Notes under the pieces: model-generated
Seen by the model: only the letters and a program-made list of their open reading frames with translations
Told to the model about the DNA's origin: nothing
Databases searched by the model: none
Assembly (NCBI RefSeq): GCF_026151205.1
Contig: NC_087075.1
Coordinates: forward strand, 2,950,359-3,014,358
Source: Bolinopsis microptera
Taxonomy: Eukaryota; Ctenophora; Tentaculata; Lobata; Bolinopsidae
Length of the DNA: 64,000 nucleotides
Direction of reading: 5' to 3'
Shown: positions 1 through 64,000 of the stretch, piece by piece
How positions within the stretch are numbered: the stretch's first letter is position 1
How the letters are laid out: each line of letters starts with the position of its first letter
Translations under genes and position numbers: made by a program

Positions 1-288
1 AGAAAGCGGCGCGCGCTACTTCGAAGAAATTTAGACGAGTAACATCCGTCAATTTAGTAGTTGAAGTTCCGCCTACGGTAATGAAAATAAATCAAATTTT
101 AGAATATTCAGTTCTTTGAAGAATGATCGATTAGGCTGTTCAGTGTTCGGTTACACTTGTACCGGAAGCAACATGCTAACATTTTGTACTTACATTATCA
201 TAAATTTACCTTCTAAGGAGTAGCTCTACTAGTGACGCATTACTGAAAGAAGGATATAAAATAATAGTTACTACAAAACTTGACCAGA
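1..288. other. Non-genic sequence at window edge
   Basis: AT-rich sequence without a convincing exon on either strand. I see nothing else in it. Confidence 0.4.
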
Positions 289-343
289 TTTTACGTAAGG
301 TGTTTCCAGTTGAGCGGCTCAACTGGAAACACCTTACGTAAAA
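289..343. repeat. Perfect 55 bp palindrome
   Basis: Arms of 27 bp beginning TTTTACGTAAGGTG are perfectly complementary around a single central G at 316. This would extrude as a near-loopless cruciform, or fold as a hairpin if transcribed. It could be two inverted copies of a short unit or a remnant of a fold-back element. No coding potential is seen. Confidence 0.9.
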
Positions 344-645
344 TGAGCCTTGCATTGATTGTAATAAAAATATAAGATAATAATATTAAAGTACTTATAT
401 CAGCTTTGACCGTTGTTTGATTCGGCGCGGGATCGGTATACAGCCGTAACCCAAACAGTAAACACAAACATGCAAACTCCCCATCCCTAACTCGAACCTA
501 AAAGTTAACATCTTCCAGAACTATTGAGAATGAAGAACAGCTTCCTTATACCATGTACGGACGTGACATGCCATGGTTTTCAAATCAACATGATCAGTAC
601 ATCTGGGTCGTATTGAGACAGTGAGCATTCATAGAAAATTTCTAA

Positions 646-786
646 AATAAGGCACTGAATTCTATCCTTGAGTTGCAACAATCCCCTGCCTCAATAAGGC
701 ACTGAATTGTGTCCTTGAGTAGCAATAATCTCCTGCCTCAATAAGGCACTGAATTGTGGCCTTGAGTAGCAACAATCCCCTGCCCT
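646..786. repeat. 47 bp tandem repeat, 3 copies
   Basis: Three copies start with 'aataaggcactgaatt' at 646, 693 and 740, an exact 47 bp period with a few substitutions between units. The third copy decays at its end. An open frame of 135 codons running through it (756-1163) has no recognisable protein features and is not called. Confidence 0.85.
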
Positions 787-1039
787 TGCCCTCAATCTTT
801 TCAGCAGTATATGATACACTATCCTTTCTTTGTCTGATAAAGTTAAATTGTGTTATCTGTATTACTATTACTAGTATAACTCAACTCCTTAGGGAAGCGT
901 TCTCCTTAGGGGGGTGGGGGGAGTATCCTGACGTTCATTTTATATTCCAAAATTGCTTTTACATGTGGCTGTTTAATGTTTATAGTATTTTTTGTGCCTC
1001 CTTTTTCCAAAAAACGATGTCAATACTCTTGAAACTGAC

Positions 1040-1190
1040 ACTCCTGAAACCTAAAATTTTTGCCTTCGATTTGTATTACTTGTCAAGTTATACTAGAAGT
1101 AGAAGCCCTGCAAAACTTCAGGTCTCTTCAATATCATTATTAACATGTTTTCTAGGCATCTAAATGTGGTGACTTTGGCGATATGATTTC
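1040..1190 (+). repeat. Old fragment of the copy A/B repeat family
   Basis: The phrase order 'ctcctgaaacct...', '...cgatttg...', '...ccctg.aaaa.ttcag.tctct', 'ttaacatg.tttt.(t/a)aggca.ct.aa(t)atg' matches 7380-7500 and 11938-12055 in the two younger copies. Many mismatches show this is an older insertion of the same family. Only the distal part of the unit is present. Confidence 0.6.
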
Positions 1191-1870
1191 GAAGTCCTTT
1201 TTTTGTTTTTTAAACTTTTGACGCTTTTGTTAAGCTACTACATACTATTACTTAAAATTTAATCAAAACTGTAAACTTTCGGTCCTGGAAATCACACCCT
1301 CAAAAACTGAAAATGGGACAGAATTTGGGACATTATGATTTTTCAATTTTCTTCGGGATTTTGACTTCCAGTACCTCAATTTGGTTTCATACCATCATAA
1401 ATTAACTGACTAATCGGTTTCTGAGCAAAAGGTTCACCCAATCTGTCAAATTTGTGTTCATAAATTTTCGTATTTGGATATGGGACAGAGTTTGGAAGAT
1501 ACGAATTTTCGTTTTGTTAAGCTTTCTGCTGTGAGCTTCCTCCGACAAAAATCAAACTTCCAGCACCTCAATCGTGTCATTTGCCATCTATTAAAGTACT
1601 ATCAAAACCTTTTCAAGCTTCTCAGCAAAAAATAGGATAAGTTATGGCAACACTAGATGAGTGCACGGAGCAAATGAACTTTTCTGAAAAGGTAATGATT
1701 CAGTGTAATGTGTGCTTTTAAATTTAATATTTAAGGTGTAAATATTTTATTCATTTAAAAAAGAAGTGATGATTATCTACAATCTATCAAATTTAATAAT
1801 TAAACGATGGGCTGTAAATTATTTTTCTTAATTTCCATATTCTTGGATACATTAATTACAACGTCTACAG

Positions 1871-3303
1871 GTATTGTCCAGCAACGAGTACAAAACACAA
1901 TTGATGATTTACAGAATTATCATGGGATTGTTAGCTGTTATCTTCAACGGATTCTTTATTAACATCCTCATCAATTTTCCTTTAAAAGGTCAGTACCTCC
2001 AACATAATTTAATTTACAAAGCTAAATTTTATACACCCTGGCTCCATAATATGAAGGGCTCGTTTTAATTCTTAATGATTAATGAAAAGCTCGAATACTG
2101 GTAAATCACACGTTTCCCAATTGTTTCAACTAAATTAGCTCTTGGAAATATGCCAATTTTGTGGACAGTACTAACGGAATACTAAAATGCCAGCAAATTG
2201 AATTTTTTTGCTATTACATCATCAATAATATAAATTTAATTCCAGATTGTTCTGGCTACTACGTCATCACACGGAGGCTGCTGAAATACCTCGCTAGCTT
2301 TGACCTTCTCTACGGACTCTGTATTCTCCTCCAGATCTTCATCCTACTGTTCTCTGCGGGGTCCGACTCTGAGCACAACTATCATCCCTTGGACAAAAAC
2401 GGAACTATTTGGCTTAACTTTTTAAACACCCACAAATCAGTTGAAGCTGGATTTGCCCGGGCGTTTGGTCTGGGAAGAGAATGCCTCGTTCGAGGAATCA
2501 TAATCACAACTCTCCTAATAACGGTGGTCCGTTTTACTTTCACTGTTTACCCCTTACAGTCCATTATGATAGTTTGCAGAATCCGGTCACGCTACTTTCA
2601 CACCATTTTTATCTGCACTATCTTATTTGTTATGCTTATTAAAATTAACCAAAAGGTAAGTCCTTGTATGGGTCTCCTTATTTGTGAAAATATTACATCA
2701 TTCAACTGTTCGGATACCTCACCTTTAAAGACTGTCACATCAGTGATATCCGTCATGGTGTGCTTCACAATCATCGCATTGATTGGAATTATTTGGACGA
2801 TCGCCAGCAAGCAGGACAAAGTTATGAAGAGCCTACTGAAAGTTGAAGCCTGCCACCAGTCAAAGAACTACAAAGCGGTAAAAACGTCACTTCTCATCTC
2901 CACTATCTTCCTGATCAGCAACTCCGGACCCATAGTTAACAACATGGTTAAAATAGCATGTGGGGCAGCCTCTCCAGATCCTTGTTCTATGCGACTAACC
3001 TACAGTCTTGCTGACGTGTTTGAACAATGGCTGCTACCTATTATGACAGTAGCTAACTGCATTATATACACTGCTACCAACAAGAAGATAAGGAAGTTTG
3101 CGGTGTGGTACTATGAGCGGCAGATAAGGGCAGTGTGGAGGAGGCGGGGACGCCGGGGAGGGGTGTGGAGGAGGGGCGGAGGGGAGAGAAGGAGAGCGGT
3201 CAGATATTCTGCAGTGGGGAGTCAAGGGCTACAGATAAAGGCTGGCCCCGTTGAAAGGCCTTCAATCCTGGCACGGCATCAGTTCTACGATAATAGCTTC
3301 TGA
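1871..3303 (+). CDS. Rhodopsin-like (class A) G-protein-coupled receptor
   Basis: Two exons are visible: one ending at 1988 (donor AAAAG^GTCAGT) and one from 2246 (acceptor TTCCAG) to the TGA at 3301-3303. The junction phase (1) fits and creates an Asp codon. Joined, they encode about 390 residues. TM1 lies in the first exon (IIMGLLAVIFNGFFINIL). Then follow TM2 with a LAxxD-like motif (LASFDLLYG), TM3 ending TVVRFTFTVYPL (a degenerate DRY position that keeps Arg), TM4, an ECL2 with several Cys and N-glycosylation sequons, TM5, TM6, and TM7 with NCIIY in place of NPxxY. The C-tail is Arg/Gly-rich. The 5' end is uncertain: no in-frame ATG precedes TM1 except at 1904, and a stop lies at 1853-1855, so an upstream exon joined at the AG at 1869-1870 is likely. 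The ligand is unknown. A convergent peptide-precursor gene lies 1 kb downstream. Confidence 0.8.
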
Positions 3304-4289
3304 GGATTTGAGACAGCCTAAACTAGCTTAAATTGTTTTAGGAATTCTCTTGGTTTTATTGAAACAATTGTTGCGATGATCGAAAATAATTTCAGTGATC
3401 ATGAATGAATGATTAACCGTCAAAACTGGGCGCAAAATAAGTTATCCAACCTGAAACTTACATTTTTAATCAATTGAGTTTTATGGGATTTCAAAAACTA
3501 CATAACAGGATTTGTTTATTGTCACATAAATGAATTTAGACGGTGGAATGATATTAATCATTATTTATGTTGAATAAGTTTTAAAACAAGGAAATCTGCA
3601 TCATCGCTTCTATAGACTTACTTTATGGCAGTGATGTTACGCACCAAAGACAAAAGGATTCATTTCAGAATTTTTCTTGTCCACTATTTTTACCATGCAA
3701 ATTGTTGTCAGTATTTTTTAATTCTCATTTTAGCTGTATTGATTAAGTAACAGGTTTTGAAAGTTTTCAGTCATCATTGTTGCTTTTACAAATGATTCAG
3801 TTATTTACCACATGGAATGATTTTTTATGAAAACATAAGTCATATGGTTTAATTTTCGATGTAATTTAACGAACTGAATAAATTAAGTATGGTTTAAGAA
3901 AAAAAGACTCACAACTTTTGATTAATTAAAATAATAATAATCCATTTATCGTGCGTAATAGTGGGAACGTTCACAGAATAAGAAATGAACAAAGGCACTA
4001 TGCAGTTGGGTGTTCAGATAAACACAAACTATTTTAATCCTAATTCAAATAAAAATTCCTAGGTGAAACTAAAAATAAAGTAGTTTCAACTTTCACCTCA
4101 AAACATTCACTCATCTATAATGATCCAAACAATATTTCTCGTAAAGTGCTAAAAATAGAGTCTGGTACTCTAAGTTAAAAAGGACCCTGGTGACTGCGAT
4201 GACTCAGTCAGATATCATTATCACATCAGTCATGGGTGATAAAGTGACTGATATGTCGTATGATCTTTTAGAATGAAGAGAAGTGGGAG
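3304..4289. other. Intergenic region between convergent genes
   Basis: AT-rich sequence between the GPCR stop codon and the peptide gene stop codon. An AATAAA at about 3877 on the + strand could be the polyadenylation signal of the receptor gene. No further exon is seen. Confidence 0.5.
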
Positions 4290-4686
4290 TTATCCGAACC
4301 ATTTCCTAGATCCTTCTCCTACTGCTTTGTAGTCAGCCTTGTTGAATTTTGCTTCCGATCTTTTCTCTGCAGGGGACGTAATGAAATATTAAGATCAATT
4401 CATAAATAACTTATATTTGGTTCGACTTAAGCGCACTTTGTGCTTCACACTGCCATAGAAGATGTTTAATAATAATATATACTGCCTTATTGCAGCATAT
4501 ATTTGATCGATTGTACAAGAGACTAAAAAACAAATAATTTCTTGAGTCAACTAACTTTATTAATATTAACTTACGAAGACCAGGTGCAGCTTCCTCACTG
4601 AGATCCTCTTCTAACCTCATCGGAACTGAGTTAACGAAGGAGCAGCAAACAACCATAAGGGTAAGAACCATAAAAACTGCCTTCAT
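4290..4686 (-). CDS. Secreted amidated-peptide (neuropeptide-like) precursor
   Basis: Two exons: 4686-4575, then 4366-4290 with TAA at 4292-4290. The intron has donor C^GTAAGT and acceptor CCTGCAG, both phase 1. The predicted protein is 62 residues. Residues 1-20 form a typical signal peptide (MKAVFMVLTLMVVCCSFVNS), with good Kozak context (ACAATGA). Residues 21-38 are an acidic spacer (VPMRLEEDLSEEAAPGLQ). Lys39-Arg40 is a dibasic processing site. Residues 41-61 run from SEAKFNK to GSRKWF, and Gly62 is followed at once by the stop, the classic substrate of peptidylglycine alpha-amidating monooxygenase. The expected mature product is a 21-residue peptide ending in Trp-Phe-amide; cutting at the internal Arg-Lys would leave only a WF-amide dipeptide. 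I do not recognise a described family. It is convergent with a GPCR gene. Confidence 0.72.
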
Positions 4687-4717
4687 TGTGGATTTAGTTT
4701 TTATCACCTACATGGGA

Positions 4718-4763
4718 ACAAAGGTGTTATAGTTGTGCCTACAAAGGTGTTATAGTTGTGCCT
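4718..4763. repeat. 23 bp perfect tandem duplication in 5' flank of peptide gene
   Basis: Two identical 23-mers (4718-4740 and 4741-4763) beginning acaaaggtgttatag lie 32 bp upstream of the start codon of the minus-strand peptide gene, in its 5' UTR or promoter. Confidence 0.9.
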
Positions 4764-5975
4764 ACGATTAACCATAAAATAACGGTTAGGATCAGTGGTG
4801 TCTTGTTGTTTTCCCTGTATTTTTCAAGTATTTTTTTGTCGTTTTTAAAGCTTAACCAAATCATGCAATTAGTGATAAGATCGCAATTATGAATTAGGAA
4901 AAACTGAACGTAAAACAAATGATCAAACGAGATAATCAAAAAAAGTTTAAACGGACTTTTTTAAATGAAATACTTCCTAACAAAAAAACACTTTTTAGGG
5001 TTCATAAAATAATTTAAGCTCTCAGTCTCAGTCGAAACGGAGAGCTTTTACAAAATTCCCAGCTAAAGAATGCTTACCCCACTAGGGATACTAAGCGGCA
5101 CATATAATATCAAATAAGCGTATAATGTACAATTATTGATTGTTTCGGGTCCCCTCTCCACAGCTGTGTTAACAGGGATTGGACTACTTAAGGCGGTCTG
5201 TGGTATGCAGGGATCTAGTACGTGGTGCAGGCAGATCGGACTTAGTTCCGACCTAGTAGTAGCAGTAATCCAGGAAGATTAGTGAAGCTCGGGGTCCTCG
5301 GGGTATATGTATATATACGACCATATGTTAAAAAAAAGTCCGATTACCTAGTTATATCTTTAGTGGCCCCGTGCTCCAGACAGGGATTGGACCACTGAAG
5401 ACTGGAGAGAGTCTGTGGTGAGCACTGTAATCTAGGAGTTATACGTCCTTCACCAGCATTATTAGTACTACTTGGCCAGGATATGTCATTGTGATATTAA
5501 TATAAGGCGTATGGGAAGCGAAGATGTTGCATTAATTAGTAATTACATCATACATGGGAATATTGTATTGATGTATGGGAAAGGAGGATGTTTAGGATTT
5601 TCTCAGGTGATTTGTGACCTCGATCTTTCGATTGGTTATGAGATTCGTGAGCTATAGGCTTGATGTATAATTGCCTTGATTCACTTAATTGTTAATCGTG
5701 CCCAATGAGGTTTTGTAGCGGACAATACTAGATCCGAATAAACTTGGTCTATAAACTTGGTCACAAACGTGCGTCCTTACAACTTTAAGAAGTTTGTAAG
5801 GACCGGTAAAATTACAACTATGTTGTTGAACTCAAATTGCGGCGGAGCACAAGTGCCTTTTCGAGAGGTAGTTATATCAATGGAAACCGCATTATCACAT
5901 TTCCTTGTTCAATTCAGACCCAACTGTACAGATAGCCAAAAATGATATAATTATAATTGCTTAATTATGTTGAAT
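4764..5975. other. Non-genic stretch
   Basis: No convincing exon. Two loosely similar segments sharing 'acagggattgga(c)' and 'gtctgtggt' occur at about 5170-5215 and 5380-5420 and may be remnants of an old repeat. The open frames at 5472-5657 and 5757-5945 show no protein features. Confidence 0.4.
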
Positions 5976-6308
5976 ATATTTGACCAAAACCCATAATCAT
6001 GGGTAGAGTGAACCGCTGCCAGTGTCTCTCTTTTCCAAACAAAAGAAAATGATATTAATTTGAGGAACCGTCCGCAAATGCAAATTGATACCGAGAATGA
6101 AATCGGTCGCTCGCTTTTCCCATTCAATAAGCTTTATTACAATACGTAAGCCGTGAATGAATGGGAAAAGCGAGCGACCGATTTCATTCTCGGTATCAAT
6201 TTGCATTTGCGGACGGTTCCTCAAATTAATATCATTTTCTTTTGTTTGGAAAAGAGAGACACTGGCAGCGGTTCACTCTACCCATGATTATGGGTTTTGG
6301 TCAAATAT
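5976..6308. repeat. Perfect 150 bp inverted repeat (palindrome A)
   Basis: Arms 5976-6125 and 6159-6308 are complementary over 150 bp with no mismatch that I can find, separated by a 33 bp spacer. The arms begin 'atatttgaccaaaaccc' and end 'cttttcccattc' at the spacer. The same structure, with different bases, heads copy B. Confidence 0.92.
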
Positions 6309-7525
6309 CATCTCTTTTTGATTATAATGTCAGGATAATTTACACAGTCGAAACTTAATAAGGAGGTAATTTCAACGATTTCGAAATTTTACCTTTGAAA
6401 ACGTTTCCTTGTGTTTAGGTAGGCATATCTGTCAATAACAGACTGAATATAGGTAGCACTTTTTACTCATTCAAGTTGGCATTAAATTCATATATAATGC
6501 CATTTTAATATCGTGGGAAAGCAGAATATATTCGAAATCACGAATGAGCAAAATTCTCACCTTTCGCACGTGCAAACTTTGAGCGGACGTTGCGTGCGCA
6601 TAAAATATTGAATCACCATAAATTTTTGCATAGTGTTATTTAATATATAGTTTGATAAGCATGAAAAGTTTCAGAAGATTTCAAAAAGAACTTGGATCAC
6701 AACGGGACTCCAAAGTTGGTAAAAATCGTGAAAATAACAATTTTTAGTGATTTTAGCTATTTTAAATGAATTTGGGCGTGTCCCCATGTGTGCAACTTTT
6801 CGATTTTCAACTTTAAAACTAGTCTATAACACAATTTAGACCTTTAGGAAGCAAAATTGAGCTCCACAACCCAAGGGATGGCCCAACACCAGAGAATACT
6901 AATTCACAACTTTTGTGTTTTTATAAAATTATTCTTCAAAAAAGCACAAACTTCAATAGCGAATATCTTTATGAAGGAGCAAGGTAGGAAAACTTTCCGG
7001 TAGATTTTCAGAATGCTTGAACAATTATCTAAGGTGAAAATGTCCTCAGATTTTGAATAAAATTACTCCTTAATGCATTAAAATCGATTTGAAAAGTTGT
7101 TATTTTGTCAAAAATCAAGTTTTAAAAACACTTAAATTGATGACGTCATCAAGTGATGATGATGACGATAAATTATTTTTCGATATAATGTAAACTAAAG
7201 TATAAACAATTATCTTTAAAACCTGTGGTTCGAAATTACTGTATCTTTTATACTTTTGAATCTACGGACACTTAAATGTAGGCTACAATTTACTGCAAAA
7301 GCGTCTATATATATATATATATATATAGCTTCACGACAATCTGTTGTAAAACAGGGGTTCCAGAAAACCCACTTCCCGATACTCCTGCAACATGAAATTT
7401 TTTTACAGTCGATTTGGACAAGGTCTAGACGCTCTGCAAAGTTTCAGATCTCTAACTCAATTTTAACATGGTTTTTAAGGCACCTGAATATGGCGATTTT
7501 GGGTTTTTTACCTAATTTCGTATAA

Positions 7526-8386
7526 TAGTAGAGGCTCTTACGGGCATTGTCTGCTCCATACGCTAGGGACCCCAGATACACCTTACTAGACGTATTTTTG
7601 ACCGTAGAATCGATTAAATTTAGTTTTAAGATGATTGGACTGACTTTTTGGGGGTAAAATCGCAAAAAACCGATTTTTGGGCAAAAAATAGGCCAAAAAA
7701 CCATGTTTTTTGATATTTTGAACAAGTTAATTTTGTTGGCATGTCGGCAAAACGTGCATGGAGATAGCTAAAACACAGCCGCACAAGTTGGTTTAAAAAT
7801 TTAAAAAATCCCTCTATTTTTTTGGGGGTAAAAATCCAAAAAAGTGGTAAAAATTTTGACTTTTTTGCTTGAAGTTTGAATAATTTTTCGCAGTTGTATT
7901 AAATCAACCCAAAAATAGTCACATCGTGTTTGCCTAAATTTTTCCTTTCCGAGAAGTACCCACTTCATATACTTTATCGAAGTTTGAATATTGTCACTCC
8001 GCAAGCGTTTTTGCCAAATTTTCGACACGCACTACGCGCAAAAGCATTTAGTTGTTATCAATTGGCATCCGCGCGTTCATCATAAATTTCAAACAGCTAT
8101 AACTCAGCGAGATTATGTCCGTTCTAGCTCATATTTTCACACCAAATAGAAAACAATGTGATCTTATTGCTGACAAAATATGAATATAATTACTTTATTT
8201 GCCTTAGAGTAATAGACTGTCAAAGTTTAAAACGCGCATTGGTATAGCACGTAACTAATAAGGCCAAATTTATACTTCTTAACATATTATCGATCCTTAG
8301 ACATCATACTATTGTGTCCAATTAGCGGTTAGGTCTCTAAACTCGTAGCAGAAAACACGTTTTTTTGCCCGTAAGAGCCTCTACTA
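7526..8386. mobile_element. Non-autonomous TIR DNA transposon, TSD TAA
   Basis: It begins TAGTAGAGGCTCTTACGGGC and ends with the perfect 20 bp reverse complement. It is flanked by TAA on both sides (7523-7525 and 8387-8389). Copy B has the uninterrupted site 'cgtataacag' with a single TAA, so the ends are set by a natural empty site. A 3 bp TWA duplication is typical of PIF/Harbinger. The 861 bp interior encodes no recognisable transposase; the small open frames inside (7444-7725, 7801-8028) look like chance. Confidence 0.85.
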
Positions 8387-8389
8387 TAA

Positions 8390-8611
8390 CATGCTGGCGC
8401 GTATTTTGCGCAAATTTCTTAAAAACCTCCACATAACTATTTCTTATTCCTGTCATCTTTAACATTGAATTAGAATGTTTTGAACTTAAATATACCTGCT
8501 GAACTACTTTCGATGAGTCTAAATGCCTGGAAAACAATAAAGGGGATATAATAGTATAGGGGGTACATAGTGTTGTGAATATAAGGGCAACGGTTATGCT
8601 TGCCAGCATTG
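8390..8611. mobile_element. Short TIR element (CAGTGCTGGC family), 222 bp
   Basis: It starts c-atgctggcgcgtatttt (one change from CAGTGCTGGC) and ends ...cttgccagcattg. The corresponding copy in repeat B has cleaner termini, CAGTGCTGGC and GCCAGCACTG. It is uninterrupted here and so gives the full length of the element. It contains 'gggatataatagtatagggggta', the motif into which the three-arm element inserted in copy B. Confidence 0.6.
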
Positions 8612-8617
8612 TGATAT

Positions 8618-9889
8618 ATTACTGGTCTTTTAAAAGTAAACATTTAATGAGGATATGCAAGAAGGGTTCTACCTAGGGCTAGATTGGGTTAACTATTACT
8701 AAACCTTATTAGCCCTAATCGATTCATTTTATGGCTCTTACGGTTAGGCCGACGGAAAAATAAAAGGGTCTTCCAAAACTTCGAAGAAAACAGAAAACTT
8801 CGGGAAAAAAAAAAAGCTGGTCATGATTGTGCCCTGAAAAGCTTTAGATTGGGCCGATAAGCAATAAGATTTCATGAATTCGTCAGGAAAATAGTAGTTG
8901 GCAGGATCACTACAAGTACAATGAAAATTTGGTATTTCAATTTGTCAGTAACGATCACTCACACTGTGAATGCGCAGATCTAAAAAAGAAAGAAATAATT
9001 CTCAAATTTCTAAATTTATTTATGCGGATATCCTCCATCCACTTCAGAATTGATAAAAGAATGGAAATAATATTAATACAATCCTAATAATAATAGAAGT
9101 TACCCTTTGTACCAAGGTCATCATTTCCGGTTACCACCTATACGAATTACGCATTGATAACCGGGTAGTCCAAAATTAATGTCTATATTTAAAACAGAGT
9201 ATGACTTTCAGCCCTCCTCCGGATCCTCCCTGCTTAAGCTGCTAGTTCTATGTTATAGGTGATTTAAAGAGCTTGTACATGCTCCCAGTCTTAGTGGTTG
9301 AGACCAAGCTGCAAGTGCTAAAAGAGAAAAGCAATATTAACTTGAAATGTCCTAGTTTTTAAATGCACTCCCAGGAAATAACCCCACCCATCCTAAATGA
9401 TCACGTGTCAAGACAATTTTTATCCGAGTCCCAATTAACGAGTTGAAAACATGGCTTGGAAGCGGCCTATTGGTTTTACATAGCCCAACAACTGGTTCAC
9501 ACTTAAACAGCTCTCAAATGATTAAACTTTAACCAGTGGTTAACAGCACACGTGTACTTAAAAAAACGTTTAAACTGAGTCTTTTAGGAACTGAGCCTAT
9601 TAGGAGGTGACGTCTCAGCAAGGCCAAGAAGCTGCCGTGGGAGCACTAACTGTGAGGCGTCTTACACGTGCGCCCTGGGTGGAGCTCGAGGGAGCGTTAT
9701 AATTACCTCTCTTAGCTCGTTAAGTGCGTCAGAGCTGAACGCGGAATTCAACGACCCTCATGAACACTGGTCCGGCTCGAAACCCTCCCCGTATTATAGT
9801 AAGAATGTGGCGCTTAATGTTAGGTAGGTTGTAAACCTACAAGCTTAATGTTGGTATTTGAATTATTATTGGTTATCGGCGGGTTTAAT
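8618..9889. other. Non-genic stretch between repeats
   Basis: No exon recognised. It contains isolated CACGTG sites (about 9404, 9549, 9666) and a moderately GC-rich patch at about 9600-9790 without coding features. Confidence 0.4.
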
Positions 9890-10345
9890 CACTCTATAGA
9901 GTTAGAGATGGAAGGAAATATTAAAATATTAGGACCGATATTTTTACAAAAATAAAACTGATCTCGAAGTTATGGAATTATTTAATTTCCACACGTCTAT
10001 GCATATGGTTTATATATTTTAATTTTTATTTAGCACCAACGAATTTGGGACGAAATATAATTGCACGCAATTCAAGTCGTAAAACCAAAAACAGACCAGT
10101 GATCTTAAGTTGGGAGGAAATATTAAAACATTAAGACCGTTGAACTTGATATGAAAGTAAAAGAAAAACTAGACTGATGTTTATATGCAGAATTATTTTA
10201 TTTCCTATGTTTATATTTTTTAGTTTCATCAGTTTTCACCGAAAAATTGGACCAGTTATCGAGTTGGAAGGAAATATTAAAATATTAGGACCATTTTTGG
10301 AGAAAAACCAGCAATTGACGTTTTACTTTTGTCATTATATTTATG
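9890..10345. repeat. Diverged tandem repeat, ~3 units of 160-190 bp
   Basis: The phrase 'ggaaatattaaaa(t/c)atta(g/a)gacc' recurs at about 9914, 10116 and 10268, each time followed by an AT-rich run with 'aaaac(t/c)(a)ga', 'tatttaatttcc' or 'cattatt'-type phrases. The unit resembles an old satellite monomer array abutting the left end of repeat copy B. Confidence 0.55.
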
Positions 10346-10349
10346 CATT

Positions 10350-10861
10350 ATTTGACCAAAACCCATAATCATGGGTAGAGTGGACCGCTGCCAGTGTCTC
10401 TCTTTCCCAAACAAAAGGAAATGATATTAATTTGATTGACCGTTCTCAAATACAAAATGATACCGAGAATGAAATCGGTCGCTCGCTTTTCCCATTCATT
10501 CACGGCTTACAATTTGTAATAAGTTTCAATTGATTACATCAATCAGATGCTGTAAAAATCTCTTTGGGTTGCGTTCGGGTCGATACCTAGTATTTCGGGG
10601 TAAGGGTGGTAGTTATTAGTATTACTTATTGAATTAGCTGAAGTTTATTGAATCTTTATTGCCGAGTACAGCTGCCTTTGGGTAGTTCTTCTTAATCTAT
10701 TACAATTGTAAATGAATGGGAAAAGCGAGCGACCGATTTCATTCTCGGTATCATTTTGTATTTGAGAACGGTCAATCAAATTAATATCATTTCCTTTTGT
10801 TTGGGAAAGAGAGACACTGGCAGCGGTCCACTCTACCCATGATTATGGGTTTTGGTCAAAT
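10350..10861. repeat. Perfect 151 bp inverted repeat (palindrome B)
   Basis: Arms 10350-10500 and 10711-10861 are complementary over 151 bp without a mismatch that I can find; the spacer is 210 bp. The arms differ from palindrome A at many positions (for example gtggacc versus gtgaacc, and 'ttgattgaccgttctc' versus 'ttgaggaaccgtccgc'), yet the two arms of B agree at each of these. Confidence 0.92.
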
Positions 10862-12236
10862 ATCATCTCTTTTTGATTATATTGTCAGGGTACTTTATAA
10901 AGTCGAAATATGCGCTGATACGATGAAGTTTCAACGATTTCGAAATTTTTCCTTTAAAAACATTTCCTTGTGTTTAGGTAAGCATATCGGTCGATCACTG
11001 ACTGAATATGCCACCTAATACTCATTCAAGTTGGCATTAAATTCATATATAATGACATTAAACTGTCGTGGCAAAGCAGAATTTGTTGGAAATCACGAAT
11101 GAGCAAATTCTCACCTTTCGCACGTGCAAACTATGAGCGGACGTTGCGTGCGCATTGAATATTAAATCGCCGTAAATTTTTGCATGTAATTGTTTTATAT
11201 ATAGCTTGATAAGCATGCAAAGTTTCAAAGTATTTCAAGAAGAACTGTAATCACAACGGCACTCTAAAGTTGACAGAAAATGACGAAAACAGCAATTTCC
11301 AGTGATTTTAGTAATTTTCTATCAATTTGGGCGTGTCCCCACGTGTGCAACTTTTCGATTTTCAACTTTAAAACTAGCCTAATGCACAATTTATACCTAT
11401 AGGAAGCAGAACTAAGCTCCACAACCCAAGGCATGGCCCAACACCAGAGAATACTAAATCGCAAAATTGACGTTTTTATAAAATAATTCTTCAAAAAAGC
11501 ACAAACTTCAATGACGAATATCTTTATGAAGGAGCAAGCTAGAAAAACTTTCCAGTAGATTTTCAGAATGCTTGAACAATTATCTAAGATGAAAATTTCC
11601 TCAGATTTTGAATATAATTACTTTTTAATGGTGTAAAATCATTTTTAAAAGTGATTACTTTGTCAAAAATCAAGTTTTAAAAACGGTCAACTTGATGACG
11701 TCATCAAGGGGTGTTCATGACGTCAAATAATTTTTTTATACAATGTAAACTAAAGTGTAAACAATTATTTTCAAGACCGGTGGTCGGAAATGGCTGTATC
11801 TTTTATACTTTTGAATCTATGGACAATTAAATACAGGCTACAATTGACTGGCAAAGCGTCTATCCCTGAATATGTATATATATATATATCACGACAATCT
11901 ATCGTAAAACAGGGGTTCTAGAAAACCCACTTCCCGATGCTCCTGAAACCTGAAACTTTTTTTGCAGGCGATTTGGTCAACGCCTAGACGCCCTGAAAAA
12001 TTTCAGATCTCTAACTCAATTTTAACATGGTTTTTAAGGCACCTGAATATGGCGATTTTGGGTTTTTTACCGAATTTCGTATAACAGTGCTGGCGAGTAT
12101 TTTATGCAAATTTCTTAAAAATCTCAACATAACTATTTTTTATTCCTGTCATCTTTGACATCAAATTAGAATGTTTTGAACTAAAAATAAATCTGCTGAA
12201 CGACTTCCGATGAGTCTTAATGCCTGAAAAACTCCT

Positions 12237-12295
12237 GCCGGAGGCGGCGGCCTTCGGCCGCCGCCTCCGGCCGGAGTGCACGCTTCGCGTGCACG
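12237..12295. repeat. Two GC-rich hairpins
   Basis: Hairpin 1 (about 12240-12270) has a 14 bp stem of G/C-rich sequence around TTC, containing a C-TTCG-G core. Hairpin 2 (about 12276-12294) is gtgcacgc-ttc-gcgtgcac. They sit in otherwise AT-rich sequence and are absent from the equivalent position in copy A. In RNA, C(UUCG)G is an exceptionally stable tetraloop. Confidence 0.8.
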
Positions 12296-12342
12296 AAAGA
12301 GGCTTGTAACGTGTACCAAAGGGGGTATAATAGTAAAGGGGG

Positions 12343-13115
12343 TATATATACATATCACCGGAGACTCGCGGGCGGAACAAAATATTGCACGCGCACGCGC
12401 GTGCAATATTTCATATGTCCCCGAGGGCGCTAGCCCGAGGAGGACATATTTTCGTATAGCACGGAGGGCCCATCGGGCCCGAGTGCTATACGATTTTTCC
12501 GCCCGCGGGTCGAGGTGATGTGGATTATATCCACCAGCGGGCGTATTACAGTTAATATATAATTTTATAAATAAACAATGGAGCTTGTATAAAAGTCAAC
12601 TCTAGAAAAGGTCGCCACTAATTGTTGTAACCATGGTAACACGTCACGTGTTCAATGTAAGCCAATCATAAAGGGCTTTGTCGTATATAGGGGCTCGAGA
12701 TGCACTGCATTCCCAGGCCGTTACGTGGGAATAATGAATGTAATGTCAGTGACGATGAATATCAATAATATAGGGGGATTATAGTGCTGATGTGTATTAT
12801 GTAGTGTGTTACAATAACTTTGATATAAATCAAAATATCATGTCATCTGCTCACGAGCTGCATGAGCAGCCCTACCGGACACAAAAATGAAATGTATAAT
12901 ATTATATATATAGTCAGTGTAATATAAGGAATTTCACATGGAGACGATACAGAAACTGAAAATATTTTAGAGAACTCCGGGCTATATTGCTACTGGTCAA
13001 ATTAAATGTCACTTGTTAGCGGGCTATATCATGAGCGGGCTGTAGAGATATCGGGCCCTTTGACAGCGGGCTGGTGAGAGCCCGCTATGCGAAAAAGCGC
13101 ACGCTGGTGGATATA
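12343..13115 (+). mobile_element. Three-arm palindromic element, copy 1
   Basis: It begins tatatatacatatcaccgg and ends acgctggtggatata. It shares nearly identical sequence with 19714-20770 over most of its length. The left ~170 bp is the nested palindrome described separately. The motif tatatccaccagcg just inside it is repeated in inverted orientation at the right end. The right ~110 bp is also palindrome-rich (ttagcgggct...agcccgcta). It is flanked by 'tataatagtaaag(g/a)gggtata' on both sides, which may be a target duplication or a pre-existing tandem repeat. No transposase is visible, and the superfamily is unknown. Confidence 0.7.
12351..12522 (+). repeat. Stem with three hairpin arms (cruciform), copy 1
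   Basis: The outer stem pairs 12351-12376 (catatcaccgg...gggcgga) with 12498-12522 (tccgcccgcggg...ggtgatgtg). Inside lie three adjacent palindromes: 12380-12411 (aaatattgcacgcgc and its complement), 12413-12449 (atatgtcc...ggacatat with a gagggc/gccc inner stem) and 12453-12492 (cgtatagcac...gtgctatacg with an agggccc/gggccc inner stem). The ensemble is a four-way junction with three arms. Confidence 0.88.
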
Positions 13116-13200
13116 ATAGTAAAGAGGGTATAATAGTAAATGGGGTACATAGTATACCCACAATAAATGCAACGGTCGTGCTTGCCAGCACTGTGATATT

Positions 13201-15100
13201 GTTGTTCAAATTTATTTTTTATAATACGACATATACCGTAAATACTAATAATAATAATAATGAAGCAGACCAGTAAATATTTCGAATAAACTAAAACATC
13301 AGTACGTAAGTACAGTGGACAAAAATAAAATAGCTAATTATAAGTATAATTAGTTGAACTTGAATTGCAGTTGGAAGTATTTTAATTTTGATCGCGAGGA
13401 TCGTTATCGGTCTAAATTATACTTATAGATTACGTGCCGGGTTAAAAATAAATAACCGATGTTATCCTTCAGTGTGTGTGGTAGTGGTACTTGTACAACT
13501 CAATCGAAGCCGAACTTTTAAAAAGCTTCCTCGTACAGATAAAAAGTTTGAAGTTGGAAGAATGACACTATTAGTATTAGTATTACCAATACGCGGCGCG
13601 ACGAGGCGACAACGTTGTCCCCCAAATAAAATGCCAATTGCCAATGCAAAACAACCCGGCGTTGTCTGACCTGAATTCTTTCATAATATTAAAGTCATTA
13701 AGCATAGCTTATAGATGAAGGCCAATGAGGTATTCTGGTATTAACTTTAAGGGTTTAAACTTAAAGAGGTATGACTATAAACTTAAGGTAGACGGTCAGT
13801 GACTGCATGGCCGCTTTTATTCGCAGTTGTACGCTGGTAGTTATAGTGGTAGAACATCGATACTGATACTGATAGCAAGTTACAGACTGTAACTTATAGT
13901 TATACAGTCGCATGACCACGGAGTCGGCGCGGCACCGACTCAGCGTATATTTGAAAATGTACTACCTGTACGTGGTACATATTATTTTGGTGATCTTCCA
14001 TTTTTCATCATGATTTCAATGTATTTAGTTTTACTTAACCAATCGAGCATTGCCATTAGCTAACGCATAACGACCTTCAACCTGTTAGATTTTTTGAGTG
14101 GTTGCGCCGCGGGATATAGGACTATTAGTATTACATTGGTTAAGGTTTAAAAACGTTGTATTATACTCCACGCTGCAGGCTTGCCACTTCGTGGCCCGCC
14201 GACTTTGGTTATGTATTTCAAGTATTTCAGGATTGGGTTATAGGTGGAGTCTAAAAATAGTTTAACATTATTCGAAGACTAAACTTATGACTAGAGAAAT
14301 TTTAATCACAACGCAAACAGTACGTGTCTTTATCTTTCGATCGAAAACAGAAAAGTCGGTCGAAAAGACGACTGATAGATGGCATATTTGATCGATACAA
14401 GTTTTACTTTTAGGTATAATAGTAACTCAATGGTGAGCCTACAAGTCTACACGGAACATGGTTAGAACAAATAGGATGCTATATTTCCAACAGTACTCGT
14501 TTCCTTCTTTGTATCATCTTATTTGTAGTATAGCCGAATAAAATTCATACATTATTTGTGAATTTCAGAATTTAAGACGAAAACATGTGACATGACAAGA
14601 CAATCTTCAATATTTTAAAGCTAGATTTCTAGATATCCCAACTTGAACTTAATATCTGTTTAACGCCATTTTCCGAGTAATCTTACGTTAAGAACATTCT
14701 TGAGATTTAAGCTGCTTTAATGAAAAGTAGCAGAAGCATAACCGAAACCACCACAGTGCCATATTGTTCATGTTCACAATCGTTAGAAGTTTGGGCAAAA
14801 TTCACTGAATTCCTCCGCATGAATACCATTCTTAAATATGAAAAGCAAACAACTAAAAGTTAAAACCTAACTAAAGATAATGATTAATGATAATAAAATA
14901 CAATTGTCTAAAATGATCTTAAAATATTAATTAAGACAATTAAATAATTAAACTATACATTTCTTACGTCAAACTGTTGTCAATAAGAATCACTTTCTCT
15001 AAATCAGTTCATTGAGCGACCGAAATTCGTCATTAGTCTGAAATTCAGTCTCAAGGACCAGGACAAAGTTTGTCGCGGACGCGTTAGACGTGGTGACCAG
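13201..15100. other. Non-genic stretch 3' of the homeobox gene
   Basis: AT-rich. I see no supported exon; the opposing open frames at 13388-13669 and 13462-13644 overlap and have no domain features. The 3' UTR of the minus-strand homeobox gene probably extends into the upper part of this interval. Confidence 0.4.
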
Positions 15101-15162
15101 TGACGTCATAGCTACTGATGACGTCATAAACATTGATGACGTCATAGTCACGTGTGACGTCA
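15101..15162. promoter_or_regulatory. Four CRE (TGACGTCA) sites at exact 18 bp spacing
   Basis: TGACGTCA occurs at 15101, 15119, 15137 and 15155, each exactly 18 bp apart, with a CACGTG embedded before the last. The intervening bases are partly diverged while the 8 bp palindromes are intact. TGACGTCA is the consensus of CREB/ATF bZIP factors. The array lies about 100 bp beyond the stop codon of the homeobox gene, in its 3' UTR or 3' flank. Confidence 0.8.
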
Positions 15163-15264
15163 CAGTAAATGTACAAGGTTTGTCAACAATCTGAGCTACG
15201 TGGTCTCTATCTTCCAGTGCAGGGTACGGAGAATTGTTGGCGGTCAGTGACCGTTGCAGCCTAT

Positions 15265-18200
15265 TCAGGAGAGAGGTGATCGCTGGACCGTCCCGTATTG
15301 GGACCGACACTGGGCCATTTGTTGAGGGAATCCAGGGACAGTGGAGTAGAGGGGCCCGTTACCAGCCATGGTGGGTAGAGTGGCTCCTGAAAGGAAGAGA
15401 CTTGTTAGCGGGTACAGTGACAGTTATTATTATCAGACCATCAAGATTCAAGAGGGTGGTGTCCTGCTGCAGCGAACAGTACAATAACATAAATATGGAA
15501 CTGCTTGATCTGTTTCATAATGCTTGTCATTTTTACTGAAAACGGGCACTCGACTTTTGCTTTTGTAACGTCATTATTAAAATATTCTAGACTAGAGTCC
15601 TCATTTGATTATCTTGGTTAATTATCGGTTTTAAACCTTCTTTAAAACACATGCGCAGCAGTGACTCAGCAAATTCAAATGTAAAATGACTACCTTTTAA
15701 AAGACTTACCGAACTGACTGTGAGACTGAGGGTAGTTGACCAGAGCATTGTTAGCTAGAGGGTGTTGGAGATGGGGATGGTGGTAGCCGTGGATACCGTG
15801 TCCAGGCATCATGTTCCCAGTGGAGAGTGGTACCCCGTACCCCCCGAATAGGTCACTGTCCAGGTGGCTGTCTAAAAAGGTAACTGGGTAATTGATTGGG
15901 TAATTGATTGGGTCATTTGGGGATTAATTGTGTACAAATCATATTAAGTGGCGATTCTTTCTGAAATTATCATCGTAAAGACCGTGATTGTTTATTATTA
16001 TTTGAATTAAGAATAAGAAATTAACTCACTGGGAATGTTGATGGTCTGCTGGTTGGTGTCAATACCTTTCTGGGCCATCTCCCTCTTCCATTTGGCTCGG
16101 CGGTTCTGGAACCAAATTTTAACCTGAAATCGAAATGTGTTATGGACACGAATTTATGAAAAGTACACACAATGAAATAACAATTAAATCATCCGAATGT
16201 TGATTAAATCAACTCAAAAATAGAGAAGCGAATAGTAATCAGCAAAACAGAAGTGAAACAGAAAGTGTAAGTACCTGAGTTTCAGTTAGCTGTAGAGAGT
16301 AAGCAAGTCTAGCTCTTTCGGAAGCACTGAGGTACTTCTGAGCATTGAATCGTCGTTCTAGGCGGAATAGCTGGGATATCGAGAATATCGTCCTCACTCG
16401 TTTCTCCTTCTTCGCAACTTCTCGTCTTACATCGTCCTCTGCAATAAAGAATTGGTTAGTTACTGAGTACAAAAGTTAGGGGTTTGGTGAAATGTTTGGA
16501 CCAATTTGTCAGTGAATAGAGTATTTTCTTCTCTAAAATAAGCTATCAGATCAGTGAAATGCTTAATAAGAAGGTATCAATAGGACTAGTACATGACTTC
16601 GCATTATCTACTAACGACCAGGCCGGAATGCAAAACATTTACTTTATTTTAGGGCGTGCTTTCACAAACACGGCAGATCACAACCCCCAAAATCAGCGGC
16701 CCGAGAATTGTATCCGCATTTCCAATCAGCCTGTCGAGCAATTCCCCGTTGGATACCATCACAACCCACGTCACCAGCCACACCAGCACAAATACCCCCA
16801 AAACAGCAGCTCCGACTCCTTCATAAACCTTGTTAACTCACGACCAGCTTGCTTGTGGATCTTGTCGGAGGGACCGGTATAAACTTATAAATATGACAAA
16901 CTAATGGGGGTTAGACCAGATATTCCTCACTTCAGAGCAAGACGGGTGATCTAGGAACTAAGGTCCGAGCAATATTACACCAGCGACTGATACCTACAGT
17001 ACTTTATTAGATTTTCTCTCCGGTTTTAGTTTAGTATATTTTTCCTCTCCCCTGGAGGGCAGTGTGAAGGGAGTTAGTGTAGATGTGAGGAGTGTAGGTG
17101 ATACACTGAATTTGTCAATTATAGAGTGTGGGAGGAGTTGAAGAGAGGAGAGAGGGAGAAGAAGAAGAGGAGATGAGCTTCCAATACTCGTGACTCCAGG
17201 CAGAATACTCGGTCCTTTTGAGGAAAGTACTCACGGCTCCAATTATTGACATCGTAAAAGTACTTACGATCCAATAACTATAGATCAAGAGGATAAGACC
17301 GCTGGAAATATTTCCCTCAACTTTATTGTATTTGTGAAACACATCGCTGCTAGCACACGCACCTAACACAAGGAAAGGTCCCTAAAAGTATCCTTTTATG
17401 ATTAGCCACACTTCCTTCTTGTGGAACTGCTTCCGTTACATCAGAACTAAGAGTGATAAATGGCCCGAACTGAATATTTCACTACCTGTTGTGAGACATT
17501 TAAGTAGCAGACGACCCTTTGAAACACATTCCTCACAGATTCCCTTATCGTAGTCTACGTTAATACCAAGTCACGTGGCAATGACGTCATGTCACATGAT
17601 ATAAACCGCAGCACGTGACCTACAAGCGTTGCTAAGGAACAAAGCAGGGATAACACGTGACACTCACGAGGGTTCTTATCAGCAATACTGCAGGGAGGGA
17701 CTGAGACTGATAATTCAGAACAATTCATTTCCCAACAAATTATATTATTATTTAAGTATTTGAGAAGCCGTGAAAACAAGCCCAGCCACTCACACCTCCC
17801 CCCATCTCCCACGTGACCCAAACCTCCCAGTCAGGTCCCAAACCAGAAAACTTTCAATCTAGTAATCCACAGATAACGGCTCCCCAATATTTGATAAACT
17901 GCATAAAATTGGTTTCAATTCACACGCGTAGAGAGGGAAACAGAGCAGGGAATGGGTGGTTAGAGAGAGAAACAGAGCAGGAAAGCTAGACGGGCCACCC
18001 CAAACAGACAGCCCGGTCCCTAATTAAATCACTTCACAGTACTCAGTATCATATCTGGGACCCTTCCGTTAAATCTTTACTAGGCTTCTCCGCTTAACCA
18101 AATACCATTATATTACCTGACAAAATGGTAAACATTATCCGAAAGATTGGAGCTATTGCCGTCGGTGACGTAGGGGCTGTGGAGCCGCAGATTTGTTGGT

Positions 18201-21200
18201 GTGTACAGGATTGAAATTAACATTTTCTTATCTGGGGAAACCGATAATCTAGGGACCGATACATGAGTGAAATAAAATTTCCAGTCAGGATTTAGAAAAT
18301 CTAGAATTTATGTAATTAGTATGGACAGAAGCCGTACATGAACAAAGAGTCGCTAAAGTCAGGAAATTATTTGAAGGGAAGGAATTGTGGGGTAGGATCT
18401 GAAATACATTGAAAATTTAATGAGATCTTGAGAAATTGGAGTTCAAGTGATAAAGGGGAGTTAGGCGTTAGGTAAATCAGCTACATCCCCGCAATCTAGA
18501 TCCCTCAGCTAATAAAAATCTAAACGGGCCCACCTAAATAGCAGTTGGAAAACCGTTACAGTGTGGCAATCAGTTAATTACAGTTTAAATGGTAGTGCAC
18601 AAGCCACAATTAGTGAGCTTGCTCCAAGTACTTAATAACCAATTAGGGGTGATTAGAGGGCCGCTGGAGTCCATCAAGCAGAGCAACTACTGGCTATTTA
18701 AGTGGGGGGTCAAATGTGGGTCACGTGCTTTTCAAGCAGGAACAGTAATATTGCAACGGTTATACTTTCTGTTATGGTTAAAATTATCCGACTTATTCGT
18801 TACAATTGGGGAGATGGCAGTGCACTGTATTTGAGTATTAGGGAAGCAGCATTGTAGTTTTATTGACCATCTCTAATACACGGTTAGAGACAGAGAAAAT
18901 AATGTCTAGTCGGTGAATTTGTAACTATGTTGTGACACGTGGTACCCACGTGACACACACCAGTGAAATACCACACTTCCCACAATTACCTCATTTGAGA
19001 TCTCCGTGATTGTTCCCCCATAATAATTATGTCTGTCACAAGAGTTCATATAAAATAACTTCCTAATGAATTGCGCACTAATGCTCTGCTCCCTCACAAA
19101 CAGTATCCGCCAAATCACCACTACAACAGGGTCCTGTGCACATAACGAGACTGGAGCAGGGAGCGGGTTTTAGCAGGAAGACACGGCGCCCCCGTCAATC
19201 ACAGATTCGGAACATTTACCGGTTTGGGGCATCGGCGAGGCGGCAATATCATCTGGTTAAGACGTTATAGTGTGCGGGAATTTTAGTGGAGTACTGTTGA
19301 TTTGAGATGAGGATTAAGTAATATGGGAAATAAGGGGTAAATTGAAACATTACTTTGCTTGTTGGATGCCGCTTCAGTGACAAGTGTTGGTTACAACGTG
19401 ACATTATCAACCAATAAAATGCTCCTGTTTCAACCACGTGGCCCATTTCAACCAATGAAATCGCCTCGTTTTGAACTGTAACCCGAAGCTGCACAATAAT
19501 CACATTTAAAATGGGGCTCGTTTTTAGCCGCAAATCCGTGTCGCCAGCAAGCTGCAACTTTTACTGAACTACCAGCCAATCACAACAACTTCTACCCTCA
19601 CCAGCCAATCAGGAGCTAGAACCACGCCACGTGTCCTGTAGCGATCCAATGAGAAGCCAGGATTCGGGGCACTTGAGCCCTGCACACTTCACTGATAATG
19701 GGGGTATGACTGCTATATATACATATCACCGGAGACTCGCGGGCGGAACAAAATATTGCACGCGCACGCGCGTGCAATATTTCATATGTCCCCGAGGGCG
19801 CTAGCCCGAGGAGGACATATTTTCGTATAGCACGGAGGGCCCATCGGGCCCGAGTGCTATACGATTTTTCCGCCCGCGGGTCGAGGTGATGTGGATTATA
19901 TCCACCAGCGGGCGTTTTACAGTTAATATATAATCTTATAAATAAACAATGGAGCTTGTATAAAAGTCAACTCTAGAAAAGGTCGCCACTAATTGTTGTA
20001 ACCATGGTAACACGTCACGTGTTCAATGTAAGCCAATCATAAAGGGCTGTGTCGTATATAGGGGCTGGAGATAAGAGATCCATACTGGCACTGCATTCCT
20101 GGGCCGTGAGAATAATGAATGTAATGTCAGTGACGATGAATATCAATAATAGGGGGATTATCATATAGTGCTGACTAGCAGGAACCCGTCTACCCTAAAG
20201 TGGTGTCAAGACTCGAGAGACTAAAATAATTATTACCTATTTAATTTGCGTTTTTGACACCACTTGGGAGTCCAAATTTTGGGCACTAAAATTCTTATTC
20301 CTTGGCCAATTTTTTACTTTTTCATGCTGATTTGAAGGCCATTAAAGCATTTGACCCAGTCAAAAAAGTTTCAGTTGTATATCTTTTACGGTTTTTGCGG
20401 AAAGTCGCGTTAAAGTTGATGCCATGGTGTCAGTAAAATGGCACGGAACCATATATATCGTCTCGCTTTATATATAGTAAGATGTGTATTAATATTATAT
20501 GTAGTGTGTTATAATAACTTTGATATATATCAAAGTATCATGTCATCTGCTCACGAGCTGCATGAGCAGCCCTACCGGACACAAAAATCAAATATATATA
20601 TCTCCGTGCTATGAAAATATTTTAGAGAACTCCGGGCTATATTGCTACTGGTCAAATTAAATGTCACTTGTTAGCGGGCTATATCATGAGCAGGCTGTAG
20701 AGATATCGGGCCCTTTGACAGCGGGCTGGTGAGAGCCCGCTATGCAAAAAAGCGCACGCTGGTGGATATAGTAATGAGTTAATCTGTGCTTTGTAAACTT
20801 CCGCACGTGTGAATGATAGAGGAGCTTGCTGGCTGCCCATTGGCTCGTTACCACAGTTACTATAATACTGCACTCTTATTGGTGGTTTGTCGTGACGTAA
20901 CCACCGGTGATTGGGTAACTTTTCACACGGTTTTGTTAATAGGACTGATGTTAATTACGTGGATCAAAGCTGGCTGTATAATTTGTTAGCGTCAATTATT
21001 GTTTGAAATGATGACCGAATACCGGCGGCGGTGCCAGGTCGTCCTTATTTTGCACCTTAATTTTAACGGTCCATGACAGGAGCTGAGAGGATGCTCTGAG
21101 CCTGGAACATGCTCTAAAATCAACCTGTTACCTCCACCTAACACCTCCACAGGTACTTGCTCCTTTATAATATTACTTCAGGACTAGTATGGGAGTCATG

Positions 21201-24200
21201 ATCGGGCCGGATTAAAAACAAAGTATTGAGTAGCGACTTTACAAAGGTACTGACCTTTCTTAATAATTTCGCCCTTTTTCGGCAGTTTCTTGTTTTCAAC
21301 CCACGAGTACCACGCAACTGTTTTACCTGAAATCAATGAAATTCGTCAGTAAATTCACCAGAATAACGTCAGTAAACTGACCCGACACAGGACGATAATT
21401 ATTATTCGTCAGTAAACATCTTTAGCCGCACCTTTATCAGCCGATAATTTGATCAATCAATGTTATGGGTAGGCTGTCACGTGAAAGGTTTCAGGTACTG
21501 TGATTTGGTTGCCGCTAACTTGATTAATCTTACGTCTAACCTGCGAGTATTTTAACATGGACAGACGGTCAGAAAGTGACAACAGGATGAAATGGAACCA
21601 AAAAGTTTGAGAAAGTTCGGAAGATTCTGCGGACTGTTTTTAATGGATTGAAAAGTTGGCTGGGTCATTTTCAGGTGCGAATTTACTTTGAATTGTGCTC
21701 GATATTATTACTGTAAAAATTGGTATAATTTGATAAGAGAGGAGAAATTCATAAATATTTTAACACTTTTAAACTTCAGCTGGTGCGATTGGATAGAATA
21801 CAGATATTTTATTATTTATACTACAAACCATGAAAATAGCGGGATAATTTAACTAACGGTTTGTTTTAACATTCTGAGGCCGCTACATGACACATACTTC
21901 AAGTTCCAGCACGTAAAGAAAGCATTTCAGACATTCCGGCAAATTGTTTTCCATTCGCGTCTACACACCAAATCAGTCCCTACCCATAATAACTCTCACC
22001 TACGTTCAAAATACATGACGTTTAGCTCTTGCCAGGGGCCGAGGGGGGTCCCCATTTTACACCTCAAAGTGGCAAAGAAGCCCCCCTTATGCTCAGGTTT
22101 AGACTACTGTTTTGAATAACCGTGAACACATTGTTCACGCCAGTTTACACCACCTCTCCCAGTCTCCCCCTACACATGGCGTCATACAATGTTACAACAT
22201 CAGAACTAACTAAGAATACCGTCTGGGGGCAGTGAGATCACTACTGTATCTGTTACAGGTCATATGATATGTGACACTGTGACATTTGGCACCCTACTCC
22301 TCCTTCTTTTCCAATACACAAGGGACAACGGAGTGCTATTTTTAGCGGGATGAGATATTGGGTTGGAAGCTTATCATGTTGTATGGAAAACAGATGTTTA
22401 GAAACTTCTGTACATGATTTTGCTGTGCAGATAGGTCCTAGAATATGTACTTTTCAAGGTATTTTTACTTTTCACTGCATTCTTGCACTTTAAATTACAC
22501 TTTATGAATGTTTCCGAGGACTCAAACTTGGGGTTATAATGTTGGGAATTTGGAAGGAAAAACTAAAAGGAGATTATTACATACATGTACGGATACGTCA
22601 TATACCCGTATTAGATCTAAATTCACATGCTTCTGACACGTTACCATAGCAACACAACCACGTGACCGGTCATATCCCAAATATACCGTGTACACTGTAG
22701 TCACGAGTGTAAAGGCAGAAAATATGAGCCCATAAGCTTGAGGGGGCTTGTCACTAATGACAATAGCTATTCTTACACCGACTGTCACAAGACCTCACTT
22801 CTCCCCGCTGATCGGCAGATTACTCGCCCACGTGACCTGGTCCCTGGCTCCCTACTGGCTGGGTGCCAGATATTTTGAACTGTAACATTGATGTTAATGC
22901 AGTTATACTTGTCCTGCAGTCCTAACAATGATCTGCTCGGTCAGTCCTCAGCAGCTCATGTATTAACACATTGACCCCCCTACTCTTAGGTATTACAACC
23001 ACCACCGAACAACAAACTTTCTCGATTTGGTTTTGTCTCAAAATGTAGCCCCGTACCAGGGAGCTCCTGGTACGGAGACCCTAGTATAGGCTAAACCACA
23101 TCATAAGCAGTCAGACACCAGACGTAGTCGGGATTATATCATACCTCCTCACTGACGTATCATAGCCCCTCTCTCTCTCTCTCTTTCCTACGTATGACGA
23201 TAAAGTTCTCTGTTCTAGCAATGGAAGGAATTATGAAGGAGCATGAACATGCCTGAGAAGAGTCTGGCTGGGGTACCCCTGAAGGGTAAGAACGTGAGGT
23301 GTGTAGACACGAACACAGAGGGTCGGACCAGACAACACCTCAATATTCACACAGACTTTCTATTAGATTCAGTGCAATTCCGTGGTGGGACAGGGCGAGT
23401 GCAGTGTTTCAAAACTGCATGGTGTCAAGCTCGCAACTGTTAAATAATGGAGGTCCATTTTATGATTATTGTTCAGATTGTCTATTTTATAAGATTACAG
23501 CCAGGCGCTGGAGGTCTTAACACAGTTTGATGAGCAGATTTTGCATGATTCTCATCACTCCCATCAAGCTGTCATCACATCTCTACAGTTGTTTACACAG
23601 TGCTACTCTCCTCGCAATCTTGAATCTTGAGACTCAAAACAATACAGTTTCCAACCCGCACATAATTCACAAGGTATTTATTCCAAACCCTGATCACGAC
23701 TGGACACAAGTTAGCTGTTTTCTAGCCTAAAGGCTCACATTTACTCCCCAACACCATTCTCCACAGAGCCCTGGTGCCCCACGAGGACAGCTTCAGAAGT
23801 CTCAAAACCACTTGGAGAGTTGTTTGAGTTTCAACTGAGATGTTTGATCTGCCTCTCAGACGCTAGTTACTACGTCTACCTGTCCCTCGCTATAATTCCC
23901 AAATAGAATTAACCTCTGACCTTTGATTTTCACAGGCCGAGTGGATCCCACGGATCTGATTGGAGCCCCCTGATCACGTGATGATTTGAGAGGGTATGAT
24001 GGGTCGAGGGTTCTCCACAGAGCCTGTCCGTACCTAATCCCAAAAAGTGGGTGCTGGATTATGCATGAGAATGAGGCGCCTAACCGTCTGGCAACACTCC
24101 GCTCAGATACTTTGCATAATACGGGGTAATCAGATGCAAAAACATGGGATCACCTCAGCAGAACAAGCTCTAATGAGCCCCAAATTATACCTAATGTCCA

Positions 24201-26779
24201 CTTAATAGCTGGGGTCGAGTTGAGCTTTTGAAACAAAATACAGAGGTTCAGGATCTGCAGGGTCCGGGTAAACGAGGATATGTTATTAGTATTAGAACGG
24301 AGCTGGATTTACATAGCATTAAACTCTCAAATCCTTACAATTTACCTGAGTACTACCTAAAACTACGACATCCCGCCGTCCAATCCGGGACAAAGAGGGT
24401 CCGTCTCTCTCGTGATATGGCTGAGGATACCAGTTAACCAGCACCAATCACAAGATGGCCAGTCGCCCAGAACCAATCACAAATCAGATATGTCTCCCCA
24501 GCTGTCTTGTCCACCAATGAAATACAGCCAGGTTTGCTAGTTTGTTTCAGGAGAAATTCTCCCGGAGGTTTATACTACATTATACCGGTGTTAAACAGCC
24601 TCTCTCTCTTCTTCGGGAGAAAAGTTAAATCTTTTTTCGCTCCTCAAAAGTTAAACGCGCGCTCTGCGGCTTCTAAAATACTGCGTTATAAAGCGTTATG
24701 GGATTCAAATTTCAAACTATATAGCAAGTGTTGTGATATGTGACAGGGGTGTAGAGAGCTTATCAAATATCCGACCTAGAGCTTGGCAGAGCATCACTAA
24801 AATTAATGGCCTCGAACGGCAAAAATAAACACGGTGAGTTGTACACGTGGTATGGGGGAACAACACACACACACAGTCCCGCTGTAAGGTCTAGAATAGC
24901 TGGGGATCGTGTAAAACTTGAAAAGTTTCGATAACATCTGAAAACATACGGTAACCATAGCAACAGTTGCCCGCTGAGGTGTGGAAAGTTGCTGTAGTTA
25001 AACACAGTAGACTACAAGCCTTTGTGTATGGGGTGTCGTAACTAGCTCCAACAACAGAACACAGTACTTGGGGTCAGGTGAGAGGGGGTTAATTGAGGCT
25101 CTTATCTAATGGAAATAAAGATAATGTGCTGCCGGGATTATCTCAGAGTCATGTCAAAGTGAGGATAATTCAACCGTGTCCTGTGGAGGAGAGATGTGAA
25201 GGTACGGCGGGTGTTTAGGGTGGAGAAGGTCGGTGCCAGTGGATGCCTTTTACCGATTCTCTCTTCTCATAGACGAGAAAACTTTCCAATGGCCACGTGT
25301 TGATCAAAGGAATGATACACTGACTTGATAGAATCAGCACCAAATTTTCGATTCTCGTCAGAGCGAGTGTGTGTAGGGGTTTGAGAAAAAAGGGGAGGCT
25401 AAGGAGTTGTGATGATACGCGGTCACCGAGGCTAGCCCCCTTCCTACGCAATACTTTAGGTAGTATACCCCACTTGGAACTGGCTAAAGTATTTAATACT
25501 TTCCATGGAATAAATGTCATGAAAATATTCATCACACTACTCCGCGGACAGGAGCAATGGTGTAGGGCAGATTTTAAAGTTGGACAAATATGATTAGGGC
25601 GGCCTGATTTTATTATAGATTCCCAGCTACCGCCAGTCTTCTCCTGTTTATTCACCCCTTTTCCACGCCAGCATTTCGTTACCCAACAAAAGTTAAGATG
25701 CTTAAGAATTTAAAAGCCCGGATGAACTCGGGGTGGAATTTCGGGAAAAGTGGTGGTACAGCAGGGGGGCAGTGGGATCCCCTTACTAAGGACGAGTTAG
25801 TGATACAACTCCAGCTCGACATGGCAGGTCTAAGAGGTACATAGTTAACCCAGACTCTGTGAGGACGAGAAGTTAGCAACAGGTAGATCTTTTTAAAAGT
25901 TGGGATTATTATTTTCTTTAGGGCTGGAAAGCTGTCAGGAATGTGTTGAGAAGCTGATTTAGTGTGCGAGGCTCTGAGGGAAGTGGACTGGAAAAACGTG
26001 TCGCTATCAGGAGGGAGTCGATCATGATGGGGACAGTTTGGGGGGAGTTAGGGGTGACGTGCAGTTGTAGCTGGGTTTGTGGTTCACTTTGTTGACATGT
26101 TTCCTGTCCTTACAAATTATTCAATACCATACTTGGGCAACGGCTGGCAAATCTATGAGAACTTGAAAATATGTTTGTACGGATATTAACGAGATGTTTC
26201 GTTAAAGATATAATTCTATCACGTAGAATTATACCACAAACCAAACATAAAAAAGGAAAAGTACAGCAAATAACAGCGTGGTAAATAAAACAAAGCAAAT
26301 AAAAGGTATCGATTCTAACCTGCAGTTGGAGAGTGCTCTGCTTTCTCCTCGACAGTCTGGTCAGGTGAAGTGTGGAGAGTGGTGGTATCTGCAGGCATGG
26401 AGATGTTCCTCGGGGCTGTGGTGGAGGGAGAGATGTTGTTGCAAGGCCGGGGAGCAGCAGCCTGACTAATATTAATAGGAGACATTGAGCAGCGAGGGGT
26501 GGTGGATGTTGGGGTAGTGGTGTTGTCAGGAGAGGTGGTGTTGCTGCAAGATGAGGTGGTGGGACGGAGAGTGCAGGGAGACAGTGGACGAGCACACCTG
26601 GAGAAAGGTGGAGCGGTGTAGACCGTGGCCTGGTGCGAGGTCGGGTAAGCTACAGTTGTGTAGCAGTGCTGATCGTAGCCTGGGTAGAGGTTGGGGTAGC
26701 GGTTCTCTACGGAGGTGTCTGTGGCTTGCACCCCGTATTCTAGCACGTTAAGAGGTTCCTTCTTGATTCCTGTTTCCAT
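15265..26779 (-). CDS. HMX/NK5-like homeobox transcription factor
   Basis: Five exons with matching phases: 26779-26320, 16438-16275, 16123-16030, 15871-15710, 15386-15265 (TGA at 15267-15265). They encode about 333 residues. Exon 1 (start METGIKK in good Kozak context, ACAATGG) encodes a Ser/Thr/Pro-rich N-terminus. Exons 2-3 hold a complete homeodomain with F8, L16, F20, W48, F49, N51 and R53 ([10 protein letters not shown] ... [14 protein letters not shown]). It matches the HMX/NK5 pattern (RTxFSxSQxFxLE, YLSxSERAxLAxSLxLTETQ), with Ala54 where HMX usually has Asn. The intron inside it falls between residues 44 and 45, a recurrent site in homeobox genes. Exons 4-5 give a Gly/His/Pro/Tyr-rich tail. 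Intron 1 is 9.9 kb; the others are 151, 158 and 323 bp. An alternative upstream Met is at 26821. NKL class is secure; the HMX assignment is likely. Confidence 0.85.
18935..19660. promoter_or_regulatory. CACGTG plus CCAAT motif cluster
   Basis: CACGTG occurs at about 18938, 18949, 19435 and 19629. CCAAT occurs in 'caaccaataaaa', 'caaccaatgaaa', 'agccaatcacaac', 'agccaatcagg' and 'gatccaatgagaa' between about 19405 and 19655. The two classes match bHLH-Zip (USF/MITF/MYC type) and NF-Y sites. The cluster is intronic in the homeobox gene and directly precedes the second three-arm element. Confidence 0.45.
19722..19893 (+). repeat. Stem with three hairpin arms (cruciform), copy 2
   Basis: Same nested palindrome as at 12351-12522, shifted by 7371 bp, with no base change that I can see over the structure. 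Confidence 0.88.
20175..20480. mobile_element. Extra segment within three-arm element copy 2
   Basis: Present between 'atagtgctga(c)' and '(t)aagatgtgtatta', which are almost contiguous in copy 1. It contains the inverted pair aaagtggtgtca / tgacaccactt (about 20199 and 20253). Either a nested insertion or ancestral sequence deleted from copy 1; the boundaries are approximate. Confidence 0.5.
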
Positions 26780-26926
26780 TGTCTTGATATCTGTAGTAGA
26801 GCTCAAAGCAGAGACGTACATCGGATGGGAGCAGACAAAACTAAAACACACAACAAGGATAAGTGAAGATTAGTTTATGAAAAACGGGGTCATTCGTATG
26901 TCTTTACTCACGCATCGGGTCTCTAG

Positions 26927-26958
26927 CACGTGACGTGATCACGTGCCGCGGTCACGTG
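26927..26958. promoter_or_regulatory. Three CACGTG boxes at exact 13 bp spacing upstream of homeobox exon 1
   Basis: CACGTG occurs at 26927, 26940 and 26953, about 150 bp upstream of the start codon of the minus-strand homeobox gene, in its likely promoter or 5' UTR. The intervening bases include an overlapping 'gtgacgtgatcacgtg'. The symmetrical E-box is the target of bHLH-Zip factors. Confidence 0.65.
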
Positions 26959-26979
26959 GTTATTGCTGCGAGGAGAGCG

Positions 26980-29900
26980 CGCGCGTTTTGACAGTTCCAG
27001 CTACGCAGTGAACTGCAGTATAGAGAGGAGAGAGAGAGCTTAAAAGTGGAACATAAAATTAAAATATTTTGCACTGAAAGATGCCCGGCCGATTAATGAT
27101 TATCGGAAATTTAATTAATTTTGTGTCAGGGTGATCTAAAGCCTAATCCTGTCTCTTGTCACGGTCAAACAAAATATACACATATATATTCACAATTCGT
27201 GCAGTGAACTCATGATGTAGTACAACTCTTTATGAATTTTAGCGAGACATTTCGATCCTCCGACCAAAATGCAAACTTTTGTTACCAGACAGCATCGCCG
27301 GAATTAAACCCAGGAGTTCTGTATATCGGTAAACCCTGGACGCTGGTTGGCTAACGACCTGTCACGTGACCTGGATACTGTCACGTCATTGGCCCGCGTT
27401 AACCGGCAACAAGTCTACAGCCCCAGAATTAGATATTATAATTGGGTGCAGTAACTATATTATATACTCACCCCCTCCAATACAACTGATAATCTCAAGT
27501 TTTTGGTTTTAAAAAGGGGACAAACCGATCAATATAGCTCAATTGAAGAAGGACGGTCGGGAGTCATTTGACAGTGAATCAGTCAACAGATGTCGCTAAC
27601 TGGAGGGGGAGGGTAAAATCACATCTCACATGACTCATAGTTTGGAGGAGGATTTAATATTTCAGAGGAGAATTGTATCAGCACTCCAACGGGAACCTAT
27701 CGGTCGTCTTGGTGCCGTGATGCCATGGTAACCATGGATACCATGCTATTTAGCGGACTTGGCAGTTATAATTTGAGTCAGAGGATTTGATTTACGGTTT
27801 AAAGGAGCTGATTTAATCCGAAACAAAGACAGTTAATTAACAATTATCCAGTTGCAGTCAGACGGTTGTAAAGGCGGGTGTCAGTGAGACTGTAGTAGGG
27901 AGACAGGGGGAGCTGCTGCACCTCTCTTTCTCTTTTTATACTAACACCTGATGACACGTCATGACGTACTCCACATACCGTGGACATTCTTGAGCGTGAC
28001 CATGTTAGTGGGGAAAATAATTTGTAGTGGATATGTGGGCATGAATATTGATGAGATTAACCATAATTTTAATGATTTCTGGTCGAAAATTCGGGTTCAT
28101 TACTCCAACGTTTCCCTAAAAGCTTATGCTAAGTTATTTTACAAAGTCATGCTCAAAAGCTTACGAGATTTTCACCAAGTTCATTGTGAGATGAACCATA
28201 ATTTTAATGATTTCTGGTCGAAAATTCGGGTTCATTACTCCAACGTTTCCCTAAAAGCTCATGCTAAGTTATTTTACAAAGTCATGCTCGAAAGCTTACG
28301 AGATTTTCACCAAGTTCATTGTTCACTCAAATAATCCATGTACTTTCAGTGAGACCATTCTAAAACGAGGTGTTACCCTGGCCCTTGTATCTATATCCAG
28401 ATTCCCTCCGTGACCCTCAACTCGGCACCCTATAGGTTCTCACCTCTCACACTCTCCCCTCTGATTGGTCCCCATTAGTCACATGACATCCTCCCTGCCT
28501 CCTGATTGGTGGATACCATTGTAAGGATTCCCCTCAGCAGTCTGAACAACACGGGCCCCACCTACCGGAGATAAGCGGGTTTAATGAGGATTGGAAAAGA
28601 GAGTGAGAGAGGGAGGGAAGCTGGACAAGGTAGCTGCAAGACCACCGTGAAAATATCCTGCTGGAGAGAGATAATGGGTGGTAGAGGGGCTAGTTGGGGG
28701 TAGATAGGATCGTCTGAGGAAATGAGAACGATAATGCAGGGTCTGTCATCGTTTAGGGTGAAGGGCTGTGGGGGACAGTTTCTTATTTTAGTGGCCAGGG
28801 TGGAGGGGACAGTTTCTTATTTTAGTCAGCCAGGCTTCTCCGCCGAAACGACAATCGGAATGTTGAATGGGCTAACGTACGTACGTGTCTGGCTCTAGTG
28901 GAATCTCGATCGGTTTTCAATTGAGATTTAGGCTTTAGACTTCTTTTGAAACTTTAGCAGGTCAGGTTCACCTAAGTACTCTTTAACGTCTGCGACAGAA
29001 AGTGCACACTTCAAAACGATCCCACAAATTCACACTCCATTACCCACCACCACTACAAGTACTGCTGGTAATGAATTGCCCATTACACCCCCTCTTTATT
29101 ACCCACTCTCCTCACCAGAGCCCAGCCAGGGCAATTCAGCGAATATTATTAATCTAACTAAAATTACAATTGTCGGTTTTAGCTGACGTCCGATTGAATT
29201 GCTGCGGGGGGCCCGGTATCAGCAGGTCATGAGTGTCCGTCAGGTGAGGAGTGGGGACCAGCTGAGGATCTGGGGTACAAGCCTGACAGCCTGCTGGCTA
29301 CTTACAGTGCTACAAAAACCAAAGGGGGTAATGATCACTTCAAAGGAAAATCGTGGTGAGGAATTATGTCTTGTTGGGGTTTATGTCTCAAAAGAGAGGT
29401 CAGGGGATACTTGGCAGAGGTTTTAAATTTATATGCGTCTTTAAAAACCAATCTTAGAATGGATGTCTACTCTAGAATAAGATAGTTTAACCCCCAAACT
29501 AACGTTTCCAACGTTTCCAATACTCGATTATTGTTTCTTGGTTCCTTATTCTATGACGTAGTTTACTGACCCAGCTTCTTATCCTGCTAGCTACATCATA
29601 GCCATTAGAAACAGCTCTAAACTTTGAACAAAGGTTCCGACTTGATCAGTCAATGAGATACGATTACCTAATTCCCTTACAGTTTGGACTTGGAGGAACA
29701 GCATCGCCGATGAACCTAGTTCCAAGGTTTATTTAACCTAGGAGTAGATTACTATGTCTACCTCTAATATTCCCGCCTATTCCTACCCTTGATCTCGGTT
29801 AGAAGAGAGTCTGTGATCATTGTCTATGAAGTGTGCCTGAAGGCATTTGCTTCCCTGGTGACGCAGTTAAGATAACAGTGCTTGCGTCACTAACTGAGAC

Positions 29901-32900
29901 TAAGGATTATGTCAACACCATTAAATGTTAAAAGTGTGACGAGTCATGATAGGTGAACTAATGAGCCGATTTCCTGTGTCAATCAATTACCAATTTTAGT
30001 AATAACATCACAGGTTGAAGGTCACGAAACAGCAATTGTTCAACAGGCTGCATTTCACGACTTGGACAATGGACTACCATTAACCTCACTTTCTACATAT
30101 TTCCTCCCTATAAATCCTTGATCCATGTCTGCTTAGATAAGATCACCGTCTAGAGGTCCAGATCTTGCCAAACGTCACGGTCTGAACCGTACTTACTCTA
30201 TCGGAAAACAGACCACCTAACACCCCTTCATCCTACATCGGTTCCAAATCCATTTTATCACGTATCAATGCTGTAATGTGGTCACTGAGCACCACCTTAT
30301 AATTTGAAGTGAAGTCCACCATGTAACGAGACTTAAAATTACTGATTTATTACCTGATATAAAACACCTTTCTGACAGAGTCTGATCAGGAGCAAACAGG
30401 AATGCAACATGAAAGTATCTGATCGGTTTGTTTCATCTCATGTAAAGGAAAACACTGGGCAACTCTCTCTCTCTCTGGGAAGATGACGGAATGGGATTAG
30501 GAATCCGGCTTAATGTGCGGAACGGATTTGTTTACATCATTCAGACGAGTAGCTGTGAATCACAAGTCCCTTCTTATTTACTTATTATTGCTGGCACGAT
30601 AGGAGTGTTAAATTAGCGTCCGGAACAAATTCTTGGAATTTTAATTTGAAGGCTCAAATTAAAGTGCTTTGGAAAAGTTTTAAAAATAAAAACAAAAATT
30701 CGTTGAATTATTAATTTCAAGTTTATAGATAAAAAAGCTTTATTCTGAGAAACATTTTTGCCAATATCCGGTTTTCCCAAATTCTAAACTTACAGTCAAG
30801 ATCTCTCGAACAATCCCACACATTTGATCTACCATCTGAATTCTTGCACAGTCTCAAACTGGAATTACGATCATGAAACTCGTCCCTGCTTACAGCCGGA
30901 AGTTATAATGAATTGCCCGAAGAAAGAAAGTGAGATGATCAGGGGAAAGCGGCAAATGGTTTACAATATGATCCGTCTATCGGCTCTGAGCAAACATGCT
31001 CACCCACCCAGCCAATGGGAGGCCTGGAAACTAATCACGTGATATCAGGGGGCCTATCAAAGGAAAGAGTTTGTGTCTAGCAACTGATAAAGAAAAGGAG
31101 GGCTGACTTGTTGCGTCTAGTTTAGTTCAAAGACTAGGGCTGGCAGGAGGCGACCTGCTTGCAACATTCCAAATCTTATTATTACGTATTTTTAGATCAC
31201 ACCAAAGCAGAATATACCACCCAATCACCTCACCGTCACAACCCCACGTGACGAGTCGGTAACCAATAGCAACCCCTAATCCCAGCACGCGGTGCCCCGA
31301 ACGAGTGCTAAAGCCACGTACCTGCACTTTTTGGGGTAGAAACTCCGATCTAAAAACAGACACAAACAGACTGAACCCCCTGGTACGGGGACTCCCCGAA
31401 CTATTCCTGGAATGGATCCAAGCTGTTGTTATTACATCAGGTTAGATAGGTAGAACGTTAGGGCACTTCAGGCTAGCTACACGCCGATATAATAGTGGTC
31501 CCCCACGCTAATTCCACTTGAAACACCTACCGGTCATAGCAGTGGGGAGACAACAGTCAAACAGCTCCAAAAAGGGCGTGAGGTAATCGAATGAGATGTT
31601 GCAGTTTGGAAATATGCAGCTGGGGGAATTAAGAATCATGATAGCTTGCCCTGCGTACTGATTGAATAAGATTGAAAGGGATAAGGTAGTGGTATGCCGG
31701 TGTGATGGAACCTCTGTTTCTTTCCGTATCAGCCGAGTTGTATGTGATAGATCACAAGCGGAATCAGAGGGAAACAAGGGGTTTTAAACAGATTTGAGGT
31801 TTTGGAGGGGGTCATGCTGCTCTTGTTCAAAGCTCTGTGAATGTCAGGTTGTAGTTATGATATATGTTTCTGTAGCCATAGTAACGGTATGTGAATTTTA
31901 CCAACTGTAATTTTATGTTAAAATATTCAAAATACCCCCTTTTCGCCCCGTGGCAAGCTTTTAAGAAGGAACGTTATTCATCTTTCAGGCCATTAGACAA
32001 GGTATTCACTTAAATATGCGTTAAAAATAGCGCATTTTGTTTGAACAAATGTGGCACAAATTTCAATGACGACAACTTTGAGGTTACTGTCGTTGTAAAA
32101 GCAAATATTATCGCCGTTTGTCGGCAGCCTTATTCCTTCATCCAATTTTAATTACAGAGGTTATCTTTTTCATAGAGTTAAGAACATGACATCCCTAGAA
32201 CTTCACACGTGATCCTCGCGTGATTACCATGAAAACCACAGCGTATCAAGATACAAGATACGTATCTCTTTTTCCCACTGAACTCCAAATTTGATGCTTG
32301 CTGTAAAATCAATCCCATCTGTAAACACAACTGTGATAAGCTGCGCTAAAACAGGGTCTAATAATAGTTTGTAGTAGATCACGTGATGTAAATACTACCA
32401 TCTGATTGGTCAGAACCCTGTCAACTAAGGAGATGTATTCTGGATCAAAAGCCAATTAAATCAGCATCATTATTGCAACTGTGAGATCCGGATAGCTTGT
32501 TATTTACATTTATTCAACTTGTGCGTGATAGGTACCCAGTTATGTGCACGCGTGCAACTTATCAATGTTAATTGGCAGGTAAATGGGTACATGTTTTTTA
32601 GGTATGCAATAAGCACGGGACTAAATTGGAATGGGAAAACTGAAACTGATAATGCTACTTGGATGTAAAACCTTTTCACATGAAAACAATTGTTATTTGA
32701 GAGGTCTTGGATGGACGATGTTATGAATCACTTATCACTCATATGTTTCAAGAAACACTTTACTTTAAGTCGCATTTTTAGACTAGAGATTGACACAGGG
32801 ATCGAACATTAAAGACTACCAGACATTTTAAAATGTTTCTGTCTGAACTATTATTATAGAGGCACCCTTTTAATCTAGATCACGTACCACTTTTAATTCG

Positions 32901-33700
32901 GTAATCCCCATTTACCAATAACAACTATAAAGCAAGGCAAACCTTATTAGCAATGTAAGATCTAACCTTAGCCCGGCAATTAATCGCTAACCTTAAGTGT
33001 AAATTTATTTTAATTACCCAAATATTCCAAAAATGCGGTCACATTCTTTTAGTATCGGTAAATAATATATAATATATTATACTGATCACAGCTCCAGAGG
33101 AACTAAAACTATTCCCCTAGTCAATAAGTCACAGTGCCTTCCAGTCCGTCATTGATTCTCCTTCCATAATTAACGTATTTAGAATGAGCATGAAATTCAA
33201 CAACTGTAAAATTAAAACCCGGATTCTCCACCGGAATTAAGGGAGCAAAGAGTTCAAAAGTGTAACGGAGTACCAAAATGTAGGGAAAAAACAATAAAAA
33301 ACAGTGCAGTGCAGTTGAAAAAGACATTATTCACTAACAACAACCTAATGTAAACAGTGTGACACACGATAAAGCAAAAATTTACAGTCATTATCTGCCA
33401 ATCAATAAATGGGTATTTAATTACTAAAACTTAGCTGGTAAGCCTATTGTGTTATGTGACCCTGTGGGATTTTCTCATCATTTCCCTCCCTGCCTTACAC
33501 TCAGTGTGTTGCATTGTTTCTATTGTTCTCTTTTCTCAGCTCTCCGAGTAACGCCAAGTTGTGTTTTATAGTTTTGGGTTGAGTGTTTCACATAGCAACC
33601 CAAATTTTTGTATCAGTGTTTTGAGAAACGCATGTTATTTTGAGATGTTGCAGTGTTTGTGTTCAGGTGTTTGGTGGTTAAGAAGGTGGTTGGAGTAACC
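26980..33700. other. Gene-free stretch upstream of the homeobox gene
   Basis: No recognisable exon besides the uncertain open frame at 27951-28334. Scattered CACGTG sites (27363, 31036, 31246, 32208, 32380), a short (CT)n near 30465, and a palindromic phrase 'gatgccatggtaaccatgg' near 27720. Open frames at 29199-29426, 30824-31042 and 31508-31777 show no domain features. Confidence 0.4.
27951..28334 (+). other. Uncertain ORF containing a 135 bp in-frame duplication
   Basis: An ATG-initiated frame of 127 codons contains two adjacent copies of a 45-codon unit (NHNFNDFWSKIRVHYSNV...). They start near 28061 and 28196, with only two or three base differences across 135 bp. The unit has no recognised domain. 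Because 135 is a multiple of three, the frame survives duplication by chance or by constraint; I cannot tell which. Treat as a recent tandem duplication, possibly not a gene. Confidence 0.35.
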
Positions 33701-33708
33701 ACATGGTG

Positions 33709-33755
33709 ACCACATGGTGACCATATGGTAACCACATGGTGACCACAAAAATGTC
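33709..33755. repeat. 11 bp tandem repeat with CACATG/CATATG cores
   Basis: Four units of the form ccacatggtga with cores at 33710, 33721, 33732 and 33743. They look like CACGTG units in which the central CpG has become CpA or TpA, as methylation-driven decay would produce. Confidence 0.7.
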
Positions 33756-33759
33756 ACAA

Positions 33760-36700
33760 CAAACGCACAGTCTGTAGAAAAGTCTGGACAATATTCTGAA
33801 TCACACGTTTTTAAAGATAAATTCGGAGAAACAACCTAATATTACCTGATGACCGACCCGAAGGGACTGCTACTATTTCTGACTACACGCCAAAAACGTA
33901 TAATAACCGGTCAAACTTCTGCCAGTTATCAGTTTCACACTGAAATTAACACCACAAATTTCACGAGCAGCGCTATTTCGTGCACCCGCCACAGATACTG
34001 TATTCTACCTCTATCTGTATTGTATCATAGCTATTATCCTACAAATGAGTCAATTCGTCGATCCCTTAAATTCGTGTGATCCTTAGGCCCGATATTTCTA
34101 GATTAGAAAGCAAATAGTGAAGTAGACAGCAGACAGTTGACTGGCATTCTCTGCATTCTTGACATTCTTCCACCAATAACCAATAATCGTTTTGATCCAT
34201 CCAATCATTAACATTCACAACATCCTCAAAACGCTGAACTCTAATTTCCCGCCACATCTCAATAAAAACAACTCTAATTATCACTAATATTTAACACGTT
34301 GCAAATTGCTATCCTATGCTGTCTGCAACGTAGATCAGCTTGTCAACCAACTTTGTTATTCTTAGTGTGCAAGCAATCACAACTTCATTAATCCTCTCAA
34401 TCCTGTCTGACACAATATAATGTCTGTATTAAACACTATTTTCACCGGATTTTGGTAACTCCGAGATTTGGGATTACATTTTCACGGACTCAACCCTATC
34501 AGTATTTTGTACCCTTTTTATTGTTCTTAGGAGATGAATCGTATCGGTATTGGTTTCCTATAATCGACGGCTGTAAATCCCCTTAAAACTTTTCATTCAC
34601 ATCCATGAAATTTTTAATCTGACCAGGGAATCTCAAAGGGTCTCCCACGTGCGTGACCCCGAACCACGTGGTCATGGGAACCAATCTGTGAACCTTATTG
34701 ACACCACGTGACCAGTCGTGGACCAATCACTGTAGTGATGGTAACCAGATGACAGTCAAAAGGACCGCGAAAGATCAAAGTTGTGAGGGGGCACCGTGTC
34801 GCCTTTGGGTACCAAGTACACATAATAGATGGTGAGGTTTTGGGGCACAAACATGCGTGAATTATAGACTTGTATAAGTCGTTGTTTCTCAGTTGGTCAC
34901 GGATCAGTTCGTGTCAAATATACTGCTTGGACAGCTGGGAGAGGTTCTAAACAGTTGAAACTGATGGATAGAAGGGTTCAGAGGGCAGGGGGAGAGGGGG
35001 AGAGGGTGAAGGGTTGGTCCCGTGGGTTTCACAGGTGTGGATAATCTCATTGTGTTGAGAAATGTAGTTTTTGAGTAGTGTTATGAGGTCTGATGTGGTG
35101 AACAGTGTTGCAGTCAGGTTTACACTGTATTGCAGGTACGAATAACAGAAATAAAGCTTTCCTTTTTTGCTACATTCTTTTTGTAACTTATTATTGATGG
35201 ACTAAGGCCAAGGGAGGAGGCTACTTTTTATTAAATTAATTTCAATGCAAACCCCGTCATGAGTGTTAAATTGTATGTTAATACTAGTGTTGAAAGTGTT
35301 AAACCAGCACTAAGGCCAGTGCACCACTGCATAAAAGCAGCAATTTCACGAAATTTACACATTTAACAACACCTAGCTCACAAATTGCACCGTTTAGAAC
35401 TGCCAACTGATAATCGCTAGTGCTCCGAGCCTTTTAGAATCATCCTCAAATTCAGCGGTTTGCAGGCCTGGACATTCAACTTAATCCTCGGTGTAAAGCA
35501 ACAGTCATCTCTTGGGGCCATACTATCTAGAGTAAGGGTCATAACATTATTTTTATAGTCTACAGCCAGTGTCCAGTATTCCCGTTTGGAGTCGGGTTTT
35601 CCAACAATAAACCGATTTAGAAGTCTCTAACCAACCAGATTTCTAACGGATCTGTTAGTTAGAGTGTTAGACGGTTGATCATGATTCGCTCCTAAAATGC
35701 CGGTTTTTTCTCCTTTGCCTTGGCTACCTCTACAGCACGTCGATAGAAGCCCAATCCAGTGCTTGGAATATCAATTGGCAAGCTCACGAAGTTCAAAGCC
35801 TCTCCAGCAGACAGTTTAATTGCCGTACACACTCGCGTGATACCTCCGTGCTCTCTGATTGGCTGCTTCGCACTATCCTGTGCTGTGATTGGCTGAGCTG
35901 GCTTGTCGCGAGTTCAGCTAGCTCATCGTACCTTCCCCATCACAAAATTATTATCGAACAAAAATATGCTTTTCAGAGCGGCGAGTAGTGAACGCTATTA
36001 TTCTGTTGGACGCTGAATAAGCGATAAGTATACACTTGGACACTACATACTTGGTAATGCTAATATTATACATGTCCTCCAACTCTCTCTCTTTCAAAGA
36101 GAAAATCTCTATTTATAGGTAGCCAGCATGATGGATATTCTTCCCAAATACTTTCTCAAATACTTGACATGCTTTCTAAAACTTAAAACGCTTTTTGAAA
36201 GAGTGTTTAACGTCCCCTTCCTCAGCACGTTTCAAATAGCACTAGACGGGATAATACATTATGTAGCATAGGTATTCGGAGAATGAGTTGGTCTGCACTC
36301 GAATTTAAACGTAGGGACGTGGGAAGATAACTCATCGTGTTGCTCAATACAACCCACACCTCTGGGGGATGTTAGGTTGGGAGGTGCTCGTGAGTGGTAG
36401 TGAGTGAAGTTGTGGGGGACCTACTATTCAGTGAAACAGTGGGGACCTACTTTTATTATTCCACGTCTTTTCGTTAAGACTTTTAGGGTTAGGGATACGC
36501 CAAGCGTCAGGCTTGGTTTAAGATGTAAGGACTTTAGATCATCTGTGCTCAAATTGCATTCAGTAAGACCGTGTACTTGATGGGGGTTAGCGGATATTTC
36601 TAAAGATGATTAAAAGAAGACTCTTTTACTACTTTTACTACGTCAAATTCTATTGAGTGTATCTGGTAAGGACCTTTTAAAAAATGAAGAAATGGGTCGA

Positions 36701-36890
36701 GTCAAAGGAAGTCTAAACGGCAAGCATAGTGAAGAAATGAGCTGTTTAAGAAATGAGCTGTTTAAGAGTTCAGGGTTAAGCAAGATTTCTGTTGTATCCT
36801 AGTATTGCGGCCTCGTTTACACTGAACACGACAGATTTCAAAAAATATCATTAAAAAAAAAGGTGGTTTAGAAGGAATTGAAGCATCCCT
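33760..36890. other. Gene-free stretch
   Basis: No exon recognised. A motif cluster at about 34645-34710 has three CACGTG sites with a CCAAT. ATTGG boxes occur at about 35855 and 35890 ('tgattggctg' twice). Confidence 0.4.
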
Positions 36891-36894
36891 TGCC

Positions 36895-37157
36895 CCCTAA
36901 ATAAGGAATCCCCTTCCCTAGATAAGGAATCCCCTTCCCTAAATAAGGAACCCCTTCCCTAAATAAGGAATCCCCTTCCCTAAATAAGGAATCCCCTTCC
37001 CTAGATAAGGAATCCCCTTCCCTAGATAAGGAATCCCCTTCCCTAGATAAGGAATCCCCTTCCCTAAATAAGGAACCCCTTCCCTAAATAAGGAATCCCC
37101 TTCCGTAGATAAGGAATCCCCTTCCCTAGATAAGGAATCCCCTTCCCTAGATAAGGT
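36895..37157. repeat. Minisatellite of ~21 bp, about 12 units
   Basis: The repeated unit is '(a/g)ataaggaatccccttccct' with occasional one-base deletions. It forms an open frame on the minus strand encoding GIPYLGK repeats (36939-37241), which I attribute to the 21 bp period rather than to a gene. Confidence 0.9.
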
Positions 37158-37159
37158 CA

Positions 37160-39360
37160 CCAACCTGAAGGTGGGGAGCATAAAATCCTTGCCGATAGTG
37201 AGATGGTCAGAGTCATGGACGGTAATTACTTCCTCGGACACTCAATGTTCTTTCCTCATTGTCAATAACCAGTCTGAAAATATTCCACAATTAGGCCATT
37301 TATTAATGTAACGAGAAAAGTGCGGGAAAAGTGTGGAAAAGGAATTAGCTGTAATAGGTGCTAATCTGTGATTGTAAGGATAATTATGTGAAGAATACTG
37401 AAACGTGAGGTTTGAAATGGACATTGAAGAGCTAGGTCAGACTCTGAATATCATTCGTGAAAATGTATGTCCTTCCAAATTCACTTGGACCTCTATTTGT
37501 GCACTCAGCCGATTGATATCAAAATGACGCAATGAAAAGCTAATACCAAAGCAGCTGATGTTTCCTGCATTTTTGCCTATCGTGGTGATTTAGTTCATAT
37601 TTTCCTGTTAAACCGTCTTACGAAAGAAACGTCATCTGTTTTGGCAGTTTAGTAAGCAATTCCGTCACCATGTTGTCTTTGATCACATCATCAGGTTTGT
37701 ATTCTAACGATGATGGGATCCTGCTTACCAAATAGCATAAATATACGATGAGAAATTTCAAACCTCCTTTGAGGCCGTCCATTATTAACCGGCCAAGTTG
37801 GCAAATAGCAGAGCGTACTACGGTAGTTTTCACGGCTGTAAATTGGCCGTATAATAAAGTACACATACCTTACATAAGAGTTAATATACCCGCAACGTTC
37901 TGTATTATTATTACCCTGAGTGACCCTGTCTGCTTACCTATTAGCCTAACTATTATCGAGCTTTTTAGCTTACGACAACAGTTTTTTCTATCCCTACCGG
38001 TGTATCAGAACAACATCAACAAAATGTACCACGTGATAGGATGGTCACGTGCAGCGCGGATCACGTGGTCTCGATTCGTAGACAGGCCTTGATTAGCGAG
38101 CAATTGTGGCAATAGCTCACCTTGCTGCCAGCAATTACACGTGCTATCGCCATGACAACACGTGATTCAACCATAAAATCACGTGACAGCAGTTGGACCA
38201 ATACCAGACCAGGGGCTCGGTCGTTAACCAATGAGATCGCCGCTCCTTCTCCGTCTAGACTCGCATTTTTTCGAAGTTAGACGTCCGATCGAACGGTTTT
38301 GGACTCCCGCAAAGCGTTTTGCTTTACGAAAAACATCTCTAGGCTCACAAACGTAGCGATATAATGTTTGTATGTGAACACAGCAGATAAAGGGCGTGAG
38401 ATAAAGCACTGTGTGGGAGGAGGCGGTGATTGCCTGCGGAGGTGCAGGATCTATTTTTAGAAACTGTTGAGTTCGTGACGTGTCCGACCCGGGCACGGGG
38501 AGTTTACCTAAACTGCTTAAACGGGTAGATAAGGTAATAGTGACGAGAGGGTGTATTGCAGTCAATTAATGGTAGGATGAAAAATAGAGTGCGGAGTGTG
38601 CAGACGTTTTCAGCGACAGCTTCAGGACTGATTGTTGCTGATGGGGGAGATTACAGCGAGGATTCGGAATCCGGATCAAATTTTATCCGGTCGAGCTATA
38701 TTCTGGACTTTTATTGGGGGCATCTTTCTTTCAGGTAAGACTCATTCCAGAAAACTTTTCGATTTTTCCAACGAGTTCTATGTTTCAACCCTCATTTGCG
38801 TCACAAATACGTCATCAAGACGTCACAAGATTACCTTAGCTTTAGCTTGCAGTTGATTTTATTTTTATATTTACTTAGTGTGAAGGATCAACCATTATTT
38901 ATTGATATTGTTGAATTATAATAATATGATAAAATTGATATAATAAAATTGATGTATTTCTAATATCCTATTGAAGTATTGAGGCACATGCTACCCCATT
39001 GCGGGTTTACTACTACAAGTCAGATCATCTAACACAATAATAAGAACACAAATATACGTCGCAATGACAACAATCACGTGACCAGCATTTTGATGTGCAC
39101 CCAAAAACAAACCCACGTGATAATGGGCGCGTGTTACCATAACAACAGTTCGCCCACGTGACCTACAACTGATAAGCATGTCACGTGACTTGTAACTGAT
39201 GAGCAGTACGTTGGGGGTGCAGGGTGTTGTATACCATTGCTTGTTTAGGACGTGGACTGATTAATTGCTTGTTTTGATCGTGCACTAGGAGGTGGGTCGG
39301 GCACGGGTAGGGCTATTCTTACTTACTTCTACTTTACCGGTTATTGAACGGGTGGAGTAC
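37160..39360. other. Gene-free stretch with dense CACGTG sites
   Basis: No supported exon; open frames at 37748-38092 and 38224-38565 lack domain features. CACGTG occurs in a cluster at about 38032, 38046, 38063, 38139, 38160 and 38184, and again at 39076, 39114, 39153 and 39181. Confidence 0.4.
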
Positions 39361-39377
39361 CTGGAGTGTTAATTGTG

Positions 39378-39440
39378 CACGTGTCAACTAATTGCGCACG
39401 TGTCAACTAATTGTGCACGTGTCTGTCAATTAGGCACGTG
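39378..39440. repeat. 19 bp tandem repeat, four CACGTG boxes
   Basis: CACGTG at 39378, 39397, 39416 and 39435, exactly 19 bp apart, in units of the form taattg(t/c)gcacgtgtcaac. The last units are partly diverged around an intact core. Confidence 0.85.
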
Positions 39441-39947
39441 TTTAAGTGCAATATTCCATGCTCTAACTGGTTCTAACAGATATAAAATCCAGTTCTGTAA
39501 TTAGTTTGACAGTGAACAGTGACTGAACTGAGGGAATATACGTTAGTTATTCAGTAAAAACTGATGACACAACGCAGCTAATAATACTACTAGATAGAGT
39601 AAGCCAATCAGTAAATGTGATGTGATGTCACCGATTGAGGGAATCATGTGAACCAGGGCCGGAAGTGCAGCCTCGCAAGCATGACCGCACTGAAGTTGGG
39701 GTGATGCGGTGCGCGTAACCTCAGGTTAGCCAACAGAGCACTTTCGCTAAACCGCACATATTGTGCTGTAAGGTGATGTTATTGGTTTCGGATTCTAACT
39801 GCTGTCAGATAAAAGGAACAGATAATTTGACTTTATACTCAAGGATAATTCTCCGGTACTAATATTTCGGGATTTCGGTTGAAAACAAACTGCAACCTAG
39901 TTTTGTAGGAAGATCAAATTTCGGGAATCCATCTATTCGTTTTGATA

Positions 39948-40203
39948 ATGATACACAAAGGGAGATGAAGCTCTAACTTCACTGACTACAGATATACAAA
40001 GGGAGATGAAGCTCTAACATCACTGACTACAGATATACAAAGGGAGATGAAGCTCTAACATTACTGACTACAGATACACAAAGGGAGATAAAGCTCTAAC
40101 ATTACTGACTACAGATACACAAAGGGAGATGAAGCTCTAACATCACTGACTACAGATATACAAAGGGAGATGAAGCTCTGGCATCACTGACTACAGATAT
40201 ACA
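39948..40203. repeat. 41 bp minisatellite, about 6 units
   Basis: The unit is gatatacaaagggagatgaa followed by gctctaacatcactgactaca; the copies differ by single substitutions. Non-coding. Confidence 0.9.
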
Positions 40204-40537
40204 AATGGATCTACATAGCTATTATAGTAGTCTAGCACTGATTCAGGTGGTATGAGTATTAGTATGAGTATGATAGAATCAGGAATACTGGTGAACGCCG
40301 ACCGGACGGTTTGACCGGTTCTTTAAATTTTCTTTAACGGTTCCTAACCAATGATTTCCTTATTATAGAATTATAACCTGTTACTTATACGTTCTAAGAA
40401 CCCTCCTTCAGATCAGAGTACTGTAACATCTCCTACTTCTCAGATCAAGGAAAGCAAGCCACACTCCTCCTCCCCCAAGCCACATTACTATACCCACCAC
40501 CACTACACTACCCCCACTACTATCCCCAATATAGCTA

Positions 40538-40870
40538 TTGTCCCCTTATAGAGCTATTCTCCCCCAATATTTCCAGAAAGTGCACTTTCTTCCTGCTGCA
40601 CACGTCCTATCACACTTGACATTGCCACTGTCACCAACACAATTACCAGAAGAACCCAAACCCACATATCATTATTATTATCTACCTCCTCACAACATCT
40701 CATACCCGGAACCGTACAGAGGGACGGTTCCGGCACGAGACGGGACGGATATAGCCCCCCTCCACTCCGGTGACAGGCCCCTCAACAACTGTGCGAACTC
40801 CCTCATCCTCATCATTGCCACACATGAAGAGAGGCTGAAAGCCAGGATCTTCCGATCTTATCAAAGTTAA
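40538..40870 (+). CDS. Possible exon of an unrecognised gene
   Basis: An open frame of 110 codons. The second half (NISYPEPYRGTVPARDG ... CANSLILIIATHEERLKARI) has amino-acid and codon character more like real protein than neighbouring frames, including a hydrophobic stretch SLILIIA followed by a charged segment. It vaguely resembles the N-terminal strand of family-31 glycosyltransferases, but the frame stops at once after it with no donor site. It may be chance, a pseudogene piece or an exon; no flanking exon was found. Confidence 0.2.
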   Translation: MSPYRAILPQYFQKVHFLPAAHVLSHLTLPLSPTQLPEEPKPTYHYYYLPPHNISYPEPYRGTVPARDGTDIAPLHSGDRPLNNCANSLILIIATHEERLKARIFRSYQS

Positions 40871-41072
40871 TTAGCCGGTGACAGCAGCATTATGCAATAT
40901 AATCGTAGGATTTCCATCTCAGAGGTCCCTTTCTACAGAGTGTTGAAGATTGTTGACAGGGAGCGGGAGAGGACCTGCACGCGTCACACTTCATATCACG
41001 GCAGAGGGATATCTTTAGAGCGCTCTGAGACGTGCTCCGCTCTATATCGGGGGAGATAGTAGAGCAAGAGCT

Positions 41073-41172
41073 GTTGATTGGCTGGCGATAAAACCAGGGG
41101 CTTGTGATTGGTTGATGATAGTGGATGCTGTCTGTGATTGGTTGTTGGTGGAATCCCAGATCTCTGATTGGC
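41073..41172. repeat. 30 bp diverged tandem array carrying ATTGG boxes
   Basis: GATTGG occurs at about 41077, 41106, 41136 and 41165, close to 30 bp apart, each in a (t)gattgg(c/t)tg context; the bases between are diverged. ATTGG is the reverse complement of the NF-Y CCAAT box. The reverse strand encodes a 10-residue repeat, a by-product of the period. Confidence 0.7.
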
Positions 41173-41424
41173 TGTTGGGGAGAAGAGACGAGGAGAGCTG
41201 GTCGGCTGAAGAAGGTGGGGTAGACTTAGTGAAGACCTCGAAATAGACACTGTTAGAAACCTTGTCAAATAGTGAGAGTTGTAGAATCAGGGGTGATAAG
41301 CAGTATAGGAGCTAGAATTAGCTGACACGCGTTCGCACTGTAATGATCTTTATCTTTAGTTCAAGCAGCCCATAGCTCCCTCACACTGCCCGGGGTACTG
41401 TAGGTGTTGAGAAATGTTCTAATC

Positions 41425-43160
41425 TCTCGGGTAGGAGAGGGAGGAGAGTGTGATTCCGAGAAAGAGTTTAGTTTACCAGTGGAATCAGTCTGTAGCTGGT
41501 AGGAGAGGGAGGAGAGTGTGATTCCGAGAAAGAGTTTAGTTTACCAGTGGAATCAGTCTGTAGCTGGTAGGAGAGGGAGGAGAGTGTGATTCCGAGAAAG
41601 AGTTTAGTTTACCAGTGGAATCAGTCTGTAGCTGGTAGGAGAGGGAGGAGAGTGTGATTCCGAGAAAGAGTTTAGTTTACCAGTGGAATCAGTCTGTAGC
41701 TGGTAGGAGAGGGAGGAGAGTGTGATTCCGAGAAAGAGTTTAGTTTACCAGTGGAATCAGTCTGTAGCTGGGAGAGTGTGATTCCGAGAAAGAGTTTAGT
41801 TTACCAGTGGAATCAGTCTGTAGCTGGTAGGAGAGGGAGGAGAGTGTGATTCCGAGAAAGAGTTTAGTTTACCAGTGGAATCAGTCTGTAGCTGGTAGGA
41901 GAGGGAGGAGAGTGTGATTCCGAGAAAGAGTTTAGTTTACCAGTGGAATCAGTCTGTAGCTGGTAGGAGAGGGAGGAGAGTGTGATTCCGAGAAAGAGTT
42001 TAGTTTACCAGTGGAATCAGTCTGTAGCTGGGAGAGTGTGATTCCGAGAAAGAGTTTAGTTTACCAGTGGAATCAGTCTGTAGCTGGTAGGAGAGGGAGG
42101 AGAGTGTGATTCCGAGAAAGAGTTTAGTTTACCAGTGGAATCAGTCTGTAGCTGGGAGAGTGTGATTCCGAGAAAGAGTTTAGTTTACCAGTGGAATCAG
42201 TCTGTAGCTGGGAGAGTGTGATTCCGAGAAAGAGTTTAGTTTACCAGTGGAATCAGTCTGTAGCTGGGAGAGTGTGATTCCGAGAAAGAGTTTAGTTTAC
42301 CAGTGGAATCAGTCTGTAGCTGGGAGAGTGTGATTCCGAGAAAGAGTTTAGTTTACCAGTGGAATCAGTCTGTAGCTGGGAGAGTGTGATTCCGAGAAAG
42401 AGTTTAGTTTACCAGTGGAATCAGTCTGTAGCTGGTAGGAGAGGGAGGAGAGTGTGATTCCGAGAAAGAGTTTAGTTTACCAGTGGAATCAGTCTGTAGC
42501 TGGTAGGAGAGGGAGGAGAGTGTGATTCCGAGAAAGAGTTTAGTTTACCAGTGGAATCAGTCTGTAGCTGGGAGAGTGTGATTCCGAGAAAGAGTTTAGT
42601 TTACCAGTGGAATCAGTCTGTAGCTGGTAGGAGAGGGAGGAGAGTGTGATTCCGAGAAAGAGTTTAGTTTACCAGTGGAATCAGTCTGTAGCTGGTAGGA
42701 GAGGGAGGAGAGTGTGATTCCGAGAAAGAGTTTAGTTTACCAGTGGAATCAGTCTGTAGCTGGTAGGAGAGGGAGGAGAGTGTGATTCCGAGAAAGAGTT
42801 TAGTTTACCAGTGGAATCAGTCTGTAGCTGGTAGGAGAGGGAGGAGAGTGTGATTCCGAGAAAGAGTTTAGTTTACCAGTGGAATCAGTCTGTAGCTGGT
42901 AGGAGAGGGAGGAGAGTGTGATTCCGAGAAAGAGTTTAGTTTACCAGTGGAATCAGTCTGTAGCTGGTAGGAGAGGGAGGAGAGTGTGATTCCGAGAAAG
43001 AGTTTAGTTTACCAGTGGAATCAGTCTGTAGCTGGTAGGAGAGGGAGGAGAGTGTGATTCCGAGAAAGAGCTTAGTTTACGAGTGGAATCAGTCTGTAGG
43101 AGAGTGTGATTCCGAGAAAGAGCTTAGTTTACCAGTGGAATCAGTCTGTAGCTGGGATTC
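41425..43160. repeat. Large minisatellite, ~27 units of 68 or 56 bp
   Basis: The core attccgagaaagag...gtttaccagtggaatcagtctgtagctg is repeated about 27 times. Long units (68 bp) carry an extra 12 bp (gtaggagaggga); short units (56 bp) lack it. Long and short forms are interspersed: mainly long at the start, a run of short ones at about 42120-42400, long again after 42420. Only the last two units show substitutions (gagcttagtttac(g)ag). No open frame spans the array. Confidence 0.95.
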
Positions 43161-43164
43161 TGAG

Positions 43165-45700
43165 AGATGAACTGTAGAATTAGTTAGTTTCTGGGTGGAA
43201 AGTCATAAGATAAGTTAGTATCTGGAAGAATCAGATTATTAAGCGATCCTCTACAGTCCAATCCTTTCTGATCCATCGGCTAACATAAAACTTGAAAAGT
43301 AGTTTAAGAGTGAACCGAGACTGGTCTTCCCGCCAATTAAAGATTATTATGAAGGTTCTTCTTACCAAAAACATGTATAATTATTATTGAACATCCTCGT
43401 CTTGTATATATTCCGTTTCTGACCTCATATCTGAATTCTAAGATGGCCAGAGTACGTGACTACGGAAACGTTTCAGCTGCCTGGCCTTTAGCCCACACAC
43501 CAATCTTAAGTGAGTTTTATGATCGGATAATCGTTTACAATCTGCCGCTGATGTTTTTGGTCATTGGTATGTATTGACATTATTATTGGCATTATTCTCA
43601 GATTTCTTGTTAAAAAGATGTGAGATATTACAGTTGCTAAACTTGTCTTGTTATGAAGTGTCTTAAGTAAAACAAGTAAAGTATCTACTAGTAATCTCCA
43701 TTTAGTAACTTGGTCAGTTCTGAAGAAGAAGGCTGTGTTGCTCACTGGTAGATAACGATAGCACAACCGGTTGTAACCGGATAGTCAGTCCTAATACTGT
43801 CAGTTCTCCCGTCCGACTTTTTAATTCACTAATCAATAATCAGGGAACACATTTTCAATTCCTGATCCTTCTAGAAAAATTGAGCAAGAGCCAAAAATGT
43901 TTAGTACCCCTTTAGTTGTGATCCTGGTACGCTTTGTAACAATAATATGATAATGGTGTTATAAGTTATTAACTGATTACAACACTTCAATTACTTTTAT
44001 TAGGGTTTAAAAGAGTAAAAGATTACAGTTCTGCAGACCTTACCCCCTACTGAGCCTTTCATTTGTTTATAAATATAAACATCTGTTTATAAACACCCTG
44101 GTTAAACTTACAAGCAAAACAATACCGCTACTTAACACTTCACTCTTAACAGTTATTACATAACCAATTGAATATTAAGTAGTGTTATAATTACCGGCCT
44201 GATCATTACCCTCAAACTCTAGTAGCTGTTGACATATTGTTGAAACAAAGGGCACTGATAAGAGAGGAGAGAGAAGGAATTACAGTTCCACTTGTCTACT
44301 TAACTGGAGACCGGAGAGAAGAAGAAGAGAAAACAGATTATAACCAGTGATAACACTGTAATAATACCAGGGTAGTTGAATTAGAAGCAGCATGTTTAGT
44401 TGGATTTAGCAGTGAGTTAAGGTAAGTGTGAGGAGAGGAGAGGAGAGGTGGAGAGAGGAGAGGTGGTGAGGGGAGGATTAGAGAGGGTTCAATGGTCACC
44501 CCGCTGGAGCTGATCTAGTGTTGTGAACAGCAAGCTGGAACTCTCAACCTATCCTCACTTTCCTGCTGATGATGCTGACTGTATTGAGGTCCGTCTCACT
44601 CTATTGTGCAGTTGGAACTCTGTAATTTGACGAGCTTTGTTCTAGAAGGTTCCAGAATGTTCTTCTGGTTGGAGGTCGGTTCTAACCTGGGTAGTCTGTA
44701 CACTGACAGTTAACAAATTAGAGCCCTCCGACCCGTCCTTCTGAACCTGACCGAGGAGTGCTAAAGTCCGAGTGTAGCTTGTCTTGTGAGCGCGGGAAGG
44801 GAAAGGGCGGGGAGGAGGAAGAGGAGGAGAAGTAGAGGTTGGAGAGGAAATATGGGGAGTTCCAGAGAAGATATGAAACATTGGGCAAACATATTAGCGA
44901 CCGGGCTTGTTCCAAAGTTGACTTGTTAGCGGCTGCAGAAGGAAAAGGGGTAGGAGGAAGAGAGAGGAAGTAGAGTCTAAAGAAGAAATATGGGGAAATT
45001 CCGGAATAACACGAAACGTCCAACAAAATTACCGAAAATAGGCCTATATATATTATATAAACGTGGATAGAGAAGAGAGGACAGTTCCTACATATCTACA
45101 GAAACAATAAGGTGTCCTCGTCTACTCGCGTGGTTCGGACGTTTTGATCGGGTTCAGTTTGGGGTTTAAGTATATATTTATAATCAAGGTAATAGGTATG
45201 AAATTGAGATAATCACCAAAACTAAGGTCAAAAACAGGGACACAAAGTCCTAAGTCAGATACAGGGAATCCTAGGGCAGTACTTGCCTGAGCGTGATCCG
45301 TGGAAGATGAAAACAGAGACGGTCTGAGAGGAAAAGAAGATATAAACTGTATAAAGCAGTGTCAACAAATTTGTTGCTCAAAATGTCGTATGGAATTATG
45401 GATACATTGGAAATTATTACTATCATGATATTTATTGGACTTGGGAAGATAAATATTAATACGACCGGGTGCTTAGGGTAATTGAAATAAATTTGATCGT
45501 TATTAGCCTAATCTTGCCCTAATTATAATGTTGTTAGCATGTTAGAAACGATCGTTGCCCGAAAGTTGAATTGCACGTACAATAAAAAATCGTTTTTTGC
45601 TCGATTCCAGTTTAAAGTTTATAACTTATATGTATCATAGTTGTTACTTGTTGCACGATTTCTTACAATATTTAATAAATTTTCATCTAAAACTAAGAGT
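43165..45700. other. Gene-free stretch
   Basis: AT-rich sequence with purine-rich patches (gagagg runs at about 44430-44480, 44800-44830 and 44950). Minus-strand frames at 44642-44881 and 44718-45026 are low-complexity Ser/Pro/Phe and related to each other by a local duplication ('atatggggagttcc' / 'atatggggaaattcc'). No gene is called. Confidence 0.4.
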
Positions 45701-46260
45701 ATTTAGAAATATCCCAGAGGGTGTCCAGTACAAGCAGTGAACCGTCAATAATGAGACATAAGTGACTACGCTGACAGACCCAGACCAACTTAATTTGTTT
45801 TACAGTAAATCTTTAGAAGTATCCTAGAGGTTGTCAATTCTCAGAATCGAAAGTAGAATGATCAGATATTACTGGCTACGCGATGATGGCTCCAGGCGAA
45901 CTCTATCTCTGAAAATATTTTCCTCTAAAACCAACAGTCTCAAGAACAAGCACAGAGGTTTCCACGTATGTTTAATGTAAAGTAATCCGACCATAACCAA
46001 CTAAAATTTCATTTTTCACAAGATCTAAATCCAGGAGTTTTTAGAACTATCCTAGAAGTATTCGAGTATCTGCATTGAAGGTGGTATAATCAGACACTAA
46101 AGACTACACTAATCAACTTGTTTCCTTTTTTCACCAGATCGAGATCTTTAGCTCTAAAGTCTTTAGAACTATCAATGAGGTTCTTGATAATGAGCATCGA
46201 AACTTAACATAATCAGACATATTAGAGACTTTGCTGATAGCCCCAGACTTCCCCCGTTGA
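45700..46260. repeat. Diverged tandem repeat, ~4-5 units of about 110-125 bp
   Basis: The phrase 'tttagaa(a/g/c)tatc' followed by '(c)agagg...' recurs at about 45708, 45811, 46040 and 46163. Each is followed 40-60 bp later by '(a)taatcagacat/ataatgagacat' and 'gacta(c).ctga..(a/g)...ccccaga'. Strongly diverged units suggest an old satellite-like array. Confidence 0.45.
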
Positions 46261-46264
46261 CAGC

Positions 46265-49200
46265 TGAATTGTAAAACTCACAAAGTTACCAATACTTGGT
46301 CTTCACCAGGTCAATACTTGGTCTGCACTGGGTCTGAGTCCAATCGGACCCTGATTATCCCAGGCCCCTTGGTGACTCTGTGTACTCTTCACAAGAGGTC
46401 TCTTTAAGAAACCCTAGGAAGGATAATAAAAGAGAAAACAGATGATTAAAATAGTCTGAAGACTCACTCACTAGTCCTCGTTTGATGAGGTTGAAGTGGT
46501 TGTGCGATAATTTAACGGCTAGATTACAAACCGATTTCTTGACATATATTTCTCGGATTATTATCCTGACTATGGGTTTGTGGGGGTCACGTTAATAATT
46601 CTGATATCTCCAACCCTGAACCCTAACAATCGGCACAGGCTCGCAGTTAAATGTGTCGGAGATATATTGGTGTACATGATATCACGTCTACCAAATCTAG
46701 CCCTCCCCTCTAAACTAACTCACACCGCATGGAATTCAAATTCTCAAATTTGTTTGCCTCTTTTTTATGGTCTCTCTGAGCAGGCTTTTAATTGCCCTAA
46801 ATTTACCCTACAATTAAGTCTGTCAAGCGAAATTAAAGGCCGGACGGGAGAAAGGAATTATGTAGAGAGAAAGCTGCACGTGTGAATGACGCGTGCGCAT
46901 GTTATAGCACGTGCAGATGTTCTCATTTAGACGGAGGAAGGATGGAACTAAACTAAAGTCAGGGTTGGGACTACCAGCTCTGCTGAGATAAGGAAGTTTG
47001 CGGAGGTTGAAATTTAAACCTGATCAAAATAACACGTGATCGCAGTATCACGTGACCTCGTGACGTCACACTGACGAGGAGGGTGAGATTTGGTATTAGT
47101 TCTCCAGCACACACTGTTTCATGAGAAGTTCAGGAGTTGTTGTGTCTGATTAACTCTGGAGTCTAAACTCTACCTGTAGAGAAACTAATGACTTACTGAC
47201 AGGGGCACTGACTGAATAATATCCAAGTAATTGATCATCTGGGGTTACTAAGTGTACAAGACGGGAGAAGGCCGAGTCAGATTAACCAAACAAATCAGAC
47301 TTAGTTCAAGGAGAATCAGGAAGTGTCGTCTGTTACAGAAAGAGCTTTGTGATTTCAGGTCCTTAAGTTTCGTATTCAAATAATGTTGATTTTTATTCTC
47401 GGCTATTCACTTTCTAGAGAAATCTCGGGTTTTTTTCTGCGTTAAACCGCTCAAGCTATCGAATTTTTATTGAATTATTACATCTGCTTTGACCTAAAGA
47501 TTAAAGTAAAATAAGGTCACCGTAATACGTCATCAGAAGTGTGACATCACTCTATTTCACGGGTGCTTCTCTACTTGGCTCCATCCAAGACAGTCTGTTT
47601 GGCTGAGCTCCTCTAAATTCCAATCCCATGATGCACTAGTTCAGGTTATCCTCGTATAAACAGCCTCAGCTGAGCTCACCCCTACTTTGTACCTACCGAC
47701 GTCCGACAGTCACAGTGCAAGACACAGTGCAAATACTTTAGAATGCCTGATTCGCACTTCAAAGGCACCTCGTAAGCATAACATTAAACCAATCATCATA
47801 ATTTGATACAATCTGTAGCAGCAGCATTTCCTACACATTACTCACACCGCCATGTTTTTCAAACTCCCCCGGTTTGCTTGCTGGACTTTCCAGCTCCCAT
47901 TAGGCCTGGTTAGTATGTACATGCTTACATAATGATCCCAGCTGGAGAATCACCAGTGGAGAGAGAAGAAGCATTAGTTTGAATTATAACGGTTCTCCAA
48001 CAACTCATGCATAGTTGCAGGAGCAGAAAACAGGAGAAAGCTTGGACAATCTCCATCATACATAATACAGGGTCCCTGGTGCACACTCTGATAGTCTTTT
48101 CAAGATTAGGCCTGTTCCTGCAGCTCTCTGCTGCTACCCCGGCTCATGACGTGTGTTAATCTCCGGCTACAACTGTGTGCAGGAGAGATAATTTAGGAGC
48201 AGAGAAAAAGCAGAACGTGACAAAGGGTTTAATGGTTCAGGAAAGCCTGATTAACCAGTCCAGCTGATCTGCTTTACAAAGAAGATGAAAGAGGAGGGTA
48301 GAGGAGAGTAGAGGAGAGTAGGCCGCCCGCTCCAGTCTTAAAACGAGGGTAAGTAGCACTTGGAGAGGGGAGGACAATAGTGGCGACGGTACAGGGTCCA
48401 GTATTGACAACCACTCCTGCCAAACTGATACATTATTCAGCTGCTACTGGACCAGTGGACCAGTGGAGAATGGCGCTTGTTTGTGCAGAGCTGGGGTTAG
48501 AAAGAATGAGGGTACGTGTTTGAGCTAAGTGGAGGATCTTGGCTTGGGGCCAAGAAAACATGCATGCTGTAATCTCACTTTCAAAAAACTGATATTTTGT
48601 TAGAATTTTCAAATTGAAGACACTTTCTGTTAATGATTCTTAAACGTATAATCTCAATCTTACTGTTTTCCTCAAACACCAGGTTATCGTAAGAACAGTA
48701 ACTACAACAGGTTTTATACAGATAGTGTCTACAGTGTGCTCCCCCGGTCACACTGCACCACTATCCTCCAAGTAAACACTCCTTCTCCTTCCTCCCCGAT
48801 ATCCCTGTCTGTTTGTTTTGTTGACACTAAAACTAACAGGTATTTTAAGAGTCTGGTGTACCCCGCTCCACCTCTCTCCCACCCCCTCCAGGATTGGTCC
48901 AGCTCACCCCCCTTTGATCAACCGATAAAATTATAATCATTATTAGCGAAACACAGACGATTGATTCTACTCTTTGCTGTCTAAAGTCGAGAAATCAAAG
49001 AGGTGAAAGGGTGTCTGGACTGAATACAATCTTGCCTGCATTAAGCCTCGGTAGGTTCAAGCTGGCTGGATGTGGAGATGTGAAATTTTTGTGTTTTCTC
49101 GGTGATACGGCCGTGTGGTTCTAAATTAAGGTGACCTTACCAGACTTTAATTCAAACCGAACCTCGGCTTATTAATTATTAAAATCATTCGTAGCAAGTT

Positions 49201-50335
49201 TATCTCATAAATCTCACGGACAGCAGTTCATTCATTTCGATGCCGGTCGGGATAGCAATTCAAATTTTAGAAATTTCATAATTAAGATTTCCCGCCAGGA
49301 TCTTCGAACCAAGTTCTGTGGGGGTGTTCCTTAGTCCCTGACATATAAACAGATAACAGAACTGTCCCGTCATTCAAAATATCCACAATTCAGCACCCCG
49401 ATCAACAAGGAAAGTAGAACCAGCCCCTACAAATAATTGGAGGTGGAGCGAGGGTAATGAGGATATAATGTACCTCACCACACTCTTCGAGCTAGCAAAC
49501 TAGTGATGAGCTGCAATAGCTGCACCCAGTCGCGAGGGACCGTGAGACACAGGACATGCATTACTGTGTAGTTTTGTCAGATTGATAGGCCCCTAAAAAT
49601 ACATCTTCTTCTTGGTTTTGTAAGAATTCTCCATGATTGCCACACATGGCAACCTACCTCGAGCTCAAGTACCTCTTTTAAGAACATGATCGATCGTGAA
49701 GTTTTACATTTTAATATAAATGATTTGACCCTTGATAAGAGGCAGCTCAGGGAACAATGTTACTATACGAGAACAACATGGTTCATTCAGCTGAAACTGA
49801 TACAGCAATAAACTTCTTGTACACTTTAATACTAATCGGACGAAATGATTTATATGATGATCAATTGGAATTTTGCCAAATCGTTAAGACTACAATGAAA
49901 ATCGAGTGAAACTCAACCACGGACTATTTTGAGCCCGTAAACATTGAATATTTTCCAAAGATCAATTGTTCTGGTTGGTTAATACTTTATTGTAATCTGT
50001 TATCGTATCAAAGTTAGGGCTAAATCTGGCTAAATCTGGCTAAATCTTAACCGGTCCAGAAATAGATTGGTTCCAGATTAATTGAATTAGGGTTTTGTTT
50101 TACTCTGTAATTTGGGTGAAGCGATTGAGTTATGAAATGAATTGGCGTTTGGCCAAAATGATTATTGCGGTCGATAATAAGTCTAAGTATACACCACACA
50201 TGTTCAATCTTTTACAGATAAGAAAAATTCACATCTGAGCATGAAATTGATTGATTTGAACGGAATATGCCGCCAAGCTACCAGAGTTATAGACATCAAG
50301 AAACCCTACAAAATCATCATAGACTCACAGCGTGA
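46265..50335. other. Gene-free stretch
   Basis: No supported exon. CACGTG sites at about 46878, 46909, 47034 and 47049. Pairs of 'agaggagagtagaggagagta' near 48295. The open frames 46580-46885 and 48736-48936 have no domain features. Confidence 0.4.
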
Positions 50336-50339
50336 GAGA

Positions 50340-50530
50340 GCAAGGTAAAGGTGTAGTAAAGGTGTAGTAAGAGACACTGCAAGCCTCAACCAGGGAGGGA
50401 GAGGTGTAGTAAAGGTGTAGTAAGAGACACTGCAAGCCTCAACCAGGGAGGGAGAGACTCACAGCGTGAGAGAGCAAGGTGTAGTAAAGGTGTAGTAAGA
50501 GACACTGCAAGCCTCAACCAGGGAGGGAGA
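50340..50530. repeat. Complex minisatellite
   Basis: Three copies of 'gtgtagtaagagacactgcaagcctcaaccagggagggaga', with 'aaggtgtagta' and 'actcacagcgtgagagagc' modules between and before them. Period is variable. Confidence 0.85.
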
Positions 50531-51000
50531 GGAACAAACAGGTTCAGAAAACCTCCAGCTCGAAACAAATAAAAGCTGCCACAAAAAACACTGGCCAACC
50601 AGCCCTATAGCCTGAGCTCTATTAGCCATATTGAACCGCTTCATTTGATAAACAAGGTGATACATACAGAGTATTTGTAAAGGAGCAAGGCATTAGTAAC
50701 CTGCCCAGCCTGTCGTAACATTACACACCGCTCATCTGTACTCATAGTTGGAGGTAAAAAGGATGGCACGGAGTTTTCGGACAACAAACTGACACCAAGA
50801 CAGGGAGGATCTGGGCCAGCGAGCCTCGGCTTAGTTTAGCGAGTCATTTCGTGTAATTGACCGGGTAATGTTGTGACGGTTGTGCTAACTTGATATTGAC
50901 CATTAGATTCCCATTACTCACTCATTAGCTACTTGTTCGCTAAATATCTACCTTTATTACACAGCGTGGAGCAGCGTGAAGTGTCACGTGATTGTGTTGT

Positions 51001-51112
51001 GCGTGTCACGTGACCCCTGGTAAAAACACGTGTCACGTGACCCCTTGTAAAAACACGTGTCACGTGACCCCTTGTAAAAACACGTGTCACGTGACCCCTT
51101 GTAAAAACACAG
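51001..51112. repeat. 27 bp tandem repeat packed with CACGTG
   Basis: Units of the form taaaaacacgtgtcacgtga + cccctt(g). CACGTG at 51007, 51027, 51034, 51054, 51061, 51081 and 51088, so each unit holds two boxes 7 bp apart and units are 27 bp apart. A further box lies at about 50984. The open frame through it (CHVTPCKNT repeats) is a by-product of the 27 bp period. Confidence 0.92.
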
Positions 51113-51309
51113 CCAGCTCTGGTAAAACCAATAGTCGCGCAATTACGGAGCGGGCACGTGCTGGTTTAGCTAGGTGTTTAGAAATGTGGAGTTTCAGCCG
51201 GTGTCACGTGATTGAGTTGTGTGTTTCAGCCTGTAATGTGAGGGAGAGATTTATCAGAGCTAATCGGTGGTATTGGAGAGACTCAAGGGAGGTCCACCAA
51301 TAAACACGG

Positions 51310-52560
51310 ACCTGATTGCTTCATCTCCTAAGCGTGTAGGGCTGGCAGTATCTCGGGGATAGTGGCAGGTGTAGCATCATCTGCACGTGTAGCACCATCT
51401 GTACGTATAATATATGTAAGATGGGAGGTTCTTGACGCGGGAAAACGTTTGGCGGTAACTATATAGGTATAGTCCTACCAACACATTTTATGTTTGACGG
51501 TCACTGTATGGGAACAGTCCGTCCAACACGTACGACCAAGAACACATTTTTCTATGTAATGCTCATATATTAGGACGCAATGAAACTACCGGACCACGAT
51601 GTATATAAAGCTCCGGATGTATATAAAGCTCCGGACTTGTCGTCAATCTAGCCGCGCATAAGTTAGACCAAATGATACCCGGCAAAACCTCAACTTGCTC
51701 GAAGTTAAACCCATCCAAAGTTATCCTGTATCCATTTTCAGGTTCGTGTACTGGAGCTGATTTAAAGTTGTGAATTCCGGGCGTTGAAAACAAGATGATT
51801 TAATGAGCACAGGAGAGAGATCACAGATTCCTGAGAGGTGCAAATTTCAGTTAATCTGCCACGCCCCAGTTCCACGGTCAGAACCTGAAAATTAGATTAA
51901 AAGGTGCTCTCGGGAGTGTAGTCTGTCCGACTGTCAGGCTAGTTCTGTTACTGAGATGGTTATTATCACGTGACCCATTGCTGGAGATAAGGAGGTCAAA
52001 ATAGTTATCGTCTGTTATTTAATATTGTGTATCGTCCGTAAAACACAATTCTTATGTTCGGTAGGAATTTCGTCGGAAGAATTAATGATCTGAACCTGGT
52101 TTTCTAAAACATCTGATTTTTTCTCATAATTTTCAAGTTACTCATGACACTGTTTTGTTATATTATGTTGACAAAAGGGCGGTAATTTATTATTTGTAGA
52201 CAAGTTTGCACAGTAGGTTTACTAAATGCCGGAAACTCTAATAATAATACATAATAATCAATTAGGATAATACCACCTAATTTAGTGATAACAAGGACCA
52301 ACAAGGATATATAACTGAAAACAAGAATAGTTTTCGGCATGGAACTGCTTCGACCTGTCCACTTTACTTTGTTGCTCGATTTACTGCGGTTAGCAAATGT
52401 TCAGCTAATTTTTTCCCAGAAATTTTGCACAGTTAATATTATTTCTAATTCCTTTAACTTTCTCTCTGATTAATTCAGGATTATACTAAAAATTTAGATC
52501 AAATAATAATGTCTAATAAACATTAACATGAACAGAGGATAACTTAACTAACAGTAGAAT
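51310..52560. other. Gene-free stretch
   Basis: AT-rich. CACGTG at about 51382 and 51967, and a short duplication of 'tgtatataaagctccgga' at about 51600. No exon seen. Confidence 0.4.
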
Positions 52561-52574
52561 ATGTCAATAATCCG

Positions 52575-52770
52575 GAGAGAACTCCGAGGAAACTGCGAGA
52601 AAACTGTGAGGAAACTCCGCGGAAGCTGTGAGGAAACTGAGAGGAAACTGTGAGGAAACTCCGCGGAAGCTGAGAGGAAACTGTGAAGAAACTGAGAGGA
52701 AACTGAGAGGAAACTGTGAGGAAACTCCGCAGAAGCTGAGAGGAAACTGCGAGGAAACTGTGAGGACACT
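52575..52770. repeat. Short-unit minisatellite (gaggaaactg)
   Basis: Units of 10-15 bp built from 'gaggaaactg(tga/aga/cga)' and 'ctccgc(g/a)gaagctga'. It generates low-complexity frames on both strands that I do not call. Confidence 0.9.
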
Positions 52771-53909
52771 GACATCAGCCAATAACAGCAAGATCAACAC
52801 AAGACAATCACAAGACCGGATAACTACTGTTTTATCGCTCCCTGGCAGTAATCAACTTTGCCCAAATTGGTATCTAAAACAAGTTGCTGTAGATAACATA
52901 GACTTACAAATGGACAGTTTCTAATCTAGAAGGTTTACAGCCAATAATATTAATTAGTTCCATCAGCTATCAAAGCAAAGAGAAAAACGAGATATCAAAA
53001 TATTTTTACTAATCATGATTGCAAGAGTAAAGGAGTAAGTCCCAAGAGGAGCTTAGCATTTTTTGTTTTTATCAATAAACGTTCAAATTGTACACAAAGT
53101 AGTACAAAATTTGATTACAAAAAACATTCGCCGAAAGACCTATACATGCGTTGACAAGTGACAGAGTGTAAACAAAATTAGGGACACTGAAACACCAGAT
53201 GACCAGTAAACTGTTCCTAGCAATAAACCATGAAGATACTGGAGCGATACAAGGGAACGAAACATGAGATGTGATTATCTGTTATTACTTTTATTTACTT
53301 TATCGTGCAGTTACGGCAGGTTCTATGGAAGGAGTTGATAATACGGACTATTATTCTAACAGTTGATGGCATGCTTGCAGAAGGTAATACTTGTGGAGGT
53401 TAGAATGAAATAAAATTTTTCCAGTCTTGATTTATCTTTCGCCCAATCGTTGTTATATATTATTACGGTCGTTATAACGCTGTCCACATATGAACACAAA
53501 TCCGGGCAATGGAAAGTCATGATTCTAGTCGAAAATTCAATAGGTTGTATTAAAATGATTAAATTTGTTGCACACACCCATATCGCTAAGTTTGCAGTTT
53601 GACAAAAAGCACGTGGATTTAAAACTAACTAACCATGCTTCAGAGACACCGCGTGCTGTACGCGCGCGCCATTAAAAGGCTTCATGCAAGAACGTTGGAC
53701 AACTTTGATCAATAAAATGTTGTACCGCGTTACGTTGATGTGGATTGATTTTGGCGCTAATTTCGGTAATCATGGTAAAATAAAAGCGGTTAATTGAAGC
53801 TTGTCCCTTTCGTCAAAAGGGTTCGAAGCTATTCCTACAGGTGAAATCTGTCCATCAGGCTGTTTTTAGGAGCAATTACCTACACTCACTTCTCTACATT
53901 TCCACGTAC

Positions 53910-54045
53910 CTGGGGGAGTGGGGACCTGGGGGATTGGGGGAGGGGGGACCTGGGGGAGGGGGGACCTGGGGGACTGGGGACCTGGGGGACTAGAGGGACC
54001 TGGGGACTGGGGGACCTGGGGGACTGGGGAACTGGGGGGACAATT
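53910..54045. repeat. G-rich minisatellite (gggggacctgggggactgggg)
   Basis: G-tracts of four to six separated by acct/act; a strong candidate for G-quadruplex formation on the + strand. The Gly/Trp-rich frame at 53918-54112 is a by-product. Confidence 0.85.
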
Positions 54046-54420
54046 TCGCGTTAGTCCAGTTTCGCTTACTATTCTGAATATTTTAGCACAGAAATTTAAC
54101 AGTAAAACATAATAGTGAACTGCTATATAACAGCAGTATTACAAGATACAATGCCAAATATTCAAGGTAAATTGTAAATATGTAAATTGTAATTATACTG
54201 ACCAAGCGAAGGTAGAGACAGACGGCACAGACTCAAGGTAAACTAGTCCTGGATACTCTCCAAACGTTTGACAGATAAGCAAACCTTGATCCGCTGTAAT
54301 CATACTTCTTTTCGTGGGGTTCGTTTTTTGTAGGAATAATATCCTGTTTTTCTTGTATTTCTCGCGATCCGTAAATCCTTCAGCAGTCAGAACGGAGAAC
54401 CAAACATAACCTAATAATAG

Positions 54421-54816
54421 GGGGGGGAGCCAAGTAGATATTTGTAGATATTTGTAGATTAATGTAGAATGGATAATCCACGAAAAAAGTGGATGACATT
54501 CTACAAATTTATACATTTATCTCCAAAAATTCAGTAGAATTTCTGGGCACATATTTGAGATTACATTTTTTGTAGATAAATGTAGATATTTGTAGATTAT
54601 TGTCAATGGATAATTCACGAAAATTCTACAAATTCTACAAATTTATACATTAAACATTTATCTCCAAAAATTCAGTAGAATTTCTGGGCACATATTTGAG
54701 ATATACATTTTTTGAAGATAAATGTAGATATTTGTAGATTATTGTCAATGGATAATTTACGAAAAAAGTGGATGACATTATCCAAATATCTACAAAAATC
54801 AACTTGGCTCCCCCCC
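54421..54816. mobile_element. Poly-G-ended TIR element with 8 bp TSD
   Basis: Begins GGGGGGGAGCCAAGT and ends ACTTGGCTCCCCCCC, flanked by the perfect 8 bp duplication AATAATAG (54413-54420 and 54817-54824). The interior is AT-rich and built of repeated 'tgtagatatttgtagatta' and 'tctccaaaaattcagtagaatttctgggcacatatttgaga' phrases. It has no coding capacity at 396 bp, so it is non-autonomous. An 8 bp TSD is found in hAT, P and Merlin superfamilies; poly-G ends are not typical of any I know well. Confidence 0.88.
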
Positions 54817-54824
54817 AATAATAG

Positions 54825-55496
54825 TACAATTATACAAGAATAATTTGAAATAAAATAATTTTGAAAAATTATACAACCGAGAATAATGGGAATAACATGG
54901 GGATATATAGGGGGATTAAAAATTATAATGTTGGGACTTGGGATTTTAAGAACTGATTAACAAAATTTGCAAACATGGCATAATTTATTAAATTATCTCA
55001 TAAATTTTGGCCATTTAAACTTCCAACATTCTTTTTTAATCACCCTGTAAAGCTGTAAATAATGAAGGACGACTTAGCAACTACTCTCTAGAAGTGATAA
55101 ATTAAAAACATTTTGAATTGCGAATAGTCAGATATTTGTTTGTTTGTTTGTTTGTAGAACCCGTCCTCAATCTCGTATCGGAAAATGATCCGACTCAAAT
55201 CCTGAGTGTAAATACGGGTGGTACCAGCAAGGGTATTTATTAAGCATTTAGAATTCTGTAAAACTGCAGTAACAATTGTTTCTAGAACATTTAGTAATTT
55301 GGGTCGATATCAAAATACTGGTACTTGCACTAACATTTTACGACACACTGGGTACGACAACCCTTGATTCAATTTCACGAATACTGCAACATTGGTGTGA
55401 TAACCGTCTGCCCCAAAGTTGCATAGTGAAGTTTGCACTCTTCTAATATATTAATATCGACCCCTGCCTGTCCTGCGTGCTTCCAAAATGTGAACT
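54825..55496. other. Non-genic stretch
   Basis: AT-rich, with a short tttg run at about 55137-55155. No exon seen. Confidence 0.4.
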
Positions 55497-57975
55497 TATC
55501 CCAAATTTATGATGACGCAGAAAAGTCTTGGAGCCATCATGAACTGGTGCACCGACAACGGGCTGAAGCTAAGTACTCTTAAAACACATACAGTAATGTT
55601 CACCTGGAGGAGGAAATGGGAATTCTCTGAACCTCTAACAGTGAACGGAACCGAAATAAGTATGCGTAACTCAACTAAGTTTCTAGGAGTAACACTCGAT
55701 AGCAAACTCACGTGGAATGAACACATCAAAAATCAATGTAAAAAAGCCAAAGGCATACTCATGCAATGCAGGAGAGCCATTGGACCAACATGGGGGTTCA
55801 CCCCCAAGACCATGAAATGGATTTATACGGCTGTGGTCAGACCTTCCCTGACATACGCTGCGACAATCTGGCTCAATGGTGTGTCCAAAAAACATAACTT
55901 AATAATCCTAAGCAGCGTTCAGCGGCTAGGGAATATGGGGGGGGGGGGGGGGGGGGGCCAACCATATTAAAGTATATTAAAATGTAGGATTTTTCCCGAT
56001 TTTGACCCGGGGATATACTTTAATATACTTTAATATACTTTAATATACTTTAATATATCCCTATCTCCTTGGAGGCCTACATCAAAAATTGTTGCCCAAA
56101 ATAAGCTTGAAATGCAATCCTTAATCGATTCCAAAAAGTTCTTGAAAAAATATTGAAAACTGATGGAGTTATTTCAATTTTAATGAAGTTATTTTGGCTA
56201 GTATTCTGAACCGAGATATTATGTGCAATTTTCCCAATTTTGTTCATGGAGGTCTTTTTACTTAGTATCCACTATATCCAACAAACACTGAGTTATATAT
56301 TTCACATAGAGTTAGTCTCATTAAAAAATATTGAAATTTTATCGAATTTGGGCAAAAGCGAATTTGGACAAAAGCGTATGCCCAAATATGGGCATATTTT
56401 TTAAAGCTCATAGCTCAGCCAATTTTTGACCAATCTGGATGGAAATTCATGTACTAGTCCTAAAACAGGCTTATCTTGCGAATCTGAGTGAAAAATATAG
56501 TTCATCATGTAAATCTTAACGAAGAATATAAATCTTCTAATTGTAGGTATATTAAAGTATATTAAATTGTAGGATTTTATCCGATTTTGACCCGGGGATA
56601 TACTTTAATATACTTTAATATGGTTGGCCCCCCCCCCCCCCCAATATTTTCATAACAGGAGGGTTACCATCAACTCCTGGAGCAGTTCTAGACATCATCA
56701 CAGGAATCGTCCCCATCGACCTGGTGATAGAAGAGGAAGCAGCGAAAGGAGCTCTTAGACTCAAATCCAACAACCACTGGATATATGAGCCGATGGTTAA
56801 TAAGAAGGGTAATCTAATCACCCATACAAAACTCAACGAACAGTTACTAAAGGCCATCAAACTCGATTCTGAAGACAAGACCAACAGACTACATCACTGA
56901 ATGTTGACATTGGTTTTACCACAGAAATTCCACGACTCTCCGAGTACGAGGAAATTGAGAATGACGCTAACACCATACAATGCTACACAGATAGTTCCAA
57001 AATGAATGAACAAGTTGGAGCAGGAGTGTACATTGTCGATAACGACACCCCTCCACGCGAGGAGTCCTACCACCTAGGAACCAACTCAACCGTCTTCCAG
57101 GCCGAGACATTTGCCGTAGGCACAGCGGCAAAAATACTACGGGAATCTGGAACCAAAAGTAGAAAAATCATCATAAACTGCGATAGCCAGGCGACAATAA
57201 TGGCAATGAGCAATATAAAAGTCAAATCAAAAAGCACCAGCATGGCAATAAGTGAGCTGAACCAACTAGCAACGGACAATCAAGTCCTACTACGATGGAT
57301 TCCAGCTCATAAAGGCTATGATGGTAACGAAAAGGCCGACTCTCTTGCCAAAAAAGGCTCCGATAACTTGGAATCCGCTCATGTGCAACTACCAATACCA
57401 AAGGTATTATGGAAGGGAGCGCTGCGGAGTATAAGTCATCGGAAAATGAGGGAAAGATGGAGAACGTTGCCCAACACTCACTTCAAACGAGTATGGAGAC
57501 ATAAGTTCGCCAGATCAATCCCGGCAAAGAGAGCATAAGAACAGCAACACAATTCCTTACTGGACATTGTGAACTAAACTACCACATTAATAAGTTCAAG
57601 CTGACAACGGTCCCCAAAATTTGTCCACACTGTCTCATGGAGGAGGAGACAATGAACTACTTTATTGGCCAGTGCCCGAAATGGTCTTACCGACGAGGAG
57701 GATACTTTGACTCATTTTATCTTAGCGTGACAGACATAGTGGACAAATTCTCACTACCAAGGATCATCGGCTTCATACAAGCAATACAGTACAATAGTAC
57801 AACTAAACGATTTACTAAATGCAAAGAAAACAAAATCTAAACATTTTTTTTCTTGATTTTTTAATTTTACCGGGGTAAGCACAGGGCCCCAATGCTCTAT
57901 CTTACAGTGGTCACGATCTTACTATTAGTGATATTGACCACAGCCCCCTACGAAGAAGAAGAAGACGTATTCCCT
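55497..57975 (+). pseudogene. 5'-truncated LINE with RNase H domain (I-like), dead
   Basis: Begins in the C-terminal part of a reverse transcriptase (LGAIMNWCTDNGLKLS..., KFLGVTLDSKLTW, VVRPSLTYAATIW, SVQRLGN), so the catalytic palm is missing. After a nested element (55937-56642) the same protein resumes with ITGGLPSTPGAVLDI. A frame break near 56900 precedes an RNase H domain (57002-57538) with the four acidic residues in YTDSSK, QAETFAV, NCDSQAT and NEKADSLAK. Another frame change at about 57540 leads to a C-terminal zinc-knuckle-like CPHC...C (57541-57840) whose usual His is Asn. The 3' end has (gaa)n repeats at 57951-57966, as in I-clade LINEs. The copy cannot transpose by itself. Confidence 0.85.
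55937..56642. mobile_element. Poly-G-ended element nested in the LINE
   Basis: Begins with 21 G then CCAACCATATTAAAG; ends CTTTAATATGGTTGG then 15 C. It is flanked by AATAT on both sides (55932-55936, 56643-56647). Removing it with one AATAT restores the LINE reading frame, which confirms the boundaries. Near each end lies a copy of 'tgtaggatttt..ccgattttgacccgggg', direct relative to each other, in AT-rich ttaatatac repeats. It shares poly-G ends with the 54421 element but not the inner sequence. Confidence 0.88.
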
Positions 57976-58044
57976 GTAAAGGATGATATAAGCACAGAGT
58001 TATAAATTTGCATAAAACGACTGAGTTTATTATAGTATTATGAT

Positions 58045-58553
58045 TACCTTACAAGACATATTTATAACGTACGAAATGTGGCGGTTTTCCGAAAATTTCG
58101 CCATATTTTCGGACCGCCAAAATTTCAGTCGTCGTAATAGAATCCGTCGCATTATCTTTTAGCTTATTTCAATGACTGTGCCTTCACTGCTTTATTTTGT
58201 TTCTAAAAAGTAATATCAAGTAAAATAAATAAATAAATTCTGGCATCTTGGGACAAATTATCACCACACCAATGACGAATTGAATGTCAAGCAATACAGT
58301 TTAAATTTGCATTAAAATACATGTATGTGCTAACATGAAAGTCTTACAGTCTTAATACAGACTAAGTTTGAACATGATTTTACCGAATTTCAGAAATTTC
58401 CTTACTGCTTACTGTCACAAAAATTATGAAAAATACCCTTATTTTCTGTGACGTCCGAAATGTGACGGTTTTTGTATAATTTCGCCATATTTTCGGACCG
58501 CCAAAATTTCGGTCGTCGCAAATTGGTCCGCCACAAAAAAGTCTTGTAAGGTA
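58045..58553. mobile_element. MITE-like element with TACCTTACAAGAC ends
   Basis: Termini TACCTTACAAGAC and GTCTTGTAAGGTA are perfect inverted repeats of 13 bp (or 11 bp flanked by a TA duplication, Tc1/mariner-like). Subterminal segments at about 58068-58137 and 58451-58518 are direct repeats of each other ('cgaaatgtg(g/a)cggttttt/c', 'atttcgccatattttcggaccgccaaaatttc'). The 509 bp interior is non-coding. Confidence 0.8.
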
Positions 58554-58641
58554 CTCTGACTAGGGTAACCGAGATCCCTTGAATCTCTTACCCTCTCCCC
58601 GCATATCAATGGAGTTCCCGCTATTCATAGGTCAGGAGAAA

Positions 58642-58785
58642 CTAATCCCACTATTTAATTAATGCTATTCCCACTATTTAATTAATGCTATTCCCACTAT
58701 TTAATTAATGCTATTCCCACTATTTAATTAATGCTATTCCCACTATTTAATTAATGCTATTCCCACTATTTAATTAATGCTATTC
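58642..58785. repeat. 23 bp tandem repeat, ~6 units
   Basis: The unit is attcccactatttaattaatgct, near-identical copies. It lies directly before the GPCR fragment and brings stop codons into its upstream frame. Confidence 0.92.
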
Positions 58786-58786
58786 G

Positions 58787-59128
58787 CCGGAAGAAGAACT
58801 TCTCGACCCGGCTACGCTGATTATAAGTTTTAGGATTAATGAGACTCCGATCCTGGAAACTACTCAGTACAGAATTTATTATGGCCTGCTGGCGTTCTGG
58901 TTCTTTGCCTGCTTTGTGATCGGACTGCCGGGAAACTGTCTAGCTTTGAGATATTTCGTCCACACAAAAGAACGAAATCTGTCAACTCTTCTTTACACTA
59001 GTTCTATAGTTGCCTGTTCTACTTCTATCGATATAGGTTCCTCCGTCATTCACCTTCCATTTGCTTTTAATCTGCTCAACACCACTTTAGAGTTGGACGG
59101 GTTCCTGCTAGTGAATACAATGTACTAA
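58787..59128 (+). pseudogene. GPCR fragment (TM1-TM2)
   Basis: The frame reads SPEEELLDPATLI, then YYGLLAFWFFACFVIGLPGNCLALRYF (TM1 with the class A Gly-Asn pair), a short basic loop and TM2 (LLYTSSIVACSTSIDIGSSVI), ending at TAA 59126-59128. No in-frame ATG precedes TM1 and no TM3-7 follows within several hundred bases, nor is there a good donor before the stop. This is either a first coding exon whose partners are beyond recognition or a truncated relic. Similar in style to, but not a close copy of, the receptor at 1871-3303. Confidence 0.6.
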
Positions 59129-59548
59129 TTAGTAAGCTACATTGAATTGTTCAACAGTCACATTTCCTAAAAAGAGCTCTTAATGTGTCTCCTTTGCTGC
59201 AACAACGAGATCCTCAGAACTTTCATGCGAATATACTTTAATGTTAAATATGTTTCGAATATTCCAAGAATACATGTCACGTTCTTTTAATTCTTTCATT
59301 GCTCAACTTAATGAATTTTGAAAAGAAATGTCAAAATTGTCATCAAAAATATGGCGACTTTAAAATACTCCGTATGCACTATGCACTATGCATGAACAAT
59401 GAACATTGTCAACGTCATAGTGGAATAAAGCTTCCTGGGTACAAGCTGCCTCAATAGTATGGGGCATGATTAAGACAGTAAACACTTGCACTAGTCTAAG
59501 GCGGCCTCTATCTCTCTTTCTCTCTCATTACGCGAAGGCTAAATCATT

Positions 59549-59797
<249 letters not shown>

Positions 59798-59799
59798 TT

Positions 59800-61774
59800 C
59801 TGCTTAGTTATACTAGGCACCGTGAAGTACCCTGGAGCACCTAGAGGAACCCGGACCACTGTGATGTACCCTGGAGCACCCTGGAGCACCATCTAGGTGC
59901 GATCTTTACTCGGACGTGGGCGCCATTGTTAAACAAATGGGGTCCAAATTTTTCGTCTGCTACCGGCATCTCACCCTCGTATTATTCAACAGCCTAGGTT
60001 CACATAAACGAGTCTAACAAAACCTGTCCGTTCTCTTATCCTTCGAGTCCAGCCTCGCAGCTAGTGGCCTACTTTTACATTTTGAAGCATGATCCCAGTG
60101 GCATAAAGTGGTTTTCATTCTATAGCACAGTTAATTCAAATTTAAAACATAACAATAATATTAAATATAAGCTTTAAAGTTATCTTACCACTGGCTGTTT
60201 TGTCAGAGTTTGGTGTTAATCCTACTTCACATGCCTCACAGCTTGTCATAACATCATTCCGCTATGTTCCTTCTCCACACGGCTCTGGAATTATAACGTT
60301 ATAACTTGCAAAGCGTTGTGGGAGATAAGAAAATCGTTATAATATAAGTACAGTTCAGATGTGTTACAATAACCTGTGTTTACTTAGCTAGTTTATTTTT
60401 ACCAGGCTAGATAAGAATATTATGATCGTTGTTAACTTCATTTTTCCATTATATGTACTGTGTACATTCAGCATATCAGCCTGTATCATAAACTGAAGCT
60501 CTGGAGCTCTGGGAAAGTTTTAACAATACTTTTAGTGAATAATCTACTTTATCAATCTAAATACGTTGTAATCACTGTCGAGATGATTTCCACTTTATTA
60601 AAAAAAAAAATTCCCCCCAAAATTTTGGTGGTAATAAAAATTTTTGGTTCCCCCCCACCCCCCCCCCCCTTTAACCATGTTTCATATAAACTACAATATC
60701 TGGTTATTGATAAAATAAAATGGTTAGGTCGTGAATTTTAGTAGAGTTGTAGAGTGGATATGCATCCTCCAGGTCACCAAAAGGGATCAAGCCCTTGAAC
60801 GTTACAAAAAAAAACGAGCAGTTTCCGGGGGTCCCTGGATTTTTTCATGCTAGTTACAAAAAGATAAGTGAAAAGTTTATGAGTAGTAACCAAAGTACAG
60901 TGATGCGATAATTTTGTAGATATGGGATTAAGCCACGTTTGGGATTGTATTTAACCAAACAACGATGGAGTGTTTTTACATCTAAAGATAAGCTACTCAT
61001 TGTACTCTAATTGCAATACCAAAGATAACAAGGTAAGAAATTGCAAGTAACTTACCAAGAAACTGGTAATATTAGTAGGAGTGGAGATTTAATAAGCTGT
61101 ATCAATTTAGCAGTATTTGGAGGTGGGTTTCCAAAATACAGGTGGTAAAACAGAGTAACATAACAAGGACGAAATAATAGTACATAAAAGCAAGACATAT
61201 GAGATGTGGTTTGAATAGTTTTGAACGGTGTGGAGTGTATAATGACTTCTTTGTTCTCTTCTTGTTTGAGTGGCTATTATTAAAAGTAGCCAATACGTTT
61301 TTATATGTTTCCTGACTCAATCATGTGAAATCTAACAAATTTTTAAAACACCGACTGTGGAGCCAAATAATTCCTTTACGGTGTGTCATTTGGTACTTGT
61401 ATTATTGTCCGTGTCAGTTTTGGTATGCGTGATAACGCCACGTCCCTGATATAGTTATACTATCATAATCATTATGTGATATAATCACGTAACCGTGTAG
61501 AATTCATTTTCATCTATTTTAAACTGGAAACAAACAGACTTCTGAGCATATAATTTACACCACTTGACACAAACCCACCAAGTATTGAAAACACGGAAAC
61601 ATTGACTATCAAAAATGAGAAAAACATACTAAAATGAAGGTCCAATAAGTTAATAAAAATACTGACATGCAACTCAACTAATAAAACAATAGCTTATCAA
61701 GTCTATTCAAATCTGTGAAATTAAGCACACTCCTATTCTCAGCGGATTAACTTAAAATCAATACTTTTAACAAA
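59800..61774. other. Gene-free stretch
   Basis: Contains a small imperfect repeat 'gtaccctggagcacc' at about 59830-59890 and a poly-A / poly-C patch at 60600-60672 ('attccccccaaaattttgg', 'ttggttcccccccacccc') that may be a relic of the poly-G/C-ended elements. Otherwise AT-rich with no exon seen. Confidence 0.4.
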
Positions 61775-62017
61775 CTAAGTTTTCTTTTTCTTAGGTTTCT
61801 TAGGATGATCCAATTTCCACTGTTTAATATGTTCCTCATCACAGAATGTTCCTATCTTTTTGTAAGTTTCCATGAACTCTCTCTGATAGATATCTTTAAC
61901 ATAGTGAGATAGGGTGAGTTTGGGATCCGCACAGTTGGAATGGGGACTGAATGCTCTGAAGGCCCCGTTAAGGGCCACCGGATCTATCTGGAATGTGGGG
62001 TTAGGTATTTGGGGCAT
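61775..62017 (-). CDS. Small conserved protein of unknown function, paralog 1
   Basis: An 80-residue frame from ATG (62015-62017) to stop (61775-61777), with no signal peptide or membrane segment. The sequence MPQIPNPTFQIDPVALNG is followed by a core with FRAFSPH, a central Cys, LSHYVK, YQREFMETYKK and GTFCDEE, and a lysine-rich tail (HPKKPKKKKT). About half of the core residues are identical to the minus-strand exon at 63106-63285, which argues for coding function. I do not recognise the family. An intron might end at the CAG before IDPV, as in the paralog. Confidence 0.72.
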   Translation of the reverse strand: MPQIPNPTFQIDPVALNGAFRAFSPHSNCADPKLTLSHYVKDIYQREFMETYKKIGTFCDEEHIKQWKLDHPKKPKKKKT

Positions 62018-63105
62018 TTTAGTAATTTAGAATTAGGGAATGTGGTAGATTTTAAAGATGAAAGGTAATATGTAGTATTCCCATATTTATTTAGCGAATT
62101 GTTAATAATTTATATAAGGAATTCAATCTTCTGAATTTTTATTTACGAAATAATATCATGTCGAATATATATCAAGACTCAGGTCTTTAGTCACTCCACT
62201 AGTCATGTGACATAATGACACGTATTTTGACTCCACATTATGTTGCTGTAATGTACATATTGTACGCGAGCATGACCATTAGTCATTACGCTCTATAAGT
62301 GCTTAATGTATATATATATATATATAAGTGCTTAATGTATAAGCCCGACACTTCAATTTTAAGATGTTTCAACATTATTGTCGGACAGCCTCTTTTAACG
62401 AGCGGCTTAATCGTTATTTTGAAGTATTGAACCAATTAAAGAACTGTGATCTAGAAAATTCTGCTCGTAATTATATTTAGTAATATTATCAGAAATAAAA
62501 ACATGCCTTACCTATATAATATCATAAATCATAATGTAATTCTATAATCTAAAAACGTAACATGATTAATTAACAGTAGCTACATCAACTGTATATTAAA
62601 TTCACTATTGTGACGTTACATTAGAACTATATAACGTTGCATTTATCTTCAATCTGTTTACCGTAAAATTTCTACATTAATGTATAATCACTATTTATTG
62701 CATATTTAAGATGTTACCCCGTATCAACAATTACAACAAGTACTTAGTACAACCATACAACCTATATAATCAAACATTAATCTATAATCATAAGAAGAAG
62801 TAATCCGCTACTTAAATAAAGAGACAAATCTTCAAATTACAAGACCCAAACACAATAATGACTCTTTAGTTAACTTTAGATAGCTCTTCAGTAAATATTT
62901 TTAATTATAAATGAAATCTTACATGAACTGGTATTGATGAGTAATGCTCTCCCAGGATATTACAGAACTAAACTCTGACAGCTTCTTAATCGACCCCACT
63001 ACAACTCACATTGGTTGATTCTCCATCAAAAACATGGATGATAAAATTAAACAAAGAGTACAACTTAATAAGAAAAAATAACCAAATTAAACAACTTAAA
63101 CCAGG
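62018..63105. other. Intergenic region between the paralogs
   Basis: Very AT-rich, with a (TA)n run at about 62311-62325 framed by a direct repeat 'agtgcttaatgtata'. No exon seen. Confidence 0.4.
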
Positions 63106-63285
63106 TCACTGTTTATGATCAAAAACCCATTTTTCATTACAAAACCTCCCCATGGACTTATGAAACTCCATGTAAGTTCGCTGGTTAGACTCTTTAACGT
63201 AGTGTAAAAGGGTCGACTGGTCGTTGTAACAGAACTTGTGAGGGCTGAAGGCACGGAAATAGGGCACAAGTTGGACTGGGTCTAT
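63106..63285 (-). CDS. Small conserved protein of unknown function, paralog 2 (last exon)
   Basis: The frame from acceptor CTGACTTTCAG (just above 63285) to TGA at 63108-63106 encodes 59 residues: IDPVQLVPYFRAFSPHKFC, then LLHYVKE, QRTYMEFHK, GRFCNEK and a tail ending FDHKQ. It aligns without gaps to residues 11-61 of paralog 1, at roughly 55% identity, but lacks the Lys-rich tail. A stop codon lies a few codons above the acceptor in the same frame, so an upstream exon must supply the start, or the copy is broken; I did not find that exon. Confidence 0.6.
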   Translation of the reverse strand: MDPVQLVPYFRAFSPHKFCYNDQSTLLHYVKESNQRTYMEFHKSMGRFCNEKWVFDHKQ

Positions 63286-63324
63286 CTGAAAGTCAGCGCA
63301 GGATTAGCACCAGTGCAATATTAG

Positions 63325-63392
63325 CACGTGCTCGGTGTAAATAGCACGTGATCCTTGGCGAATAACACGTGATCCTTGGCAAATAGCACATG
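63325..63392. repeat. ~21 bp tandem repeat with CACGTG boxes
   Basis: CACGTG at 63325, 63345 and 63366, and a decayed CACATG at about 63387, in units like 'aatagcacgtgatccttggcg'. It lies just upstream of the last exon of paralog 2, probably in its intron. Confidence 0.85.
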
Positions 63393-63394
63393 TA

Positions 63395-64000
63395 AAATGG
63401 GAAATCATGCAGTTTGGTGATCAGCGGGCTCATGCAATTTTTAAGGGCTGTTTTGAGTTAATTAAATCACAGGACACCCCGGATAAGTGAGCCAAAATGG
63501 AGCGATTTTAGGCAATATGATAATACACGCTATAATATAATCATATTCATAGTGTTAGCATCTATTAGTTGGATAATATCCGGTTGTTAGCATCTATTAG
63601 GATAGAGATTATAGGCACAGAGGCGAAACCACAATGATGTGTCATCAAATATTGGGAATATTTGGGATTATATATCAATATAACAATCTCACTTAATGTC
63701 ATAACAGATTGATTACTGAGGACGCAATGACTATTAATATCAATAATAGCTATGTCTTTTGTTCGAAATGTACGTAATGTAGAACACCTAGAGCTTACAG
63801 TACAACTTTTCAATTATATCACACGAGAGTTTAGATCGTATTGTTACATAGACAATAAACATCAAATTATATGAAACCTCATCAAATACAAAATATATAA
63901 CTTAATAGAAAAAATTAGGTAAACTGAGATATTTATTAAAGTTGGATTAAGTTATGTCATTAATTCTTAATGTTTCATGGCACACTGTCATCATTAACTC
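63395..64000. other. Non-genic sequence at window edge
   Basis: AT-rich; a duplicated phrase 'gttagcatctattag' at about 63554 and 63586. The frame at 63565-63813 has no protein features. Confidence 0.4.

Follow-up and report, generated by a model that had tools for sequence, protein, structure and literature searches.

Short, probably Helitron2/Helentron-related elements with a three-arm 3' end in the genome of Bolinopsis microptera

The window, a stretch of 64,000 nucleotides (C4:2950359-3014358) from the 265-Mb assembly of Bolinopsis microptera, contains a sequence that ends in a stem with three hairpin arms, and this introduces the questions of what kind of element carries such an end and how it has moved. 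A sequence-only reading had placed an element in two near-identical copies at positions 12343-20770. This stretch is not a single element; we found two copies of 769 and 1053 bp, separated by approximately 6.6 kb of other DNA (Table 1). Both are on the minus strand, and what had been called the left end is, in this orientation, the 3' end of the element. The three-arm block and the adjoining repeat show no difference between the copies, so that every base pair is kept in both of them, as had been claimed. The near-identity proposed for the copies holds at these ends but not overall, as there are 36 differences over 719 aligned bases and the interior of copy 2 has an additional segment of approximately 300 bp.

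Table 1. Features of the two element copies in the window (window positions; element 5' ends are at the higher coordinates)
Feature	Position	Strand	Size, sequence or basis
Element copy 1	12347-13115	-	769 bp; 5' end 13115, 3' end 12347; flank divergence and 27 complete copies
Copy 1, 3'-terminal three-arm block	12347-12525	-	DNA fold (z -11.24); covariance model; compensatory changes between families
Copy 1, outer stem of block	12354-12359/12514-12519 and 12363-12377/12497-12511	-	
Copy 1, arms of block	12380-12411, 12413-12449, 12452-12493	-	
Copy 1, 3'-subterminal copy of asymmetric terminal inverted repeat	12526-12539	-	plus strand reads TATATCCACCAGCG
Copy 1, 5'-terminal copy of asymmetric terminal inverted repeat	13102-13115	-	first bases of the element
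Host TATA directly past copy 1 3' end (target site)	12343-12346	.	right flanks of 27 complete copies
Element copy 2	19718-20770	-	1053 bp
Copy 2, 3'-terminal three-arm block	19718-19896	-	same sequence as copy 1 block
Copy 2, 3'-subterminal inverted repeat	19897-19910	-	
Copy 2, 5'-terminal inverted repeat	20757-20770	-	

The ends of copy 1 were defined by the divergence of the flanks, of which 33 distinct ones at the 3' end and 45 at the 5' end, of unrelated sequence, were seen among the loci examined. We also searched the whole genome for exact matches to the ends. There are 130 exact 27-nt 5' ends and 153 exact junctions between block and repeat at the 3' end (48 T-type and 105 G-type), and a 17-nt motif, TATATCCACCAGCGNGC, occurs 346 times; the reversed-pattern controls gave 0 in every case. 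In the first genome search, the best 40 of 766 candidates were scored, the window copy among them, and all were 99-100% identical over 258-301 bases. Among 19 complete short copies, the mean difference is 0.83% and the largest 1.6%, although this mean is biased low because these copies were best matches. Copies are arranged head to tail, head to head, tail to tail or nested in the TATA of another copy. The window copies thus belong to a dispersed family of transposable elements (hereafter T1) that is real and well defined. The recent movement suggested by the sequence-only reading is borne out by the unrelated flanks, by the small difference among these best-match copies and by an exact pair of filled and empty sites.

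This pair is provided by a nested copy, whose flanks, when joined without the element, are identical to the uninserted sequence over all 200 bases compared, so that the insertion was precise. In 27 complete copies with both flanks, some of which hold nested copies, the element runs from TATATCCACC to GATATGTATA. The right host flank is TATA in 23 of them, TGTA in two, and TTTA and ATAT in one each (TNTA in 26 of 27), and the two bases that follow are TC in 14 of 27. Given this composition, the host flank resembles the element's own start, TATATC, and the insertion site can be written as N|TATA, most commonly as N|TATATC, which corresponds to the first bases of the element itself. The first host base is T on the right in 26 and on the left in 16 of the 27 copies. 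Because element and target both begin with TATA, a target duplication of 2-4 bp is formally allowed. A 2-bp duplication (TA) is compatible with 26 copies, 4 bp with 23, 5 bp with 21 and 6 bp with 12, and at least 7 bp with at most two of 27. The four copies with a right flank other than TATA contradict a 4-bp TATA duplication, with the other 23 being uninformative on this point, and three of these four still fit a 2-bp TA duplication. The ends of Helitron1 (5' TC, 3' CTRR and insertion between A and T) are absent, as the element reads TATATCC...GTATA.

Folding the block of copy 1 as DNA gave -71.3 kcal/mol, compared with a mean of -33.1 (sd 3.4) for shuffled sequences (z -11.24); none of the 200 shuffles folded as well. 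This result confirms the outer stem with three hairpins that had been described for the left block. The right end had been called palindrome-rich as well, and this was supported only weakly: the 5'-terminal 76 bases gave a z of -2.21, with 4 of 200 shuffles equally good, and the 5'-terminal 141 bases were no better than chance (z -0.62). A covariance model, which was built partly from the copy 1 sequence, scored 207.2 bits on each of the two window blocks and was used to scan the window and 26 of 82 loci. It also matched tail-to-tail 5' ends (L012 and L044) with an E-value of 4.7e-7, and scores near this value are therefore no proof of a block.

To what extent the fold is conserved was assessed in an alignment of five blocks from three related families, a set that is small and not independent. 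Of its 68 consensus pairs, 11 have changed on both sides with the pairing kept, whereas shuffles gave 6.8 on average and reached this number once in 500. The proportion of pairing cells was 95.0%, compared with 88.6% in shuffles. The covariation score was 0.165, compared with 0.066 in shuffles (0 of 500 as high) and at most 0.053 with slid partners, a control that favours the structure because it was derived from the same five sequences. The covariation term of RNAalifold itself was slightly unfavourable (+1.82) for the five blocks. The three-arm fold thus looks selected, and the evidence is good but not final, given the small number and interdependence of the blocks and the fact that they also supplied the structure.

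The organization of the two ends bears on the class of the element. Its first 14 bases (TATATCCACCAGCG) constitute one copy of an inverted repeat, which is thus situated at the 5' terminus itself, and the inverted copy abuts the three-arm block on its inner side, approximately 180 bp away from the 3' end. This repeat is the inverted motif that the sequence-only reading had seen at both ends, with TATATCCACCAGCG on the plus strand near the 3' end and its reverse complement at the 5' end. Related families in the same genome have the same layout with different interiors. Helitron2 is described (Bao and Jurka 2013, PMC3627910) as having asymmetric terminal inverted repeats that are short, with the 5' copy 0-2 bp from the end and the 3' copy adjoining a terminal hairpin on its upstream side; the first base of Helitron2 is T, and non-autonomous copies of approximately 0.7 kb are known, all of which agrees with the element studied here. 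On the other hand, the 3' repeat of Helitron2 is reported to lie 20-30 bp from the 3' end, with its hairpin within that distance, whereas here a three-arm cloverleaf of approximately 165 nt places the repeat approximately 180 bp from the end; the target is given as TTTT|T/C rather than N|TATA. The 5' hairpin is also weak in our element, and its exact ends were found without a link to RepHel.

The Helentrons and HINEs, including DINE-1 and the oyster Cg_HINEs (PMC4067079, PMC7492417), are likewise described as non-coding and abundant, with subterminal inverted repeats, a 3' palindrome and a T-rich or A+T-rich target. The layout of HINEs is reported to be similar to that of Helitron2, and in mite HINEs the 3' subterminal repeat lies 38-60 bp from the end, with palindromes of 5-10 bp (PMC4067079). 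The portions of these reports that we drew on do not mention a three-arm end, and the T1 family differs from Helentrons and HINEs in having no demonstrated link to an endonuclease-bearing RepHel. The descriptions that we consulted give target duplication as rare in Helitron2 and absent in HINEs, and the preference for T-rich or TT targets as variable between groups (PMC4067079, PMC5148889, PMC3627910). The sequence-only reading had seen no matching transposon family; judged by its sequence, however, the terminal organization of the element matches the published accounts of Helitron2, Helentrons and HINEs (PMC3627910, PMC4067079, PMC5148889), except for how large and branched the 3' structure is and for the repeat distance. 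None of the titles and abstract openings that we surveyed described a Helitron whose end has three arms or forms a cloverleaf, a scope outside which repeat databases and most subscription papers fall. A reading with symmetric terminal inverted repeats was considered and dropped, as the apparent symmetric ends are the 5' ends of neighbouring copies.

We also found another dispersed element, T2, which adjoins or lies inside some T1 copies and is unrelated to T1 in sequence. It follows the same plan: the repeat TATAAATATCTCCGGGATTTCG stands at the 5' terminus and recurs in inverted, subterminal form before a three-arm block, and the exact 3' junctions of T2 number 163 (control 0). TATA follows the 3' end of T2 at two loci (L008 and L002), and the TATA at a third (L041) belongs to a T1 copy inserted there, which begins with it. 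The covariance model derived from T1 matched the T2 block in L041 with an E-value of 1.1e-11, a match that is insufficient alone because the model also matched the tail-to-tail 5' ends mentioned above. The direct fold of the T2 block (z -9.61) is independent of that model. The 3' palindrome thus gives z-values of -11.24 in the window element, -9.61 in T2 and -5.96 in a related family, and the corresponding values for the 5' hairpin, which is weak, are -2.21, -0.48 and -0.87. Among these three 5' ends, the 5' repeat clearly pairs with downstream bases only in the related family.

Does the genome encode an enzyme that could move these elements? Helitron_like_N (Rep) has 41 matches, with E-values down to 1.5e-59, and PIF1 has 40. 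Rep and PIF1 share open frames at 23 places, where they lie within 6 kb and have equal frame lengths (786-3388 aa), and we therefore conclude that rolling-circle genes are present. The open frame exceeds 2000 aa at 15 of the Rep places, and C11:3834408-3859138 contains three Rep-helicase genes on one strand. We then compared these genes with the element ends, pairing 5' and 3' ends on the basis of all 48 T-type and 85 of the 105 G-type junctions (those on C1-C11) together with 37 of the 41 Rep matches, the other four being second pieces of the same loci; 15 G-type junctions on C12-C13 were compared with the Rep places by eye only, and PIF1 positions were also compared with the copy ends by eye. 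Among the exact ends listed (100 of the 130 5' ends), no Rep or PIF1 match lies between the two ends of one copy. The listed end closest to a Rep match is 8.1 kb away and belongs to a short copy that does not enclose it, and the second closest is at 8.7 kb, with the Rep match past the 3' end of that copy. By eye, no end of a related family adjoins a Rep place (best 40 of 166 and best 40 of 1476 candidates), and the closest approach for T2 is approximately 28 kb (best 40 of 183 candidates, first 100 of 163 junctions). The partners of Culex HINEs are reported to be more than 95% identical to their HINE (PMC4067079), and the absence of RepHel within the listed exact ends is therefore a real negative. 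This missing link is the main weakness of an explanation by Helitron2 or HINEs.

Based on these results, we propose, with a probability of roughly 0.7, that the T1 copies are short, non-autonomous, HINE-like relatives of the Helitron2/Helentron rolling-circle elements. The asymmetric layout of the repeat, the TATA target, the precise insertion and the head-to-tail pairs all point to rolling-circle movement, and the fold kept between families, the same plan in T2 and the RepHel genes in the genome are further points for Helitron2. Against it stand the repeat distance of approximately 180 bp, the weak 5' hairpin, the exact ends without RepHel between them and the fact that a duplication is allowed. 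If this proposal is true, an HUH Rep-helicase, presumably acting in trans, would nick the donor immediately ahead of the TATATCC at the 5' terminus, and one strand would be displaced through the element as far as its 3' end. Once the displaced single strand has folded, its three-arm structure may serve there, together with the 3'-subterminal repeat, as terminator and recognition site. A second nick would be made before the host TATA, and the strand would be joined at a target N|TATA, probably without a short duplication. The donor 5', donor 3' and target cuts would then have the same bases 3' of the cut, and TATA follows all three, as would be the case for a single active site reading a single motif. 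In Helraiser, a Helitron1 element that would share this rolling-circle logic, the 3' hairpin has been demonstrated to act as a terminator (PMC4778049), and we suggest the cloverleaf as a 3' end mark by analogy with that hairpin.

Could a cut-and-paste enzyme have produced the same copies? A miniature or foldback element of the DDE type would duplicate a TA or TATA target, use the repeats as transposase sites and have the block as its foldback end. The target data agree with this in part, as 26 of 27 copies fit a 2-bp and 23 a 4-bp duplication; furthermore, both extreme ends begin with TATA and share ATATC(C)ACC by eye, and there are Mutator-like elements with TA microsatellites as their targets (PMC4486113). 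However, the copies flanked by TGTA (two), TTTA and ATAT do not have the same four bases on their 5' side, and the TA duplication fits three of them only if the last base of the element varies at one position. Neither the location of the inverted repeat, approximately 180 bp inside the 3' end, nor the poor fit of longer duplications (at least 7 bp in at most two of 27 copies) favours such an element, and the extreme ends of T2, which has the same plan, are by eye not inverted repeats of each other. We therefore regard a DDE origin as unlikely. Somewhat less likely still is a rolling-circle element moved by another HUH enzyme, such as a Rep of Replitron-like or virus-like type, for which the cloverleaf would be origin or terminator. 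The logic of the nick site suits any HUH enzyme, a single-strand mechanism being conceivable for Replitrons too, and no linkage was seen between the genome's RepHel genes and the listed exact ends. Nevertheless, Replitrons are characterized in a review (PMC10741241) as lacking terminal inverted repeats and having terminal direct repeats of 5-11 bp and duplications of 2-8 bp, whereas our element has asymmetric inverted repeats, which are a mark of Helitron2 (PMC3627910).

The sequence-only reading had compared the three-arm end with rolling-hairpin replicons. Parvoviral terminal hairpins have an outer stem around arms, which the block resembles, so that it might be the telomeric hairpin of a parvovirus-like relic. 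A rolling-hairpin replicon has terminal hairpins at both ends, but here the block occurs at one end only and the other end folds poorly (z -0.62 for 141 bases, -2.21 for 76); the insertion is also precise, and the copies examined have no long open frame. The comparison is thus not supported, and such an origin is very improbable. Segmental duplications or assembly artefacts, the former of which had been named as the outcome that would overturn the transposon interpretation, might be suspected from the clustering of some copies. As 33 different 3' flanks, 45 different 5' flanks and an exact empty site were seen for the family, we rejected segmental duplication, and the chance that either explains the family is negligible.

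Within the Helitron2/Helentron reading, the T1 family most likely belongs to an ordinary class and stands out by its 3' end. Rolling-circle transposons are described as ending in a simple 3' hairpin, and the unusual part is the cloverleaf of approximately 165 nt in place of one short hairpin. A new enzyme, and with it a separate branch of eukaryotic rolling-circle or other single-strand transposons in which a 3' DNA cloverleaf is recognized by its shape, might be suspected because T1 and T2 have the same cloverleaf plan and TATA target without linkage to the RepHel genes found, but this seems doubtful to us. In either case, a three-arm end that is kept by compensatory change and recurs in the unrelated T2 provides natural variation for the question of whether terminators are read by shape or by sequence. 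The results also suggest that annotation expecting one short hairpin near the 3' end could overlook such elements or place them in the wrong orientation.

Of the first 100 listed 5' ends (130 in total), 95 could be paired with an exact 3' junction of like orientation no more than 25 kb away. Sixty of these pairs are 700-850 bp long and 23 are 1300-1800 bp, with one below 700 bp and two at 850-1300 bp; five others are 1.8-5 kb and four exceed 5 kb, one of them being the 12.6-kb copy at C11:18773516-18786146. The sequence-only reading had noticed no enzyme gene, and the copies that we examined have no long open frame; in the two that were sampled among the nine pairs of more than 1.8 kb, the longest is 83 aa in the first 1.5 kb of a 7.5-kb copy and 109 aa in a 2.2-kb piece of a 3.9-kb copy. 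An open frame at locus L076 (NERD, NPHP3_N) was considered as a transposase and set aside, as it is not a known one. The 109-aa frame of the 3.9-kb copy is part of a long inverted repeat, which also matches the 7.5-kb copy.

In one copy of the element elsewhere in the genome, at L021 and L060 (C1:17229568), we found that one arm of the three-arm block has been rebuilt and now pairs with the adjacent arm. The block still folds well in this form, and the rebuilt arm looks like the product of template switching. Longer copies of the element at L083 (C10:15394700-15396900) and L063 contain a long inverted repeat, which is common to the 3.9-kb and 7.5-kb copies and carries no long open frames.

On contig C1, six element starts lie head-to-tail at a spacing of ~1513 bp, each reading TATATCCACCAGCGGGC; when the final 300 bases of one unit were folded, no three-arm block was obvious. 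At C11:3834408-3859138, one strand carries three Rep-helicase open frames, each 1759 aa long, with spacings of 11.8 and 10.4 kb; this trio may represent autonomous Helitrons arrayed in tandem.

Features of the window and of related loci
Feature	Location	Strand	Details
GC-rich hairpin, 22-bp, separate from the element	window 12231-12277		95% complementary
Minisatellite, 17-bp unit	window 12318-12346		insertion site of copy 1
Homeodomain exon	window 16266-16436	minus	E 4.2e-12
RNase H domain	window 56873-57535		E 9.3e-14
Head-to-tail array	C1:10736475-10744064		loci L052-L057, L081
Open frame encoding NERD and NPHP3_N domains	L076:1266-2906
T2 examples	L041:6431-6611; L008:2275-3037

Within the window, the homeodomain exon sits between copies 1 and 2, and the RNase H domain is perhaps part of a non-LTR retrotransposon. 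The flanks of copy 1 resemble those of loci L002 and L010.

The open frame at L076 lies immediately inside a 5' end of related type. Given that its 5' flank is identical at three places, the locus is perhaps a segmental duplication.

A further dispersed family, T2, is unrelated in sequence to T1, the family of the two window copies; its 3' end is three-armed as in T1, its target is TATA, and its exact 3' junctions number 163.
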